Positions 1 to 64,000 of a stretch of 64,000 nucleotides of DNA are shown piece after piece. The translations under genes and the position numbers were made by a program. The DNA is taken from NCBI GenBank assembly GCA_944325875.1, contig CALVBU010000003.1, positions 62,001-126,000 on the forward strand, in the 5' to 3' direction. Every line of letters starts with the position of its first letter. The stretch's first letter is position 1. The stretch comes from Candidatus Gastranaerophilales bacterium. GTDB taxonomy: Bacteria > Cyanobacteriota > Vampirovibrionia > Gastranaerophilales > Gastranaerophilaceae. The notes beneath the pieces were generated by a model. It was not told the origin of the DNA and searched no databases. It saw only the letters and a program-made list of their open reading frames with translations.

Positions 1-861
1 ACGGGAAGTATATTTTGTACGAAAAGAACTGGGACATCGAGTGATGCTGATAACCAAGGTTCTTATGCGACAATAAAAACAATACCTACAAATCTATCAT
101 ATATTAATTATATTTATGGTTTTGATATAAATACAGGTAAATATTATACCAAAATCGAATATGGAGAGGGATGGGTAGAAATTGGGTCTTATATTCCTAC
201 TACTGAGAATAAAGAATTATATTTAATAAATATAGCTCCTGAATATTATATAAGGATTGGGTCAGGGTCTGATACAGCATATAATAAAAATTCCACTGAT
301 TTAAATGCTTTTAAAGTATATATTGACGGTAATTTAGTATATCAACCTTGCTTAAAAGTACCATACACATTAAGTAATGCGGGTGAGTTAGGTTCAAAGA
401 TTGTTGATGTAGCTTACAGAAATCGTGTTCAAGATTTGTACGAACAAAAGGGCGAAGCCTTATACTATACCATTGATGAACAAAACCAAAACTTCACATT
501 GCCAATGGCTGATATATACGGAATGATTACCAATAGAGCTGATGTTAATTTGGGTAATATTACTGAAGTTGCAAAAAACTTAATTAAAAGTTTAGCGGGT
601 TCTCTTGTTGAAGTTACGGATAATTATGCAGTATTTGACAATAAATTTTGTATTCAATATGGGATAAGTAATGCTCCATACAACGGTGCTTATATTAATT
701 TTTCTAAAAAATTCAAAACTGCAATTAGTGTTGTAGCTGTTGATGCTTCTTTTGGAGCGCAAAACATTGAAACATCCGCAGGAGAATTAACGGCGTCTTC
801 TTTCAGAGTTAGAAACCTAGCAAGCCATAATGTTTATTGGATTGCTGTAGGGACAGTTTAG
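1..861 (+). CDS. phage tail fibre, C-terminal part (5' truncated)
   Basis: The frame is open from base 1 to the TAG at 859-861, so 286 residues of a longer protein are visible and the start lies outside the window. The last ~60 residues are beta-rich and finish with YWIAVGTV, as in the gp53-like receptor-binding tip of phage tail fibres, where the chain usually ends in a YWIAIG-type strand. The upstream part is Tyr/Asn/Gly-rich with no recognised catalytic motif. Position ahead of lysis genes fits a tail fibre or receptor-binding protein of the prophage. TTG 436 is an internal codon rather than a start, because no ribosome site precedes it and the frame is open upstream. Function is inferred from the C-terminus and context only. 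Confidence 0.65.
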   Translation, partial: TGSIFCTKRTGTSSDADNQGSYATIKTIPTNLSYINYIYGFDINTGKYYTKIEYGEGWVEIGSYIPTTENKELYLINIAPEYYIRIGSGSDTAYNKNSTDLNAFKVYIDGNLVYQPCLKVPYTLSNAGELGSKIVDVAYRNRVQDLYEQKGEALYYTIDEQNQNFTLPMADIYGMITNRADVNLGNITEVAKNLIKSLAGSLVEVTDNYAVFDNKFCIQYGISNAPYNGAYINFSKKFKTAISVVAVDASFGAQNIETSAGELTASSFRVRNLASHNVYWIAVGTV

Positions 862-876
862 TTAGAGAGGTATATA

Positions 877-1626
877 ATGATTGAAAATTACACATCAAAA
901 GAATATGCAGATAAAGCAGTTGAAGCAAATGCATTGAAAAAAATGCTATATATTTTATTGACTCCGACAGAATTTGAAAAAACTGTACTTGATTTCACAA
1001 CACAAATAGTTCAACAACCGATATTCAATGAAGATGGCGAACAAATCGGGACTGAGGACGTTGAAATTCAAGTGCCTGTAATGATTGAAAAAGAAGTGCC
1101 TATTTATGATGAAGAGGGCAACCAAACAGGTGTTGAAGTTATCAAAGTTCAATCTTCACACAAAGAAAAATATATGGAAGATATTGCGACATTGGTTATC
1201 GCAGAGCCTAATTATTATATTTGTACAGAAGATAATTATACATACGGCGATATTAATGAAAATTTAGAAACTGAAAAAATAAAAAATAGAACTCTAGATT
1301 TTTACAAAAATTTTATTGTGACTTCTTGGGGTGCATTTAGAAAAACACCGAAAGGTTATTCTTCTGCTGTTGAAGCGGTAAATACTGTATTTAATATGGT
1401 TAATGTTGCACAAGCTTTAACAGAAGATTTGGCAACTCTTTTAATTTTCTATGAAGTGCCCGATTTTACAAAAGCAGAACAATGTACAGAAGAATGGCTT
1501 GTCGCACATCAGAAAAAACATAAAGCTTGTGACTTGCAAACTTTTATGAGTTGGTATTTAGAATTTCAAACAGTATGGGCTAAAACTCAATATACTGATA
1601 TTCCAATACCTGAAATGGAATTGTAA
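877..1626 (+). CDS. phage protein of unknown function, downstream of tail fibre
   Basis: This 249-residue protein starts at an ATG preceded by GAGAGG at good spacing, 15 bp after the tail fibre stop. I do not recognise the family. Residues ~47-90 hold an imperfect internal repeat: an N/D-E-x-G-x-Q-x-G-x-E/D-V-E turn followed by acidic/valine-rich strands occurs twice. The C-terminal half is helical with several Trp residues. There is no signal peptide or membrane segment. Its place between the fibre and the lysis cassette is typical of fibre-assembly chaperones or other accessory tail proteins, but nothing in the sequence proves this. Base composition matches its neighbours. Confidence 0.6.
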   Translation: MIENYTSKEYADKAVEANALKKMLYILLTPTEFEKTVLDFTTQIVQQPIFNEDGEQIGTEDVEIQVPVMIEKEVPIYDEEGNQTGVEVIKVQSSHKEKYMEDIATLVIAEPNYYICTEDNYTYGDINENLETEKIKNRTLDFYKNFIVTSWGAFRKTPKGYSSAVEAVNTVFNMVNVAQALTEDLATLLIFYEVPDFTKAEQCTEEWLVAHQKKHKACDLQTFMSWYLEFQTVWAKTQYTDIPIPEMEL

Positions 1627-1707
1627 TTGCTAATCACAAAGTTAGTTTAGATGTGGGGAACAATCCCCACGTTTACGGAAAATAAAAAGAATAAAAAAGG
1701 AGGATTT

Positions 1708-1947
1708 ATGAAAAAATTCGCAATTATGTTAGGTTTATTACTTTTTTGTTGTCAAGCAGTATTGGCTGAAGAAATTACTACAAATAAACCAATACAAAAT
1801 TTTGAGGACAATAGGGCTACTGTTGCCATTCAAAAACAGCCAACTACAGAAAACACACAAAAGCAATCAGTAAAAAATAACTGGTTTTGTATTGTGCTAC
1901 AAATCAACGGTAAAGTTCTTGATTCTACCTTACCTATGGCAAAATAG
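1708..1947 (+). CDS. small secreted phage-region protein
   Basis: This 79-residue protein begins at ATG 1708, chosen because AAGGAGG sits about six bases upstream; an earlier in-frame start has no ribosome site. Residues 1-20 form a signal peptide (two Lys, a hydrophobic core, then a VLA cleavage site before Glu-Glu). The CC pair inside the core does not fit a lipobox well. The mature part is short, polar and Gln/Asn/Thr-rich, with a single later Cys. It lies between tail and lysis genes, where small exported proteins (spanin-like, superinfection exclusion) are common. No homology is recognised, so the role is unknown. Confidence 0.55.
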   Translation: MKKFAIMLGLLLFCCQAVLAEEITTNKPIQNFEDNRATVAIQKQPTTENTQKQSVKNNWFCIVLQINGKVLDSTLPMAK

Positions 1948-2002
1948 TAATGGAATTGTATTTTATTTGAGCATTAGATTTTAATTCTTGGGAGTAACAA
2001 AT

Positions 2003-2512
2003 ATGTGCGTTGAATGTTTTGAAAAACTCCCTCGCTTTTATTATAAAGATAGGGAGTATATAACTTGGCAAGATGATGAATTTTGCCGTGTAGGATTTTC
2101 TGAAATACCTGATATAGGTAACAAAGAAATTAATGTAAAAGTAATGTCTGAGGCTGAAATTAAAGCAGCTAAGAAAAAGCCTCTTTTTTTGAAAAATGCT
2201 ATTGATGTTTGTTTGATAGATAAAATTAAAAATAAAACTTATACTTTTACTATTAAAATATATTATGACTACGATGGAGCAAGTATTGCAAGAATTTTTT
2301 GGCGGCTTATTGGGTCAAAAGAAAATATTGAGTTTAAAGTTGCCGCATTAATTCATGATGTACTTTGTGAAAATCATCATTATGTTGATAATGACAGGTA
2401 TTTCGCGGATAGAGTTTTTGAACGCTTACTTGAAGTTGGTGATGTTGGAGCTTTCCGCAGATGGTTGATGTTTCATTCAGTTGATAATTTTCAGAAGTTT
2501 TGTGGGTGGTGA
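2003..2512 (+). CDS. DUF1353 family phage protein
   Basis: This 169-residue protein starts at ATG 2003, eight bases after GGAG; a TTG 15 bp upstream lacks a site. Residues ~95-135 carry the DUF1353 signature: YDYDGASIARIFW, then AALIHDVLCENHHY, then an R/D-rich helix with AD..F. DUF1353 proteins occur in phages and prophages, often close to lysis or tail genes; their biochemical role is not established. It overlaps nothing upstream and is followed directly by the holin-like gene, suggesting one late transcript. Family call is fairly sure, function open. Confidence 0.7.
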   Translation: MCVECFEKLPRFYYKDREYITWQDDEFCRVGFSEIPDIGNKEINVKVMSEAEIKAAKKKPLFLKNAIDVCLIDKIKNKTYTFTIKIYYDYDGASIARIFWRLIGSKENIEFKVAALIHDVLCENHHYVDNDRYFADRVFERLLEVGDVGAFRRWLMFHSVDNFQKFCGW

Positions 2513-2523
2513 AAATAGGAAAT

Positions 2524-2886
2524 ATGTCAAGAGAAGAAACAATTGCGCGTTTATTTGAAAAGATAGATAAACAAACAGAAATATTGAACAAAGTTTCTGA
2601 AAGTGTTGCGACACTTAATGAACGTTCAAAGAATTATGATGAACGCTTAAGAAACGTAGAAAAATTTGTAGGCAGAATTGAAACCCTTGAAAAGAAATCC
2701 GATGTTATGGATTGTGCTTGCTCTAATAACAAAGAAAAAATTGATAAAATTACTGCTATAGAAAAAGATATTGGAAAAATTAAGAGGGATTATTGGTGGA
2801 TTAGCGGTATTATGAGTTTTTTGGGCTGGATTTTAGGTCTAGCTATAGGTTTAATAATTAGTTTGATAGGCTTATTTAAGCAATAA
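2524..2886 (+). CDS. coiled-coil, C-terminally anchored holin/XhlA-like protein
   Basis: About 120 residues from ATG 2524; GTG or TTG codons at 2502-2509 are also possible starts and the ribosome site (TAGGA, close spacing) does not decide firmly. Residues 1-85 are a charged heptad-like coiled coil, followed by a short Lys-rich stretch and one strongly hydrophobic C-terminal segment of ~25 residues (WWISGIMSFLGWILGLAIG and on). This layout is that of XhlA-type haemolysin/holin partners located just before endolysins. The endolysin gene follows 15 bp downstream, supporting a lysis-cassette role. Exact family unproven. Confidence 0.6.
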   Translation: MSREETIARLFEKIDKQTEILNKVSESVATLNERSKNYDERLRNVEKFVGRIETLEKKSDVMDCACSNNKEKIDKITAIEKDIGKIKRDYWWISGIMSFLGWILGLAIGLIISLIGLFKQ

Positions 2887-2901
2887 GAAATGGAGAAAAT
2901 T

Positions 2902-3420
2902 ATGAAAATATTTTTAAATCCAGGACACGGTGGTGGAGATCCAGGAGCTATATCTCAAAATGGATTAAAAGAAAAAGACATCACAAAAAGAATTTGCGAT
3001 ATTCTTGCCCAAAAGCTTCGTAATGTTGGACATTTAGTTATGGTTTATCAAGAACAAAAATCCTATACTGAAGTATCCAAAGAAGAAAATAAAAGTGGCG
3101 CAGATTTGTTTATATCCGTTCATTGTAACAGTTTTTCAAGTTCATCTGCAAATGGGGTAGAAACATTTTATTATCCAATATCTAAAAATGGTGCAAGGCT
3201 TGCAAAATGTATTCAAGATGCTTTATTAAAACAAACCGGACTTTTTAACCGAGGATGCAAAATGCGTAGAGATTTACATGTACTAAAAGCTACAAAATCA
3301 CCGGCAGTTTTAGTAGAAACAGCGTTTATTTCTAATCCTAAAGAAGAAATATTATTAAGGGACAAACCTGAAATCTTTGCAGAGGGAATTTTCCGAGGAA
3401 TAAAAGATTATATTATTTAA
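2902..3420 (+). CDS. prophage endolysin, N-acetylmuramoyl-L-alanine amidase (Amidase_3)
   Basis: 172 residues; the start is ATG 2902 because GGAG at 2892-2895 gives proper spacing, while ATG 2890 would overlap that site. A stand-alone Amidase_3 domain: NPGHGGGDPGA with zinc ligand His9, Glu24 in LKEKDI, His74 in ISVHCNS, and catalytic Glu139 in VLVETAFISNP. The enzyme cleaves the amide bond between MurNAc and the stem peptide of peptidoglycan. It lacks a signal peptide and any wall-binding domain, as expected for a holin-dependent endolysin. It closes the lysis cassette and is followed by a strong terminator. A chromosomal relative with AMIN domains lies at 5986-7833. Confidence 0.88.
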   Translation: MKIFLNPGHGGGDPGAISQNGLKEKDITKRICDILAQKLRNVGHLVMVYQEQKSYTEVSKEENKSGADLFISVHCNSFSSSSANGVETFYYPISKNGARLAKCIQDALLKQTGLFNRGCKMRRDLHVLKATKSPAVLVETAFISNPKEEILLRDKPEIFAEGIFRGIKDYII

Positions 3421-3444
3421 GCTCTCTCTTCTTATTATTATGTT

Positions 3445-3474
3445 AGCCTTGATTTAAATAAATCAAGGCTTTTT
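3445..3474 (+). terminator. Rho-independent terminator after the lysis cassette
   Basis: An 11-bp perfect stem (AGCCTTGATTT / AAATCAAGGCT) with a 4-base AAAT loop is followed by TTTTGTTT. It sits 25 bp after the endolysin stop and would end the late transcript. Confidence 0.85.
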
Positions 3475-3495
3475 GTTTATGTTATGATATAAAAT

Positions 3496-4056
3496 ATGGA
3501 AAAATGGTTTGATATATTGAATAAAAATCCGCAAATAGTTTTGCTTCTTTCTAGTATAATTTCTGTTATTACAACCATTATTATAAACTGGATAAATGCA
3601 GCTTTAAAAGCAAAAAATGAACGCATGAATTATATAACGAGAGTACAGTTTGATATTGAATTAAAGATATATCAGGATTTATCTGAAAAGAGTTTTGAAG
3701 CTGTGGAAAGTTGTGCTTTACTGTTTCCACCTGAGCTTACTTTTGAGCCTCAAGATACACATGAAAAGCAAAAGTATCATACACAAATTTATGAAATATC
3801 TGCCCAAAAAACAAATCTTTTCAAAGAGTCTGTATATAAAAACTCTCCATTTATAAAACAAGAATTTGCAATTATGTTTGAAGATTTATTGCAAAACATA
3901 ATAACACAAAATAATATCTTTTACTCAAAGCTTAATTACCCAAATTATAAAGCTAGTATTATTGAAAGATCATTGTGCACCAAAGATATAATAAGTACTC
4001 ATAGACAAATTATCAATACGTTAAGAAACTATTTAAATAGTCTTAAAATAGAATAA
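3496..4056 (+). CDS. membrane-anchored protein of unknown function at prophage end
   Basis: 186 residues from ATG 3496. Residues ~13-36 form one transmembrane segment (VLLLSSIISVITTIIINWI), followed by a helical, charged cytoplasmic region with no recognised motif. It comes after the lysis terminator and before the attachment site, the usual place of lysogenic-conversion or 'moron' genes. No clear Shine-Dalgarno precedes the ATG. I cannot assign a function; membrane-anchored superinfection exclusion or defence proteins have similar layouts, but this is only an analogy. Confidence 0.55.
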   Translation: MEKWFDILNKNPQIVLLLSSIISVITTIIINWINAALKAKNERMNYITRVQFDIELKIYQDLSEKSFEAVESCALLFPPELTFEPQDTHEKQKYHTQIYEISAQKTNLFKESVYKNSPFIKQEFAIMFEDLLQNIITQNNIFYSKLNYPNYKASIIERSLCTKDIISTHRQIINTLRNYLNSLKIE

Positions 4057-4194
4057 ATATCATGCTTCTAACAATAAACAGTTTAAATTTTTTATTTTAA
4101 TAATATTGTCTAGAGCTATAATTGATTTTATAGAATCAGATATTGTGTTCGAACTTCGCCACATTGTATCTGAATTAAAATAATATAATATAAT

Positions 4195-4267
4195 TCCAGA
4201 TTGGTCTAGTGGTAGGACTGAAGATTATGGCTCTTCTTACTGGGGTTCGTATCCATCTCCGGGGAAT
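4195..4267 (+). tRNA. degenerate or aberrant tRNA-like sequence
   Basis: A D-arm-like stretch at 4204-4218 is followed by a perfect 5-bp anticodon stem (GAAGA / TCTTC) around the 7-base loop TTATGGC, with T33 and apparent anticodon ATG. GGTTCGTATCC resembles a T-loop, but only two T-stem pairs form, and the acceptor pairs only partly (AGAT with ATCT, or ATTCC with GGAAT). It is probably a decayed or phage-borne tRNA. The 500 bp around it hold no gene. Confidence 0.3.
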
Positions 4268-4414
4268 CGGCCTAATATATAATATACTATTAGAACTCGG
4301 TTATTTGTATTTATTTGAATTGATAAAGTTTCTCAAATAGTATGTTTTTGTCGTCTCTTAAATAATAAATGATATTTAAACATCGTTTACTATTTAAATT
4401 TTTTGAAACAAAAA

Positions 4415-4433
4415 TGGGTGACATTTGGGTGAC
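4415..4433 (+). repeat. phased direct repeat TGGGTGAC, possible integrase arm sites
   Basis: Two copies of TGGGTGAC start at 4415 and 4426, an 11-bp period of about one helical turn, in otherwise A/T-only DNA 130 bp from the attachment site. Spacing and position suit arm-type sites for a tyrosine integrase. No integrase gene is in the window, so this is a suggestion only. Confidence 0.3.
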
Positions 4434-4561
4434 AAAATAATAAAAAATAATAAAAAATTATTGAAAATTATAAGAGGTTATAGAAAAATAGAAAGCCTAA
4501 AACACCCTTATATATTAAAATATTAAAAATTATAAAAAAATACAAGAAGTCTGATTTATAA

Positions 4562-4603
4562 CTACGAACCAAAAGGTCGGGGGTTCGAATCCCTCCGCGC
4601 GTA
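4562..4603 (+). other. attR: 3' half of tRNA-Arg(ACG) left at prophage end
   Basis: From the anticodon loop onward the sequence is a normal tRNA: loop CTACGAA (anticodon ACG, 4564-4566), stem 3' strand CCAAA, variable loop AGGTC, T-arm GGGGG-TTCGAAT-CCCTC, acceptor CGCGCGT and discriminator A at 4603. The 5' half is missing: bases before 4561 do not pair with the anticodon stem and have no D-arm. This is what integration into a tRNA gene leaves at the distal junction; the restored full tRNA-Arg should lie at attL, beyond the left edge. Confidence 0.7.
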
Positions 4604-4606
4604 AAT

Positions 4607-4640
4607 AAAAGACTCCATTAGTAATGGGGTCTTTTATTTT
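4607..4640 (+). terminator. terminator of the disrupted tRNA-Arg gene
   Basis: AAAAGACTCCATTA pairs with TAATGGGGTCTTTT (one G-T wobble), followed by ATTTTTT. It begins four bases after the tRNA discriminator, so it is probably the host tRNA gene's own terminator, now stranded behind attR. Confidence 0.75.
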
Positions 4641-4789
4641 TTATACACTTATATTTAAACTAAGCACCTGATCTATTCTAATTTAGGTAAACAAATATTA
4701 CAAAATTACCAATTACTGAAATTTTGTATCTTAAATATTCTTTATATAAATATCAGTTAAAAATACTGACTTTAGTTCATTTAGAATGG

Positions 4790-4814
4790 AAAGGGGCGAA
4801 GAGCCCCTTTTCTT
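4790..4814. terminator. bidirectional-looking terminator hairpin
   Basis: AAAGGGGC / GCCCCTTT stem (8 bp) with loop GAAGA, followed on the + strand by TCTTTT. It directly abuts the stop of the minus-strand gene at 4815, so it can serve that gene and also block transcription from the prophage side. Confidence 0.65.
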
Positions 4815-5558
4815 TTAGTTTAATTCTGAATTATTTTTCTTCAACTCTTTTTTCAAACGACGAGGAAGTTTATTTTTAACTTTTGGTTGAGCTTTTCCTT
4901 CTATAGAATCAGCATTAGAATTCAATAATCCAAGAACCATATCTTTTAACTTTAAAAACGGTCTTTGAACATGAGGCACATTAAGCTTTTCCTGCCTTTT
5001 CAATAAATTTCGTAAAATTTTCCCATTAGTTTTATTTTCTCGTTTTACCCTTGGCAATTCTCTAATACTGATATGCTTCTGCCTTGCATTAAGACTCTCC
5101 TCCAGTTTTAACATATCAACATCTACCTCTGCACTGTCAATTACATCAAAAAAGGCTGAGCGTCCATATGTATTTTGAGAAAATGATTTACTACTTGATA
5201 CAAGTTTTGCGTCAGGAAAAAGATCACTATAAGTACCAATTACAGGCATTGGATTTACAACCCATTTTTTATGTACAAAACCTTTTGCATCACAAGTCTT
5301 TACCGAAAGCAACTTTTTACCATATTCCAATAAATCAATAATAATATTATTAGGATTATCCCCTTGTCGATTTTTTATATGCTCAGAAAGTACCGACCAT
5401 AAAGGTATTCTATGTCCATCCGGAATATTTACATCTACAAAAGTTACTTCTCGAGAAGCTTTAACTGCTTTATCGGCTTTTTTTAGTAACTTATCGGCAG
5501 CAGCTGTTGTATATATCTGCCCAAAATATAATCGATTTTGTTGAGTCTTTATTTCCAT
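4815..5558 (-). CDS. lineage-specific protein of unknown function with N-terminal NRLYFGQ motif
   Basis: 247 residues, no signal peptide or membrane span. The family is not recognised. The N-terminus (MEIKTQQNRLYFGQIYTT) matches a short pattern seen in several unknown proteins of this window: a few residues, Asn, then an aromatic Phe followed by Gly/Gln. The C-terminal third is rich in Lys/Arg (LPRRLKKELKKNNSELN at the end), suggesting nucleic-acid or envelope binding. It is a single-gene unit, first gene on the host side of the prophage junction, with a terminator at its stop. Confidence 0.6.
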   Translation of the reverse strand: MEIKTQQNRLYFGQIYTTAAADKLLKKADKAVKASREVTFVDVNIPDGHRIPLWSVLSEHIKNRQGDNPNNIIIDLLEYGKKLLSVKTCDAKGFVHKKWVVNPMPVIGTYSDLFPDAKLVSSSKSFSQNTYGRSAFFDVIDSAEVDVDMLKLEESLNARQKHISIRELPRVKRENKTNGKILRNLLKRQEKLNVPHVQRPFLKLKDMVLGLLNSNADSIEGKAQPKVKNKLPRRLKKELKKNNSELN

Positions 5559-5700
5559 ATTTAATCTTTTATAAACCCAAAATAAAAATTTTTTGCTATT
5601 ATTTTAGTAAAAGTTTTATATAACAAAACGGCAATATTATTAATAAATTTGTTTCGTATTTTTACTTTCTGTATCATAATAATAACAGGAGGCAGGCATG

Positions 5701-5916
5701 ATGTCTATAAGAACAAATCAAAATGAGTTATGCGAAAGAGAGCTTGACGTATTACACCTTTTGACTTATGGCTATGAAAACAAAGAGATTTCACAAAAAC
5801 TTTATGTAAGCACCCATACTGTTAAAGCTTGTATAAGTTCTATTTTAAAAAAGTTAAATGCAAAAAACCGTACAGAAGCTGTGAGTATTGCTTTTAGGAA
5901 GAAAATTATCAAATAA
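5701..5916 (+). CDS. stand-alone LuxR-type HTH regulator
   Basis: 71 residues. AGGAGG at 5687-5692 lies 8 bases before ATG 5701 and 5 before ATG 5698, so either may start. Nearly the whole protein is a GerE/LuxR C-terminal domain: CERELDVLHLLTYGYENKEI, then the recognition helix KLYVSTHTVKACISSILKKL and NRTEAV. There is no receiver or ligand-binding domain. It lies just ahead of the AMIN-amidase gene on the same strand. Targets cannot be told from the sequence. Confidence 0.8.
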   Translation: MSIRTNQNELCERELDVLHLLTYGYENKEISQKLYVSTHTVKACISSILKKLNAKNRTEAVSIAFRKKIIK

Positions 5917-5985
5917 ATAAATTTCGTTACAATTTGAAAATACTGATAAAAAATTATATTATATAATAGTAATGAGATTAAGGAT

Positions 5986-7833
5986 ATGAAAAAATTATTT
6001 TTATTATTACTATTTATAATTACAGTATTTTCAACATTTTGCTCCAGAGCTTTTGCAGAAGATATATTTAAAATTACATCAGCTAATTTTGACACTTCAA
6101 ATTCTGTAATGATAATATCTGCACAAGATAATACATTAGGTCAGATTATGCCGGATGTAAAATTAATTACCTTAGAAAACCCTAAACGTGCATATTTTGA
6201 TATTAATTCGGCAATCCTAACTATTCCAAAACAAGATTGGACATTTAATTCACCGGGAATAAAACAAGTAAAAATCTCTCAATTTACAACAAATCCTGAT
6301 ATTGTAAGGGTTGTTATGTATTTAGATGAAGATTTTTCTACATCTAATATTAAATTTATGAAAATAAAAAATAACATAGTTCTTAAATTTAAAAATTCTA
6401 TGTGCCAAAATCCTTATTTTCAACACACATATCGTGATGAACACGCATCTTCAGGAGACTTTTACGAATATACGACAATTTACACACCTATAAAAAAAGA
6501 AATCACTGAAAATAATATAGTTGAACAATTACAAGAAGCATTTAATACAACAGTACAACAAGTAACATCACCTGATGTAGAAAAAATGCAATTAAGATTA
6601 AATACTAAATACTATATTGATAGAGTTACAACAAAACCTAATGCGGTATTAATAAACGGTTTTGGTTCTCTAACTGTTGAAAAACCAATGATTTTAACAA
6701 ACCCTACTCGTATAGTATTTGATATGTCTAATACCTTAGTAGCTCAAAATATTAGAAATAAAGAATTTAAAATCAACGAAACAGAAAGCGTTAAAATTGG
6801 ACAATTTTCAGTTAACAAAGCAAGAATCGTAATCACTACACCAAACGTTGAAAAATATATTCCGATTTATGCTAATGATAATCAATCTTTACTAATTGCT
6901 AATATTAACAGCGTTATCCCTTCATCTTTATATTCAACATCTGCAGATATGTTGACTTATAATTTAGAAGAAATCGACAATCAAACAGATGCTATGACTT
7001 TGTCTTTCAGTCATCCGGTAGTTCACGGCTTTGACAGAACAAACGATTCAATTATTGTATATCTATACAATGTCTCAAGATATAATGAAGAAACATTTAA
7101 AAATACATTTGCTAAATCTTTATTTTCAAAAGCTACAATTAGTTTAATGAGTGGGAATGGCTTGAAATTGACTATTCCAATCGATAAAGACAGCCTTGTA
7201 AATACATACCTTGGTGCAGATGGAAAAGCTCTTAAAATAAGCGTAAAAGCGCCTAAAAAACAAATTGCCCCTGTTACACCTATTATCAAAAAACCTTCAG
7301 GCGTAAAACGCGTTGTCATAGACGCAGGCCACGGTGGTACTGATTGCGGGGCTATTAGAAATGGTATTAATGAAAAAGATATAACACTTGATGTTTCAAA
7401 AAGAGTTGAATCTCTATTGAAAAAGCAAGGCTATCAAGTTACAATGACAAGAACAAACGACATATATGTTTCACTTGCTGATAGAGTTTCGATTAGCGAA
7501 GCTAACGCACCGGATATATTTGTAAGTATCCACGTTAACTCTAGTACAAGACCTGAAATTACAGGTATTGAAACACATTATTATCACCAAGAAAGTTTAA
7601 ATCTTGCTCAAACTGTTCATTCATCACTTGCTAGTACAATCAAATCTAATAACAGAGGGCTATTTAAGTCTAAATTCTATGTAATAAATCATACTACAGC
7701 TCCTGCAATATTGATTGAAATCGGATTTATTTCTAATGATAATGAAAGAGCACAACTTGTAAGTGAAAAACGTAAACAAGACACCGCAAAAGCAATAGTG
7801 GAGGGAATTAACAATTATTTCAAACAACATTAA
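5986..7833 (+). CDS. amiC: AMIN-domain N-acetylmuramoyl-L-alanine amidase
   Basis: 615 residues with a signal peptide (MKKLFLLLLFIITVFSTFCSRAFA). Two AMIN-like beta regions (~30-140 and ~205-310) precede a linker and a C-terminal Amidase_3 domain from ~440. Zinc and catalytic residues are visible in VVIDAGHGGTDCG, INEKDITLD, FVSIHVNSS and AILIEIGFISND. It is a periplasmic peptidoglycan amidase probably acting in daughter-cell separation, as cyanobacterial AmiC proteins do. The 3' end overlaps murI, giving a cell-wall gene pair. It is clearly distinct from the small prophage endolysin at 2902. Symbol by family resemblance. Confidence 0.87.
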   Translation: MKKLFLLLLFIITVFSTFCSRAFAEDIFKITSANFDTSNSVMIISAQDNTLGQIMPDVKLITLENPKRAYFDINSAILTIPKQDWTFNSPGIKQVKISQFTTNPDIVRVVMYLDEDFSTSNIKFMKIKNNIVLKFKNSMCQNPYFQHTYRDEHASSGDFYEYTTIYTPIKKEITENNIVEQLQEAFNTTVQQVTSPDVEKMQLRLNTKYYIDRVTTKPNAVLINGFGSLTVEKPMILTNPTRIVFDMSNTLVAQNIRNKEFKINETESVKIGQFSVNKARIVITTPNVEKYIPIYANDNQSLLIANINSVIPSSLYSTSADMLTYNLEEIDNQTDAMTLSFSHPVVHGFDRTNDSIIVYLYNVSRYNEETFKNTFAKSLFSKATISLMSGNGLKLTIPIDKDSLVNTYLGADGKALKISVKAPKKQIAPVTPIIKKPSGVKRVVIDAGHGGTDCGAIRNGINEKDITLDVSKRVESLLKKQGYQVTMTRTNDIYVSLADRVSISEANAPDIFVSIHVNSSTRPEITGIETHYYHQESLNLAQTVHSSLASTIKSNNRGLFKSKFYVINHTTAPAILIEIGFISNDNERAQLVSEKRKQDTAKAIVEGINNYFKQH

Positions 7834-8617
7834 AAATTACCCTATAGGATTTTTCGATTCAGGCGTTGGCGGACTTACGGTACTAAAACAATTTAGAGAA
7901 ATACTACCGCAAGAAGATTGCCTATATTACGGTGATACAAAAAATATGCCATACGGAGAAAAAACAAAAGAACAATTGATAGAATTTTCTTATCAAATTT
8001 TCAAATTTTTTGAAAACAAAGGAGTCAAAGCTGTAGTTATGGCTTGTAATACTACATCTGCAACTACTTATGACACTTTAAAAGATAAATTCAATTTTAA
8101 AATATATCCGATAATTCAATCCGTTACAACAATCTTATCAGAACTTCCAATAAAAAAATTAGGAATTTTGGCAACCCACGCAACTATAAATTCTCACGCT
8201 TATAAAAACGGCATTAACAAATTAAATTCAAATATTGAAGTAATAGAACAAGCTTGTCCAGAATGGGTAAAAATTGTAGAAAACAGACAAGAAGATTTAC
8301 CTGAAAGTAAGAAAGAAATAAAGCAGGACTTAGAAAATATTTTAAAATATAATCCTGATAAAATAGTCTTAGGCTGTACACACTATCCATATTTATTGGA
8401 TAACCTAAAAGAATATACACCGGAAAGTATGTTTATAAATCCTGCAGCATCATTTGCAAAATATATAAAAACAGATCTAGAAAATAACGGGTTAATAGCA
8501 ACCAACGGAAGTGGAAAAGAAGAATATTATGTAAGCGGAAGCCCTAAAAACTTTGAAAAAGCAGCTTCTATATTTTATGAATTAAAAACCTCTCCAAAAC
8601 AGATTATATTAAATTAA
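7814..8617 (+). CDS. murI: glutamate racemase, apparent ATT start
   Basis: Converts L- to D-glutamate for peptidoglycan. Catalytic Cys residues sit in ACNTTSAT and LGCTHYP. The first ATG (7946) would delete the conserved N-terminus IGFFDSGVGGLTVLKQF, which contains the catalytic Asp and is encoded in frame just upstream. That frame is open from 7799 and contains no ATG, GTG or TTG before the motif. GGAGGGA at 7800-7806 sits seven bases before ATT 7814, giving a 267-residue protein, the usual MurI length. The start overlaps the end of amiC by 20 bp, so translational coupling is likely. A sequencing error hiding an ATG is the alternative. Confidence 0.85.
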   Translation: MISNNIKNYPIGFFDSGVGGLTVLKQFREILPQEDCLYYGDTKNMPYGEKTKEQLIEFSYQIFKFFENKGVKAVVMACNTTSATTYDTLKDKFNFKIYPIIQSVTTILSELPIKKLGILATHATINSHAYKNGINKLNSNIEVIEQACPEWVKIVENRQEDLPESKKEIKQDLENILKYNPDKIVLGCTHYPYLLDNLKEYTPESMFINPAASFAKYIKTDLENNGLIATNGSGKEEYYVSGSPKNFEKAASIFYELKTSPKQIILN

Positions 8618-9569
8618 AGCAGGTTTCATAATCTTCAACTTCAATGATATGTGGTGAAATTTTATCTTTAGTAATATCTAAAGCCGTATTATTTTCTTTC
8701 ACAGCATAAACTGGTATATTTCGTTTTATCGCTTCAAATACAGGAATTGAGCCCAATGAATTATATGGCATTATAAGAAAATCAACATCGTCAACAGATA
8801 TACCATTATTTAAATTAATTAATGGCGCCATAGACAACCCAATTAAAATACAAGGTAAAAATGTAGGTGTAATATATTCTGCCGAAGACTTAGAATTTAC
8901 AATTTCAGAAGAAATAGAATAATCAAGAAAAGCTGGAGAATGCGCACAAGGAACTCTTAACTCAGCTGAAATATAATGAGATAAAACAGCTTCAATTCCT
9001 CCCACAGGATCAGTTCCAATACCATTTGCATAATCTTCATTCATATCTTCAGGATCTTCAAACAAACAGACTAAAGCAATAGCCTCAGCCCCTTTTGCTA
9101 ATAACTTTTTAGATGCATCAAGCAGAGTTTTTTCATTCAATACACTACCTGCAGAAACTCCGTTATTATCAAGCGAAAAATCAACGCCAACAGGATCTTT
9201 CGTCAGCTCATAACCGATTACATCAATTCCATAGACAGTTTTTACTGCATTAATAGTATTTATATGAACATTCAAAACATCCTGAGGAATTCCAGAATCA
9301 AAAACAACACCTATTTTATTATTATTTGAAGGAGTTAAAGTTAAATTACCTTTAAAAAACTCATCAAGAGAATCCCCTTCAACATATAACATTTTTTCAT
9401 TAATACCTGAAAAACACCCTGCATTAACTACATTAGGATTTACTATGAGATTAGCTTTTTGAGTAAACTTTCTAGCCCAACCACTTGCATCACCTGCGTA
9501 TCCGCCAATAGAAGCACCGATTCCTGTCGGAACAATAAATACACCTAATTTTTCATCAATATTTATCAT
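8604..9569 (-). CDS. DUF3326 family protein
   Basis: 321 residues from ATG 9569. A longer frame to 9755 would run through a terminator and into the next gene, so it is rejected. The N-terminus GVFIVPTGIGASIGGYAGDA is the hallmark of DUF3326, a family found mainly in cyanobacteria and plastid lineages and without a settled function. Later blocks (ANLIVNPNVVNAGCFSGIN, GTDPVGGIEAVLSHYISAE, PCAHSPAF) also fit. It is convergent with murI and overlaps its 3' end by 14 bp. No ribosome site is obvious before the ATG. Its presence is one of the taxonomic hints toward the cyanobacterial phylum. Confidence 0.8.
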   Translation of the reverse strand: MINIDEKLGVFIVPTGIGASIGGYAGDASGWARKFTQKANLIVNPNVVNAGCFSGINEKMLYVEGDSLDEFFKGNLTLTPSNNNKIGVVFDSGIPQDVLNVHINTINAVKTVYGIDVIGYELTKDPVGVDFSLDNNGVSAGSVLNEKTLLDASKKLLAKGAEAIALVCLFEDPEDMNEDYANGIGTDPVGGIEAVLSHYISAELRVPCAHSPAFLDYSISSEIVNSKSSAEYITPTFLPCILIGLSMAPLINLNNGISVDDVDFLIMPYNSLGSIPVFEAIKRNIPVYAVKENNTALDITKDKISPHIIEVEDYETCFNLI

Positions 9570-9588
9570 ATCTAAATAATACAACAAA

Positions 9589-9611
9589 AAAAGCGGCAAA
9601 ATGCCGCTTTT
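9589..9611 (-). terminator. terminator for the minus-strand gene at 9637
   Basis: AAAAGCGGCA / TGCCGCTTTT, 10-bp stem with 3-base loop; read on the minus strand it is followed by a T-rich run ending TTTTGTTGT. It separates the helical protein gene from DUF3326. Confidence 0.85.
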
Positions 9612-9636
9612 CCAATCTCGAATATTAAGTTTTGAA

Positions 9637-10029
9637 CTATTGACTTGCACCTCCGTAAGTAAAATCGCTCTTGATATTGTTTTGTAATAACTTAGTCCAA
9701 GTACTTTCAAAAGTTGTAACCTCATTAAGTCTTGTTTCATAGTTATTTTTATCAACTTCTAATTGAGATTCCCAAGAATTTAAGTTAGCAAGTTCATATT
9801 CACGATCTTTTTCCAACTGTTCCATAACTTCTTGGTAGATAGTCTGATCTTCGGAATCATAATATTCATAATAATAATACTGTTGTTTATCATTATATTT
9901 TTGCTGAATTTCGGCATTTTCACGCGTTGCGTTCATAATCTGAAACATTACATCTCCGATTTTTTGATTAAGCATAGCCTTTTGTTTGGTATACATTAAT
10001 AATGTTTCTTGAATGTTTGAAATAGCCAT
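9637..10029 (-). CDS. small helical coiled-coil protein, unknown
   Basis: 130 residues from an ATG preceded by GAGAGG. Almost wholly alpha-helical and charged, with a Tyr/Gln-rich middle (QQYYYYEYYDSED) between two helical arms. No signal peptide or membrane segment and no recognised family. Divergent from clpP. A second Met/Gln-rich helical protein (10900-11427) flanks clpP on the other side; the two resemble each other in size class and helical character, although I see no clear sequence identity. Confidence 0.6.
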   Translation of the reverse strand: MAISNIQETLLMYTKQKAMLNQKIGDVMFQIMNATRENAEIQQKYNDKQQYYYYEYYDSEDQTIYQEVMEQLEKDREYELANLNSWESQLEVDKNNYETRLNEVTTFESTWTKLLQNNIKSDFTYGGASQ

Positions 10030-10119
10030 AACTCTCGCCTCTCTTCATTTAGTTCTCTTATATATATAAAAACTTATAAAAATAGCTAATTTCAACATGA
10101 TTTAAATCTGTTACAATCG

Positions 10120-10149
10120 TTAACATAAAATATATTTTTATGTTATAAT
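10120..10149 (+). promoter_or_regulatory. sigma70-type promoter of clpP
   Basis: TTAACA (10120-10125) and a perfect TATAAT (10144-10149) with an 18-bp spacer, 24 bp ahead of the clpP ATG and its AGGAGAG ribosome site. Confidence 0.6.
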
Positions 10150-10173
10150 TAAATAGTTAATTAGGAGAGAAAA

Positions 10174-10788
10174 ATGGATCAACAAACTTATATGAAAATT
10201 ATGGGCTATGTCCCTACTGTAATCGAAGCATCATCTAGAGGTGAACGCTCATTTGATATTTTTTCAAGACTATTGAGAGAAAGAATTGTATTCTTAGGTT
10301 CAGAAATTAACGATGAAGTTGCAAATTCAATTGTTGCTCAGCTTCTTCTTTTAGATAGTGAAAATAACGAAAAAGATATCATGCTATATATTAACAGCCC
10401 TGGCGGTGTAATTACAGCAGGTATGGCTATATATGATACAATGAACTTAATTAAATCAGATGTTGCTACAATCTGTCTTGGAGATGCAGCATCAATGGGA
10501 GCTTTCTTACTATGTTCAGGAGCAAAAGGTAAAAGAATGGCTCTTCCTAACTCAAGAATAATGATTCACCAACCTCTTGGTGGTGCTCAAGGTCAAGCAA
10601 CTGACATTGAAATTGAAGCAAAAGAAATTCTTAGAATGAAAAATATGTTAATCGATATTATTGCTCAAAATTCAGGGCAACCATTTGATAAAGTAAAAGA
10701 AGATTGTGAAAGAGACCACTTCCTGTCAGCACAAGAAGCTTTGGAATACGGTCTTATTGATAAAGTTGTTCAAAAGAACTCTTTGTAA
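10174..10788 (+). CDS. clpP: ATP-dependent Clp protease proteolytic subunit
   Basis: 204 residues, full family length. Catalytic triad visible: Ser107 in [11 protein letters not shown], His132 in [10 protein letters not shown] and Asp181 in [29 protein letters not shown] is the oxyanion-side strand. ClpP forms the tetradecameric chamber that degrades substrates unfolded by ClpX/ClpA/ClpC partners in the cytoplasm. No Clp ATPase gene is adjacent. A good ribosome site (AGGAGAG) and promoter precede it and a terminator follows, so it is probably monocistronic. Confidence 0.97.
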
Positions 10789-10810
10789 CAAAAGTTAACA
10801 TTTTTAAGTA

Positions 10811-10842
10811 AAACATGCAATTCGTTAGAGTTGCATGTTTTT
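10811..10842 (+). terminator. clpP terminator
   Basis: AAACATGCAA / TTGCATGTTT, 10-bp perfect stem with a 10-base loop, followed by TT, 23 bp after the clpP stop. Confidence 0.8.
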
Positions 10843-10899
10843 ATATACATGTAAAGGTTATAAAAGGTTAGTTAGAAACTTTATGGTAGGAGTAGGACT

Positions 10900-11427
10900 A
10901 TGTGTCTGTTAATGTTCCACAAGCGTAGGCTTGATATTATTCATCGACAATACGAAATGAATGCACGGTTGAATGAAATTACTATGAAAATTCACGACCT
11001 GCAACAATATGCGAGTAACATTGCTGATGGTACAATATCTATTAATGATATGGCAAACACTCCGGCATCTATGTTCAATAGAACATTAATGTATATGAGT
11101 TATGCACATAACGGAGCAGTAATGGGAGCAAATGCAAATATGCAGCAAATAATGATGCTTCCAAACGTTCAAGCTCAAATGGCTCAAATGACTGATCCAA
11201 ATCAACAAATGATGTATCAGCAATGGATTTTCCAAAATTTATATGCTCAACAAAGAGAACAGTTCTCAAAACAAGAAACAAAACTTTTAAATGAGCAAGA
11301 AAAACAATTACAACAAGAGAAAACAAAGATTGAAACTCAATTAAAAATGCTACAAGCAGAACTTGAAGGTGTTCGTCAGGGTGAACAAGATGCTGTTAAA
11401 CAATGGAAACCTGAATACGTAGCATAA
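10900..11427 (+). CDS. Met/Gln-rich helical coiled-coil protein, unknown
   Basis: 175 residues from an ATG with AGGAG upstream. Residues 10-45 are helical; ~70-115 are unusually rich in Met, Gln and Asn (for example MQQIMMLPNVQAQMAQM); ~115-165 form a Lys/Glu/Gln coiled coil. No signal peptide. Not a recognised family; it resembles other small helical proteins of this genome such as 9637-10029. It ends just before a strong bidirectional terminator. Confidence 0.6.
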   Translation: MCLLMFHKRRLDIIHRQYEMNARLNEITMKIHDLQQYASNIADGTISINDMANTPASMFNRTLMYMSYAHNGAVMGANANMQQIMMLPNVQAQMAQMTDPNQQMMYQQWIFQNLYAQQREQFSKQETKLLNEQEKQLQQEKTKIETQLKMLQAELEGVRQGEQDAVKQWKPEYVA

Positions 11428-11474
11428 TTATAAAAATTTACCCCCTTAAATCCTATCCTTAACTAACCGAACTT

Positions 11475-11502
11475 AAGGCTCACTTAATAGTGAGCCTTTT
11501 TA
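11475..11502. terminator. bidirectional terminator between convergent genes
   Basis: AAGGCTCACT / AGTGAGCCTT with a TAAT loop, T-run on the + side and A-run on the other. The stop codon of the minus-strand folate gene (11480-11482) lies inside the stem. Confidence 0.85.
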
Positions 11503-12013
11503 AATTTGAAATTATAAAATCTACATTAATATCAAAATCTTGATGAGGAATATCTTCTAAAATAAAATTATCATAAATCGGAACAACTGAAATTACATTT
11601 TTACATTGAGAAAGAAATCTATCATAAAACCCTCCGCCATACCCCAAACGGAAACCTTTTTTATCAACAGCTAAAGCAGGTACCAAAACTAAATCCAAAA
11701 TATCAGAAGATACAGGATTGGAACAAGGTTCATTAATTTTATACGCAGACTTTTTAAATTCAACATTTTCGGAATAAGGACAAACCTGCAAATCTTCACC
11801 ATTAACCCTAGGGAAGAAAAATTTTTTATTATCTTTTAATAAATCTAACAGGTTAATCTCGTATTTAGTTGGATAAAACAACATAACATTCTCAGCCTTT
11901 TGATAAAGGTCAAAATCTCTTATATTTTGACAAATCAAAGCACTTACGCTCGTGGTATCAATAGCTTTTCTTAACTCTTTAAATTTAGTCCTTAGGTGTG
12001 ATTTTTCCTGCAT
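11480..12013 (-). CDS. fau: 5-formyltetrahydrofolate cyclo-ligase
   Basis: 177 residues. Converts 5-formyl-THF to 5,10-methenyl-THF using ATP. The family signature LVPALAVDKKGFRLGYGGGFYDRFL is present at ~112-136, and the basic N-terminus (LRTKFKELRKAI) supplies the phosphate-binding Arg/Lys residues. Length is normal for MTHFS/YgfA proteins. Divergent from the CobO-type gene with only 24 bp between starts, so their promoters must overlap. No signs of damage. Confidence 0.9.
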   Translation of the reverse strand: MQEKSHLRTKFKELRKAIDTTSVSALICQNIRDFDLYQKAENVMLFYPTKYEINLLDLLKDNKKFFFPRVNGEDLQVCPYSENVEFKKSAYKINEPCSNPVSSDILDLVLVPALAVDKKGFRLGYGGGFYDRFLSQCKNVISVVPIYDNFILEDIPHQDFDINVDFIISNLKRLTIK

Positions 12014-12037
12014 AGTTTTAATATATAATAAATAATT

Positions 12038-12616
12038 ATGACAGACAATTGCACAAACAATTTAATAAACCCGAATTGGGCTAAACACGGATATATACAA
12101 GTCTACACCGGTAACGGAAAAGGTAAGACAACAGCCTCTCTTGGGCTTGCAATGAGAGCTTTGGGCAGATGTTGGAAAGTCCTGATTATTATGTTTATGA
12201 AAGGTGGAAATGACTATGGAGAACTTAATTCATTTAGAAACCTATCCACTGAAATTGCTAATAATTTAACTATTATCCAAGCAGGACCAGATCGAATCGT
12301 GTACCAAAACAACAAAACCGAAGCTGATGGTAACCTTATAAAAGAAGGCTGGGCCTTGGCTAAAAAAGCTATACAAAACGATGAATATAACCTGATTATC
12401 CTAGATGAAGCAAATATTGCAATTGATATGGGTTTTATTGATTTGTCTGAAATGCTTGATGTACTAAAAAACAAACCTGAAGAAATGGAAATTGTTCTTA
12501 CAGGCAGAAATGCCAAACAAGAAATAATTGATATTGCCCATCTAGTATCTGAAATTAAACCTGTAAAACATTACTGGGATACTGGAATAGCGGCTAGAAA
12601 AGGCATCGAATATTAA
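12038..12616 (+). CDS. cobO: cob(I)yrinic acid a,c-diamide adenosyltransferase, copy 1
   Basis: 192 residues. P-loop GNGKGKTTASLGLAMRALG near residue 27 and the ILDEANIAIDMGFI and VLTGRNA motifs identify the CobA/CobO/BtuR family, which transfers the adenosyl group of ATP to cobalt of corrinoids. The N-terminal ~12 residues are an extra tail compared with copy 2 at 22033-22566. No other cobalamin synthesis gene is nearby, so it probably acts in corrinoid salvage. Its stop codon directly abuts the stop of the convergent small gene. Confidence 0.9.
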   Translation: MTDNCTNNLINPNWAKHGYIQVYTGNGKGKTTASLGLAMRALGRCWKVLIIMFMKGGNDYGELNSFRNLSTEIANNLTIIQAGPDRIVYQNNKTEADGNLIKEGWALAKKAIQNDEYNLIILDEANIAIDMGFIDLSEMLDVLKNKPEEMEIVLTGRNAKQEIIDIAHLVSEIKPVKHYWDTGIAARKGIEY

Positions 12617-12787
12617 TTAGTAACTTCTTCTCATAAGATCAGATAGCTTAATCTCATTTGCTGCCTTTACAGGTTTGATAGAAGGTTTTTCTACAGGTTC
12701 TTTTGTTTTAAATTGAGATAAACCGATTTTTTTATCATCTTTTTTCATCATAAACATTTCTTTTAAAAAATTTACTATTTCTTGCAT
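12617..12787 (-). CDS. small basic protein, unknown
   Basis: 56 residues from ATG 12787, preceded by GAGGAG at good spacing; a longer frame to 12856 has no ribosome site. Composition is Lys/Pro-rich in the middle (KKIGLSQFKTKEPVEKPSIK) with a helical N-terminus and a C-terminal ANEIKLSDLMRRSY. No family recognised. Convergent and end-to-end with cobO. Confidence 0.45.
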   Translation of the reverse strand: MQEIVNFLKEMFMMKKDDKKIGLSQFKTKEPVEKPSIKPVKAANEIKLSDLMRRSY

Positions 12788-12903
12788 AGGGTAACTCCTC
12801 ACAATTTGTCTTATACCGATATAATACATTAAATCCAAGCAATGTGCAAATTTCATTATACTTTATGCTATATTAATTATACAGAAGACATTGAGGTTTA
12901 AAT

Positions 12904-13614
12904 TTGAATAATACTTACTATGAAACTTTAGATGAAAACTTTAATAAAGCTCTTGAACTGGCGGAGAAAACCCTAACTCAAGATGAATTAATTTCTATGC
13001 TTAAAAATGGAAATATTGCAGAAAAACAAATCGCAGCCCTAAGACTTGAAACTATATCCTCAGAAGAGGAAGCCCAAGCTCTAATTGATAATTTAACAGG
13101 TCAAGACGGAAAAATAAGAGAAGCTGTATCTTTAAAAATTAATGAATTTATGAATACCGAATCTCTCTTACATTTTTTTGAAAACACTAGAAGCTATGAT
13201 GTTTTTTTAGAAGCAATAATTGACATAAATGCAAATATTTGCAGAAATATTATTTCCGCAATATCGAATCTCAAAACAAATCCTATATTTTGCAAATATT
13301 TCTCAGAAAAATTAACTCATAAGACACTAGCTTTACTTGATATAATAAAAGATTTCGATTTCCAAGACGGTAAATATAAAGTAAATAAAGAAGTATTTAA
13401 GTTATATTGGTGCCTTGAAACTATATATGAATTCAGTGATTCAATAGATTTCGCAACTTTAAAAAAGATTTTACTCACAGCCAAAAATATTGAAGAATAT
13501 ACAATCAGAGAAAAAGCTGCCAAAATATTAACAAAAAATTTCAATGACATAGACCTAGAAAAAGCTCGGCTTGAGCTAAAAAATGATAAAAATTATTACG
13601 TTCGTAGATTTTAG
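12904..13614 (+). CDS. HEAT-repeat-like helical protein, unknown
   Basis: 236 residues beginning at TTG 12904, six bases after GAGGT; the next in-frame ATG lacks a site. The protein is made of short helical pairs. Residues ~30-75 (ISMLKNGNIAEKQIAALRLE followed by a second helix) and the C-terminal REKAAKILTKNFNDIDLEKA resemble HEAT/PBS-lyase-like repeats. It is cytoplasmic by prediction, probably a protein-protein interaction scaffold. It precedes the CopG-like regulator by 120 bp on the same strand. Confidence 0.65.
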   Translation: MNNTYYETLDENFNKALELAEKTLTQDELISMLKNGNIAEKQIAALRLETISSEEEAQALIDNLTGQDGKIREAVSLKINEFMNTESLLHFFENTRSYDVFLEAIIDINANICRNIISAISNLKTNPIFCKYFSEKLTHKTLALLDIIKDFDFQDGKYKVNKEVFKLYWCLETIYEFSDSIDFATLKKILLTAKNIEEYTIREKAAKILTKNFNDIDLEKARLELKNDKNYYVRRF

Positions 13615-13734
13615 TAAATAAAGTTTTGTTAAGCCTTTTATAAAAAATATATACTTAATAAGCAATTTTTCACTAAGAAAAAACTTTATATATATGGGAA
13701 AAGTTTAGCATAGGGAAATCAAAAGGAGTTAACA

Positions 13735-13923
13735 ATGGCTAGAGTATTAATTTCAATGCCTGAAAGATTTTTAGACGAAATAGATAATGTTGCGAACTCT
13801 GAAAACAGAACACGTTCAGAACTTATTCGTGAAGCATTAAGGACTTATATGTATAGAAATCAAATTAGAAATTCTAAAAAAGCAATTAAAAATGCAGAAA
13901 TTTTAGAAACATTACTTGGCTAA
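13735..13923 (+). CDS. ribbon-helix-helix (CopG-type) DNA-binding protein
   Basis: 62 residues with an AAAGGAG ribosome site. MARVLISMPERFLDEIDNVA forms the beta-strand and first helix, and ENRTRSELIREALRTYM the second helix, typical of CopG/MetJ/Arc-fold regulators. Such proteins act as dimeric repressors or antitoxins. The following gene could in principle be a partner but does not look like a known toxin, so a toxin-antitoxin role is not supported. Confidence 0.75.
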   Translation: MARVLISMPERFLDEIDNVANSENRTRSELIREALRTYMYRNQIRNSKKAIKNAEILETLLG

Positions 13924-13971
13924 AATAGGGATTTGCTGATATAATAGAATTAGGGAAATACTGGGGGAAAT

Positions 13972-14154
13972 ATGGAAAACTTAGAATTAGAAAAAAATGG
14001 TTACATCATGTCATCCATTGATGAGTACTTTGAGATTCTAGATCAAGAAGCTCAAAAACGTTCAAAAATGGTAGCAAAATCTTTAACTAAGTATTTAAAA
14101 AGAGTTCACTCTGAAACTAAATTTGATAAACTCAAAGCTTCAGCAGTAAACTAA
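13972..14154 (+). CDS. small helical protein, unknown
   Basis: 60 residues after a GGGGGAA ribosome site, 48 bp downstream of the CopG-type gene and probably co-transcribed. Helical, Lys/Glu-rich, with EYFEILDQEAQKRSKMVAKS in the middle. No similarity to known toxins such as RelE or PemK. Function unknown. Confidence 0.5.
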   Translation: MENLELEKNGYIMSSIDEYFEILDQEAQKRSKMVAKSLTKYLKRVHSETKFDKLKASAVN

Positions 14155-14203
14155 AAAAGATTTAGACCGTGTGTGTGCAAAAACGCGGTAAAACCAAACT
14201 TGT

Positions 14204-14227
14204 AAGCCCTGCAAATTTGCAGGGCTT
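14204..14227. terminator. bidirectional palindromic terminator
   Basis: AAGCCCTGCAAA meets its perfect complement TTTGCAGGGCTT, followed by TTG. It lies between the + strand small gene and the converging prepilin at 14233. Confidence 0.8.
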
Positions 14228-14232
14228 TTGTA

Positions 14233-14913
14233 CTACCAAGGATAATCATCCTTAAATTCCCAATTATCAAACTTTTGTAATAAAACTGAACAAACATCAG
14301 CATTATTTTTACATTTAGCTAATGCAGTATTTCTATCAGTATAGGAAGTAATTCCCCCCATAGCCGCTGGACCAAAAGTTTTAAATTTATTACCAAAAAC
14401 TAACTGCCCTGATGTGTTGCATAGATAAAACCTAAACTGGTCTTTTCCACTTTTATTAGGCTTCTTATCCCCATTAGAATCAAAAATCATATCAAAACAA
14501 GATCCAATGTAAAGTTGCACAGTGGAGCCATCTACAAAATATATTGTCGGATATTCACCAGAAGATGAATCATCAGGGAGCTTACCATTATCAACTTTTA
14601 AATACTTCAAATAAGGGAGTATATATTCATTCAACATCCAAACAGCATTTTTATTCATTTCTGCATAATTATAATTTCCATCTGCATCAACATTATTCTG
14701 GTTAGGCAAACTCCAATAAATAGAAGAACCATTTTTGCTTTCTGACATTAGAATTGCCTGATTCATAGATGAATAAAACTTTTTTAACCGTGCGGACGTT
14801 TCCAATTTCTGTTGTTTTTGAATTATTGTCGGCAATGTCATTGCGGCTATAATACCAATTATGCCTAACGTTATTAATACTTCTGCTAAAGTAAAAGCTT
14901 TTTTCTTTTTCAT
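14233..14913 (-). CDS. type IV prepilin-like protein A (downstream of poly-G leader)
   Basis: 226 residues from ATG 14913, four bases after GGAGG. Short basic leader MKKKKA, then the prepilin core FTLAEVLITLGIIGIIAAM with Glu at +5; the residue before the cleavage site is Ala rather than the usual Gly. Residues ~150-170 carry DSNGDKKPNKSGKDQFRF, a motif shared by all five prepilins here and reminiscent of calcium-binding loops of pseudopilins. Cys pairs occur near the C-terminus. Probably a minor pilin or pseudopilin assembled in the inner membrane after prepilin-peptidase processing. A leader with a C11/G11 tract (15056-15066) lies upstream. Confidence 0.85.
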   Translation of the reverse strand: MKKKKAFTLAEVLITLGIIGIIAAMTLPTIIQKQQKLETSARLKKFYSSMNQAILMSESKNGSSIYWSLPNQNNVDADGNYNYAEMNKNAVWMLNEYILPYLKYLKVDNGKLPDDSSSGEYPTIYFVDGSTVQLYIGSCFDMIFDSNGDKKPNKSGKDQFRFYLCNTSGQLVFGNKFKTFGPAAMGGITSYTDRNTALAKCKNNADVCSVLLQKFDNWEFKDDYPW

Positions 14914-14949
14914 AAATCCTCCGTTCATTTTATTATCTGACTTTCAAAA

Positions 14950-15106
14950 ATTTTGCAACAAAAATCACCGTGTCTTTTGGCACGGCTCTATCACCAGCTT
15001 TTTAAAAAATCGGAGGTCTAAGTCGAAAATGCTTTTCTCAACTGTTAGTTGGTAGCCCCCCCCCCCGAAATTCTATCTATTAGCGTTTTTTGCATACATT
15101 CCTCCT
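14950..15106 (-). promoter_or_regulatory. poly-G leader A with small ORF and hairpin upstream of prepilin A
   Basis: Read on the minus strand: AAAGGAGG, ATG 15095, ten codons, G11 (15066-15056), then a small CAACT/AGTTG stem-loop, a block nearly identical to leader B, a CCGTG/CACGG hairpin followed by TGATTTTTG, and the prepilin's own RBS and ATG. With 11 G the ORF ends after 16 residues (MQKTLIDRISGGGATN, stop at 15045). With 12 G (or 9) it would run on for 43 residues through the hairpin. Interpreted as a slippage-controlled leader peptide or attenuator. Confidence 0.6.
15056..15066 (-). repeat. homopolymeric tract, 11 G on minus strand (leader A)
   Basis: Eleven consecutive C on the + strand. 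It follows TTTC at codon 10 of the leader ORF, a position equivalent to the other four tracts of the window. Confidence 0.9.
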
Positions 15107-15125
15107 TTATATCTATTATAACAAA

Positions 15126-15153
15126 TTAAAGTCCGTTTTGCAACGGACTTTAA
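15126..15153 (-). terminator. terminator of the 15156 gene
   Basis: TTAAAGTCCGTT / AACGGACTTTAA, 12-bp perfect stem with TTGC loop, directly after the stop of the minus-strand gene. Confidence 0.8.
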
Positions 15154-15155
15154 TT

Positions 15156-15485
15156 TTACAAATACTTAGCTTGGATTTTTTCAGCCTTAGCTATATTCTT
15201 TTTAATCAAACTCAACAAATTTTCATTAAAATGTTTCTTACCTTTTGCCAATTCGACACTTACAAAAGGATTTGTAATCTTTGATGTATCAGTAACATAC
15301 ATTGTTGTTACATATTTTCCGTTTGGTTTTATATTATAAGATACAGAAATCTGATTTGCAGCTTTTTTACCAATTTTCAAATTTGCAAAATCGACATTTT
15401 TTACTTTTTTAGCAAATAATTTTTGAGCAGAAGCATCCAATCTTCCCTGAAAAGATGGATTTGATGAAATAGGTCTAATTGTCAT
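15156..15485 (-). CDS. small protein with N-terminal NPSFQG motif, unknown
   Basis: 109 residues with a good upstream GGAG. N-terminus MTIRPISSNPSFQGRL fits the lineage-type motif also seen at 37699, 17890 and 4815. The rest is a Lys-rich alpha/beta protein with alternating strands (QISVSYNIKP, KYVTTMYVTD) and a C-terminal helix. No signal peptide. Function unknown; the shared N-terminus could be a targeting or interaction tag. Confidence 0.6.
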   Translation of the reverse strand: MTIRPISSNPSFQGRLDASAQKLFAKKVKNVDFANLKIGKKAANQISVSYNIKPNGKYVTTMYVTDTSKITNPFVSVELAKGKKHFNENLLSLIKKNIAKAEKIQAKYL

Positions 15486-15570
15486 TAATTATCTCCTTTA
15501 TAGACAAAAAGAGCTGACATAATTTATATATCAGCTCTTTCTTATATTTTACAATGTTTATAAACTAAAA

Positions 15571-16779
15571 TTATTCAATAATTTTGTCTACAACACCAGC
15601 ACCAACAGTGTGGCCGCCTTCACGGATAGCAAATCTCATACCTTCTTCGATAGCTACTGGAGCGATAAGTTCAACTTCCATAACTACGTTATCACCAGGC
15701 ATTACCATTTGACCTTCGAATTTGATTGAACCAGTTACGTCAGTAGTTCTGATGTAGAACTGAGGTCTGTAACCAGGGAAGAATGGAGTGTGACGTCCGC
15801 CTTCTTCTTTAGTCAATACGTAAACGTTTGCTGTGAATTTAGTGTGTGGGTGAATTGTTCCTGGTTTAGCAAGAACTTGACCACGTTGGATATCAGTTTT
15901 ATCGATACCACGAAGTAATGCACCAATGTTGTCACCAGCTTGACCTTGATCAAGTGATTTTCTGAACATTTCAACACCAGTAACAGTTGTTTTCTTAGTT
16001 TCGCCAAGACCAACTAATTCAACTTCGTCACCAACTTTAACAATACCACGTTCAACTCTACCAGTTGCAACTGTACCACGACCTGTGATAGAGAATACGT
16101 CTTCTACTGGCATCAAGAATGGTTTGTCTAAGTCACGTTCTGGAGTTGGGAAGTAAGAATCGATAGCATCCATCAATTCCCAAATTTTATCAACCCATTT
16201 ATCTTCGCCACGTTTAATAGCTGGGTTAGCTTGAGCTGCTTCTAAAGCTTTCAAAGCTGAACCGTGGATGAACGGAATGTTGTCACCGTCGAATTCGTAA
16301 GAAGAAAGAAGTTCTCTAACTTCCATTTCTACTAATTCTAACAATTCAGGATCGTCAACCATATCACATTTGTTCAAGAATACAACCAAGTTAGGAACAC
16401 CAACTTGACGAGCAAGTAGGATGTGTTCACGAGTTTGAGGCATAGCACCATCAGTTGCTGCAACTACAAGAATTGCACCGTCCATTTGAGCTGCACCTGT
16501 AATCATGTTTTTAACATAGTCAGCGTGGCCTGGGCAGTCAACGTGAGCATAGTGTCTAGCTTCAGTTTCGTATTCAACGTGAGCTGTAGAGATGGTTATA
16601 CCTCTTGCTCTTTCTTCAGGAGCTGCGTCGATTTCATCGAATTTTTTCATTGCAGCTTGTCCTGCAGCAGCCAAAACTGCTGTAATAGCAGCTGTTAATG
16701 TTGTTTTACCGTGGTCAACGTGGCCTACTGTACCTACGTTAACGTGCGGTTTCGTACGTTCATACTTTTCACGTGCCAT
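15571..16779 (-). CDS. tuf: elongation factor Tu
   Basis: 402 residues. GTPase motifs [32 protein letters not shown] and GSALKALE, then EF-Tu domains II and III ending VVDKIIE. Delivers aminoacyl-tRNA to the ribosome. Codon use is visibly GC-richer and more uniform than in neighbours, as expected of a highly expressed gene. It stands alone here, with no fusA or rpsL beside it on either side. A clear AGGAG site precedes the ATG. Confidence 0.98.
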
Positions 16780-16905
16780 GAGATTAATCTCCTTTTTTTC
16801 TACTTATACTACAATACTAATTTGGTATTTAAGCCATAATATCATAATATGTGCTCAAACTTTTTTGTCAACCGAATTGCGTAAAATATATATATATGAA
16901 TAAAT

Positions 16906-17766
16906 TTATTTAATATTTTCTTCTTCTTTTTTTAGAGCTTCTATTTGTTCATCTAACTCATCAATCTCTGATTTTAAATCTTTATCTGGATTTTTTGGAT
17001 CATCTAGTACAAATAGGATATTTAAATTTTCTCTAAACTCAGAATATGGAACAGTCATTCCATTTGTTGAATCCTGAGGATTAATTAGAACTACAACTTT
17101 TTGTCCATTTTTATCTTTTTTAATTTCTGCAATACTATATGCGTGATTATTGTACAAATTTTCTGAATCTTCTTTAAATCCACAATATGCAGCATATTTT
17201 CTAGGATTTAATTCCATTTTATCCAAAGTTTTATCTATATTTTTATCTTTTTGGTGAAAATCATGAGTCGGACGCCCTGACAAAAGATATAAGACATTTC
17301 TATCAATTGCGCCTGTTAAAACATCATCAGGGTCTTTGTTTAACTTTCCTGCTGCGACTTGAGCTTTTGCATATTTTTCAACGGCAATTTCAATTGCCAA
17401 CATATCATCATCTCCTACAGAATATTTCCCTGAAGATAACGCTTTATCGAGATCCGCAATTGTTACTCTATACTCTTTTTTATCGCTATTTGCACCTTTC
17501 AAAGTTACTATTGCACCACCTTCTCCATCCGGCCTTAGCGCATCTTTTATTATTTTTTTACCCCAAGGAGTTGTATTCAAAGAATTTATACCAGACAATA
17601 ACCAACAATCACCAGTTTCCAATGATTGCATTGTATTCTCTATTTCTCCGTTAAACACATCATATTCTGTAAATACACTATTCGTTTTCTCAGTTTTGGA
17701 CAAATTTTGCAATTTAACTTGCTGCATATTAGTATTATTACTTGTTTTATTTACATTAATTGTAAT
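16906..17766 (-). CDS. calpain-like (family C2) cysteine protease, possible ATT start
   Basis: A papain-fold protease: catalytic Cys in LETGDCWLLSGINSL, His in NHAYSIAEI and Asn in VVLINPQDS are spaced as in calpains. There are no calcium-binding EF hands, no signal peptide and no membrane segment; the C-terminus is an acidic/Lys helix. ATG 17727 has no ribosome site, whereas ATT 17766, thirteen codons upstream in frame, has AGAGGG seven bases before it; I therefore give the longer form (286 residues). The substrate is unknown. The ATG-initiated form of 273 residues is the alternative. Confidence 0.7.
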   Translation of the reverse strand: MTINVNKTSNNTNMQQVKLQNLSKTEKTNSVFTEYDVFNGEIENTMQSLETGDCWLLSGINSLNTTPWGKKIIKDALRPDGEGGAIVTLKGANSDKKEYRVTIADLDKALSSGKYSVGDDDMLAIEIAVEKYAKAQVAAGKLNKDPDDVLTGAIDRNVLYLLSGRPTHDFHQKDKNIDKTLDKMELNPRKYAAYCGFKEDSENLYNNHAYSIAEIKKDKNGQKVVVLINPQDSTNGMTVPYSEFRENLNILFVLDDPKNPDKDLKSEIDELDEQIEALKKEEENIK

Positions 17767-17862
17767 TGTTCTGCCCTCTTAAAAGTTTTTCTACACACCT
17801 AACTTTATATCGACAGAACTAATTAAAACTTTAGCATTGTAAATTATATTTTACATTCAAAA

Positions 17863-17886
17863 AAAAGAGGTAAAATTACCTCTTTT
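17863..17886 (-). terminator. terminator of the 17890 gene
   Basis: AAAAGAGGTAA / TTACCTCTTTT, 11-bp stem with two-base loop, immediately after the stop of the minus-strand gene. Confidence 0.8.
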
Positions 17887-17889
17887 CAA

Positions 17890-18243
17890 TTAATGTTTTT
17901 TACTTTTAAAAGCCTTTTTCTGCATTCCTTTTTGTTGATAATCATTTGTTTTTGAAAGATTTCTTACAGCATCATCAACTTGTTCAATAGAGGCATCATG
18001 CAAAGGTAACTTTTGGTAACGTTTGAAGCCAAAGCGTTTTAAAATACCCTCTATAAAGCCGTCATACTGCTCTTTTACCGAGACTCTACCATTTCCTTTT
18101 CCAGTATTTGGCAACTGCATTGAAGAAATTTTGTCAATATGCTTCATAAGCTCCGGTTTTAAACTTTCTCTTTTAAATCTATTCACCCCAGGTTGCGTCA
18201 TTGGAAAACGATAACTGGATGTAAAATTAATACTATTATTCAT
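17890..18243 (-). CDS. small basic protein with N-terminal INFTS motif, unknown
   Basis: 117 residues after a GGAGGG site. N-terminus MNNSINFTSSYRFPM belongs to the Asn/Phe motif group. Otherwise strongly basic (C-terminus QKKAFKSKKH), with predicted helices and no membrane segment. Single gene between terminators. Function unknown; nucleic-acid or envelope binding is possible from charge alone. Confidence 0.55.
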   Translation of the reverse strand: MNNSINFTSSYRFPMTQPGVNRFKRESLKPELMKHIDKISSMQLPNTGKGNGRVSVKEQYDGFIEGILKRFGFKRYQKLPLHDASIEQVDDAVRNLSKTNDYQQKGMQKKAFKSKKH

Positions 18244-18305
18244 TTATATCCCTCCTATTTTAATCACAAAACACGTAAATTTAAATTTTTGCTATTTTAT
18301 ATAAA

Positions 18306-18333
18306 AAAAGACCACCTTTAAAGATGGTCTTTT
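18306..18333 (-). terminator. terminator of the rimP-nusA operon
   Basis: AAAAGACCA / TGGTCTTTT stem with a 10-base loop, 18 bp beyond the nusA stop, followed on the minus strand by a T-rich stretch. Confidence 0.75.
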
Positions 18334-18350
18334 ATATTTTTCAATAAGAA

Positions 18351-19589
18351 CTATTCTTCAACGTCTTCAACTTCATCAGAAGAATCTTCTTGAGGTAAAT
18401 CTTCTTCATCCAAAGCTTGTTGATTCATTTCTTCTTCAATTTCCTGTTGTAGTTCATCATCTTGAACATCATCATAATCTTCTTCAACAGGCTCTTCATA
18501 ATTTTGGAAATTAGCAGCTTCTGCTTTTTCCATTTGAGATACACTCTTAATATCTATTTTCCAACCTGTCAATTTATGAGCAAGTCTTACGTTTTGACCT
18601 TCACGTCCGATAGCCAAACTCAATTGGTCATCAGGAACTACAACCATTGCTTCGTGAGAATATTCATCATCTGCTAAAATATCAACAGAAACTACTCTTG
18701 CTGGTGATAATGCATTAACAATATATTCTACAGGATCTTCTGAATATCTTACGATATCAATTTTTTCATTTTTAAGTTCTGAAACAATTGTCTGAATTCT
18801 GCTACCACGAGGTCCGATACAAGCACCTACGCTATCGACTTCAGGATCATTTGACCATACCGCAATTTTTGTTCTATAACCTGCTTCTCTTGAAATTGAT
18901 TTAATTTCAACAATACCGTCTTCAATTTCAGGAACTTCAAGTTCAAACAATTCTCTTACGATTTCAGCATGAGCGTGTGAAACAATTACTTGAGGTAATC
19001 TTGTTGTTTCTTTTACATTAAGAACAAAGACTCTGATTCTGTTACCAGGTTTATAATATTCACCAGGAATTTGTTCTTTTTGTGGCATAATAGCGTCAGT
19101 TTTACCGATATTAACAATCACGTTACGGTTTTCAACACGTTGAATAATACCTGTTGTTAAAGTACCTTTCTTTTCAAGAAACTCATTTAATACAAGATTT
19201 CTTTCAGCTTCTCTTATTCTTTGAGTGATTACCTGTTTTGCTGATTGAGCAGCAATTCTACCAAATTGTTCAGGAGTAACTTCAATTTTTACTTCATCGC
19301 CAACTTCGACATCTTCATCAATTTCTTTTGCTTCTCCAATAGAAATTTGAGTATCTTCTTCACCTTCTTCAACTGATTCTACAACAGTTTTTGTACTAAA
19401 TACCCCAATTTCGCCTGAAGATTCATCTAAAATTGCTTCAATATTTGCAGCTTCTTTAACTCTCATGTGTTTTTTGTATGCAGCTACCATTGCATCACAT
19501 AGAGATGAAATCAAAACTTCTTTTGATATTCCGCGTTCTCTTTCTAATTCTTCACATGCTTCAAAAAGCGCTGTACCTATTTTAATCAT
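18351..19589 (-). CDS. nusA: transcription termination/antitermination factor NusA
   Basis: 412 residues. N-terminal RNA-polymerase-binding domain (1-125), S1 domain (~135-200, KKGTLTTGIIQRVENRNVIV) and two KH domains (~205-345) with GACIGPRGSRIQTIV and LAIGREGQNVRLA. A final ~60 residues are an acidic low-complexity tail (Glu/Asp/Gln), which replaces the C-terminal repeats of proteobacterial NusA. It controls pausing, hairpin-dependent termination and antitermination. Second gene of the rimP-nusA operon, 28 bp after rimP. Confidence 0.97.
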   Translation of the reverse strand: MIKIGTALFEACEELERERGISKEVLISSLCDAMVAAYKKHMRVKEAANIEAILDESSGEIGVFSTKTVVESVEEGEEDTQISIGEAKEIDEDVEVGDEVKIEVTPEQFGRIAAQSAKQVITQRIREAERNLVLNEFLEKKGTLTTGIIQRVENRNVIVNIGKTDAIMPQKEQIPGEYYKPGNRIRVFVLNVKETTRLPQVIVSHAHAEIVRELFELEVPEIEDGIVEIKSISREAGYRTKIAVWSNDPEVDSVGACIGPRGSRIQTIVSELKNEKIDIVRYSEDPVEYIVNALSPARVVSVDILADDEYSHEAMVVVPDDQLSLAIGREGQNVRLAHKLTGWKIDIKSVSQMEKAEAANFQNYEEPVEEDYDDVQDDELQQEIEEEMNQQALDEEDLPQEDSSDEVEDVEE

Positions 19590-19617
19590 CTTCTTTTTAT
19601 CCTTTCTCTTATCTTAA

Positions 19618-20103
19618 TTAATCAATATAAAGTTTTGCTGATTGGATATTGCTTTTAGGGATAATTAACTCCTGTCCGTCATCAAATCGGAAAAATCTCA
19701 AACCTTCGTTTTCGCTAAAATCTAAGATTTCGCCTTTAAAGATCTTTTCAGTTTCCCCTTCTAAAGCCTCTTTTAGCTTTATACTTATACGTCTGCCTTT
19801 AAAAATAACAAACTCTTTGTCTGATTTAAATTTTCTCTCTAAACCAGGAGAAGATACTTCCAAATAATATTTTACAGGAATCAACTCATCCAAAAAGTCA
19901 CTAAGACTCCTTGTTACTTTTTCACAGTCGTCAAGTGTTACATCTTTTTCTTTTGAATATAAGAAAATTCTTAAAAACCATCTATGATTTTCTTTTACAA
20001 ATTCTATTTCAATAGGAATGTAACCGAAGCGCATGGCAGTATTTTCGATTAGCGGTGTAATCTTTTCTATAATATCGTGTCTATTAATTTCAGGCTTACT
20101 CAT
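19618..20103 (-). CDS. rimP: ribosome maturation factor RimP
   Basis: 161 residues from ATG 20103, which has GAAGG upstream; a longer frame to 20190 would run through a terminator hairpin and is rejected. Motifs DDCEKVTRSLSDFLDE, YYLEVSSPGLERKFKSDKEF and FKGRRISIKL are diagnostic. It helps assemble the 30S subunit. First gene of the operon with nusA, an arrangement conserved widely. The leader contains a strong intrinsic terminator (20151-20180), discussed separately. Confidence 0.93.
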   Translation of the reverse strand: MSKPEINRHDIIEKITPLIENTAMRFGYIPIEIEFVKENHRWFLRIFLYSKEKDVTLDDCEKVTRSLSDFLDELIPVKYYLEVSSPGLERKFKSDKEFVIFKGRRISIKLKEALEGETEKIFKGEILDFSENEGLRFFRFDDGQELIIPKSNIQSAKLYID

Positions 20104-20150
20104 ATAATTACCTTCTCTACTTAACAAACTCCACACTTTGCTATTGAGTG

Positions 20151-20180
20151 AAAAAAGAACGGGGGTTCCCGTTCTTTTTT
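20151..20180 (-). terminator. attenuator-like intrinsic terminator in the rimP-nusA leader
   Basis: GAACGGG/CCCGTTC flanked by A6/T6 gives a 13-bp perfect stem with a GGTT loop; on the minus strand it ends in TTTTTT. It lies between a good promoter (-10 at 20212-20207) and the rimP ATG at 20103, not after a gene. Transcripts must read through it to express rimP and nusA. Since NusA itself enhances hairpin termination, autoregulation is plausible. Confidence 0.75.
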
Positions 20181-20206
20181 CTACTGACAATACTGTCCTC
20201 TTTTTG

Positions 20207-20235
20207 ATTATAAATTAACCTTATACAAAAGTAAA
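20207..20235 (-). promoter_or_regulatory. promoter of rimP-nusA
   Basis: On the minus strand TTTACT (20235-20230), 17-bp spacer, TATAAT (20212-20207). The -35 overlaps the foot of the upstream gene's terminator; the start would lie about 20 bases before the attenuator hairpin. Confidence 0.55.
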
Positions 20236-20266
20236 GCATAATGTAAAGTTTTTTACATTATGCTTT
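20233..20266 (-). terminator. terminator of the coiled-coil gene at 20258
   Basis: AAAGCATAATGTAAA / TTTACATTATGCTTT, 15-bp perfect stem with 4-base loop. The gene's stop codon is inside the stem. Confidence 0.8.
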
Positions 20267-21460
20267 TTTATTAGATTCTTCTTCTTTTTGTAAAGTTGCT
20301 AATCTTTCTTCTTGCTTACCAATTTCAAGATTCATATCTTTTTCAAGCATTCCGTAGTTAGCTACATCTGATTCTTTTGATGCAATTTGATTTTTATTAT
20401 CTTCTAATTTTGCTTTTGCTGTTTTTTCATTATTTTCAAGAGTTGGAGTCTGATCTTGTAAAGCTTTCAAATCGTTTTCAGATTGTTCTCTTGCTTTCAC
20501 AGCTTCTTCATATTGTTTAGTTTTTAATTCAAGTTGTTGTTCTGCTTGAGCTAATGAAGCTTCAATACCTGCTTTTGCTAAAGGTCCAGCAGATGCTAAT
20601 TGAGATTTTAACATATCAACTTGAGTTTGAGCTGCATTCATTGCCATTTGAGAAGCACTTTCTCTTTGAATATTGTTTTGAACCTCTCCTTGTTTTTGGC
20701 TAATTGAAGTTTTATTATCAGCTAAAGCTTTTGTTGCATCATCTTTAGCTGTCTGTAAACCGCTTGTTTGACCTTTTAAGTTGCTTAATTCACCTTTCAA
20801 TGTAGACAACTTAGTACCGATTTCTGAAACTTTACCTTTTGCAGCTTCAATTGCAGTACTTAAATCTGATGCTGTTGTTGCATTTTGCATTGCTGCGATT
20901 GTTGTGTCACTTGCTGGAGCTTGTTTAACTGTTTTTGCTGCTTTAGCAGCACCACCCTTTTCAGAAGCTGACGTAGAGAATAAGCCTGAAAGCATTGTCA
21001 TAAGTTCTCCTGCAAATTGACCAAATGACATTTGAGGTTGTTGAACTCCATTTCCATACATCATATTCATTCTATTCAACATAGCCATTTGTTGTTGTTT
21101 TTGGAGTTCAGCTTGTTGCTTAAGAAGTCTTTCAGTACTTCTTTTTGTCATACCCATATCGCTTTCTAGCTGATATTTACCACCAGCATCAGCAAAAGCG
21201 CCATGTGGAACTGTAACAGTTCTATCACGAACAAATTCAATAGGTCTTTGACCTGGAACAAAGTTTGAGCTATTTGTGGTAGCCTTAGATCTCCACTCAT
21301 TTGACAAAGTAGAAGTCGAGATAGTTTGAGTAGCTGCTGACTTCAAATTGCTTTGAGTTGCAGTAACATTTTTTCCGCCAGATGATGATTTTGCGGATAA
21401 TGTTTTTGGTATGTCAGGCAATTTTCCAAAGCCAGGTCTTACTGTTACTGAAGGTGTCAT
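20258..21460 (-). CDS. large coiled-coil protein, unknown
   Basis: 400 residues from ATG 21460. Residues 1-60 are Ser/Thr-rich and disordered and start MTPSVTVRPGFGKLPD. Residues ~105-145 are Met/Gln-rich, a feature shared with the 10900 gene. From ~190 to the end the chain is a long coiled coil rich in Ala, Gln, Lys and Glu, with heptad-like repeats. No signal peptide or transmembrane segment. Not recognised; a structural or scaffold role is a guess from the coiled coil. Confidence 0.6.
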   Translation of the reverse strand: MTPSVTVRPGFGKLPDIPKTLSAKSSSGGKNVTATQSNLKSAATQTISTSTLSNEWRSKATTNSSNFVPGQRPIEFVRDRTVTVPHGAFADAGGKYQLESDMGMTKRSTERLLKQQAELQKQQQMAMLNRMNMMYGNGVQQPQMSFGQFAGELMTMLSGLFSTSASEKGGAAKAAKTVKQAPASDTTIAAMQNATTASDLSTAIEAAKGKVSEIGTKLSTLKGELSNLKGQTSGLQTAKDDATKALADNKTSISQKQGEVQNNIQRESASQMAMNAAQTQVDMLKSQLASAGPLAKAGIEASLAQAEQQLELKTKQYEEAVKAREQSENDLKALQDQTPTLENNEKTAKAKLEDNKNQIASKESDVANYGMLEKDMNLEIGKQEERLATLQKEEESNKKA

Positions 21461-21887
21461 ACTCAATTCTCTCTCTATTTTTTATACTCTGTAACTATAT
21501 AAAAAATTTTTGTTTCAAATAATTGCATGTTTTTAGACCCCTTTGTAACATTTCTTTACAATTACAAACAAAATTAAAATACTCGACCTCGTATACTTTT
21601 ATTATACCATATTTTTATAAAATAATTCACACCAGTGGCAAAAACTACTTAACATCACTTAATCTAGTATATTAGCCCATGCTTCAATAACCAAGAATTC
21701 TTTCAGGTTTTGCAAGTAAAATTATTCAGTTCTTAACAAAAATTAAGTAAACTTTTTTACTATACAGATAATAGGGCAAAAGTGTCATTAATACTCTTTA
21801 TGCGATTTGACATAAAAAATAATTGTAAAAAGATTGGCATGGAAAAGTTATTTTGGATTACTTTTTTAAAAATTTATTCTATTATGA

Positions 21888-21992
21888 ATGTACATCTTGG
21901 GAGGTGGGGTTATTTATAAAAGAACTCTCATCTCATGGATTTATCAACCCAAAGAACGATTAACTAAATTACAATATCGTTTAAAATGGTGA
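21888..21992 (+). CDS. possible small ORF in the cobO2 leader (intergenic 21461-22032)
   Basis: The 570-bp gap holds AT-rich DNA with few features. One in-frame stretch from ATG 21888 encodes 34 residues including TLISWIYQPKERLTKLQYRL, with normal-looking composition. ATG 21888 lacks a ribosome site; GGGAGG at 21899-21904 lies seven bases before an in-frame ATT at 21912. It could be a leader peptide or chance. No riboswitch is recognisable in the gap. Confidence 0.2.
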   Translation: MYILGGGVIYKRTLISWIYQPKERLTKLQYRLKW

Positions 21993-22032
21993 TGGAGATA
22001 ATAATAAATAGTTGTATCGGAGGTAGTTAGAA

Positions 22033-22566
22033 GTGTTAGAGCATGGTTATATTCAAATCTATACTGGAGATGGAAAAGGAAAAACAACAGCTTCATTGGG
22101 GCTAGCTCTAAGAGCATTGGGTCACGGATGGAAGGTTCTTATCATCCAATTCACAAAAGGTGACAGTGCTACTTCTTATGGGGAAATAATTACATCATCA
22201 AAATTCTTACCTAATCTTGATGTAGTTCAATTTGGTATGGATAGAGTTTGTTACTCACACAATGTATGTATGGATGATTTTAAAGAAGCTAAAAGAGGTT
22301 GGGAATTTGCTAAAAAAGCTATTAACTCCGGGGAATACCAACTTATTATTTTGGATGAAATCAATATTTGTACAGCAATGAATATGATTAAAGTAAGTGA
22401 AGTAAAAGAAGCATTACTTCACAAACCAGAAAATCTTGAAATCGTATTAACAGGTCGCTATGCTCATCCAGAATTAAAAGCAATGGCTCATCTTGTTACC
22501 GAAATGAAACCGATCAAACATTACTTTGATACAGGAGTTATGGCAAGACAAGGTATTGAATATTAA
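22033..22566 (+). CDS. cobO: cob(I)yrinic acid a,c-diamide adenosyltransferase, copy 2
   Basis: 177 residues starting at GTG 22033, with GGAGG about ten bases upstream. P-loop GDGKGKTTASLGLALRALG, IILDEINICTAMNMIKVSE and VLTGRYAHPELKAMAHLVTE place it in the same CobO/BtuR family as 12038-12616. The two differ through most of the chain, so this is an old duplication or separate acquisition rather than a recent copy. A long leader precedes it and a T9 terminator follows. The division of labour between copies is unknown. Confidence 0.9.
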   Translation: MLEHGYIQIYTGDGKGKTTASLGLALRALGHGWKVLIIQFTKGDSATSYGEIITSSKFLPNLDVVQFGMDRVCYSHNVCMDDFKEAKRGWEFAKKAINSGEYQLIILDEINICTAMNMIKVSEVKEALLHKPENLEIVLTGRYAHPELKAMAHLVTEMKPIKHYFDTGVMARQGIEY

Positions 22567-22656
22567 GGATTTTCATTCACGCCAAATAAGGCGGGGGAGG
22601 AATCTAAAACAGACTTTAAGTTAATGTAAATCCTTTTTGTTTCAGAAATGAAATAT

Positions 22657-22688
22657 CGGACATCTCTAAGGGGCGTCCGTTTTTTTTT
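22657..22688 (+). terminator. cobO2 terminator
   Basis: CGGAC / GTCCG stem (22657-22661 with 22675-22679) followed by nine T. It ends exactly where the 395-bp repeat begins. Confidence 0.65.
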
Positions 22689-22689
22689 G

Positions 22690-23084
22690 CATAATATATG
22701 TTGTCAAACCTATTCACTTTTTCTTTTTGTTGCGAAGCAAAAAGAAAAAGTGAACCGAAAAAGAAAAACTCGCTAAAGTTCCAGCAATGCCAAAATGGCA
22801 TTGCAATACAAAATTGCTGTTCGTGAAAAGCTAAAGCTTTTCACCTCTTTGCTCGCTATCGTGCTTCGCACACGCTCGCTAAATATTTGCCGAACGTGCA
22901 CAATTTATTGTGCGATAGTGAGGCTTGAACGGTTAAATGCGTTAGCATTTAACGACATCCATTTGATTTTTGCATCGCTTTGCGATGCTGTGAGTTAGCG
23001 TTTTTCTCTTTCTTTGGTTCATTTCTTTCTCTTTTACTCGCAATAAAAGAGAAAGAAATGAACATACCAATAACATATATTATG
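22690..23084. repeat. 395-bp hairpin-rich repeat element, copy A
   Basis: Bounded by inverted ends CATAATATATGTTGT and ATAACATATATTATG. Inside are at least eight stem-loops, e.g. GCAATGCCA/TGGCATTGC (22784-22804), GTGAAAAGCT/AGCTTTTCAC (22823-22844), TTAAATGC/GCATTTAA, GCATCGC/GCGATGC, and a 20-bp perfect stem at 23017-23036/23044-23063. A second copy of identical length and orientation lies at 46848-47242; their differences fall mostly in loops. It codes for no credible protein. Likely a MITE-like or structured-RNA repeat. Confidence 0.85.
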
Positions 23085-23133
23085 AAGATTTATGTTAAAA
23101 TATATATATAAACTTGAAAAACAGGGGGTAAAT

Positions 23134-24309
23134 ATGAAAAGAGCTATTATTGTAGTTATTGATTCAATGGGTATCGGCGCAATGGATGATTGTAAAGATT
23201 TCAATGATATCCCTGAATGCAACACTTTAAAACATGTTTGCGAATTTAATAATGGACTAAAGGTTCCAAACTTATCTAAATTAGGACTTGGCAACATACA
23301 AGACTTTTTAGGTATAGAGAAAACGGAAAAACCCCTTGCTCAATACGGTACAATGATTGAAAAATCAAAAGGAAAAGATACTACAACAGGACACTGGGAA
23401 TTTACAGGACTTGTTTTAGACAAACCTTTTGCAACTTTTCCTGAAGGCTTTCCTAGTGAACTAATTGAAAAATTTATAAAAGAGACAAATTGTGGAGGAA
23501 TTCTCGCCAATAAACCAGCAAGTGGAACTGCAATTATAGAAGAATTAAACGAAGAACACCACAAAACAAAATTCCCTATCGTCTATACTTCGGCAGATAG
23601 CGTTTTCCAAATTGCTCTTGATACAGACTTAATCCCTCTTGAAACACTTTATGAGTGGTGTGAAATCGCAAGAAGAATTCTTGATGAAGGTAACTATAAC
23701 GTTTCAAGAGTAATAGCAAGACCTTATAAAGTAATAGATGGTAAACCAACAAGAATTTCAAAAGATAGAAGAGATTACTCTATGGTACCACCTAAAGAAA
23801 CTCTACTTAACGAAATAAAAAATAAAAGTGGTAAAGTAATTGCTATAGGAAAAATAGAAGATATTTTCTCTAAAGCCGGTATTACTCATGCTATTCATAC
23901 AGGTTCAAACAAAGAGGGGCTTGAATTAACCCTAAAAGCAATTAAAAATGAACTAGAATTAGATAAAATCGCTTACCCAAACATAAAATGTCATAATGAT
24001 TTTAGTTTGATATTTACAAACCTTGTAGACACCGATATGTTATATGGACATAGAAACAATGCTAAAGGTTACGGTGATGCAATTGAAGAAATTGACAGAT
24101 ATTTGACAGAGATCTTACCAGCACTAAACGATGATGATCTACTAATTATAACAGCAGACCACGGATGCGACCCATGTGTTCCAGGAACAGATCATACAAG
24201 AGAAAAAGTTCCTGTACTAATTTATAACCGCAAGACCAATGGTAAAAATCTCGGAACTCTTGTAGGATTTGATCATGTTGCAAAATTTGTAAAAGAGTGG
24301 ATATTTTAA
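23134..24309 (+). CDS. deoB: phosphopentomutase
   Basis: 391 residues from ATG 23134, preceded by AGGGGG; a longer frame starts inside the repeat edge and is not used. Alkaline-phosphatase-fold metal sites are visible in VIDSMGIGAMDD, DTTTGHWEFTGL, GHRNNAKGYGDAIEEIDRYL and ITADHGCDPCVPGTDHTREK. It interconverts ribose/deoxyribose 1- and 5-phosphates in nucleoside salvage. It pairs functionally with the phosphorylase mtnP elsewhere in the window, though they are not linked. Confidence 0.95.
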   Translation: MKRAIIVVIDSMGIGAMDDCKDFNDIPECNTLKHVCEFNNGLKVPNLSKLGLGNIQDFLGIEKTEKPLAQYGTMIEKSKGKDTTTGHWEFTGLVLDKPFATFPEGFPSELIEKFIKETNCGGILANKPASGTAIIEELNEEHHKTKFPIVYTSADSVFQIALDTDLIPLETLYEWCEIARRILDEGNYNVSRVIARPYKVIDGKPTRISKDRRDYSMVPPKETLLNEIKNKSGKVIAIGKIEDIFSKAGITHAIHTGSNKEGLELTLKAIKNELELDKIAYPNIKCHNDFSLIFTNLVDTDMLYGHRNNAKGYGDAIEEIDRYLTEILPALNDDDLLIITADHGCDPCVPGTDHTREKVPVLIYNRKTNGKNLGTLVGFDHVAKFVKEWIF

Positions 24310-24377
24310 AATGTTTATTATATAATATGAACGTGAAGAAATTCACGTATGATGATAAATAATAAGGAGAAACTAAA

Positions 24378-24554
24378 ATGACAGTTAAAGTTAACGATTC
24401 TTGTATCGGATGCGGCGCTTGCGAATCAATTTGCGACGCAGTATTTTCAGTAGACGGTGTTGCAGTTGTTGATGAAGCTGCTGCTGCTGATAACATGGAT
24501 GGCGTAAAAGAAGCTGCTGAAGCTTGCCCAGTTGGCGCTATCGAAATCGAATAA
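24378..24554 (+). CDS. small [4Fe-4S] ferredoxin
   Basis: 58 residues with an AAGGAG site. Cys9, Cys12 and Cys15 (CIGCGAC) plus Cys50 (ACPVGAI) form one cubane-binding site; Cys19 is an extra cysteine in the position that in two-cluster ferredoxins binds the second cluster, but the other second-cluster ligands are missing. The protein is very acidic and ends IEIE. A soluble low-potential electron carrier, fitting an anaerobe. It lies 68 bp after deoB and is followed by a strong terminator. Confidence 0.9.
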   Translation: MTVKVNDSCIGCGACESICDAVFSVDGVAVVDEAAAADNMDGVKEAAEACPVGAIEIE

Positions 24555-24579
24555 TTAACAATAATAAAAACAATTATTG

Positions 24580-24617
24580 AAAAGAACTGATTAATTAATA
24601 AATTAATCAGTTCTTTT
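24580..24617 (+). terminator. ferredoxin terminator
   Basis: A 17-bp perfect stem (24580-24596 with 24601-24617) and AATA loop; the T tract is at its 3' end. Confidence 0.85.
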
Positions 24618-24650
24618 TTATTTATATTCATCTACCTCAAAAGTCAAACA

Positions 24651-24679
24651 AAAAGAGACGGATAAAATCCGTCTCTTTT
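24651..24679 (-). terminator. pckA terminator
   Basis: AAAAGAGACGGAT / ATCCGTCTCTTTT, 13-bp stem with 3-base loop, 20 bp past the pckA stop. Confidence 0.85.
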
Positions 24680-24699
24680 TGTTTTTTATATTGAAAGAA

Positions 24700-26358
24700 T
24701 TATACAGCCAAAGCTGAAGCTTCTTTAACAACTGCTTGTAAAGCTTCCAATGCATCAGCAGGAAGTTTATCAATACCAGCTTTTTCAGTTTCTCTAGATT
24801 TAACGAATTCAATTCTATCATTCATACGAGCAACGAATTGAGAAGCGTATTCTTTGTTAGAGAATGAAGCATCAAAGCCTTCAACATCCATAATTTCGAT
24901 ATCTGAGAAGTTTTCCCATTTATGGAATTTAGCAGTACCTTCAACAATAGCTTCAATAATACCCAATGTATGAGCAGGTTTAACCTTAGTACCCATAAAT
25001 TCACCTGTATTCAAGATGTAGCAATCAACGCCATCAGCGATTAATTGTTTGAATCTTGTATAATCAGTTGACAATGGATATACTCTGAATGGGTTAGCAT
25101 AAGGTTCAACAACCAATGCGTTAGGGTCAACACCAGCAGCTAATCTTTCAGCTGAAGAACGTTTTGTAGCAAGAGTTGCACCCATAGCTGAACCTAATGA
25201 AGCACCTGACAATTTCAATACAGGAGGAATTGTAGGGTCTTTCATTAACCAGAAAATAGCGTTGATTGGTTGGTCAATTCTGTCAACTCTGTTTGGAGAC
25301 CAAAGTTTAGACTTAACTGCACGACCGTTACCATTTCTGATATCTTCAGTAATTGAAACAACTTTACCGTCAGCTAATTGAATAGCACCAGCGTTTTGTT
25401 GAGTTAAGATATATTTGTTATCATCACATCCGATTGGATAATCTGCTGTTTTATCGAAGTAAGCAGGTTCCAAAGCGATAGTGTATTTGTCATGAACGTT
25501 AATGATGAATGCATCATCGTGAAGAACTGTAATATCATATTTGTTGTTGTGTTTAGCGTGAGTAATGGTAGATTTACCAGAACCTGAAAGACCAAATACA
25601 GCAACTTGGAATGATTTACCACCATCAAGGTTATAACGTTTCATACCACCGTGGCAAGAAGCATAACCGTTACGAGCAGCACAACCCCAAGCAAGAGTCA
25701 ATGTACCTTTTTTGTGTTCACCAAAGTATCTCATACCTAAAATAGCTGCACAGTTGTGTTCAGGGTCAAAGAATGTTAAACCGTATGGGAAGTCTGGGTG
25801 AGTCCAATCTGGATCAGAGAATACAAAAATGTCGCCATCTGGAAGTTCTCTAGAATCAGCGTACATTTGAGCATATTGTTCATTGATGTATTGGAAGTTT
25901 AACATCCAAGAATACATAATGTTTTCAAATCCTTCAGGGATCATCAAGTGAGCTTTAACCATGAAGTCTTCTTCCAAACCTACAACAACTTCAGTTTTGT
26001 ACATTAATTTATCACGAGTGTTGTAAATAGCTTCACGAATGATTGGAAGTAAGTATTTCAAATCGCAATTTGGTTCACCAACGATTTTTCTAGCAGCAGC
26101 ACAACGTCCAACTACTGTACCATCGTTGAATAATAATTGGTTAGCACCTTGAGGTAAACCGATTTTTTCAGGTTTAAAAATAGGCATGCCAGTTAACTCG
26201 ATAGTTCCTGGGCTGTTTTTAGCAAGCTTGTAAGCTTCAGAAACAGACTTAACTTCTTCAACATTGTTACCGAAGAAAGGAGCTGTAATAGTTGCACGAG
26301 CAGCTGAATAAAGCTCTTTTAATTCTTCAGAATTTGTAAAAAATTCTTTTGTTGACAT
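24700..26358 (-). CDS. pckA: phosphoenolpyruvate carboxykinase (ATP-type)
   Basis: 552 residues. Kinase-1a loop FGLSGSGKSTITHAKHN, metal motif VLHDDAFIINVHD, and the C-terminal adenine-binding block CYILNTGEFMGTKVKP are those of ATP-dependent PEPCK. It interconverts oxaloacetate and PEP. In a fermenting anaerobe it may run toward oxaloacetate; the sequence does not decide. Codon use is of the highly expressed kind, similar to tuf. AGGAG precedes the ATG; the gene is a single unit between terminators. Confidence 0.93.
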   Translation of the reverse strand: MSTKEFFTNSEELKELYSAARATITAPFFGNNVEEVKSVSEAYKLAKNSPGTIELTGMPIFKPEKIGLPQGANQLLFNDGTVVGRCAAARKIVGEPNCDLKYLLPIIREAIYNTRDKLMYKTEVVVGLEEDFMVKAHLMIPEGFENIMYSWMLNFQYINEQYAQMYADSRELPDGDIFVFSDPDWTHPDFPYGLTFFDPEHNCAAILGMRYFGEHKKGTLTLAWGCAARNGYASCHGGMKRYNLDGGKSFQVAVFGLSGSGKSTITHAKHNNKYDITVLHDDAFIINVHDKYTIALEPAYFDKTADYPIGCDDNKYILTQQNAGAIQLADGKVVSITEDIRNGNGRAVKSKLWSPNRVDRIDQPINAIFWLMKDPTIPPVLKLSGASLGSAMGATLATKRSSAERLAAGVDPNALVVEPYANPFRVYPLSTDYTRFKQLIADGVDCYILNTGEFMGTKVKPAHTLGIIEAIVEGTAKFHKWENFSDIEIMDVEGFDASFSNKEYASQFVARMNDRIEFVKSRETEKAGIDKLPADALEALQAVVKEASALAV

Positions 26359-26460
26359 AATTTTCTCCTTCTTTTTGTCAAAATTATAAAAACGTAAAAC
26401 TTACTTTCTTATACACAAATAATCTATCACAAATAAAAAAAGTCAACAAGTAATAAAATA

Positions 26461-26484
26461 AAAGCGACGCATTATCGTCGCTTT
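26461..26484 (-). terminator. terminator after prepilin B
   Basis: AAAGCGACG / CGTCGCTTT stem with a CATTAT loop; on the minus strand followed by TTATTTTATT. Confidence 0.8.
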
Positions 26485-26555
26485 TTCCTAATATATCTAT
26501 TGCAAATCGTCCCATCCCGAAAAACGGTGTGCTAAATGACTGAATGATTAAATAA

Positions 26556-27623
26556 TTAATCACCTAGACAAATTGCCTGTATGTTGCTACTGTAACGGGT
26601 GCCGCTGTAGTAGTACGTGTAAGTAGGGGTGAAGCCTCGGGCGTATACGCCACCCTCCGAGCCTCCCTCACCCGCAAACAAGTAGAAGCTGGGTTCTGGA
26701 AGGCCTAGAGAAGTTGCGGTTCCTGATTCGTACGTTAAATTGCGTGTGTATCCGCTGCTGCTTATACTCGGGTTTCCTTTGTATATTGCTTGAGCTATTT
26801 TTGTCAAATCGCTTTGGGTTGGCATATTTCCTACTCCGCCACATTGTTTTACTGCTCCTGCCCAATAATCTTGTTCATAATAATAACATCCCTTTATTCC
26901 AAGGTCTCCTTTTTGTGCTTCACACTCTGCTTTTGTTAACGGTGTTGGGGAAAATGGTGCACCGAAACATCTTCCACTATCCAGTTCTATTGCACAGCTT
27001 GAACCTAAGCCATTTGCATTGAATAGAGCTACATCCTCGTTTTGTTTATTCGGTTTCTTACTTCCGTTTATTTCAAACACTGCTGCGACACAGTTTGATG
27101 TCGCATTTGATACGGGTTTGTTATCCTCTGTTGACCAGCCATAAGTTTTTACTGGATCTAACGCTTCACATTTGGTATTGTAGGATAGTATCATTGGCGT
27201 TCCGTCTGCTGTTATTATACCTACATTCGGACTGCTATAATCTGCACTATCGCTGTTTTTCATTTGAAAATTCTTACCTGTCTGAATTTTTTCTACTTCA
27301 TATTCTTTCCCGTCAACTAATGTTATCGTATCATAAGGCCAGCATTCTCTTAGTTTACTTGACGGGCATACCTTTGCTACTTTTAAATGCTTTTGTAATT
27401 CCGCTACAAATGCTGCTGTACTGTCATAAGGGCCTATTAACCCTAAACTAGCCATTTTTTCTGTTGCTTTCGTAAATTTGTACTTCACTGTTCGTATCTG
27501 CTCTGCTCGGACTTTCTTGTTTACTGCCTGATTTAATACGGGTAGTGTTATCGCTGCGACTATTCCGATTACTCCTAATGTTATTAGCACCTCTGCTAAC
27601 GTAAAAGCATTTCTCTTTTTCAT
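26556..27623 (-). CDS. type IV prepilin-like protein B with lectin-like C-terminal domain
   Basis: 355 residues, the largest prepilin here, starting at an ATG with GGAGG. Leader MKKRNA, then FTLAEVLITLGVIGIVAAI. The shared motif appears as EINGSKKPNKQNEDVALF (~195). After it comes an extra Cys-containing ~140-residue domain: MPTQSDLTKIAQAIY and the final QAICLGD resemble Lcl/C-type-lectin-like C-terminal domains. The last part is Tyr/Ser/Gly-rich and markedly GC-richer than the rest, with mostly NNC codons. Probably a tip or adhesive pilin. Expression should depend on the poly-G leader at 27676-27820. Confidence 0.85.
   Translation of the reverse strand: MKKRNAFTLAEVLITLGVIGIVAAITLPVLNQAVNKKVRAEQIRTVKYKFTKATEKMASLGLIGPYDSTAAFVAELQKHLKVAKVCPSSKLRECWPYDTITLVDGKEYEVEKIQTGKNFQMKNSDSADYSSPNVGIITADGTPMILSYNTKCEALDPVKTYGWSTEDNKPVSNATSNCVAAVFEINGSKKPNKQNEDVALFNANGLGSSCAIELDSGRCFGAPFSPTPLTKAECEAQKGDLGIKGCYYYEQDYWAGAVKQCGGVGNMPTQSDLTKIAQAIYKGNPSISSSGYTRNLTYESGTATSLGLPEPSFYLFAGEGGSEGGVYARGFTPTYTYYYSGTRYSSNIQAICLGD
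26583..26651 (-). other. candidate hypervariable region of prepilin B
   Basis: 23 codons just before the invariant-looking QAICLGD end. Sixteen end in C (TAC six times, plus AGC, GGC, ACC and AAC), in a genome that prefers A/T in third position. Adenine-directed mutagenesis of AAC codons in a template repeat would give this pattern in a diversity-generating retroelement. No reverse transcriptase or template is in the window. Confidence 0.35.
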
Positions 27624-27675
27624 AAGTCCTCCGTTTATATACTAATTTCCATTTTAACATTTTTTACACCAAAAT

Positions 27676-27820
27676 TCACCGTGTCTATTGGCACGGCTTG
27701 CTTTTCAGCTCTTTTCGTTCAATCGGAGGTCTAAGTCGGAAATGCTTTTCTCAACTGTTAGTTGGTAGCCCCCCCCCCCGAAATTCTCTCTATATCTATC
27801 TTTTGCATACATCCTCCTTT
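27676..27820 (-). promoter_or_regulatory. poly-G leader B with small ORF and hairpin upstream of prepilin B
   Basis: On the minus strand: AAAGGAGG, overlapping starts ATG 27812 and ATG 27808, G11 (27779-27769), and the block matching leader A. From 27812 the frame passes the tract and ends at 27705 after 35 residues, including GGGGYQLTVEKSISDLDLR. From 27808 it stops after 16 residues (MQKIDIERISGGGATN). A CCGTG/CACGG hairpin (27679-27696) lies between the ORF and prepilin B. Which start is used decides whether 11 G is the on or off state. Confidence 0.6.
27769..27779 (-). repeat. homopolymeric tract, 11 G on minus strand (leader B)
   Basis: Eleven C on the + strand at the same place relative to the conserved block as the tract of leader A. 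Confidence 0.9.
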
Positions 27821-27941
27821 TTAATTTATTATAAATGATTTCTAACATATTTTCAACTATATTCTCTTGTAAGGTAGTTACAAAATAATATATGTGTGCT
27901 ATCATATTAACGTTAAGTTAAATAAGAAGAGGTTTTCAAGG

Positions 27942-28457
27942 ATGAATAAATTCAAAAATTTATCAATTGCTTTTATACTAATTTTAGGATTTGGGATTAA
28001 TGCTTTATCTCTAGCACAACAAGCACCGGTTAGAATAAAAAGTCCTATAATTCCTGCTGCAACTAAAGCTATAGCTACAGCTCCCGCAAAAACTTATGAA
28101 GCGGTAAATCCTGTAATTATGGTAAGCAATCCAAAACCTTATATGAATAAAAATGTAAAATTCAAAGCTAAATTCGATAAATATTCAACGCTAGGTCTTG
28201 ACTATAAGCCAGCTTTTAGAAGCTCTGAAAAGTTTATAACTGTGTTAATTCAACGTAATGATGTATTAACACACAACGTACCGCTATCTGAATTAAAAAT
28301 ATTTTTAGATAGAAAAGAAGCAGAAAAACACATTGATTTAAACTCTGGAGACGAAATCGAAATTGCTGGTCATGTATTTTCTAATGCCCTAGGTGATGTA
28401 TGGATGGATACAGAGAAATTTACAGTTATAAGCACTCAAGCAAAAACTGAAAAATAA
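27942..28457 (+). CDS. secreted OB-fold-like protein, unknown
   Basis: 171 residues from ATG 27942 with AAGGA upstream; the frame extends to 27894 without a ribosome site. Signal peptide MNKFKNLSIAFILILGFGIN followed by ALSLA. An Ala/Pro-rich linker (~22-50) leads to a beta-rich domain (NPKPYMNKNVKFKAKFDKYS ... GDEIEIAGHVFS) that looks like a single OB-fold. No lipobox. It is 24 bp upstream of the GH57 gene, probably one transcript. Exported to the periplasm; ligand unknown. Confidence 0.6.
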   Translation: MNKFKNLSIAFILILGFGINALSLAQQAPVRIKSPIIPAATKAIATAPAKTYEAVNPVIMVSNPKPYMNKNVKFKAKFDKYSTLGLDYKPAFRSSEKFITVLIQRNDVLTHNVPLSELKIFLDRKEAEKHIDLNSGDEIEIAGHVFSNALGDVWMDTEKFTVISTQAKTEK

Positions 28458-28481
28458 GACTTACTGAAACGGAGTTAAGAT

Positions 28482-31004
28482 ATGGAAACAAAAGATAATA
28501 AAGAAGTTAAAACAGCAAAAAAAGAGGTTTTTCTCACTATTCACGGACACTTTTACCAACCGCCGAGAGAAAATCCTTGGTTAGAGGCGATTGAACTTCA
28601 AGATAGCGCTCTTCCTTTCCACGATTGGAATGAACGTATAAACAAAGAATGCTACAATCCAAACTCTGTTTCAAAAATTGTTGACAGTCGTAACAAAATT
28701 CTTGATATGACTAACAACTATGCTCATATGAGCTTTAACTTCGGTCCAACCCTTTTATCTTGGATGGAAAAATTTGCACCACATACTTATGAAAGAATTA
28801 TAAAAGCCGATATTGAAAGCATTGCAGAACATAACGGTCATGGTAATGCTATGGCTCAGGTATATAACCACATTATTATGCCTCTTGCAAACGAAAGAGA
28901 TAAACACACTCAAGTAATATGGGGTATTAAAGATTTTGAATACCGATTCGGCAGAAAACCTGAAGGTATGTGGCTTGCTGAAACTGCTGTAGATGATGAT
29001 ACTCTTAGAATACTTGAAGAAAACGGAATTAAATTTACCGTCCTTTCTCCATATCAAGCGCTTAAAATAAGAAAAGAAGGTAGTAAAGATTGGCAAGATG
29101 TTAGTTGGGGTAATATCGATCCAGCAAGATCTTACAGATACTATATTAAGTCAGCTCCGGGAAAATATATTGATTTATTCTTCTATGATGGAGCAATTTC
29201 TCGTTCTGTAGCGTTTGATGAACTTTTAAAAGACGGAAATAAATTTATCAAACGTTTAAAAGAAGGTGTTTCAGACTTAAGAAACTACCCTCAACTTATT
29301 AACATTGCAACAGACGGTGAAAGTTATGGACACCATACAAAATTTGGAGATATGGCGCTTGCATATGTACTTCAAATTAAAGCAAAAGATGAAGGCTTTA
29401 CTATTACAAATTATGCAGAATATCTTGATAAATACAGAAGCGATTATGAAGCTGATATAAAACAAGCTTCAAGTTGGAGTTGTTTCCATGGTGTTGGCAG
29501 ATGGAAAGAAGATTGCGGATGTTCTACCGGCGGACACCCTGGATGGAATCAAAAATGGAGAAAACCGCTAAGAGAAGCTTTAGACTATCTTAGAGATGAG
29601 CTTGCAAAAATCTATGAAACCGAAGGCGTAAAATATTTCAAAAATCCTTGGGAAGCAAGAAATAATTACATATCTGTTATCTTAGACAGAGGAAGTCATA
29701 CTGTAAATAAATTCCAAAGAGACAACTTCCTTCCTGACTTAACTGATGCAGATAAAGTTAAAGCAATGGAATTGCTTGAAATCCAACGTCAAGCCCTATT
29801 AATGTACACAAGCTGCGGGTGGTTCTTCTCTGAAATTTCCGGAATTGAAACCGTTCAAATTATGAAATATGCAGCCAGAGCTATGCAGCTTGCAGCAGTA
29901 TTTTCTAAGAAAAATCTTGAAAAACATTTCTTAGAAATTCTATCTGAAGCAAAAAGTAATATTACTGAATATGGTAACGGAAAAGACATTTTTGAAAGAT
30001 TCGTAAAACCTTCAATTGTGACAATGAAACAAATTGCAAGTTTATGGGCAGTATCTTCTATATATCAAGACTTTGAAGATGAAGAATACGTATATTGCTA
30101 TAAGGTAACAAGACACGATTATCAAAAAGTACAAAAAGGAAACTCCAGCTTTGTAGTCGGTCATATTGAAGTTCAATCTAAAATTACACTTCAAAAATCA
30201 AATCTGATGTTTGCGCTTATGCAGTATTCTGCAGGCGATTTCCACTGCACAATAAAAGAATTCTCTGATGAAACAGAATATGAAAATATGAAAGCAGAAT
30301 TAATAAAAACATTCTTGCTAAATCCACTTACTGAAATTATTAGGGCTCTTGACGAATTTTTCGGGAAAGAATACTTCACACTCAAAGATATATTTATTGA
30401 AGAAAGAAGAAAAATCCTTCAAATACTCCTTAAAGGTAAAATGCAAAAATTCGCAAGAACCTATGAAGAAATGTATGAAGAAGGAAAAGGCTCAATTTAT
30501 CATATGCAAAATCTTGGGCTTGCAATTCCTGACGAATTCAAAATTTCAGCAAGCTATGCCCTTAGCCGCAAATTTAATGATTTAATAATGCATTCAGGAG
30601 GTTTTGTTGATCCTACAGTAACTCAACAAGCAACAGATATTAATTTTGAAGCTAAAAAAATGGGAATTAAGCTTGATAAATCAGCTTCCAATAACATTTT
30701 TTCAAAGAAAATTATCCAAAATCTCAATAGATTAACCTACGGATTAGAAATTCAACAAGCAGAAGCTCTTCTTGAATTGTTTGAATATGCAGAAAAACTT
30801 GAATTGGAAATTGATATATCAGAAGCTCAAAATACATATTTCACAAAAATATACCATAGAATTGATGATATTATAGAATTGAGCGCACAATCAAAACGTT
30901 CAAAAGATAAACTTTTGGTAGAAATGCTTCTTGACATTGGAGATAAACTAAACATTAATACAAACTTCTATCGTACCAAAATAGATAAGCTACACCTTAG
31001 CTAA
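28482..31004 (+). CDS. glycoside hydrolase family 57 protein with DUF3536-type C-terminus
   Basis: 840 residues. TIHGHFYQPPRENPWLEAIE near the N-terminus is GH57 motif 1. GMWLAETAVDDDTLRILEEN holds the likely catalytic Glu. IATDGESYGHHTKFGDMALA carries the general-acid Asp region. The C-terminal ~450 residues are helical and of the DUF3536 type found fused to GH57 in cyanobacteria and other phyla. Probably cytoplasmic alpha-glucan metabolism (amylase, branching or glucanotransferase-like); the precise reaction is unknown. No signal peptide. Confidence 0.85.
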   Translation: METKDNKEVKTAKKEVFLTIHGHFYQPPRENPWLEAIELQDSALPFHDWNERINKECYNPNSVSKIVDSRNKILDMTNNYAHMSFNFGPTLLSWMEKFAPHTYERIIKADIESIAEHNGHGNAMAQVYNHIIMPLANERDKHTQVIWGIKDFEYRFGRKPEGMWLAETAVDDDTLRILEENGIKFTVLSPYQALKIRKEGSKDWQDVSWGNIDPARSYRYYIKSAPGKYIDLFFYDGAISRSVAFDELLKDGNKFIKRLKEGVSDLRNYPQLINIATDGESYGHHTKFGDMALAYVLQIKAKDEGFTITNYAEYLDKYRSDYEADIKQASSWSCFHGVGRWKEDCGCSTGGHPGWNQKWRKPLREALDYLRDELAKIYETEGVKYFKNPWEARNNYISVILDRGSHTVNKFQRDNFLPDLTDADKVKAMELLEIQRQALLMYTSCGWFFSEISGIETVQIMKYAARAMQLAAVFSKKNLEKHFLEILSEAKSNITEYGNGKDIFERFVKPSIVTMKQIASLWAVSSIYQDFEDEEYVYCYKVTRHDYQKVQKGNSSFVVGHIEVQSKITLQKSNLMFALMQYSAGDFHCTIKEFSDETEYENMKAELIKTFLLNPLTEIIRALDEFFGKEYFTLKDIFIEERRKILQILLKGKMQKFARTYEEMYEEGKGSIYHMQNLGLAIPDEFKISASYALSRKFNDLIMHSGGFVDPTVTQQATDINFEAKKMGIKLDKSASNNIFSKKIIQNLNRLTYGLEIQQAEALLELFEYAEKLELEIDISEAQNTYFTKIYHRIDDIIELSAQSKRSKDKLLVEMLLDIGDKLNINTNFYRTKIDKLHLS

Positions 31005-31007
31005 AAA

Positions 31008-31610
31008 CTACCAATCTATTGAACCATATTTTTTATAAATATCGATAGTATGTTTAATTTTATTTTCTACTGATTCTATTTTTTTCAAATTTTCAGGATC
31101 ATTAGTCTTTGTCTTCAAAAGCTGGAGTTCCAAATAGTCTTCTTTTGCTTTTCGAACTTTTTGCTTAGTTTCTTCACGCTTCAAAAATAACCAAGCTTCA
31201 AATCCACAACCTGGAGGCACTATAGCCCAAGGCGTTGACGGACAATGCCTGCATAATGCTGGTCTTTCCTCATAAATAGGACAAGTATTATCATCTAATA
31301 AATATTTACAACCATAAAAAGTTACTTTATTAATATCAAAATCATCAGCCTCAGACATTTTTTTTATAACATTATCTACGAGTTCCTTATCAACCTTTCT
31401 CGCAGCTTCAATAGAAGGATATGGTACAAATATTTTGAGAAAATCTATAGCACCTTGATCACCTTGAGATTCCAAATATTTTAATTCACAATATGGCTTA
31501 GGCGTTGTCACAACTCTACAACATCTGCCACACATATGACATAACCTTTGAGGACGCGTTTTTAAATAGCTTTCTTCATAACTGCTCATAGTTTTATTAT
31601 AGTGCGGCAT
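31008..31610 (-). CDS. YkgJ-type cysteine-cluster protein 1
   Basis: 200 residues; ATG 31610 and ATG 31589 are both possible and neither has a clear ribosome site. RLCHMCGRCCRVV, FYGCKYLLDDNTCPIYEERP and ALCRHCPSTPW give the Cys pattern of the YkgJ/UPF0153 zinc- or iron-chelating family. The last ~60 residues are a Lys/Glu helix. Convergent with GH57 with 3 bp between stops. A second member lies at 36908-37591 behind rlmN. Role unclear. Confidence 0.8.
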   Translation of the reverse strand: MPHYNKTMSSYEESYLKTRPQRLCHMCGRCCRVVTTPKPYCELKYLESQGDQGAIDFLKIFVPYPSIEAARKVDKELVDNVIKKMSEADDFDINKVTFYGCKYLLDDNTCPIYEERPALCRHCPSTPWAIVPPGCGFEAWLFLKREETKQKVRKAKEDYLELQLLKTKTNDPENLKKIESVENKIKHTIDIYKKYGSIDW

Positions 31611-31717
31611 GCTGATAATAAAAAAAACTTGTTACAATTCTTAAAAAATATAAAAAAAAAGCAATATTTTCTGATTTTTATACTTTTATATATTAGGTAG
31701 TGAAAAGGTAGTATTAT

Positions 31718-32515
31718 ATGCAAAGTGCAGTTCAACAAAATCAGGTTATTCAACCTCAAAAAACAATAGTGCAAAATCAAACTCCGCAAGTTCAACAACA
31801 AGCGCAAACTCAACCTGCGGCACAACAAAATTATGCAACACCGCCAACAATTACAATACCACCTCAAAATCCAAATTATGCAGGCGTAAATATTCAAATA
31901 TTTAATCCATCAGTAGCAACTCCTGGAGGTCCTTCACCTGTGTATAACGTAAATGCACCGTCATATCAATCAGGACAAGCTCCAACAGGCTGCTATCCGG
32001 CAAACTATTATACTCAACAATTCAATAATACTAACCCTCAGCCTGCAGTTGAAAATAAACAACCTCAGCAAGCTGAAACAGCAAAGAAAGAAGAAACTAA
32101 AAAAACAGAAAAAAGACAAATTGTCCAACTTACAGATGACTATCTTAAAACATTAGAAAACTATTTAAACAACCAAGACAAAGAAGTTCGTATGATGGGT
32201 GCAAAAGAAGTAATTGCAAGATTGCAAGAAGATGACTCTAGAAAAGATGACCCAGCACTCACAGCTTTAGTTAATAAAATGCTTCAAGACCCATATCAAC
32301 CTGTCAAAATGCTTGCATTAGGGGTACTTGACTCAAGACAATGTACCGGAAACGATTACACTGTAGGAGTACTTCAAAAAATGCAATCAGGACAGACAAA
32401 TTATGGACAAGATGCAAAAACGGCAACAAATATTCTGTTAAAAATGGCAGGTAAAACTGTAGAAAAAGAATTTGAAGTAAAAGATCAACCTAAAAAAACT
32501 GAAGAGAAAAAGTAG
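31718..32515 (+). CDS. Gln-rich disordered protein with HEAT-like C-terminus
   Basis: 265 residues. Residues 1-120 are almost all Gln, Asn, Pro, Ala and Thr, without charge, as in intrinsically disordered or prion-like segments. Residues 120-140 are a Lys/Glu linker; ~140-250 are paired helices resembling HEAT repeats (DKEVRMMGAKEVIARLQE, QPVKMLALGVLDSRQ). No signal peptide. It lies 7 bp before the next gene, so they form an operon. Function unknown; a scaffold is likely from the fold. The ribosome site is weak (AAGGTAG). Confidence 0.6.
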   Translation: MQSAVQQNQVIQPQKTIVQNQTPQVQQQAQTQPAAQQNYATPPTITIPPQNPNYAGVNIQIFNPSVATPGGPSPVYNVNAPSYQSGQAPTGCYPANYYTQQFNNTNPQPAVENKQPQQAETAKKEETKKTEKRQIVQLTDDYLKTLENYLNNQDKEVRMMGAKEVIARLQEDDSRKDDPALTALVNKMLQDPYQPVKMLALGVLDSRQCTGNDYTVGVLQKMQSGQTNYGQDAKTATNILLKMAGKTVEKEFEVKDQPKKTEEKK

Positions 32516-32522
32516 GTAATAA

Positions 32523-33020
32523 ATGGCATTCTCAGTCTCTAAAATTACAACAGCAATAAAAAATAATTATGGGAAATACCTTGCAAAAGCAGCAGGAGCT
32601 GCCGCGGTTGGTATGGTAGCATATGATGCTCATGTCATTGGCAAACTAAGAGCTGATACCTATTCTCAAAGTAAAGAAGCTGATAGAACAGCATCTTTAG
32701 CAACCAATACTCTATATCTTACAGAACCTAGCACAATACAAACAAAAGTTAAAAAGAAAATATTTAATTTGGAACTTGAAAATAATTTCTTTAACTTCTT
32801 TAATTCAGCAATCGGTTATTTTAGCGGACTTGGAGAAATGCTTATCTCTGGAGTTGTTCCACTGGGCTTAGGTATAACAGCCCTTTTAGCAAGTCCTAAA
32901 AATCATGGCAAAATATGCAAAGGCGCAGGAATTGGCCTTTTAGCATACGGCGGCATAAAATTAGTCAGAGATATATTAGGATTTGGAAGACCTGATCCGC
33001 TTAATTCCAGATTTAAATAG
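32523..33020 (+). CDS. small membrane protein, unknown
   Basis: 165 residues, starting 7 bp after the previous stop. A hydrophobic Ala/Gly-rich helix at ~20-38, another at ~100-122 (SGVVPLGLGITALLA), and a short one at ~133-150 suggest two or three membrane passes. The C-terminus GRPDPLNSRFK is polar. No family recognised. Convergent with trmD, overlapping its 3' end by 8 bp. Confidence 0.55.
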   Translation: MAFSVSKITTAIKNNYGKYLAKAAGAAAVGMVAYDAHVIGKLRADTYSQSKEADRTASLATNTLYLTEPSTIQTKVKKKIFNLELENNFFNFFNSAIGYFSGLGEMLISGVVPLGLGITALLASPKNHGKICKGAGIGLLAYGGIKLVRDILGFGRPDPLNSRFK

Positions 33021-33702
33021 AATCCTTATACCTGTCATATAAATCAGGACGTTTTAGTTTTGTTCTTTCAATAGACTGCTGCAATCTAAATTCAGCAATC
33101 TCTTTATGATTTCCGTTAAGCAAAACTTCAGGAACTTTTAAACCTCTATATTCTCGAGGTTTTGTATAATGCGGATACTCTAAAAGCCCATTAGAAAAAC
33201 TATCTTCATCAGCAGAAGCTATTTTACCCAAAGTTCCTTCTATTTTTCTGCTAACAGCATCCATAAGGCAAAGCGCAGGAAGTTCACCTCCGGTTAAAAC
33301 AAAATCTCCGACTGATATTTCTTTTGGCTTAATTATATCTCTAATTCTTTCATCGAATCCTTCATAATGCCCGCACATCATAATTATCTGATCATATTCC
33401 GCCAAATCATTAACAAGCTTATCATTCAAAGGTTCACCTTGAGGAGAAAGCATAACTGTTATAGATTTTTCAACTTTTTGAACAGTTTCATAAGCATCAA
33501 CATATGGCTGCGCCATCAATACCATACCAGCACCACCACCATAAGGCGTATCGTCAACTTTTTTATGCTTATCTAACGTATAATCTCTAGGATTAATAGT
33601 ACTTACAGAAATAACTCCAGAATCGATTGCTCGCTTCAATATGCTATATGAGCAATAACTTTCTATCATTTCAGGAAAAAGGGTCATTACATCGAATTTC
33701 AT
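33013..33702 (-). CDS. trmD: tRNA (guanine-N1)-methyltransferase
   Basis: 229 residues. Trefoil-knot methyltransferase: MTLFPEMIESY, DDTPYGGGAGMVLMAQP, MCGHYEGFDERI and VGDFVLTGGELPALCLMDA are diagnostic. Methylates G37 of tRNAs to prevent frameshifting, using S-adenosylmethionine. Its ATG shares one base with the rimM stop (TAATG), so the two are translationally coupled. Last gene of the three-gene operon. Confidence 0.97.
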   Translation of the reverse strand: MKFDVMTLFPEMIESYCSYSILKRAIDSGVISVSTINPRDYTLDKHKKVDDTPYGGGAGMVLMAQPYVDAYETVQKVEKSITVMLSPQGEPLNDKLVNDLAEYDQIIMMCGHYEGFDERIRDIIKPKEISVGDFVLTGGELPALCLMDAVSRKIEGTLGKIASADEDSFSNGLLEYPHYTKPREYRGLKVPEVLLNGNHKEIAEFRLQQSIERTKLKRPDLYDRYKDSI

Positions 33703-34214
33703 TATTCCAAAAGCCCTTCTAAATTGTTAATTACTATTTTCTTATCTTTTATACTTACACTGACAACAATAGCCTTAACGAAAGGTACTAAACATATTTT
33801 TTTAGAATTTGTCTTAACAGAAAGCAAATCATTAGCCCCGTTATTGGATACTCCGACAACAAAACCCAATTTTTTATCATCAGTGTCGAATACTGAAAGC
33901 CCAACAAGCTCATCGATTAAAAATTCATCTTCTTCTAATTTTTGACGAATAGTATCTTCTTCCACAAAAAGTACAGAGCCTTTATACTCCATAATATCAT
34001 TGATAGAATCAATACCATCAAACTTCACAAGCGCAAAGTTTTTATTTAATCTAGAGCGCAAAATATCCAAAGGCAAATAGTCATTGTCTTTTTTTACAAA
34101 AACCTTATCAAGAGACAAAAAGAAATCCTCTTGACCCTTTGAGAAACCAATTTTGGCCTCACCGTGAATTCCATGAAAATTTAGAACTTTACCAACTGAA
34201 ATGAATTTACTCAT
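33702..34214 (-). CDS. rimM: 16S rRNA processing protein RimM
   Basis: 170 residues. N-terminal RimM domain (ISVGKVLNFHGIHGEAKIGF) and a C-terminal PRC-barrel (LIDELVGLSVFDTDDKKLG; VPFVKAIVVSVSIKDKKI). Assists 30S head maturation around S19. Coupled by one-base stop/start overlaps both to the zinc-ribbon protein upstream and to trmD downstream; rpsP, usually found beside rimM-trmD, is absent. Confidence 0.94.
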   Translation of the reverse strand: MSKFISVGKVLNFHGIHGEAKIGFSKGQEDFFLSLDKVFVKKDNDYLPLDILRSRLNKNFALVKFDGIDSINDIMEYKGSVLFVEEDTIRQKLEEDEFLIDELVGLSVFDTDDKKLGFVVGVSNNGANDLLSVKTNSKKICLVPFVKAIVVSVSIKDKKIVINNLEGLLE

Positions 34215-35317
34215 TATTCTGCGGTTTCTTCTACTTTCTTAGGCTTTCTACCTCTTTTAGGTTTTTCTTCAACTACAGCTGGAGTTTCTTCTGCACTAGG
34301 TGCTTCTGCTGCAGGAGCCTCTTCTTTTTTCACTTCACTTACTTCTTTATTTTGGTTTTTAAATTCTTCAGGGCAATCTTCTCTTTCCTGATTCCAACGT
34401 TGCAAGCCCATTTGAGAACGGATTAAACCGATACCAACGTGTACACGCCATTCATCCATTTTTAATTGAGCTGCTATAATCTTATGACAACCAATTGGAG
34501 GCAACGGCAACAATGGCTCATATAGATTTTTGATAGCAAACAATTGATCAGGTGAAATTGCTAATTTACGTTTAGGGAAAGGCAATTTCGGAAGCATCAT
34601 TTTTTGTCTTACTAAATTTATACCAAAGAAAACTTTTCTTGGTTCCAAACCGATTTTTTCTCCGATAACTTCATGAGCATCAGGGTTTGGAAGCGGTAGC
34701 ATTTGCTTATATAGCAATTCAATTTGTTCTAATTGCTCCTTGCTTACTAATAATTGTTTAGGGGCTTTATTTCTGTTCATTGGTCGTTTATTTTTAAATC
34801 CGCCTTTATTAAAGCCACCTTGTTGAGGTCTTCTATTATTAAATCCTGAACGGTTATAACCACCTTGTTGAGGACGGTTTTGACCATATCCGCCAGCTCT
34901 GTTATAACCTTGATTGTCTCTACGATACCCACCTTGTTGTGGACGGTTTTGGCTATATCCGCCAGCTCTGTTATAACCTTGATTGTCTCTGCGATAACCA
35001 CCTTGTTGAGGGCGATTTTGATTATACCCACCTGCCCTATAGCCTTGATTATCTCTACGATAACCGCTAGGTTGAGGGCGTCCTTCTCCTGCGCTATAAC
35101 TGCTATAAAATTTTGGAGCTTCAGATTCTGTGCTATATGAAGACATTGGAGAATCTGAAGAATAGCTTTGTTGCTGTGGAGCTTCTTCTGATGATGAATC
35201 TACTGAAGGATTAATCATCATTTTTTTATCAGGGTATAAACAATCCGGACAAATAACTCTTTTGGGGTTTTTTGTTTCGAATTCACGACCGCATTTGACG
35301 CACTTGTTAACATACAT
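34214..35317 (-). CDS. zinc-ribbon, Arg/Gly/Asn/Tyr-repeat protein of the rimM-trmD operon
   Basis: 367 residues. A zinc ribbon (Cys6, Cys9, Cys23, Cys26) is followed by a Ser-rich linker and ~95 residues of tandem 23-residue repeats rich in Arg, Gly, Gln, Tyr and Asn (e.g. GYRRDNQGYNRAGGYSQNRP). Then come two ~60-residue homologous helical modules (LLVSKEQLEQIELLYKQMLP and LAISPDQLFAIKNLYEPLLP) and an Ala/Glu then Lys/Arg tail. The RGG-like repeats point to RNA binding or condensate formation. Operon partners are ribosome and tRNA maturation factors. No named family recognised. Confidence 0.7.
   Translation of the reverse strand: MYVNKCVKCGREFETKNPKRVICPDCLYPDKKMMINPSVDSSSEEAPQQQSYSSDSPMSSYSTESEAPKFYSSYSAGEGRPQPSGYRRDNQGYRAGGYNQNRPQQGGYRRDNQGYNRAGGYSQNRPQQGGYRRDNQGYNRAGGYGQNRPQQGGYNRSGFNNRRPQQGGFNKGGFKNKRPMNRNKAPKQLLVSKEQLEQIELLYKQMLPLPNPDAHEVIGEKIGLEPRKVFFGINLVRQKMMLPKLPFPKRKLAISPDQLFAIKNLYEPLLPLPPIGCHKIIAAQLKMDEWRVHVGIGLIRSQMGLQRWNQEREDCPEEFKNQNKEVSEVKKEEAPAAEAPSAEETPAVVEEKPKRGRKPKKVEETAE
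34790..35065 (-). repeat. in-frame tandem repeat of about 69 bp
   Basis: Three well-conserved and further decaying copies of a 69-bp unit (23 codons) within the zinc-ribbon protein gene. Near-identical copies make it prone to copy-number change without frameshift. Confidence 0.75.
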
Positions 35318-35472
35318 AATTTGAAAGCCTCTTAATTAAAAATCATAAACATAAAATATCAACTAGTTATAAAGTAATTACTCCTCGGTAATCCAAAAAT
35401 TTAATCTACAATATACTTAATGATAATATTATAACACAAAAACTAATTATTGACAAGTATTTACAAAAATTA

Positions 35473-35910
35473 TCATTTTTCAACCATAAAAGTAACCGGA
35501 CCATCATTTATCAACTCAACATCCATCATAGCTCGAAATTTACCTGTTTTAACTTCTAACCCTTCACTTTTAAGGCGGCTTACAAAATCTTCATACAGAG
35601 AATTTGCGTATTCTGGGGGTGCTGCATTATCAAAACTTGGACGAGTCCCTTTTTTACAATCACCACACAATGTAAACTGTGACACTACAAGAATTTCACC
35701 ATTTACATCTTTTACTGAAAAATTCATTTTCTCATTTTCATCCTCAAAAATTCTCAAAGATGAAACTTTCTGAGCCAACTTGATGGAATTTTCTTCACTA
35801 TCAGATTTTTCGACACCAAGAAAAATCAATAAACCTTTATCAATTTTAGAATACAAGTTATTTTCTATTGTAACAGAAGCTTTTTTTACTCGTTGGATTA
35901 ATGCTTTCAT
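35473..35910 (-). CDS. dtd: D-aminoacyl-tRNA deacylase
   Basis: 145 residues. MKALIQRVKKASVTI, LLIFLGVEKSD, LVVSQFTLCGDCKKGTRPSF and the C-terminal NDGPVTFMVEK (the GP cis-proline motif) are characteristic. Hydrolyses D-amino acids or glycine mischarged on tRNA. Its ATG overlaps the rlmN stop by one base. Third gene of the YkgJ-rlmN-dtd cluster; a protein-quality theme with the adjacent rimM-trmD operon. Confidence 0.95.
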   Translation of the reverse strand: MKALIQRVKKASVTIENNLYSKIDKGLLIFLGVEKSDSEENSIKLAQKVSSLRIFEDENEKMNFSVKDVNGEILVVSQFTLCGDCKKGTRPSFDNAAPPEYANSLYEDFVSRLKSEGLEVKTGKFRAMMDVELINDGPVTFMVEK

Positions 35911-36929
35911 TATTTTGCCTTTCCGCTAAGCTGACCACAAGCTGCATCAATATCCGCGCCGCGTTCCAATCTTACAGTAACCTTTTTACCAGAATGCTCT
36001 AGCAAATACTTAAACTTCATAATAGAATTATTCGATGGTCTTTGATAATCATTTTTTGCAGTTGGATTATAAGGAATAAGATTTATATTACATTTTATAT
36101 CGTGCAAGTAATTTGCAAGCTCTTTTGCACTTTCTGTCGTATCATTTAAATCTTTTATCAAAAGATATTCAATAGTAATCCTGCGACCTGTTTTATCAAC
36201 ATAATTTTTTAATGCAGTATGAAGACTTTTCATATCATATTTATCTTCAATTTTCATCAACCTAGAACGAATAGCATGGTTAGGCGCATGCAAAGATATT
36301 GCTAATGTGGATTGCATATCTAATTCCGCAAGCTTATTAATTTGCGGAATAATACCGCTTGTTGAAACTGTCAGACGGCGTGCTCCGATTTGGAAATTAT
36401 CATTAAAGATTTCCATTGCTTTTAGAACATTATCAAGATTTAAAAGCGGCTCTCCCTGACCCATAAACACAACATTTGTAACCTTTAATCCTGTATCTCT
36501 TTGTATAGTCAACACTTGTTCTATAATTTCTTTATAAGAAAGATTTCTTATAAAACCACGCTTTCCTGTAGCACAGAATGAACAATTTACCGCACAACCA
36601 ACCTGAGAGCTTACACAGGCCGTAAGATTTGCACGATTATCAAAACGCATAAGAACTGTCTCTACACATTCACCATCAGGATATTCCAAAAGATATTTGA
36701 TAGTTCCATCTGAACTTACCTGTTTTACTTTAATTTTAATATCTGTTACTTTTGCAACTTTTTTTAGTTCTTCTCTGAACTTTACTGAAAGATCAGTCAT
36801 TTCATCAATATCTTTGACAGATTTTAAGTAAATCCAGTTATGAATTTGTCTTGCACGAAATTTTGAAGCATGCAATTCATCGGTTATCTTTTCTATTTCC
36901 GGTAATGTTAATCCTGAAAGTATTTGCAT
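35910..36929 (-). CDS. rlmN: dual-specificity 23S rRNA/tRNA adenine-C2 methyltransferase
   Basis: 339 residues. Radical-SAM cluster CAVNCSFCATG, GQGEPLLNLDNVLKAM, TISTS-type strand LTVSTSGIIPQI, and the conserved Cys in ERGADIDAACGQLSG that forms the methyl-carrying/thiyl intermediate with the Cys in SQVGC. Methylates A2503 of 23S rRNA and A37 of some tRNAs. The start overlaps the preceding YkgJ-like gene by 22 bp. Length and motifs are intact. Confidence 0.96.
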   Translation of the reverse strand: MQILSGLTLPEIEKITDELHASKFRARQIHNWIYLKSVKDIDEMTDLSVKFREELKKVAKVTDIKIKVKQVSSDGTIKYLLEYPDGECVETVLMRFDNRANLTACVSSQVGCAVNCSFCATGKRGFIRNLSYKEIIEQVLTIQRDTGLKVTNVVFMGQGEPLLNLDNVLKAMEIFNDNFQIGARRLTVSTSGIIPQINKLAELDMQSTLAISLHAPNHAIRSRLMKIEDKYDMKSLHTALKNYVDKTGRRITIEYLLIKDLNDTTESAKELANYLHDIKCNINLIPYNPTAKNDYQRPSNNSIMKFKYLLEHSGKKVTVRLERGADIDAACGQLSGKAK

Positions 36930-37591
36930 ATATTTTCCTTATAATACTGAACGATTTCAATCATAGAGTGTAACATAAGAGTAACAGGTTCAATTTCCTC
37001 TTTCCACTTTTTATATCCGCAAGATTTTGGCAAAATACTCAAAGGATTATCAGGGAAATCTCTGCATATTTGCGGTCTGTTTTCATAATCAGAGCATCTT
37101 TTATCTTCTGTCAGCTTAGGGCAATGGTAAAAATAGACATTATCTTCTTTGTTTTCCTCTAGCATTTGAATATACTCAGGATAAATTTTTCGAGCTTCCT
37201 CTTTAGATTCGTAAGGAATAAAAATACTTACAAACTGCTTTGCAAAATTATCACCGTTTTCAGCTTTTAGTTTTAATTCTTCCGGTGAAAACTCACTACA
37301 AGCTAAATTGCAACAAGTTGCACAACCTGCGCAATGAAATTTATTACGGTATGCTAAAATTTCCTGGAATTTTCGATAAACTTCTTTAGATACGTCATTT
37401 TCAAGCATATCCAAAACATCAGCTTGCCATCTTCTGCCAATAGACTCTTTCGGATACTCATCAAAAATATCCCCCTCAAACTTCTCAGGTCTAAGAGCCT
37501 CTACTTTTTTTATAATTTCCTCAACAGACTGAGAAAAAATATCTCGATATTCTTTTCTTAAGTTTTCTACAGATGAATACAAATTACTCAT
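36908..37591 (-). CDS. YkgJ-type cysteine-cluster protein 2
   Basis: 227 residues, ATG 37591. CAGCATCCNLACSEFS, FYHCPKLTEDKRCSDYENRP and QICRDFPDNPL match the YkgJ/UPF0153 metal-chelating pattern. A longer N-terminal helix than copy 1 at 31008. First gene of an operon with rlmN and dtd; YkgJ proteins may have an iron- or zinc-related role, but no activity is established. Confidence 0.8.
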   Translation of the reverse strand: MSNLYSSVENLRKEYRDIFSQSVEEIIKKVEALRPEKFEGDIFDEYPKESIGRRWQADVLDMLENDVSKEVYRKFQEILAYRNKFHCAGCATCCNLACSEFSPEELKLKAENGDNFAKQFVSIFIPYESKEEARKIYPEYIQMLEENKEDNVYFYHCPKLTEDKRCSDYENRPQICRDFPDNPLSILPKSCGYKKWKEEIEPVTLMLHSMIEIVQYYKENICKYFQD

Positions 37592-37698
37592 AATATTATA
37601 ATATCACGGATATTAAGAACTGTAAAAAATAATTTCATATAGCAAGAAAAAATGTTTTTATCCTTTAAAATAAACTAAAATATGAAAGGATTTATATA

Positions 37699-39393
37699 AT
37701 GAGAATTTCTGCAATATCTAATGTCAATTTTAGACAAACTGCTCAAGTAGAGGATAAAACCAAAAAAGCTGAAAATAAGGAACCTAAAGAAAACAATAAT
37801 AAACAAGGGTTAACAACAAAAACCAAAACTCTAATTGGAGGCGGAGTGGTTGCTGCTAGTGCATTAGCAATTTACTTTATCACAAGAAATTCTAAAGCCG
37901 CTAAAGAAGCTGCTAAAGCCTCATCCAAAACATCCGGCAATGAAAATATCAAAAAACCACTTGAAAAAGTAAATAAAAAAATCCAAGAAGCATTAAAAGA
38001 TTTTAAATCAGACATTCAAGATATATCAGAAACAATAACAGAAGAACTGGAAACAGGAGTTACAAGAATTACATATTCAGGCAAAAACAAAGACGGCCAC
38101 GAGCTAAAAGACATGCTGTTTTTCAATAAAAATAACGAAATAACTCAACGTATGATCGAACAAACAACCCCTAATGAACAAATCAAAATCGTTTACAAGG
38201 GTGATAATGCAATTTTAGCAAAACCTGATGATATGCCAGAAGGTCGTTATAATCCTAAATATTTTCAAAGACAAATTACAAAATCAAATATGGAAAAACT
38301 TGGTAATGAAAATATTCCTGACAGTGCATTTTACTCTCAAAAGACTTCTATCTTTGACAATAAAGGCAATTATAAAGACATTACACGCAGATACAAAACT
38401 GATGAAAGAAAAACTAAAATTTCAACAAATATTTCACAAGGAACCGTAGAAATTAAACAAAATGAAGAAACAAAAATCCACAATTTTAAGTGGGATACAA
38501 AAAAAGAACTTAATAACAAAAATATAGGATTTGCATACACTGACAACCATAAACTAAACGCATACTATACACGCCAAAGTAAAATTGACGGAAACACAAA
38601 CCCTGAAGACTATGTCATCCTAAAATACAGAGATAAAAAATACGGTATTGTTTATAAGACCCATAATGAAATGATAGCTCATGAGCCTAATTTATATGCC
38701 CAAAAACCCGAGATAATTCCTCAAGCAAAAAGTGAAATAACACCGGATCAAACTAAAAAAACTATCTCTACTAATTCAGAAAAAGAAGGAAATCAACTTA
38801 AAAATACAGAAAATAAACCAAAAGAATTTATTCAAGGTTTTGAATTAGGTTCAGACAAAGCAACAGAAGAATTTAATAAATTAAATCCAAAAGCAAAAGA
38901 GTATTTGGAAAATTCATTTTTCTCAGAATTTGACGATATTACTCACAGAAATATAACCGAATTACAAAACGGAAGAATAAAAGTAGATTACACAGGCATC
39001 TCTGATATGGGGGATAAATACAGAGAAACCGCTGTATTTGATAAAGAAGGAACTTTCCAGAAAAAATTAAGCAAAAGCTTTATAAACTCTCCATTTACAA
39101 ATGAAATGACTGAAACTTTATCAACAAAAACTTCTGATAATAAAACAAGAATAACAACATTAGTATCAGATAGTAACTCTCATAATAAAAAGAATTGCAT
39201 AATTAGAGAAGACGGCGATGTAAAACAAGAAATCCGTTTCGGTTATGATAAAAACTCCAACCCTGCAGGATACGCTTATACTAAAGATGACAAAGTTATA
39301 TTAAAACTTAACGATAAAAAATTCGGACAGGTTTTTGACAGTTTTGAAGACATATCTTCCAACGTCAACCCAGAAGAATTTAAAACATTATAA
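37699..39393 (+). CDS. large membrane-anchored protein with N-terminal NFRQ motif, unknown
   Basis: 564 residues. N-terminus MRISAISNVNFRQTAQ carries the Asn-Phe motif of the other lineage proteins. A Lys/Glu/Asn linker precedes a transmembrane segment at ~48-64 (IGGGVVAASALAIYFI). The rest is a polar beta-rich region with two homologous halves: residues ~100-320 and ~390-560 each contain an E-(x)-G-x-x-R/K-x-x-Y-T/S-G block and a Y-x-x-K/R-x-x-x-G-x-V pattern near the end. Function unknown; a surface or periplasmic repeat protein is suggested. Confidence 0.6.
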   Translation: MRISAISNVNFRQTAQVEDKTKKAENKEPKENNNKQGLTTKTKTLIGGGVVAASALAIYFITRNSKAAKEAAKASSKTSGNENIKKPLEKVNKKIQEALKDFKSDIQDISETITEELETGVTRITYSGKNKDGHELKDMLFFNKNNEITQRMIEQTTPNEQIKIVYKGDNAILAKPDDMPEGRYNPKYFQRQITKSNMEKLGNENIPDSAFYSQKTSIFDNKGNYKDITRRYKTDERKTKISTNISQGTVEIKQNEETKIHNFKWDTKKELNNKNIGFAYTDNHKLNAYYTRQSKIDGNTNPEDYVILKYRDKKYGIVYKTHNEMIAHEPNLYAQKPEIIPQAKSEITPDQTKKTISTNSEKEGNQLKNTENKPKEFIQGFELGSDKATEEFNKLNPKAKEYLENSFFSEFDDITHRNITELQNGRIKVDYTGISDMGDKYRETAVFDKEGTFQKKLSKSFINSPFTNEMTETLSTKTSDNKTRITTLVSDSNSHNKKNCIIREDGDVKQEIRFGYDKNSNPAGYAYTKDDKVILKLNDKKFGQVFDSFEDISSNVNPEEFKTL

Positions 39394-39400
39394 AAATTGA

Positions 39401-39430
39401 AAAAACTCCGTTTTTATAAACGGAGTTTTT
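39401..39430. terminator. bidirectional terminator
   Basis: AAAAACTCCGTTT / AAACGGAGTTTTT, 13-bp perfect stem with TTAT loop between convergent genes. Confidence 0.85.
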
Positions 39431-39455
39431 TATTATCTAAAAATCTAAAGTTAAA

Positions 39456-40460
39456 CTATGAAATATCCCATCTTCCACAAGTACCACCCCAACGAGCAAT
39501 GATATTGCCTTTAATATCTTTGATGTTATCATAATGCGGAACTTCTGTTTCTCCCTCTAAAATTGTAATAACTTCACAATTGTTAGAGCAGCCATTACAT
39601 TCGCAAGTAACAGAATGGAAATGCATATCACCAACTTGCCAGCCTTTAAATTTAGTTTCAGCTTCAGTATATTGATGATTTTCCATAGCTAACAGAGCCG
39701 CACCAATCGCACCCATTGTCTGATGGTTTTCAGGAACAACAATTTTATGTCCTAAAGCTTCTTCAAAAGCTTTTACCATACCTGAATTTGTAGCAACACC
39801 GCCTTGGAATGTAATAATCGGTAATAGTTCTTTTCCTAAAGCCAAATTAGAAAGATAATTTCTAACAAGAGCCTGGCAAAGACCATACAACAAATCTTCA
39901 ACAGGATAACCTAATTGTTGCTTATGGATAAGATCACTTTCTGCAAATACACCGCATCTACCGGCAATACGTGCAGGATTTGTAGATTTCAAAGCAGTTT
40001 CTCCAAAAATTTCAATCGGAACATTAAGTCTGTTTGCCTGTTGATCCAAGAAACTACCTGTACCTGCAGCACATACGGTATTCATAGCAAAATCGGTTAC
40101 TATACCATCTCTAAGAATAATAATTTTACTATCTTGTCCGCCAATTTCAAGAATTGTCTGAACTCCAGGGACATTAATACTTGCAGCTACAGCGTGAGCG
40201 GTAATTTCATTTTTAATAATATCTGCACCAACTAAAGCACCTGCAAGATTACGACCAGAACCGGTTGTACCAACACCCATAACATTGTAATCTGTTAATT
40301 TCTTTTTATACAATTCTTTTAGACCGTTTTGCACAGCCAAAACAGGCTTCCCTGCTGTTCTAAGCATGTAACTATCAACATACTTACCTTTTTCATCAAC
40401 TAAAGCCAATTTTGTTGTAACTGAACCAACGTCTATCCCTAAATATACTGTTAAACTCAT
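39456..40460 (-). CDS. acyl-CoA dehydratase activase-type ATPase (BadF/BcrA/HgdC family)
   Basis: 334 residues. ASKHA fold: LGIDVGSVTTKLALVDEKG, GVGTTGSGRNLAGALVGADI, LEIGGQDSKIIILRDG, and MNTVCAAGTGSFLDQQANRL with the conserved Cys of the [4Fe-4S] dimer interface; a second such Cys in IAGRCGVFAESDL. The last ~60 residues add a Cys-rich tail (TCECNGCSNNCEV and GGTCGRW) not found in minimal HgdC. Normally activates a two-subunit 2-hydroxyacyl-CoA dehydratase, but no partner gene is adjacent. Confidence 0.87.
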   Translation of the reverse strand: MSLTVYLGIDVGSVTTKLALVDEKGKYVDSYMLRTAGKPVLAVQNGLKELYKKKLTDYNVMGVGTTGSGRNLAGALVGADIIKNEITAHAVAASINVPGVQTILEIGGQDSKIIILRDGIVTDFAMNTVCAAGTGSFLDQQANRLNVPIEIFGETALKSTNPARIAGRCGVFAESDLIHKQQLGYPVEDLLYGLCQALVRNYLSNLALGKELLPIITFQGGVATNSGMVKAFEEALGHKIVVPENHQTMGAIGAALLAMENHQYTEAETKFKGWQVGDMHFHSVTCECNGCSNNCEVITILEGETEVPHYDNIKDIKGNIIARWGGTCGRWDIS

Positions 40461-40514
40461 GCTAAATATTCCTTATAAGTTTGTCTCAATAGCTTTAGTA
40501 TATCACAAACAAAA

Positions 40515-41207
40515 TTACCAAGGATAATCATCTTTAAATTCCCAATTATCCATATAAATTAAAGCTGCGCACCAAATTCCAAGAGAATTTTTATTACACG
40601 CATAACTTCCACCACTCAAAATTTTTGAACGATCATAATTTTCAAATTTGCCACCTGATACACCAGCATCTCCAAACCCATAAGGAACAAGTCGTTTTTG
40701 AGTTTTTGACATCGAAAATACGAAAACATCTTTTCCCAACTGATTAGGCTGTTTATCACCATTCACATCAATAGTAATAGCTTTATATACCGACTGCCCT
40801 GGATGAGTCATTATTCCCATTACAGTACCATTACTCAAATACGTATAAAAAGATGAACTTTGTGTACACCAAACTTCGCCTGTACACTTAGTGCCATTTA
40901 AGTTTTTATAGACCATATATTTTTTAAATTCAGAATTCGGAATTTCTCTAACCTTTTTTAAATATGAATCTAGATATTTATAATAAAAATCTATACCACT
41001 CAATGTATAATCCCAATCTCCCATAGATTCGTTATCAACTTCAGAGAGTTTTAACATTTGAGAAATTTCACTATATGCTTTTTTTAACTGAGTTGCAGTT
41101 TGCATTTTCTGATATTTTCCAATAAGAATTGGTAACGTCATTGCAGCAACTATTCCAATTATCCCTAAAGTTATTAATACCTCAGCTAACGTAAATGCCT
41201 TTTTCAT
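40515..41207 (-). CDS. type IV prepilin-like protein C, divergent from an XRE regulator
   Basis: 230 residues from ATG 41207, AGGAGG seven bases upstream. Very short leader MKKA, core FTLAEVLITLGIIGIVAAM. Shared motif DVNGDKQPNQLGKDVFVF at ~165. The C-terminus ends in WEFKDDYPW, identical to the end of prepilin A (14233), so the two are close paralogues. Unlike the other four prepilins it has no poly-G tract; its promoter region carries an inverted-repeat operator next to the XRE gene, implying conventional repression. Confidence 0.86.
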   Translation of the reverse strand: MKKAFTLAEVLITLGIIGIVAAMTLPILIGKYQKMQTATQLKKAYSEISQMLKLSEVDNESMGDWDYTLSGIDFYYKYLDSYLKKVREIPNSEFKKYMVYKNLNGTKCTGEVWCTQSSSFYTYLSNGTVMGIMTHPGQSVYKAITIDVNGDKQPNQLGKDVFVFSMSKTQKRLVPYGFGDAGVSGGKFENYDRSKILSGGSYACNKNSLGIWCAALIYMDNWEFKDDYPW

Positions 41208-41239
41208 ATACAACCTCCTGATTTAGAATTAGAAATATC

Positions 41240-41276
41240 GTGCTAATATTAGCACAACTTGTATCAATATTAGCAC
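41240..41276. promoter_or_regulatory. operator between prepilin C and the XRE gene
   Basis: GTGCTAATATTAGCAC (41240-41255) is a perfect 16-bp palindrome; its right arm AATATTAGCAC recurs 21 bp (two turns) away at 41266-41276. Placed between divergent starts, it is the obvious binding site for the XRE protein. Confidence 0.7.
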
Positions 41277-41289
41277 TAAAATTTATATC

Positions 41290-41562
41290 ATGCAAGAGGG
41301 ATACTTAGAACAAAAAAAATATTTGCAAAAGCAACTTGGAATGCTCATAAAAGACTACAGACTCAAAACCAATAAGTCGATATCACTCCTAACTGCTGAA
41401 GTAGGAATGACAAAATCACTGCTTGCCGATACTGAAAAAGGAATTAAAGATCCGCAGTTTAGTACACTTTGGAGACTGGCTCAAGGACTGAATATCCCGT
41501 TATCAGAAATTATCAAAGAACTTGAGAGCAATTTAAAAGAAAATTTTTCGCTTATAGAATAA
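41290..41562 (+). CDS. XRE-family transcriptional regulator
   Basis: 90 residues from ATG 41290; no strong Shine-Dalgarno (AATTTATATC only), so the mRNA may be near-leaderless. The HTH_3 domain spans ~15-75: LGMLIKDYRLKTNKSISLLT, recognition helix GMTKSLLADTEKGIKDPQFS, then TLWRLAQGLNIPLSEI. No sensor domain. It very likely represses itself and the divergent prepilin C through the palindrome at 41240-41276. Confidence 0.85.
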   Translation: MQEGYLEQKKYLQKQLGMLIKDYRLKTNKSISLLTAEVGMTKSLLADTEKGIKDPQFSTLWRLAQGLNIPLSEIIKELESNLKENFSLIE

Positions 41563-41599
41563 AAGAACCGCTAAGCAAAATACAAAGCGGTTCTTTTTT
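41561..41599. terminator. terminator between XRE gene and hppA
   Basis: AAAAGAACCGCT / AGCGGTTCTTTT, 12-bp stem, 13-base loop, then TTTT. The XRE stop overlaps its foot. Confidence 0.8.
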
Positions 41600-41620
41600 T
41601 ATGAGATAATACTCATTTCC

Positions 41621-44044
41621 CTATTTATTAGATGGAATTCTCATTCCATAGAAAGAACGGATAACAAAGATTAATGCTATCACTAAGAATACCCAACCTG
41701 CAATAGGAGCAATATCGCGGAATGCTTCACTGATTGCAATTTCCATAGCAAGAAGACCAAATAATGTTGTAAACTTAATAATTGGATTCATTGCTACAGA
41801 AGAAGTATCTTTGAATGGGTCACCAACGGTATCACCAACAACAGTCGCTTCATGAAGCGGAGTACCTTTTTCTTTCATATCAACTTCAACGATTTTCTTA
41901 GCATTATCCCAGCAACCGCCAGCGTTTGCCATAAATACAGCTTGGAATAGTCCAAATACAGCAATTGCAATCAAGTAGCTTACGAAAAATGCTACAGGAG
42001 CTGAAGTTGAAGCTGTTGGAGCTGATAAGCAAGCAAGTGCCAATGCAAATGTAAACAATGCAATAAAGATATTAATCATACCTTTTTGAGCATATTGAGT
42101 ACAAATTTTTACAACTTCTTTTGAATTTGCAACATTAGCACTCTTTGAATCTGCATCATCAAGCTTGATATTATCGCCGATGTATTCAACTGCTCTATAA
42201 GCACCTGTTGTAACAGCCTGCATAGAAGCACCACTAAACCAGTAAATAACAGCACCACCGGTTAAAAGACCTAATAATGTATAAGGATTTAACATATTAA
42301 GTATAGATTCCGGACTGATATTTAAAGTATTTTGGATAACCAAAATCAATGAGAAAATCATTGTAGTCGCACCAACAACAGCTGTACCGATTAATACAGG
42401 TTTTGAAGTTGCTTTGAAAGTATTTCCGGCACCGTCATTTTCTTCTAAGAATTGCTTAGCATTTTCAAAATCAGGTTTAAACCCGAACTCTTTTTCAATT
42501 TCTTCGCCAACGTTTGGAATTTCTTCAATTAAAGATAATTCGTAAACAGATTGAGCGTTATCAGTAACAGGTCCGTAGCTGTCAACAGCAATTGTAACAG
42601 GTCCCATACCAAGGAAACCAAAAGCTACAAGACCAAATGCAAATACTGAAGGATAAATCATAGTACTTGCAGGAATATGTAAACTTGCAACATAAGCAAG
42701 TGCCATTAATAATACAATTACCATACCAATCCAGAAAGCACTGAAGTTTCCTGCAACAATACCTGAAAGGATTGTAAGAGAAGCTCCGCCTTCTTTAGAA
42801 GCTGTAACAACTTCTGCAGTATGTTTTGCTTTAGGAGAAGTAAATATTTTAGTAAATTCTGGAATCAAAGCAGCACCAAGTGTTCCGCAAGAAATGATTA
42901 CAGAAAGAACTAACCATAATTTTCCGCCTAAAGGTGATAATAACCAGTGGCTTACACCAAAAGTCATAGCAATTGATAAAATAGAAGTTAACCAAACAAG
43001 ATTTGTTAATGGTTGTTCGAAGTCGAATTTTTCAACTTTCTTAGCATAAATCTTATCGATAATACCGTTAATCCAATATGCAACAACAGAAGTTACAATC
43101 ATTAAAAATCTCATTACGAAAATCCAAGTTAACAACTGAACTTGATTTTCTTGTCCGATAACAGCTAAAAGAATAAATGAAACAAGAGCAACACCGGTTA
43201 CACCATAAGTTTCAAAACCGTCAGCTGTAGGTCCAACAGAATCACCTGCATTATCACCGGTACAATCTGCAATTACACCAGGGTTTCTAGGGTCATCTTC
43301 TTTAATACCGCATTGAATTTTCATCAAGTCAGAGCCGATATCCGCAATCTTTGTAAAAATACCACCAGCAACACGAAGTGCTGAAGCTCCTAAAGATTCA
43401 CCGATTGCAAAACCGATAAAACAAGCTCCTGCAAGATGTCCAGGTACAAATAAAAGAATTGTTAACATCAAAATCAATTCAACTGATACTAACAAAACGC
43501 CAATAGACATACCTGCTTTTAAAGGAACATTTAAAATATCCAAAGGATTTCCTTTTAATGAAACAAAAGCAGTTCTAGCATTTGCTAAAGTATTCATTCT
43601 AATGCCAAACCAAGCAACGGCGTAAGAACCTAAAATACCGATAACTGACCAAGCTAGAATTGTTAAAACTCCAGAAATTCCCATTTTTTGAAGATAACCG
43701 AAGTAAAATGCAATACATAAGCCAATCAAGACTTCTAAAACAAGTAAAAATTTACCTTGTTGAATCAAGTAAGTTTTACAAGTTTCAAAAATAGTATTAC
43801 CGACATCTGCCATAGCTTTGTGAACATCAAGCTTTTTAATTCTCAAAAATTCGATAAACCCAAAAATCAACCCTATTACAGAAATAACCATACCAATTAA
43901 AAGTAAGTTAAAACTGTGAGAGCTGATGTCTTTGATACTTGGGACTACCAAATCAGCTTCCCCCGCAAAAGCAGGAGAAATACCCAAAAGCAAAGTAGCA
44001 AGAAAAGCTAACAATGATTTTGGAGCAGTCAACTTTTTAAACAT
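41621..44044 (-). CDS. hppA: membrane-bound ion-pumping pyrophosphatase
   Basis: 807 residues with about 16 membrane segments. The substrate site is in IKEDDPRNPGVIADCTGDNAGDSVG, where CTGDNAGD replaces the more common NVGDNVGD; GDTVGDPFKDTSSVAMNP near the C-terminus is the second Asp-rich motif. At the K+-site the sequence is AGNTFKAT, with Lys, suggesting a K+-independent type. Couples PPi hydrolysis to H+ and/or Na+ export, saving ATP in an anaerobe. An N-terminal signal-like segment (PAFAGEADL) is present. Ion specificity cannot be told here. Confidence 0.93.
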   Translation of the reverse strand: MFKKLTAPKSLLAFLATLLLGISPAFAGEADLVVPSIKDISSHSFNLLLIGMVISVIGLIFGFIEFLRIKKLDVHKAMADVGNTIFETCKTYLIQQGKFLLVLEVLIGLCIAFYFGYLQKMGISGVLTILAWSVIGILGSYAVAWFGIRMNTLANARTAFVSLKGNPLDILNVPLKAGMSIGVLLVSVELILMLTILLFVPGHLAGACFIGFAIGESLGASALRVAGGIFTKIADIGSDLMKIQCGIKEDDPRNPGVIADCTGDNAGDSVGPTADGFETYGVTGVALVSFILLAVIGQENQVQLLTWIFVMRFLMIVTSVVAYWINGIIDKIYAKKVEKFDFEQPLTNLVWLTSILSIAMTFGVSHWLLSPLGGKLWLVLSVIISCGTLGAALIPEFTKIFTSPKAKHTAEVVTASKEGGASLTILSGIVAGNFSAFWIGMVIVLLMALAYVASLHIPASTMIYPSVFAFGLVAFGFLGMGPVTIAVDSYGPVTDNAQSVYELSLIEEIPNVGEEIEKEFGFKPDFENAKQFLEENDGAGNTFKATSKPVLIGTAVVGATTMIFSLILVIQNTLNISPESILNMLNPYTLLGLLTGGAVIYWFSGASMQAVTTGAYRAVEYIGDNIKLDDADSKSANVANSKEVVKICTQYAQKGMINIFIALFTFALALACLSAPTASTSAPVAFFVSYLIAIAVFGLFQAVFMANAGGCWDNAKKIVEVDMKEKGTPLHEATVVGDTVGDPFKDTSSVAMNPIIKFTTLFGLLAMEIAISEAFRDIAPIAGWVFLVIALIFVIRSFYGMRIPSNK

Positions 44045-44197
44045 AATCTCTCCCTTCGTAAAATGTAAAATTAACGGAAATATTATAATCTAAATTAGCT
44101 TTTTAAACAATTTTGTAACAATAAATCCTACACCCGTATGAGAGATAATAAAGATTTAAATAATAATCACTAAATTTATAAGTAAAAATACAATCTC

Positions 44198-44226
44198 TTG
44201 CACAAAACTTAAATATCAGTTATAAT
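44198..44226 (+). promoter_or_regulatory. promoter of the 44250 gene
   Basis: TTGCAC, 17-bp spacer, TATAAT; the same -35, spacing and TCAGT-TATAAT junction as the mtnP promoter at 52924. Confidence 0.6.
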
Positions 44227-44249
44227 GGTTAATATAAAAGGAGATTTTG

Positions 44250-44441
44250 ATGGCTTTTAAAATAATTTTTCTTATTGTACTAATTTTCACATACTCTTGG
44301 TGTTATAACAACATCAACATTGAAGATTTTACTAAAGAAAATATTACAGAACAAATAAAGAAAGAAAAAACCATTAATACAGTCCAAAAAACTCGTGAAA
44401 AACGTAATCAACAAATACAAAGAGTTATGGACAATATGTAA
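44250..44441 (+). CDS. small membrane-anchored or secreted protein, unknown
   Basis: 63 residues from ATG 44250, preceded by AAAGGAGA. A hydrophobic N-terminus (FKIIFLIVLIFTYSWCY) may be an uncleaved anchor or signal; the rest is a Lys/Glu/Gln helix ending QRVMDNM. Single gene with a strong promoter, convergent with 44459. Function unknown. Confidence 0.55.
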   Translation: MAFKIIFLIVLIFTYSWCYNNINIEDFTKENITEQIKKEKTINTVQKTREKRNQQIQRVMDNM

Positions 44442-44458
44442 ATATAAAATTTTGCATC

Positions 44459-45388
44459 CTAATATATATATAAGTCTTCGTTTAACTTAATTTCATAAAG
44501 CGTACCTGCTGGCAATGAAATATGTCCACCTTTATAGTAGATAGAAAAGAGCGGAGAGCCTACAAAGTTTACGGCATAAACAACAACACCGGCAATAGTC
44601 GGAATAGGAGAAATAATTACCCCAACAGGATTATCCGCAAGTTTCTTTGAAGCACGTCTTGATTTTTGATAAAAATTTTCACCCTTATCAATCTGGACAC
44701 CAACACCTTTCCAATATTGACGTTTTCCTTTTATATTGTTGAAGAAAATTTTCTTCCCGCCAGCTTTTGTAATTCTTGCATCCATAGAATAAGTTGAACC
44801 TTTATAAATTAATTTATCGGCCTTCAAAACAATTAAACCACCATTACCTGTAGCTTGAGGTTGATGAGATTCAACTACAATACCTTTAAAAACAGTACCT
44901 GCTGGAATTGTTATATAGCGCTTTGTAACTGGCTCTAATGAGACAAAAGATAAAACCGCACCAGCTCTTGAATAATCAGATACTGAGGTTTGAGATTTTA
45001 CAAGAAACTTTGTCCCCTTTTTAATTTTTATAGCTGCAAAATCATCCTTAGAGGAAGTTTTTGGCAAATCCTTTTTAACCTTACCTGTATTTTTTGCAAA
45101 ATCAGTAGAAGGCACAGTCTTTGGAGGCTGAGTTGTAGGATTAGTAACAGGTTTTTGAGGAACTGTCGTTGTTGTATTATTGGTAGACGCAGGTACAGTA
45201 GTCTTAGGCGCAGTATTCTTGATTTCCGGAATCGGGGGTAATGCGTCAAGCTCTAATTTTGATGGGTTATAATTTTTTCTTATTTCCTCATCAACTGACA
45301 TATCTAATTCTAAAGAATATGCCGGCATTGAACAAATAAAAATTGCCAATGCCGAACATATAAATTTTTTCAATGAACTTTTGTCCAT
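44459..45388 (-). CDS. exported protein with Thr/Pro linker and beta-rich C-terminus, unknown
   Basis: 309 residues. Signal peptide MDKSSLKKFICSALAIFICS followed by MPAYS. Residues ~55-110 are a Thr/Pro/Asn-rich linker. The C-terminal ~200 residues are beta-rich; ITIPAGTVFKGIVVES and SLPAGTLYEIKLNEDLYIY look like the paired strands of TrbI/VirB10-type or FlgT-like periplasmic domains, but I am not confident. It lies 7 bp downstream of the glutamate synthase gene. Probably periplasmic or envelope-associated. Confidence 0.55.
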   Translation of the reverse strand: MDKSSLKKFICSALAIFICSMPAYSLELDMSVDEEIRKNYNPSKLELDALPPIPEIKNTAPKTTVPASTNNTTTTVPQKPVTNPTTQPPKTVPSTDFAKNTGKVKKDLPKTSSKDDFAAIKIKKGTKFLVKSQTSVSDYSRAGAVLSFVSLEPVTKRYITIPAGTVFKGIVVESHQPQATGNGGLIVLKADKLIYKGSTYSMDARITKAGGKKIFFNNIKGKRQYWKGVGVQIDKGENFYQKSRRASKKLADNPVGVIISPIPTIAGVVVYAVNFVGSPLFSIYYKGGHISLPAGTLYEIKLNEDLYIY

Positions 45389-45395
45389 TATGCAC

Positions 45396-46766
45396 CTATT
45401 TTAACAAATCATTAATAGCCTTTGCAGCTTTTTTACCTGCACCCATTGCATTAATAGCGTTAGACTCACCAACAGGAGCAACGTCACCACCTGCATAAAC
45501 AGTTGGGATATTAGTACAACGAGTTTCACCATCAACGGTAATATAACCACGTTTATCAGTTATAATTTCCAAACCTTCAGCCTCAGCAGAGCGTTGGATA
45601 ATAGGATTAGGACCTGTTCCTAAAGCAACGATAACAGTATCTAATTCCATTCTTTCAATTTTACCAGTTGCAACAGGTTTACGTCTTCCGCTTTCATCTG
45701 GCTCTCCAAGTTCCATTACTTCTAGGTCAACAGCTTTTACGTAGCCATCTTCGCCAACAATTTCTTTTGGTGCATATAAGAATTTGAATACAACACCTTC
45801 TTCTTTAGCGTGGCGAATTTCTTCCAATCTTGCAGGAAGTTCTTTTTCTGTACGTCTATAAATGATATAAACTTCTTCAAAACCAACCCTTACAGCAGTT
45901 CTTGCAGCATCCATAGCAACATTACCACCGCCAAAGATTGCAGCTTTTTTACCAACTCTTAATGGAGTAGGGCTATCCGGCTGACCTGCTTGCATTAAGT
46001 TTACACGAGTTAAAAATTCATTTGCTGAGAAAACTCCGTTTAGGTTTTCACCAGGAACATGAAGCATTTTTGGCAAACCTGCACCTGAACAAATAAATAT
46101 AGCATCAAATCCATCTTCTTTTAACTGTTTTAAAGTAATAGACTTACCAACAATAACATTTGTATGGAATTTAACTCCCATTTGTTTTAAGTTTGTAATT
46201 TCTCTATCAAGAACAGTTCTTGGAAGTCTGAAAGGAGGAATACCATATCTTAATACGCCACCAAGTTTATGAAGAGCTTCAAATACAACAACTTCATGAC
46301 CTTCTTTTCTTAAATCAGCAGCAGCTGTAATTCCAGCACAACCTGAACCAACTACCGCAACTTTTTTACCAGAAGGTTTAATTTCAGGCATATCAGCTTT
46401 TGTGTTATCACCTACGTATCTTTCTAAAGCTCCAATTGCAACAGGAGAACCCTTGATACCAAGGACACAATTACCTTCGCATTGTCTTTCTTGTGGACAA
46501 ACTCTTCCGCAAACTGACGGTAACATGCTTGTTTGTCTAATAATTTCACCTGCTTTTTCCAAATTATCCTCTTTAATTGCTTGTATAAATTGTGGAATTT
46601 GAATATTTACAGGACAACCTTGAACGCAACGTGGATTTTTACAATTTAAGCATCTTGAAGCTTCCAATTTAACCTGTTCTGGAGTCAAATTACTTTCAAC
46701 AGGATCAAAATTGTGTCTTCGTTCCATTTTATCTTGTTCTATAACTCTTTGTCTTTCAATAGCCAT
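45396..46766 (-). CDS. gltA: NADPH-dependent glutamate synthase, small-subunit/homotetrameric type
   Basis: 456 residues. N-terminal Fe-S region SRCLNCKNPRCVQGCPVNI and SVCGRVCPQERQCEGNCV; FAD-binding VAVVGSGCAGITAAADLRKE; NADPH-binding AAIFGGGNVAMDAARTAVRV; C-terminal PTVYAGGDVAP. This size and layout fit the stand-alone glutamate synthase (TIGR01316-type) or the related NfnB subunit of ferredoxin-NADP transhydrogenase. No NfnA-like or large GOGAT gene is next to it, so the exact role is open. Its upstream edge borders the second 395-bp repeat. Confidence 0.85.
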   Translation of the reverse strand: MAIERQRVIEQDKMERRHNFDPVESNLTPEQVKLEASRCLNCKNPRCVQGCPVNIQIPQFIQAIKEDNLEKAGEIIRQTSMLPSVCGRVCPQERQCEGNCVLGIKGSPVAIGALERYVGDNTKADMPEIKPSGKKVAVVGSGCAGITAAADLRKEGHEVVVFEALHKLGGVLRYGIPPFRLPRTVLDREITNLKQMGVKFHTNVIVGKSITLKQLKEDGFDAIFICSGAGLPKMLHVPGENLNGVFSANEFLTRVNLMQAGQPDSPTPLRVGKKAAIFGGGNVAMDAARTAVRVGFEEVYIIYRRTEKELPARLEEIRHAKEEGVVFKFLYAPKEIVGEDGYVKAVDLEVMELGEPDESGRRKPVATGKIERMELDTVIVALGTGPNPIIQRSAEAEGLEIITDKRGYITVDGETRCTNIPTVYAGGDVAPVGESNAINAMGAGKKAAKAINDLLK

Positions 46767-46847
46767 CTTATATCCCCTTCTTATTAATTTATCGATACCA
46801 ATATTCTACTTTAAACATATTATCTACGCAAGAATTTTAAATTTTTA

Positions 46848-47242
46848 CATAATATATGTTATCATACCTATTCACTTTTTCTTTTTGTTGCGAAGCAAAA
46901 AGAAAAAGTGAACCGAAAAAGAAAAACTCGCTGAGTTTCCAGCAATGCCATTATGGCATTGCAAGACCAAATTGCTGTTCGTGAAAAGCTTTAGCTTTTC
47001 ACCACTTTGCTCGCTATTGTGCTTCGCACACGCTCGCTAAATATTTGCCGAACGTGCACAATTTATTGTGCGATAGTGAGGCTTGAACGGTTAAATGCGT
47101 TAGCATTTAACGACATCCATTTGATTTTTGCATCGCTTTGCGATGCTGTGAACTTAGCGTTTTTCTCTTTCTTTGGTTCATTTCTTTCTCTTTTACTCGC
47201 AATAAAAGAGAAAGAAATGAACATCCTATAACATATATTATG
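46848..47242. repeat. 395-bp hairpin-rich repeat element, copy B
   Basis: Same length and orientation as copy A at 22690-23084, bounded by CATAATATATGTTAT and ATAACATATATTATG, here a perfect 15-bp terminal inverted repeat. Changes against copy A keep the stems: GCAATGCCA-TTA-TGGCATTGC and GTGAAAAGCT-TT-AGCTTTTCAC differ only in loops. It fills the gap between divergent gltA and mutS2 and ends 20 bp before the mutS2 ATG. Internal open frames are shared by both copies only because the DNA is repeated. Confidence 0.85.
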
Positions 47243-47261
47243 TTTATAGTAAAATTAGGAT

Positions 47262-49628
47262 ATGGATATTTTATCAAATAGCTTAAAATCATTAGAATTT
47301 GACAAAGTATTAGAAAAGTTAGCAAGCTTTGCTAAAATTAAGCAAAGCAAAAATTTATGTCTTGAATTATTACCATTTGAGAATAACGAGAAAATAGAAT
47401 CTGAAATTTTATTCACAAGAGAAGCAAAACGAATTTTAGACATCCCAAACGATATTCCTATAGGATTTGTCGCTAATGTGTCTGAAATTCAAAAAAATAC
47501 ACTCGTAAGTTATCTTACAGAAAGTGAACTTGTCGATATTGCAAAAACTATGCGATCCTCAAGGCTTGTTAAAAATTTTCTTAACGATAATTGCGAACAA
47601 AACTCCAAACTATTTGGGCTTGCAATGAATCTTATTTCATTCAAAGAACTTGAAGATAGAATTTTTGATACTTTTGATGATGATTTACAAATCAAAAAAG
47701 ATGCAACACCTGAATTAAAAGGATTATTTGCATCCTTGAGAGATACTGAAAAAATTTTAAAATCAAAAGTTACAGACCTTTTGAACTCTGCAGATTTTAC
47801 AAAACACCTGCAAGAAACAATTTACACAACCCGCGATGATAGGATTGTTTTTCAGGTAAAAGCACCAAGTAAAAATAAAGTAAAAGGAATTGTGCATGAC
47901 GTATCAGCAACAAATAAAACTTTTTATATCGAACCTGAATGTATTGTTCCTTTAAATAATAAAATAAGAGAAATTCAGTCTCAAATACACGCTGAATATG
48001 TAAGGATTTTAGCCGAACTTACTCAATCTGTAAAACAAGAATTAAAATCAATAAAGCACAGTGAAGAAATCTTGGCAAAAATTGATTTTCACTTTGCAAA
48101 AGCTCGTTATGCTGTAAAAATTCAAGCCGTAGAACCAGAAATCGCAAAAGATCGAATTATTGAATTTGAAAATATGAAACACCCGCTATTAATCGGGACT
48201 GTTGAAAATATAGTAACGAACAACTTTGAAATAGGTAAAGAATATAAATCAATAATCATAACAGGTTCAAATACAGGCGGAAAAACAGTTACAATAAAAA
48301 CTATAGGATTATTTATTCTTATGACAAGAGCCGGAATGTTCCTGCCTTGCACAATGGCAAAAGTATATCCGTTTAAACAAATATTTGCTGATATAGGGGA
48401 TGCTCAAAGTATTCAACAAAGTCTTTCGACTTTCTCATCTCATATGACAAATATCATTGAAATAATAAACAAAAGCGATGACAACACATTCGTACTGCTT
48501 GATGAAATTTGTGCAGGAACAGATCCACAGGAAGGTGCAGTTCTTGCCAAAGTTATATTAGAACACCTAGCAAACAAAGGGACTTACTCAACGATTACAA
48601 CGCATTATGGAGAGCTAAAAGCTTTAGAATATTCAAATTCATATTTTAAAAACGCTTCAGTTGAATTTGATACTCAATCGCTCAGACCAACATATAAACT
48701 CTTGATAGGAATCCCCGGGCTAAGTAACGCAATATCAATTTCAGCAAACTTAGGGCTAAGTTCTGATATTGTAAATAAAGCAAAAGAAATTCTTACATCT
48801 GAAAAAGATCAGTCCATAATTGTAGTAGAAAAACTGCAAGAAACGCAACAGAAATTGTCAGAAAACCTAAAAGAAGCAGAAGAACTTAAAGAAGATTCTG
48901 AACTTATAAAAAAAGAATATGAAGAAAATCTTTCAGAAGTAAAAAAAGATAAGAAAAAAGCAATAAAGAATATTAAAGAAAAATTTAGCCACGAAATGCT
49001 AGCTGTAAAAGCTGAAATTAAAGATATTCTGGATGAATTACGCAAAGAAAAATCCGAAAAAATTGCTCGCCGTTCTTATGCAAGACTTGCGAAACTAGAA
49101 CAAGGCTTCCACGAAAAAGTCGGGAAATATGAAGAAAAAGAACAATATGCAGAAATCAACTGGAACGAATTAAAAGTTAATGATAAATTAATTCTCAAAG
49201 AAATTCATCAACCAGTAACAGTTCTTTCTTTGCCTGATAAAAACGGAAACATCTTTGTTCAAATGGGAAATATCAAAACAAAAATAAAGAAAAATAAACT
49301 TGCGCCTTATGACAAAACCTTTGAGAAAAAATCCTCAGGATATAAGCCATCAAGCTTTACTTCTTTTGAACTAAAACGCACAAACCTTTCTAATAGGCTT
49401 GATTTAAGAGGATATAGGGTAGAAGATGCGCTTGATGATTTGGAAATTTATCTTGACCAAGCAAGCTTGGCAAACCTCTCCCCAGTAACTATCATTCACG
49501 GACACGGCACAGGAGCTTTAAAAAGTGCAATAAGAGATTTTCTTTCAACTTCTCCTTATGTCGCAAAATTCAGACCAGGAGAAGATAGTGAAGGTGGAGA
49601 CGGCGTTAGTATTATTGATATAAACTAA
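47262..49628 (+). CDS. mutS2: endonuclease MutS2
   Basis: 788 residues. Lacks the MutS mismatch-binding domain; has the core/lever region, the ABC ATPase (Walker A GSNTGGKTVTIKTIG, Walker B FVLLDEICAGTDP), a long coiled coil (~510-620) and a C-terminal Smr nuclease domain (LDLRGYRVEDALDDLEIYL; TIIHGHGTGALK). MutS2 suppresses recombination and rescues stalled or collided ribosomes. The RBS is weak (TAGGATATGG). Its promoter must lie in or beyond the repeat element, which could therefore influence its expression. Confidence 0.96.
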   Translation: MDILSNSLKSLEFDKVLEKLASFAKIKQSKNLCLELLPFENNEKIESEILFTREAKRILDIPNDIPIGFVANVSEIQKNTLVSYLTESELVDIAKTMRSSRLVKNFLNDNCEQNSKLFGLAMNLISFKELEDRIFDTFDDDLQIKKDATPELKGLFASLRDTEKILKSKVTDLLNSADFTKHLQETIYTTRDDRIVFQVKAPSKNKVKGIVHDVSATNKTFYIEPECIVPLNNKIREIQSQIHAEYVRILAELTQSVKQELKSIKHSEEILAKIDFHFAKARYAVKIQAVEPEIAKDRIIEFENMKHPLLIGTVENIVTNNFEIGKEYKSIIITGSNTGGKTVTIKTIGLFILMTRAGMFLPCTMAKVYPFKQIFADIGDAQSIQQSLSTFSSHMTNIIEIINKSDDNTFVLLDEICAGTDPQEGAVLAKVILEHLANKGTYSTITTHYGELKALEYSNSYFKNASVEFDTQSLRPTYKLLIGIPGLSNAISISANLGLSSDIVNKAKEILTSEKDQSIIVVEKLQETQQKLSENLKEAEELKEDSELIKKEYEENLSEVKKDKKKAIKNIKEKFSHEMLAVKAEIKDILDELRKEKSEKIARRSYARLAKLEQGFHEKVGKYEEKEQYAEINWNELKVNDKLILKEIHQPVTVLSLPDKNGNIFVQMGNIKTKIKKNKLAPYDKTFEKKSSGYKPSSFTSFELKRTNLSNRLDLRGYRVEDALDDLEIYLDQASLANLSPVTIIHGHGTGALKSAIRDFLSTSPYVAKFRPGEDSEGGDGVSIIDIN

Positions 49629-49673
49629 AAACTTTTATAATTATGCAGAACACAATAAAAAATGGAGGATTAC

Positions 49674-50706
49674 ATGAAAAACTTTGAAAGAGCAAAGCTT
49701 CAAAACGCTCGCTGTGACGCAATTTTCAATGAGGGGGGGGGGGCTTTCCATTGATATAGTCTACTTATGGGTAGATGGAAACGATCCCGAAATTATAAAA
49801 AAACGAAATTATTGGAAAGAAAAATACGGAAAACAAATTAATACAAAAGCAATTGATCCTTGCAGATTTGTTGACAATAATGAATTAAAATACTCTTTAC
49901 GATCTTTGGAAAAGTATGCACCTTGGATAAACAATATCTTTATAGTTACTGACAGACAAATTCCTAAATGGCTTAATACAAATCACGAGAAAATACACAT
50001 AATTGACCACTCAGAAATTATGCCCAAAGATGCACTCCCAACTTTTAACTCTTGTGCAATTGAAACTTGTATTTGCAATATAAAAGGACTATCCGAATAT
50101 TTCTTGTATGCTAATGATGATACATTTTTTACAAATAAGGTTTCACCTGATTTCTTTTACACAAAAAATAATTATCCTATATTTAGAGTAAGACATAAGC
50201 TAAAAACTCCCTCTGACTATCCTCACGTAAAAACCCTTGTAAAGGCATACACTTTAATCGAAAAGCAATTTAAACAAAAATTTTACTATGACCCACACCA
50301 TTCTATTGATGCCTACTTAAAATCAGATATTATCAAATGTAATGAGTTATTTAAAAAAGAACTATTGAGTACTACATATAGTAAATTTAGAGAGTCTGAT
50401 AATATATCAAGGGTAATATACTCAGCGTATTCTTGCAGCATAGGACACGGAGAATTAAAACTAATTAAAAAAATTGACGACAAACTGCCAATTATAAAGA
50501 AAATATCAAAAATCTTAACCCGCGATTATCATAAAGACTCAATATATTTTCACACCTGCAACCACAATTACAAAGAAAAAATATTAAAATACAAGCCTGA
50601 ACTTATTTGTATTAACGACAATGAAGACACAACCAATGAAGACAGAATAAGGATGCAAATATTTTTAGATGAATATTTTCCAGAAAAATCTTCCTACGAA
50701 CTATAA
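49674..50706 (+). CDS. Stealth-family sugar-phosphate transferase, phase-variable, out of frame as assembled
   Basis: The body carries CR1 (IDIVYLWVDGNDP), CR2 (NNELKYSLRSLEKYAPWINN; IFIVTDRQIPKWL; FLYANDDTFF), CR3 and CR4 (DSIYFHTCNHNYKE) of Stealth hexose-1-phosphoryltransferases, which build phosphate-linked capsule or surface glycans. The only start with a ribosome site is ATG 49674 (GGAGG five bases upstream). Its 19 codons lead into G11 (49733-49743), after which that frame stops at once. With 10 G (or 13) the frames join into a 343-residue protein. An internal ATG at 49729, in frame with the body, has no ribosome site. Confidence 0.85.
49733..49743 (+). repeat. homopolymeric tract, 11 G (Stealth gene)
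   Basis: Eleven G beginning in codon 20 of the Stealth reading frame. At 11 the gene is out of frame; 10 restores it. Confidence 0.9.
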
Positions 50707-50777
50707 TTAATCTTAATAAATATTGTAAGTTTTATAATATGTGATAAAATTTAATTAATCACACGTAGGAGAAAGTT

Positions 50778-51941
50778 ATGGATTTAAACAAAATAAGAAA
50801 AGAGTACGAGCTGGTAGATTTGTTCTGCAATCTTGCAGAAATTCCATCTCCATCATTAAAGGAAGAAAAAGTATCACAATGGATTAAAGATTATTGCGAC
50901 AAAAATAATATCCCTTGTGAATTTGATGATTATCATAATGTGTATATAAATATTCCTGCGACGGAAAACACTAAACCATCACTTATGCTATCATCTCATA
51001 TGGATGTAATCGGAGATGACAGCCCTGTAAAAGCATATCTTGACGGAGATTTAATCCGAGCAGAAGGGAGAACTCTTGGAGCTGACGATAAAGCTGGAAT
51101 TGCAAATGCCCTATACTTAGCAAAAACTATTGCAAACTCTGAGATGAAACACGGAGGTTTGGAAGTTATCTTCACTAGAGATGAAGAATCAGGAATGTCA
51201 GGCATTAAACATGTTAATTTTGAAAAATTAAAATCAAAATACGTCTTAGTATGTGACAGCGACAGCTTAGGTCAACTAATGACATCAGGAGCAAGCTATA
51301 CACTTGCTACTATTGAAGTTAATTCATTCAGAGGCGGACACTCTGGTATAGATATTGCAGACCGAACAAGAGAGAATGCAGCTAAATTAATTGCTGATAT
51401 AGTATCAAACCTACCTCAAGGAGTATTTTATTCAGATGAAAACCACAACGTTGTAACCTCTTGCAATATCGGTGGAATTGTCGCAGGAAATCCTGATGTT
51501 ACGAACGTTATAAATACTTATGGAAAAGCAACTTACTCAATAAGAAGCTCTAGCAGAAAACATGAAGAAGAACTAAAAGATAGAATGTGCTTCGAAATAG
51601 ATGATTTTAATAAAGAATACAGAGGCATAGCACAAGCTTCTGTAAAATTTGAAGAACATCTTCCACCATTCGAAAAAGCTGATGATGATTATATTCCTAT
51701 CCTTTTTGAAGCAGTAGCAAAAAAAGTAGGTGTAACACCAGAAATTTCATCATTCCACGCTGGAGCTGAAACTCATATTTATGCTAATAATTGTAATTCT
51801 AATAAAGAAAGCTTTGCACCTTATCTTGTTGGACTTGCTGATGTTTGCAATATGCACTCACCGGAAGAATACGTTGACTATAAATCAATCCTAAAAGGAC
51901 AAGAACTAATTCAAGAATTCTTTAAAGCATATAATGCATAA
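50778..51941 (+). CDS. M20-family metallopeptidase (PepT-like tripeptidase)
   Basis: 387 residues with AGGAG upstream. Di-zinc sites: SSHMDVIG (His, Asp), TLGADDKAGIANAL (bridging Asp), TRDEESGMSG (catalytic Glu and metal Glu), LVCDSDSLG (Asp) and SSFHAGAETHIYAN (His). A dimerisation domain sits in the middle (SFRGGHSGIDIADRTRENAA). Cytosolic aminopeptidase/tripeptidase, closest to PepT or PepT-like M20B enzymes. A TGTGAT-N12-ATCACA inverted repeat (50740-50763) lies just ahead of the ribosome site. Confidence 0.88.
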   Translation: MDLNKIRKEYELVDLFCNLAEIPSPSLKEEKVSQWIKDYCDKNNIPCEFDDYHNVYINIPATENTKPSLMLSSHMDVIGDDSPVKAYLDGDLIRAEGRTLGADDKAGIANALYLAKTIANSEMKHGGLEVIFTRDEESGMSGIKHVNFEKLKSKYVLVCDSDSLGQLMTSGASYTLATIEVNSFRGGHSGIDIADRTRENAAKLIADIVSNLPQGVFYSDENHNVVTSCNIGGIVAGNPDVTNVINTYGKATYSIRSSSRKHEEELKDRMCFEIDDFNKEYRGIAQASVKFEEHLPPFEKADDDYIPILFEAVAKKVGVTPEISSFHAGAETHIYANNCNSNKESFAPYLVGLADVCNMHSPEEYVDYKSILKGQELIQEFFKAYNA

Positions 51942-51960
51942 TATAAAAACTTTAATAATA

Positions 51961-51995
51961 AAAATGCCGTTATCAATAACTGATAACGGCATTTT
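51961..51995. terminator. bidirectional terminator
   Basis: AAAATGCCGTTATCA / TGATAACGGCATTTT, 15-bp perfect stem with ATAAC loop, between convergent peptidase and transglycosylase genes. Confidence 0.88.
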
Positions 51996-52015
51996 GTTTC
52001 CTTTCTTAAGAACTC

Positions 52016-52675
52016 TTAAATAGCTAAGCTAGAAGCTTCAAGTTCGAGTTCTATAGGAGTTTCATCAACTCTCTCAAGCTTAGTTTTAAGCTCATTTTCC
52101 TTAACAGCTTTAGGGACCGGAGCTGCAACTACAGGAGCTGCAGAAACTTTGGCTTTTGTCGGCACCGCAGAAACCGTAGTCGGTTTCTTAGCTGCTGATA
52201 CTGCAGATCTCATTGCAGGATCAGGATTAGCTTTCAACTGATGATAATCAGTCATAATTTTGCTTACAAAGCGTCTTGTTTCACCATAAGGTGGAACTGC
52301 ATTGTATTTTTTAACATTTCCAGGTCCTGCATTGTATGCAGCTAAAGCCAACTCCATTGAACCAAACATTTTATACATCATCTTGTAGTACATAATACCG
52401 CCTTTGATGTTGTCGTTCAATGAATATGGATTTAACCCCATTCTTCTTGCTGTGGATGGCATTAGTTGAAATACTCCTACCGCACCATGACTGCTTCGTG
52501 CACTGTGTCTGTATCCTGATTCAGTCTTTGCTATACTTAAAGCGATTGCCGGATCTACGCCCATAGAAATTGCGTGTTTCACAATAGTCGCCTTAACAGT
52601 ATTAGTATCGGAAGCCTGAACAGGCGCAGCCAACATTAACACTAGCGTAATAGTGAATAGTAATAATTTTCTCAA
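52016..52675 (-). CDS. secreted lytic transglycosylase (SLT domain)
   Basis: 219 residues from TTG 52675, eight bases after GAGG; the longer frame to 52723 puts 16 odd residues ahead of the signal peptide. Signal peptide MRKLLLFTITLVLMLAAPVQA. SLT domain ~25-135 with catalytic Glu in SIAKTESGYRHSARSSHGAV, then GVFQLMPSTARRMG and LALAAYNAGPGNVKKY. The C-terminal ~80 residues are a Lys/Ala/Val/Pro-rich low-complexity tail. Cleaves glycan strands in the periplasm, with 1,6-anhydroMurNAc products. Confidence 0.9.
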   Translation of the reverse strand: MRKLLLFTITLVLMLAAPVQASDTNTVKATIVKHAISMGVDPAIALSIAKTESGYRHSARSSHGAVGVFQLMPSTARRMGLNPYSLNDNIKGGIMYYKMMYKMFGSMELALAAYNAGPGNVKKYNAVPPYGETRRFVSKIMTDYHQLKANPDPAMRSAVSAAKKPTTVSAVPTKAKVSAAPVVAAPVPKAVKENELKTKLERVDETPIELELEASSLAI

Positions 52676-52923
52676 AATGTAATCCTCTGGTTGTAAATTG
52701 GAAATCCTTAAAAGCAAGTTCACTCTCTCTTTAGCGTCAAGTTTTAACTTTTAAGAATGAAATTTATAGCAACAGTCTATTACAAAAATTTTTAAATTTC
52801 AACCCTATATTTAAAAATACAATCGGAGAACCTAGCTAAAACCCTTGTCAATAGTAGATTTTCAAAGATTGTAAATTTATATCATTTGGTGTAATTTTTA
52901 CAATTTTTTGTTCATTTTTGAAT

Positions 52924-52952
52924 TTGCACAATAAGTATGTTTCAGTTATAAT
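52924..52952 (+). promoter_or_regulatory. promoter of mtnP
   Basis: TTGCAC (52924-52929), 17-bp spacer, TATAAT (52947-52952), 39 bp ahead of the mtnP ATG. Confidence 0.7.
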
Positions 52953-52991
52953 TTCTATGATGTAAAAGTACATAAAGAAAGGGAAATAAAT

Positions 52992-53795
52992 ATGTCTGGC
53001 AAAAAATTAGCAACTATTGGTGTATTTGGTGGTTCTGGTTTTTACAAATTTTTAGATAACATCGAAGAAGTAAAAGTAGAAACTCCATATGGAATGCCAA
53101 GTGATAACTTACTTATCGGTCAAATCGGCCCACACAAAGTAGCATTTATGCCAAGACATGGAAGAAACCATACTATATTGCCACACCTTATCAATTACAG
53201 AGCAAACGTATGGGCAATGAAATCAGTTGGTGTAGAAAGAGTAATTTCACCTTGTGCTGCAGGTAGCTTGCAAAAAGATGTAAAACCTGGCGATTTTGTA
53301 ATCTGCGATCAGTTTGTAGACTGGACAGACGGCAGAAAAACAACATTTTTTGAAGGTCCGATTGTAACTCACCCTTCAGCTGCTGATCCATACTGTCCTG
53401 AATTAAGAAAACTGGCTATTAAAACCGGAAAAGATTTAGGTATTAATATCCATGAAACAGGTACTGTAGTTGTAATAAACGGCCCAAGATTTTCAACAAA
53501 GGCAGAATCAAAATTCTTTACAAGCCAAGGTTGGGAAGTAATTAATATGACAGCATTCCCTGAAGCATACCTTGTAAAAGAAGCTGATATGTGCCCATTG
53601 AATATTTCTTTAATCACAGATTACGATGCAGGACTTGTAGGCGATGTACCTCCGGTATCACATCATGAAGTAATTGAAGTATTTAATTCAAACCTTGCAA
53701 ACTTGAAAAACTTATTATTCAATATGATTGAGCAAATTCCGACAGAAAGAAAAGAATGTGAATGTGCTCTTACGAAATCTAAATCACAATTATAG
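52992..53795 (+). CDS. mtnP: S-methyl-5'-thioadenosine phosphorylase
   Basis: 267 residues. TIGVFGGSGFYKFLD, AFMPRHGRNHTILPHLINYR, VISPCAAGSLQ and NMTAFPEAYLVKEADMC are the family blocks for phosphate and nucleoside binding. Splits methylthioadenosine into adenine and 5-methylthioribose-1-phosphate in methionine/adenine salvage. Alternative: a 6-oxopurine or methylthioinosine phosphorylase, which shares the fold. Begins an apparent operon with yggT-trkA-trkH (11-bp gap, then overlaps). Confidence 0.93.
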   Translation: MSGKKLATIGVFGGSGFYKFLDNIEEVKVETPYGMPSDNLLIGQIGPHKVAFMPRHGRNHTILPHLINYRANVWAMKSVGVERVISPCAAGSLQKDVKPGDFVICDQFVDWTDGRKTTFFEGPIVTHPSAADPYCPELRKLAIKTGKDLGINIHETGTVVVINGPRFSTKAESKFFTSQGWEVINMTAFPEAYLVKEADMCPLNISLITDYDAGLVGDVPPVSHHEVIEVFNSNLANLKNLLFNMIEQIPTERKECECALTKSKSQL

Positions 53796-53806
53796 GATAA
53801 AACAAT

Positions 53807-54088
53807 ATGATTAGAGGCTTAATAAACGGCATAAATAATATATTCCTGCTTTTTTATGTGGTAATTCTTTTGAGAATTTTCCTAAGCTGGATTCCTAATC
53901 TTGATTGGTATAAACAACCTTGGTTCACTATAAGAAACGTAGCGGACGCTTATCTGAACATATTCAGAAGATTTATACCGCCATATAACGGATTAGATTT
54001 TTCGCCGATTATCGCATTAATAGTATTACAAGTTATTCAAAACGTTGTAATATATGCCATTTTAATCGTAGGTAGAGGATTAGTATGA
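53807..54088 (+). CDS. YggT family membrane protein
   Basis: 93 residues, two hydrophobic segments (~10-25 and ~65-85) around the conserved loop RIFLSWIPNLDW and FRRFIPPYNGLDFSPIIALI. YggT proteins are widespread in cyanobacteria and plastids, where they affect membrane or nucleoid organisation. Its stop overlaps the trkA start by four bases, linking it to potassium uptake. Confidence 0.85.
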   Translation: MIRGLINGINNIFLLFYVVILLRIFLSWIPNLDWYKQPWFTIRNVADAYLNIFRRFIPPYNGLDFSPIIALIVLQVIQNVVIYAILIVGRGLV

Positions 54089-55431
54089 AAATAGTAATTT
54101 TCGGGGCAACAGAAGTAGGTTGTTTGCTTGCAACTGAATTTTTTGAAGATCACGATATCACAATAATAGATAAAGAAGAAAATCAAACCGATGAATTTTC
54201 TAAATTAGATATTAGTTTTGTAATAGGAAACGCTTGTGATATCAGCGTATTAAACAGTGCAGATGTTCAAAACGCAGACGTGTTCATTGCCTGCACACCT
54301 ATTGATGAAGCAAATATTGTAGCTTGTCTTTCCGCAAAACGTATAAGTGGAATTAGAACAATATGTTTTGTCAGCAAAGAAGAATACAGAAAGACCCTTT
54401 ATTTTGAAAAAAACAATGCCGATAGAGGTGATTTCTTTATTGACTACATTATTTGGCCGGAAGAATTACTAACTCAAGATATATTTAGAATAGTAACTGT
54501 TGCAAAAGCTCTTGATGTAGAGAATTTTGCAGATGGTAAAGCAAGATTACTTGAATATAAAGTAACTCCTAATCTCGGAATAGTTAATAAAAAACTAAAA
54601 GATTGCCGTTTTACTAATGATACTTTAATTGTTGGTATAACAAGAAATGGTGAACTTTTCATTCCAAACGGAGAAACTGAAATCCTTGCCGAGGACAAGT
54701 TAATATTTATGGGCACCTCTCACTCATTAGATATCCTTGCAGGGACATTTTTTCATGAAAAAGAAATCGTCAAAAATGTTTCTATAATCGGCGGTGGAAC
54801 TGTAGGTTTGATGCTTGCTAAAAATCTTGAGACTTTAAAGATTAAGACGAAAATCGTTGAAAAAAATTATGCGAGATGTGAATTTTTAGCTCAAGAATTA
54901 AAACACACACTTGTAATTCACGGTGATGGTACAAATTTAAAACTACTTGATGAAGAAGAAATCGGCTCTGCAGATGTAGTAATAAGTGTTACAAATAACG
55001 ACGAAAAGAATTTGTTGTGTTCATTACTTTCTAAACAACTTGGGGTAAAAAGAGTTATCGCAAGAGTAGCAAAAGTTTTGAACATTCCACTCTTTGAAAA
55101 AGTCGGTATTGATGTTGCTGTATCACCTAAGAATTCCGCACTTGCAGAAGTAAAAAATGATTTAGCTGAAAATAATGTGGATATTTTGGCAACAGTAGAA
55201 CAAGGACTTGGAGAAGTTCTTGAAATAAAAGTTAGTCCGGAATTTGGTGATAAAAGAATTATGGAATTAAAATTTCCGACACCTGCAATTATTGGAATAA
55301 TTGAAAGGGGCAATAAAGTAATAATACCAAACGGACTCACATTATTAAAAAACGATGATACTATGATTATATTTACAAAAGCTGAAGATGGAGATTCCAT
55401 AAAAGAATTTTTCGGAGCAGGTTCTAAATAA
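54085..55431 (+). CDS. trkA: Trk potassium uptake regulatory subunit TrkA
   Basis: 448 residues in two homologous halves. Each has an RCK-N Rossmann domain (MKIVIFGATEVGCLLATEFF and VSIIGGGTVGLMLAKNL) followed by an RCK-C domain (~140-215 and ~365-445). Binds NAD(H)/nucleotides and gates the TrkH channel at the inner membrane. The first glycine motif is GATEVG rather than the usual GAGxVG. Overlaps trkH by one base. Confidence 0.94.
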   Translation: MKIVIFGATEVGCLLATEFFEDHDITIIDKEENQTDEFSKLDISFVIGNACDISVLNSADVQNADVFIACTPIDEANIVACLSAKRISGIRTICFVSKEEYRKTLYFEKNNADRGDFFIDYIIWPEELLTQDIFRIVTVAKALDVENFADGKARLLEYKVTPNLGIVNKKLKDCRFTNDTLIVGITRNGELFIPNGETEILAEDKLIFMGTSHSLDILAGTFFHEKEIVKNVSIIGGGTVGLMLAKNLETLKIKTKIVEKNYARCEFLAQELKHTLVIHGDGTNLKLLDEEEIGSADVVISVTNNDEKNLLCSLLSKQLGVKRVIARVAKVLNIPLFEKVGIDVAVSPKNSALAEVKNDLAENNVDILATVEQGLGEVLEIKVSPEFGDKRIMELKFPTPAIIGIIERGNKVIIPNGLTLLKNDDTMIIFTKAEDGDSIKEFFGAGSK

Positions 55432-56900
55432 TGCGTATAAACTATATTATTAAAGCTATTAGCTTAATTTTGATGTATGTAAGCCTTGTAATATTAGCAC
55501 CAATTATTATTGCAATTATTGATAAGGATTTTAATTCTATAATACCTTTTCTAACGGCAAGTATAATTTCTGCGACCTCAGGTTTTATTTTAAGAAAAAC
55601 ATTTAAAGGAACCGAAGAATTAGAAAACCTTAATGACATTAAGAAAGCTGAAGCTCTTTTTATTGTAGCTGTATCTTGGATACTATTTGGCATTATTTCT
55701 GCAATTCCATATTTATTTTATGGGTTAAATCCACTAGATTCAATATTTGAAGCAGTATCAGGTATTACAACAACAGGTGCGACAATAATTACAAACTACG
55801 ACTATTCAAAAGCATTTTTCTTCTGGAGATCAATGACACAATGGTTGGGAGGTTTGGGAATAATCGTTTTATTTATCGCAATCCTGCCACAATTTGCAGT
55901 AGCTGGAAGACAGATGTTTTTTGCAGAAACACCAGGACCAACAGAAGACAAATTCACTCCTAGAATTAGAAATACAGCATCAGCATTATGGAAAGTATAT
56001 TCAAGTCTTACAATACTCCAAATAATTCTTCTTGTAATAGCAGGAATGCCTATTTTTGATGCAATCTGTAATTCACTATCAACCCTTGCTGCGGGAGGAT
56101 TTTCGCCAAACTCGCAAAGCACTATGGGATATCATTCAAATTATATAACTTGGATTATACTTATATTTATGTTTTTTGCCGGAGCAAGTTTTAATCTACA
56201 GTATAAAGTTATAACAAAAAAGAATCCCCTTTTATTCTTCAAAAATGACGAATTTAAATTATATCTATCACTTGTACTGATAATCGGAACTTTAATAACT
56301 ACAGCACTTGTAATAAACAGTCATTACACTATATTTGATGGCATTACACACGCCTTTTATCAAGTTATAAGTATAATGACATCAACAGGAAGTGCAAGTA
56401 TAGACTTTGCACAATGGGATTTCACATCAAAAGTACTCTTATTTTTCTGTATGTTCTTAGGCGCTTGTGCAAGTTCTGCAGGTGGTGGTATAAAAATGAC
56501 AAGATGGTTCTTGCTATTTAAAACATTAAAAGCTGAATTAGTAAGAATTCTTCATCCGAATGCTATTCTTAATATCAAGCTTGATAACGTAACAATTGCG
56601 CCTGAAGTAATCAGACAAACTATTGTATTTATTATTTATTATTTTACGATTTTCGCAATAGGAGCTTTATTAATAGGGATAATTGAACAAAATGCGACAA
56701 TAGGTCTTACAAGCTCAATTACAGCTATTGGTAATATCGGCCCTGGTTTTGGAAGCATAATAGGACCTATGGGTGGTTTTAGTTCCCTACACGCTGCATC
56801 TAAGTCAATTATGATAATATCAATGCTTGTAGGAAGACTTGAAATAGTACCTTTTCTAGTAATGTTTGAACCTGATTTTTGGAATTTCAAAGATAATTAA
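55431..56900 (+). CDS. trkH: Trk potassium transporter TrkH
   Basis: 489 residues with four pseudo-repeated M1-P-M2 units. Selectivity-filter-like segments are visible in SGITTTGATII, NSLSTLAAGGFSPNS, MTSTGSASIDFAQ and AIGNIGPGFGSI. Forms the K+ (or Na+) channel with TrkA. Start codon overlaps the trkA stop (TAATG). Followed after 50 bp by the phase-variable prepilin D on the same strand, with its own ribosome site. Confidence 0.95.
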   Translation: MRINYIIKAISLILMYVSLVILAPIIIAIIDKDFNSIIPFLTASIISATSGFILRKTFKGTEELENLNDIKKAEALFIVAVSWILFGIISAIPYLFYGLNPLDSIFEAVSGITTTGATIITNYDYSKAFFFWRSMTQWLGGLGIIVLFIAILPQFAVAGRQMFFAETPGPTEDKFTPRIRNTASALWKVYSSLTILQIILLVIAGMPIFDAICNSLSTLAAGGFSPNSQSTMGYHSNYITWIILIFMFFAGASFNLQYKVITKKNPLLFFKNDEFKLYLSLVLIIGTLITTALVINSHYTIFDGITHAFYQVISIMTSTGSASIDFAQWDFTSKVLLFFCMFLGACASSAGGGIKMTRWFLLFKTLKAELVRILHPNAILNIKLDNVTIAPEVIRQTIVFIIYYFTIFAIGALLIGIIEQNATIGLTSSITAIGNIGPGFGSIIGPMGGFSSLHAASKSIMIISMLVGRLEIVPFLVMFEPDFWNFKDN

Positions 56901-56950
56901 CAAGTTGAATGACTCAAAAATAATGATATAATATAGATGAAGGAGGTACT

Positions 56951-57722
56951 ATGGAAAACACACAAATAGCTTTAAAAACAATTAGGGGGGGGGGGCATAA
57001 CCCTTTGTAATAGTAGGTTTTCAGCCTTTACTCTCGCTGAAACATTGATTACACTAGGTATTATTGGTATAGTTGCGGCAATGACATTGCCAACATTGAT
57101 TAACAAAACACAAGATAAAGAATTTAAAACTGCATTCAAAAAACAATATTCAGCATTTTCACAAGCAATGTTACAAGTTTATATGGAAGATGGTTCAACT
57201 TACGAAGAAGTAAATTGGACAAATATGCCTGTATATATTTGTAAGATACAAACTCAAATGAAAGTAGTAAAATCTGGCTTACAATGTGATAAAATTAAGA
57301 ATATGACAGAAGAAAATTTTGGAACTACCTCAGAATGGCCTAACACGGGCAAACATTACTGGCATACTGACAATAAATGGTTTGATAAAAAAGGTAATCC
57401 CCAAGGCATAAACGGTGGTTATAGATTACTTTCATATATATTACCTGATGGGGCAATTGTAAATTACAACTGCTATAACCAAATTTTTATAGATGTAAAT
57501 GGCTATAAAAAACCAAATGTAATTGGAAGAGACATATTTTTTTTCAGACTCGAATCGAAAAATTTGATACCAACAATAGTGCCAAGTTCAGGTCAAATAA
57601 GGCCAAATGGTTGTGCTATGGGTGGCACAAATTCAACACCCATATTAACTAAAGACAATATTGAAGAAGATTGCAAATCTGGTTCAGGCTGGGGCTGTTC
57701 TTTGTTATATTTACTGGAATAA
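56951..57722 (+). CDS. phase-variable type IV prepilin-like protein D, out of frame as assembled
   Basis: AGGAGG precedes ATG 56951. Eleven codons lead to G11 (56985-56995), and this frame ends four codons later (HNPL, stop). The downstream frame encodes an intact prepilin: FTLAETLITLGIIGIVAAM from 57027, shared motif DVNGYKKPNVIGRDIFFF, Cys-rich C-terminus. With 10 G (or 13) the two join into a 256-residue protein with a ~24-residue leader ending RFSA before Phe. No other start with a ribosome site lies upstream of the hydrophobic core, so the gene is off at 11 G. Confidence 0.85.
56985..56995 (+). repeat. homopolymeric tract, 11 G (prepilin D)
   Basis: Eleven G starting in codon 12 of the prepilin D reading frame; one G too many for the prepilin to be in frame. 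Confidence 0.92.
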
Positions 57723-57795
57723 AAATTTTTCCATTATCAGAATGATTAAAATGAACAATTAATATGCTTTAATCGTTAGTATATTATCGAGGATG

Positions 57796-59259
57796 ATGAT
57801 CTTGAAAACTATCGATAAATTTAAGATATTAACAATTATTGGCATACTTTTTTTGAATATAGAAACTACGGATGCTGCTGAAAAATACGCCGTAATACAA
57901 AAAGGCGCAAAACTTACAATGTCAGACTGTATCCAAATTGCATTGAAAAACAGTCCGCTTATCAACAAAGCTTACTATAATTATCACGTTTCAAAAAATG
58001 ACGAAAAAATTGCAAAAGCAGCATTTTTCCCAACTATCGGAGTAGGAACCGGTTACACATATAATACAAACAGCTCTAATCGAATGAGCAATAATACCGA
58101 TAACTATAATGCGCAAGCTACACTAAGCCAGTTAATATTCAATTTTGGAAAAACAAATGCACAAATAAAAATGCAAAAGTTTAACAAAATTGCAGCTATG
58201 TATAATTTTGATGACGTAGTATTAGAAACAATTTTTGGAGTAAAATCATATTATTATAATGTACTAGCCGCGAAAGCAACCGTTGATATAAATAAAGCTT
58301 ATGTCCAAATAAATGAAAGAAACTATCAAAGAACAAAAGCTTACTTTGATCAAGGCATAAAATCAAAAATAGATTTAGTCAATGCTGAAGTAAACCTTAG
58401 TGATTCAAAAGTAACTCTCGTAGAGTCAATAAAAGCCTATCAAAATGCTATTGTACAATTAAATAACTCAATGTATGTAGCCTATACACCTGAATACGAA
58501 ATTGCCTCTACTGAGACTTTTAACTTTCAACAAAAAGAGGTTCCCGTAAACCTCCAAAAGATTTCAGAAAAAAAAGATTTAAGCAAAACTCCAGAACCCG
58601 TATCTGATGCAACATTAACTTCAAAAGTTGAAAAAATGGATGTTATAGAAACTTTTAAATTCAAACCATTTCCATACACTTTTGAAGAATGCGTAGAACT
58701 AGCAAAGAAAAATCGCCCAGATTTAAAAGCATATAACGCAACACTAGATGCAATGAAACAATCTCTTTTATATATAAAAAGAGAATATTACCCTGAAATT
58801 TCGGCAAGCGCAGGATATAATTATAGAAATCAATATAATACAAATTCATTCAATGTTGGGGTAAACTTATCAAGCTCATTAAATATCCTGAGCCAAAAAT
58901 ATAAAATTGATAACGGAAAACTACAAGTAGATTTGGCAAAAAATGAAATAGATTTACTGGAACAAAACATCTATTTCGAAGTTCAAAATGCCTACATAAA
59001 TATGGTACAATTAGAAAAACAAATTCCACTACTTGCAGTAAAAGTCAAACAAACATACGAAAACTTTGAACTTGCAGACGGTCGCTACGCTGTAGGAATA
59101 GGTGATTACATCCAATTACAAGATGCAAGAGTAAACTATAACAACGCTCAACAATCCTATGTTCAAACCGTTTACAAATACAACGTAGCAAGAGCAAACC
59201 TTGAAAAATTAATAGCACTGCAACAGGAAATAACTGTAAATGTTGAGGAAAAAAGATAA
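57796..59259 (+). CDS. TolC-family outer-membrane efflux protein
   Basis: 487 residues. Starts at ATG 57796; ATG 57793 and TTG 57802 are alternatives around a GAGG site at 57789. An N-terminal hydrophobic segment (KILTIIGILFLNIETTDAA) is the signal peptide. Two OEP repeats: LTMSDCIQIALKNSPLINKA and YTFEECVELAKKNRPDLKAY open each half, with long helices (e.g. FDQGIKSKIDLVNAEVNLSD and VGIGDYIQLQDARVNYNNAQ). A linker of ~60 residues joins them. Forms the outer-membrane channel of the MacAB-like pump encoded next; overlaps the adaptor gene by one base. Confidence 0.9.
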   Translation: MILKTIDKFKILTIIGILFLNIETTDAAEKYAVIQKGAKLTMSDCIQIALKNSPLINKAYYNYHVSKNDEKIAKAAFFPTIGVGTGYTYNTNSSNRMSNNTDNYNAQATLSQLIFNFGKTNAQIKMQKFNKIAAMYNFDDVVLETIFGVKSYYYNVLAAKATVDINKAYVQINERNYQRTKAYFDQGIKSKIDLVNAEVNLSDSKVTLVESIKAYQNAIVQLNNSMYVAYTPEYEIASTETFNFQQKEVPVNLQKISEKKDLSKTPEPVSDATLTSKVEKMDVIETFKFKPFPYTFEECVELAKKNRPDLKAYNATLDAMKQSLLYIKREYYPEISASAGYNYRNQYNTNSFNVGVNLSSSLNILSQKYKIDNGKLQVDLAKNEIDLLEQNIYFEVQNAYINMVQLEKQIPLLAVKVKQTYENFELADGRYAVGIGDYIQLQDARVNYNNAQQSYVQTVYKYNVARANLEKLIALQQEITVNVEEKR

Positions 59260-60419
59260 TGAAAATGACAAAAAAACAAATAATCATTTGCATAATAATA
59301 GTAGCATTACTTGGCACAGGTTTTGCATATAAAAAATATAAATCAAGAGTAAAATATCATACAAAACCTATCGAACGATGCACTATTACTCAAGTTGTAG
59401 AAGCGTCAGGAACAATAAATCCTGTAAACACTGTCTCTGTAGGTTCAACAGTATCAGGTCTAATCCAAGACATTTATGTAGACTTCAATTCTCAAGTAAA
59501 AAAAGGCCAAATCTTAGCACAAATTGACCCGAGAAATTTCGAAGCAACTGTTCAACAAAATCAGGCCCAAATTGCAAATGCGCAAGCAAACGTAACTAAA
59601 CTACAGGCAATTGTAGAATATGATAAAAAAATGTATGAAAGATACAAAAACTTATATGCAAAAAACTTTGTAGCAAAAAGTGAACTAGATCAATACAAAA
59701 GCACATACTATTCAGATTTAGCGCAAATAAAAGCGGCCCAAGCTCAAGTAAATCAATACAGAGCAAACCTCAAAACTGCAGAAACAAACCTTGGTTATAC
59801 AAAAATAATTGCACCAGTAGACGGCACAATTATTTCAAGAGAAATAGACGTAGGACAACCGGTAGCGGCAAGCTTCCAAGCTCCACAATTATTTACAATT
59901 GCGCAAGACCTTACAAAAATGCAAATTGAAGTAAGCGTCTCAGAAGCCGATATTGGCAAAGTTCAAGAAGGACAAGATGTGACTTACACTCTTGACGGAT
60001 ATCCTGATAGTGTTTTCCACGGCAAAGTTACTCAAGTTAGAATATCACCTACAACAGTTTCCAACGTTGTAACTTATACAGTAATTGTTGAAGTTAAAAA
60101 TGATGATCTAAAACTAATTCCCGGAATGACAGCTAACGTATCAATCATTACTGATAAGAGCGAAAATGTAATTTGTGCCCCAAGTATTGCTCTAAAATTT
60201 AACCCAAATACTGATGGTACAAGATACAAGACTCAAGGTATATGGATTCTAGAAAAACGAAAACCAAAACGTATAAATATTGAAACTGGCGCAAGTGATG
60301 ATACTAATACAGAAATTATCTCAAAAGAAATAAAAGAAGGTGACAGAGTAATAGTTGATTCATCATTGTCAAAAAACAAAAATAACAAAACCCAAAGACG
60401 CGGACCAAGAATGTTTTAG
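59259..60419 (+). CDS. macA: MacA-like periplasmic adaptor (membrane fusion protein)
   Basis: 386 residues. N-terminal anchor ~7-25; lipoyl half-motif VEASGTINPVNTVSVGSTVS and IAPVDGTIISREIDVGQPV; helical hairpin ~90-160; barrel domain ~200-290 (VSEADIGKVQEGQDVTYTLD, ending PGMTANVSI). Links the inner-membrane ABC permease to the TolC-type channel. TAATG overlap with the upstream gene shows tight coupling. Symbol by resemblance to MacA; the cargo is unknown. Confidence 0.9.
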   Translation: MKMTKKQIIICIIIVALLGTGFAYKKYKSRVKYHTKPIERCTITQVVEASGTINPVNTVSVGSTVSGLIQDIYVDFNSQVKKGQILAQIDPRNFEATVQQNQAQIANAQANVTKLQAIVEYDKKMYERYKNLYAKNFVAKSELDQYKSTYYSDLAQIKAAQAQVNQYRANLKTAETNLGYTKIIAPVDGTIISREIDVGQPVAASFQAPQLFTIAQDLTKMQIEVSVSEADIGKVQEGQDVTYTLDGYPDSVFHGKVTQVRISPTTVSNVVTYTVIVEVKNDDLKLIPGMTANVSIITDKSENVICAPSIALKFNPNTDGTRYKTQGIWILEKRKPKRINIETGASDDTNTEIISKEIKEGDRVIVDSSLSKNKNNKTQRRGPRMF

Positions 60420-60428
60420 GAGATACAA

Positions 60429-61157
60429 TTGAGCCTAATAGAAGTAAAAGATGCAATAAAGACATACCAAACAGGAGAAGACAGCTTTAACGCACTAAAC
60501 TGCGTATCACTGTCTATCGAACGTGGAGAATTTGTAGCAATTATGGGAGCTTCAGGCTCAGGAAAATCAACATTTATGAATATGCTTGGAACATTAGACA
60601 AACCTAATTCAGGAAGTTATTTTCTTGACGGTATAGATATGCTTTCTCTCAATCCCAATGAATTAGCAGATGTAAGAAACGTAAAAATGGGATTTGTTTT
60701 TCAAGGATTTAATTTAATTTCAAGGACCAGTGCACTTGAAAATGTTCAACTTCCTATGATTTATAAAGGAATACCAGAAGCTGAAAGAATTGTGAGAGCA
60801 AAAAATGCACTAAAAATTGTAGGACTTGAAAAAAGAGAAGACCATATGCCAAACCAAATGTCCGGAGGTCAACAACAAAGAGTTGCAATAGCTCGAGCAA
60901 TAGTCAACGATCCACCGCTAATTCTTGCTGATGAACCAACCGGAAACTTAGATACGAAAACAAGTATTGAGGTTATGGAATTTTTTGTAAACCTTAATAA
61001 ACAAATGGGAAAAACCATCGTTCTTGTCACCCACGAACCTGACATAGCAGAATATTGCGGGAGAATTGTACGATTTAAGGATGGAAATATTATTTCAGAT
61101 GAAATTAACAAAAATCCGCATCCTGTAACAACAACAATGGAAGACTACGTATTATGA
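60429..61157 (+). CDS. macB: MacB/LolD-type ABC transporter ATPase
   Basis: 242 residues from TTG 60429, with AGGAGA just upstream. Walker A MGASGSGKSTFMNMLG, Q-loop FVFQGFNLISRTSALENVQL, signature QMSGGQQQRVAIARAIVNDP, Walker B LILADEPTGNLD, H-loop TIVLVTHEP. It energises the export complex. The nucleotide-binding and permease parts, fused in E. coli MacB, are separate genes here; symbol given for the ATPase half. Confidence 0.92.
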   Translation: MSLIEVKDAIKTYQTGEDSFNALNCVSLSIERGEFVAIMGASGSGKSTFMNMLGTLDKPNSGSYFLDGIDMLSLNPNELADVRNVKMGFVFQGFNLISRTSALENVQLPMIYKGIPEAERIVRAKNALKIVGLEKREDHMPNQMSGGQQQRVAIARAIVNDPPLILADEPTGNLDTKTSIEVMEFFVNLNKQMGKTIVLVTHEPDIAEYCGRIVRFKDGNIISDEINKNPHPVTTTMEDYVL

Positions 61158-62383
61158 TAGATTTCAAATCAACACTTATAATGGCAATTCGCTCTTTAAA
61201 AATAAATAAAATGCGCTCGATACTTACAAGTTTAGGCATAATTATCGGCGTAAGTGCTGTAATAATAATGCTTGCGGTAGGAACAGGCGCAAGTAAAAAG
61301 ATTGCCAAAGATATGGAATCTATGGGAAGCAACCTGCTTATGATACGCTCCGCTTCAGCGACCTCAGGCGGTGTTAGAATGGGGTTCGGGACAAAACCAT
61401 CTTTGACATTAAAAGATGCAGAAGCTATTGAAAAAACAGCAAGAGGCGTACTTGCAGTTGCACCTTACTCATCAGGAACAGCACAATTAACTTACGGAAA
61501 CCAAAACTGGTCAACTACAATCGGTGGTACCACTGCATCTTATCTTTTTATAAGAAATTATGAAATCCTTACCGGAAGAAACTTTATTCCCGAAGATATA
61601 AAAAATAACACAAAAGTTGCAATTATCGGAAACACCGTTGCAAACGAATTATTTGGAGACGTTGATCCTATAAATAAAACAATGAGAATAGGTAATGTTC
61701 CGTTTAAAATTATTGCATTGCTAAAGACAAAAGGACAAAGCGGAATGGGAATGGATCAAGATGATTTGGTATTTATTCCGATTACAACCGCACAAAAGAA
61801 AGTATTCGGGACAGATTTTCCAGGCTCAATAAAAATGATAAACGTAAAAGCTCAAAATGATGAAGTCCTAAATTCAACTCAGGAAGATATAGACGAAATA
61901 CTTATGAAACGTCATAACATCGGAAAAAATCAAGAAAAAGACTTTGAAATAAGAAACTTGGCCGAAATGCAGGAAACAATAAAATCCTCAGCACAAACAA
62001 TGTCAATATTATTAGGTGCTATAGCATCGGTATCATTAATTGTCGGTGGTATTGGGATTATGAATATTATGTTAGTTTCAGTTACAGAAAGGACAAAGGA
62101 AATCGGTATTCGTATGGCAATAGGAGCTAAAGCAAGCGATATAAGAATTCAATTTTTGATTGAATCCTTCCTATTATCTGTCATAGGGGGGATAATCGGT
62201 GTCATACTCGGTGTTGTCGGAGCAAAGGCAATACAAATATTTTCTGAAATGAGTATATCTATATCAGGATTTTCAATAGCTCTATCTTTGGGATTTTCCG
62301 GAGCCATCGGAGTTTTATTCGGATATTATCCAGCTTACAAAGCCTCTCTGCTAAATCCTATTGATGCATTAAGGTACGAATAA
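61154..62383 (+). CDS. MacB/FtsX-type ABC transporter permease
   Basis: 409 residues overlapping the ATPase gene by four bases. One N-terminal membrane helix (MRSILTSLGIIIGVSAVIIM), a large periplasmic MacB_PCD domain (~60-280) and three C-terminal helices in FtsX arrangement, including GIGIMNIMLVSVTERTKEIG and the final GVLFGYYPAYKASLLNPIDA. A mechanotransmission-type exporter (MacB, LolCDE class). The stop directly abuts the stop of the converging phase-variable prepilin E. Confidence 0.92.
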   Translation: MIDFKSTLIMAIRSLKINKMRSILTSLGIIIGVSAVIIMLAVGTGASKKIAKDMESMGSNLLMIRSASATSGGVRMGFGTKPSLTLKDAEAIEKTARGVLAVAPYSSGTAQLTYGNQNWSTTIGGTTASYLFIRNYEILTGRNFIPEDIKNNTKVAIIGNTVANELFGDVDPINKTMRIGNVPFKIIALLKTKGQSGMGMDQDDLVFIPITTAQKKVFGTDFPGSIKMINVKAQNDEVLNSTQEDIDEILMKRHNIGKNQEKDFEIRNLAEMQETIKSSAQTMSILLGAIASVSLIVGGIGIMNIMLVSVTERTKEIGIRMAIGAKASDIRIQFLIESFLLSVIGGIIGVILGVVGAKAIQIFSEMSISISGFSIALSLGFSGAIGVLFGYYPAYKASLLNPIDALRYE

Positions 62384-63132
62384 TTAAAATTTTATAGGGT
62401 AATCTTCAGGAACCTCAAACCCGCTATCATATATTAATTGCAGACAACTTTGAGGATGAGCTTCTTGAGTACTAGAACCTTTACACCCCTGTATTATTGA
62501 ATTTCTTTGATTAGGTTTAAAACTTAATCTCTTAAATAAAGATATATAGCTGTTATTACTATTAGTATATGGATAATAATGAACTTGAAAAAGATCTTGA
62601 CCAACTTTATTTGGACCTTTATCACCATTAACATCAAATCCAAACATAACATACCCATCATTAATCAAGTGAAATGCAATTACTGAACCATCTTCTAAAA
62701 ATAATCTATGACAAAATGCATAATATCCAACTTTATTTTTATCTGTATTATAATTATAAACCTTATATTTTACGGCATTTGGGTTTAATTTCATATATTT
62801 AACAATCATATCAGCAAAACATTCATAAGCTTCTGTAGATTGACCATTCATTAGATTATGACACTGTTTAAATGTATCTGGAACAGAACCAGTTTCTGAA
62901 TTGATAGTAGCTAACATTGTCTCCATATTAGCAGCCATTTTTTTTAACTGTGTGATATATACCTTTTCTCTATATTTAGACACAACTGTGGGCAAAGTCA
63001 TTGCCGCAACTATACCAATTATCCCAATCGTAATTAGAACTTCTGATAATGTAAATCCATAAAAATCATTTATAAAGCTTAAATAAGGTTGCCCCCCCCC
63101 GGAAATAGCTTATTCTTTCTTAATTTCAGCAT
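62384..63132 (-). CDS. phase-variable type IV prepilin-like protein E, out of frame as assembled
   Basis: On the minus strand AGGAG precedes ATG 63132. Ten codons (MLKLRKNKLF) lead to CC followed by G9 (63100-63092), and this frame stops five codons past the tract. The prepilin frame is open across the tract but blocked upstream by TAA at 63110-63112. With 10 G (or 7) the frames join into a 249-residue protein whose leader ends FYG before FTLSEVLITIGIIGIVAAM. Here the cleavage-site residue is the canonical Gly. Shared motif DVNGDKGPNKVGQDLFQV at ~190. Off at 9 G. Confidence 0.85.
63092..63100 (-). repeat. homopolymeric tract, 9 G on minus strand (prepilin E)
   Basis: Nine C on the + strand at codons 11-14 of prepilin E; one G short of the in-frame length. 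Confidence 0.9.
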
Positions 63133-63182
63133 ATCAAACTCTCCTATTTATATAATTCAATGGCTTTATTATAAACTATTAT

Positions 63183-63998
63183 TTATAAATTTTCAAGTGC
63201 ATCAATCTTCATTGCATTAAAATCCGGAGTTTTACCAAACCAGATTTCCTGAGCCGCTATCGCTTGATATACAAACATATCAAGTCCGTTAATTATTTTA
63301 TAACCCAGTTTTTCAGCATTTTTCAAAAGTACCGTCTTTTTAGGGTTATAAATAACATCATACACAACAGCACCGTCAGGAAGAGTTTTCAAAACATTTT
63401 CTTCAATCGGTGTCATATCGGCAGAACGTCCGAGCATACCTATAGGCGTTGTATTTACAAGAATTTGATACTTAGATAAATCTCGAACAGCATCAATTTG
63501 ATATGCAGTAAAAGTAATATGAGGGAATTTTCTCCTCATATAAGCCATATAATCCATTGCATTAGGAATATTTCTTGTATATACCCCAATCTCAGAAATG
63601 CCTAAATCCGACAACCCTAAAACTGCTGCCCTGCTGGCGCCACCTGTACCTAAAAGAGCAGCTGTTGCCCCTTGCAAATTAATATCTGATGGCACAGCTT
63701 TACGAAAACCGGCAGCGTCAGTATTAAAAGCACTGAATGTCTTATCAGGATTAATTTTAACAGTATTCACAGCTCCTGCAATATCAGCATATTTATCAAC
63801 TTCCTGTACAAATAATGAAATAGGAAGCTTTAACGGTATGGTCACATTAAAACCGGTATAATTTTCGTGTTTGAGGAATTTAACCCTATCAACCAAATCC
63901 TCTGGAGGAGTTTCTAAAATATCGTAACTTGCATCAATGCCAAGGCTCTTAAAACCTGCTTTATGAATAACTGCAGATAGTGAATGACCTAAAGGATA
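63183..63998 (-). CDS. aroE: shikimate dehydrogenase, 5' end beyond window
   Basis: 272 residues visible; the frame is open to the right edge and lacks its first few codons. The edge residues YPLGHSLSAVIHKAGFKSLG are the shikimate-binding N-terminus, GFNVTIPLKLPI carries the catalytic Lys, and LLGTGGASRAAVLGL is the NADP-binding loop. NTTPIGM and the C-terminal GLDMFVYQAIAAQEIWFG complete the pattern. Reduces 3-dehydroshikimate in aromatic amino acid synthesis. A Met further inside (63896) is not the start because the motif lies upstream of it. Confidence 0.95.
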   Translation of the reverse strand, partial: YPLGHSLSAVIHKAGFKSLGIDASYDILETPPEDLVDRVKFLKHENYTGFNVTIPLKLPISLFVQEVDKYADIAGAVNTVKINPDKTFSAFNTDAAGFRKAVPSDINLQGATAALLGTGGASRAAVLGLSDLGISEIGVYTRNIPNAMDYMAYMRRKFPHITFTAYQIDAVRDLSKYQILVNTTPIGMLGRSADMTPIEENVLKTLPDGAVVYDVIYNPKKTVLLKNAEKLGYKIINGLDMFVYQAIAAQEIWFGKTPDFNAMKIDALENL

Positions 63999-64000
63999 AC

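Follow-up and report, generated by a model that had tools for sequence, protein, structure and literature searches.

Does the number of Gs in a homopolymeric tract decide whether a gut bacterium makes one of its predicted glycan-modifying enzymes? The question is raised by a gene for a Stealth-family phosphotransferase in a 64,000-nt stretch of DNA (the window) from a member of the Gastranaerophilales, the gut Melainabacteria, which are widespread and mostly uncultured. The genome that holds the window (G000) belongs to the genus Candidatus Scatousia, and the other genomes compared are numbered in the same way. The GC content of the window is 32.9%, its runs of A or T reach 9 nt at most, and overlapping words of eight Gs were observed 18 times versus 0.12 expected from dinucleotide shuffles. 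The Stealth gene comprises the following elements:

49664..49668, + strand: Shine-Dalgarno sequence GGAGG of the Stealth gene, read from the sequence; the arrangement of Shine-Dalgarno sequence and ATG is common to most tracts of the genome
49674..49732, + strand: N-terminal extension MKNFERAKLQNARCDAIFNE, 5' of the tract and translated, judging by its open frame and the in-frame equivalents in orthologues
49729..49731, + strand: alternative ATG at the tract edge, without a Shine-Dalgarno sequence, in the Stealth frame at G11; present in G011, not in G004 or G007
49733..49743, + strand: exact G11 tract, putative switch, from the sequence and the G-word counts; 59 nt past ATG 49674
49744..50706, + strand: body of the Stealth phosphotransferase, from Pfam; relatives CpsY and GNPTAB; dN/dS 0.12 versus G011
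49752..49754, + strand: TGA closing the frame of ATG 49674 at G11, read from the sequence
about 49750-49830, + strand: conserved region CR1, from Pfam
about 49864-50178, + strand: conserved region CR2, from Pfam
about 50578-50703, + strand: conserved region CR4, from Pfam

ATG 49674 is the only start backed by a Shine-Dalgarno sequence, which lies five bases upstream. At G11 its frame reads MKNFERAKLQNARCDAIFNEGGGAFH and ends after 26 codons, and with one G fewer it runs on into a complete Stealth protein of 343 codons; the initial annotation had described this same dependence on one G. When the sequence was read directly, zero ATG, GTG or TTG codons were found in the Stealth frame between the tract and CR1, so that any start depends on tract length. 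The initial annotation had also held that use of ATG 49729 (MRGGGLSIDIVYLW) would free the protein from tract length; this was mistaken, because ATG 49729 precedes the tract. A start at this codon would leave the Stealth gene ON at G11, a reading that we regard as very unlikely. Its frame is open, the ATG is conserved in G011, where the tract is likewise G11, and the resulting N-terminus would be as short as in orthologues without a tract. However, the codon has no Shine-Dalgarno sequence, it is missing in G004 and G007 despite their tracts, and where an orthologue has its tract in frame or interrupted, the start used is the upstream one with a Shine-Dalgarno sequence. On this reading, too, the length of the tract would govern expression.

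Stealth hexose-1-phosphate transferases include CpsY, capsule polymerases such as meningococcal SacB, and GNPTAB. In the protein studied here, the Pfam families of CR1, CR2, and CR4 (PF17101, PF11380, and PF17103) all scored above their cut-offs, while CR3 had zero Pfam matches up to an E-value of 10. The closest solved relatives are GNPTAB (GlcNAc-1-phosphotransferase) and CpsY of M. tuberculosis, and the same two rank first in Foldseek, where the poor AlphaFold model used (built from 8 sequences, pLDDT 56) is of low confidence and adds weak support only. Judged by its sequence, the assignment of the protein to the Stealth family, already proposed in the initial annotation, is solid. It shares with known Stealth enzymes the three conserved regions and the closest solved chains, and differs from them in that CR3 is undetected by Pfam and that the gene stands alone, outside a capsule cluster.

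This isolation is apparent from the two neighbours:

47262..49628, + strand: mutS2, upstream neighbour, from its translation; overlaps the mutS-family match G000:C3:109910-110896
50778..51941, + strand: M20-family peptidase, downstream neighbour, Pfam PF01546

No capsule, export or glycan genes were found beside the Stealth gene, its flanks being mutS2 and the peptidase. In G009 and G005, both without Stealth, mutS2 directly adjoins the peptidase, and these empty sites identify the Stealth gene as single-gene cargo at the mutS2/peptidase site. The solitary position reported at first was thus confirmed and extended by empty sites in two congeners. Elsewhere in the window, phage-like genes (a tail-like protein and an amidase) occupy the left end (1-3420), possibly the end of a prophage, and two paralogues at 12038-12616 and 22033-22566 resemble cobinamide/cobalamin adenosyltransferase (P-loops GNGKGKTT and GDGKGKTT).

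The Stealth gene is present in 9 of the 13 genomes of the genus, and its tract lengths and states were compared at the level of species. The tract is G11 and the Stealth frame is OFF in G000, G011, and G004. Stealth is in frame (ON) in G007, which has G12 plus one extra T, and in G006, where a T interrupts the tract (GGGGGGTGGGGG). The extension is in frame with Stealth in G008, which has only G6, and in G012, which has no tract; G010 also lacks the tract and has Stealth in frame, and in G001 (Candidatus Scatousia excrementigallinarum, contig DVIU01000218.1) the contig breaks off inside the tract. The tract recurs in some congeners, twice as G11 OFF and once as G12 ON. From the in-frame extensions of G006, G007, G008, and G012 it follows that translation covers the segment 5' of the tract. 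Outside the genus, Stealth genes carry no tract and their proteins begin directly at M...DLVYLW, unlike the tract-bearing N-terminal extension found here. In the Stealth tree the copies of the genus form one group with support 99/96 (G010 is not in the tree). The Stealth genes of G000 and G011, both out of frame, show a dN/dS of 0.116 and hence purifying selection; such a value would not be seen in a gene that is always OFF, so the Stealth protein is expressed either in part of the cells or for part of the time. A Stealth pseudogene was rejected on this value.

Considering that the tract could be peculiar to this gene, as its first description implied, the whole genome is informative. The Stealth tract is not an isolated case: G000 (2.2 Mb) contains 48 tracts of 9 or more Gs, and 44 of the 47 with distinct contexts lie 25-62 nt after a Shine-Dalgarno sequence and ATG with an open frame, versus 1.9% of random positions. 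The number of tracts is 3 to 116 in congeners and reaches 115 in the remaining genera of the family; in other families of the order tracts are few or absent. Two layouts were recognised. In the first (38 copies), a short leader ORF of its own (MQK..I..ISGGG) holds the tract; next come a conserved sequence and a prepilin gene with its own Shine-Dalgarno sequence. In the second, the tract lies within the gene, near its start; these genes are mostly prepilins, plus Stealth, and the non-pilin glycan genes among them are RgpF-like (over the Pfam cut-off) and GT2-like (below the cut-off). The RgpF-like gene (L042, G000:C14:26681) has G12, one over its in-frame length. The window itself holds four further examples:

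56985..56995, + strand: G11 in a prepilin-like gene, out of frame, with Stealth-like architecture, read from the sequence
63092..63100, - strand: G9 in a prepilin-like gene, out of frame, with Stealth-like architecture, read from the sequence
15056..15066, - strand: G11 in a short leader ORF of the first layout, 5' of a prepilin gene
27769..27779, - strand: G11 in a short leader ORF of the first layout, 5' of a prepilin gene

G000 has 115 matches to the prepilin N-terminal motif, 111 of them over the Pfam cut-off, and many of these genes are paralogues that differ in their C-terminal parts. Taken together, the tracts suggest that this gut relative of cyanobacteria has an extensive ON/OFF switching system.

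The separate leaders have features of their own. The tract is G11 in 32 of the 38 copies, and the conserved stretch contains CCTCCG, complementary to the CGGAGG of the pilin gene itself, plus a CCGTG/CACGG hairpin. The G12 frame passes through CCTCCG, and the G10 and G11 frames usually stop just past the tract. Phase-variable translational or attenuation control is a possible role for such a leader; its fold is ambiguous because CCUCC can pair with the tract too. A scan of the conserved prepilin leader against Rfam returned zero families above the gathering scores. In one leader copy (L009) the G10 frame runs stop-free into the prepilin, which suggests that the separate-leader layout may be derived from the fused one. 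A G tract lies within about 300 bases of the end of many contigs in G021, G015, and G022, as would be expected if repeats or heterogeneous lengths disrupted assembly.

The tracts of the second layout were then considered by frame, each assembled length being set, modulo 3, against the length that would be in frame, for 96 genes from several genera. We found that 10 tracts were in frame, 68 were one G too long, and 18 were one too short (P = 1.8e-7 for so few in frame and P = 5e-8 for long over short, the genes being related). The excess persisted when similar sequences were collapsed into clusters, with 8 in frame, 53 one too long, and 15 one too short at a threshold of 0.8 (n=76), and 4, 24, and 10, respectively, at a threshold of 0.7 (n=38). 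Moreover, the usual length tracks the frame, being 13 where the in-frame length is 12, 11 where it is 10, and 12 where it is 11, and the lengths within a class are narrow and non-random. A single equilibrium length was rejected as the cause of the excess, since length follows frame. In C. jejuni, insertions are favoured at G8-G9 and deletions at G10-G11 (PMC8224891, PMC4085013). If this deletion bias is valid here, tracts that mutate away from the in-frame length should mostly end up one too short, the opposite of the excess observed. Probably, then, the one-too-long state is maintained, either as an OFF state one favoured deletion away from ON or because transcriptional or translational slippage yields some product.

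The second of these options leads to a different reading of the locus, in which the tract is held one G over and RNA polymerase slippage or +1 ribosomal frameshifting supplies a steady, low amount of full-length protein. The excess among genes and clusters, the failure of a single equilibrium length, and the deletion bias of C. jejuni at G10-G11 all speak for it. On the other hand, 28 of the 96 genes are in another state, among them Stealth genes with an interrupted or in-frame tract, and no recoding signal was identified; we consider such recoding unlikely. A broader proposal is that a common 5' leader cassette (Shine-Dalgarno sequence, ATG, short leader, and G tract) is kept one G beyond the in-frame length across many pilin, glycan, and Stealth genes of the family. 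Full-length protein would then arise through routine transcriptional or ribosomal slippage, or else the OFF state would be primed, with ON a single deletion away, and tens of surface genes would be coordinated in this way. We offer this as speculation, with perhaps a modest chance of being right.

The dependence of length on frame also bears on whether the tract works through its structure as DNA or RNA, for instance as a G-quadruplex promoting gene conversion, with the frame effect as a by-product. A G-quadruplex upstream of Neisseria pilE promotes gene conversion, and eleven Gs suffice for a two-tier quadruplex; most tracts, too, are found where genes of large prepilin families begin. However, Stealth is a single-copy gene with no conversion donors, and a structural role does not account for lengths that follow the frame, which makes this explanation extremely improbable. 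We give as little credence to the view that the gene is a pseudogene or the homopolymer was miscounted in assembly. Homopolymer runs are indeed error-prone, but the one-too-long excess recurs in separate genomes, random errors would leave about a third of the tracts in frame, and the purifying selection between two OFF orthologues argues against a pseudogene.

The explanation that we prefer, and consider likely, is slipped-strand phase variation of the Stealth glycan phosphotransferase, resting mostly in the OFF state. Translation would begin at ATG 49674 and pass through a short, dispensable N-terminal extension that holds the tract. Slipped-strand mispairing would alter the G count and so move the Stealth hexose-1-phosphate transferase into frame or out of it; the assembled G11 would be OFF, or weakly ON from ATG 49729, and one G fewer would give full expression. 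The enzyme would then attach a sugar through a phosphodiester to a glycan, which presumably lies at the surface, and cells would differ in that glycan. Tract-length control of Stealth, the core of the initial annotation, is well supported by the states of the orthologues, by purifying selection, and by the lineage-wide set of tracts. The remaining steps are expected rather than observed: the tract would have to mutate at a high rate within the population, and the surface location and the change of glycan are predicted by analogy with the family (PMC5974469, PMC3989065). A role in immune evasion is suggested by analogy only. Loss of mismatch repair was rejected as the cause of long tracts, since mutS and mutL are present and intact in the genome. 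With both genes intact, single-base slippage should be lowered and the switching rate may be modest. Besides this, three points count against phase variation as proposed: the dominance and narrow lengths of one-too-long tracts are not predicted by free-running switching alone, no neighbouring glycan genes point to an acceptor or a location, and the tract-edge ATG could allow some expression at G11.

Such a locus would resemble the poly-G/poly-C loci of Campylobacter jejuni, Neisseria, and Helicobacter, where long G tracts lie near the 5' end of surface-structure genes and a one-base change toggles the frame. The strains of C. jejuni carry 12-29 poly-G/poly-C contingency genes (PMC8224891), and 115 candidates for phase variation are listed for N. 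meningitidis (PMC5084427). Unlike these systems, the present one belongs to a different phylum and is known from sequence alone, its tracts lie in an N-terminal extension before the FTLAE prepilin motif or Stealth CR1, and its one-too-long excess is strong. A further comparison is provided by the Stealth protein 20D of Haemophilus parainfluenzae strain 20, which the portion of the source consulted connects with a phosphate linkage in the O-antigen (PMC3989065). Like the enzyme studied here, 20D is a bacterial Stealth enzyme, and its predicted product is a sugar phosphodiester within a surface polysaccharide (PMC3989065). According to the same text, 20D sits in an O-antigen locus, unlike the lone Stealth gene here (PMC3989065), and phase variation of 20D is not described in that part of the paper.

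Poly-G switching and Stealth enzymes are both already known. The novelty lies in the lineage, in how large the set is, in a leader design common to pilins and Stealth, and in the one-too-long excess; a literature search, thin on subscription journals, did not turn up any description of phase variation from Gastranaerophilales or Melainabacteria. If the switching is real, the phase-variable repertoire of the Gastranaerophilales would be as large as that of the classic mucosal pathogens (48 tracts here and up to 116 in a congener), and it would span many prepilin-like genes plus some glycan enzymes. In the genomes of individual strains, many surface genes would then be annotated wrongly, as absent or defective.
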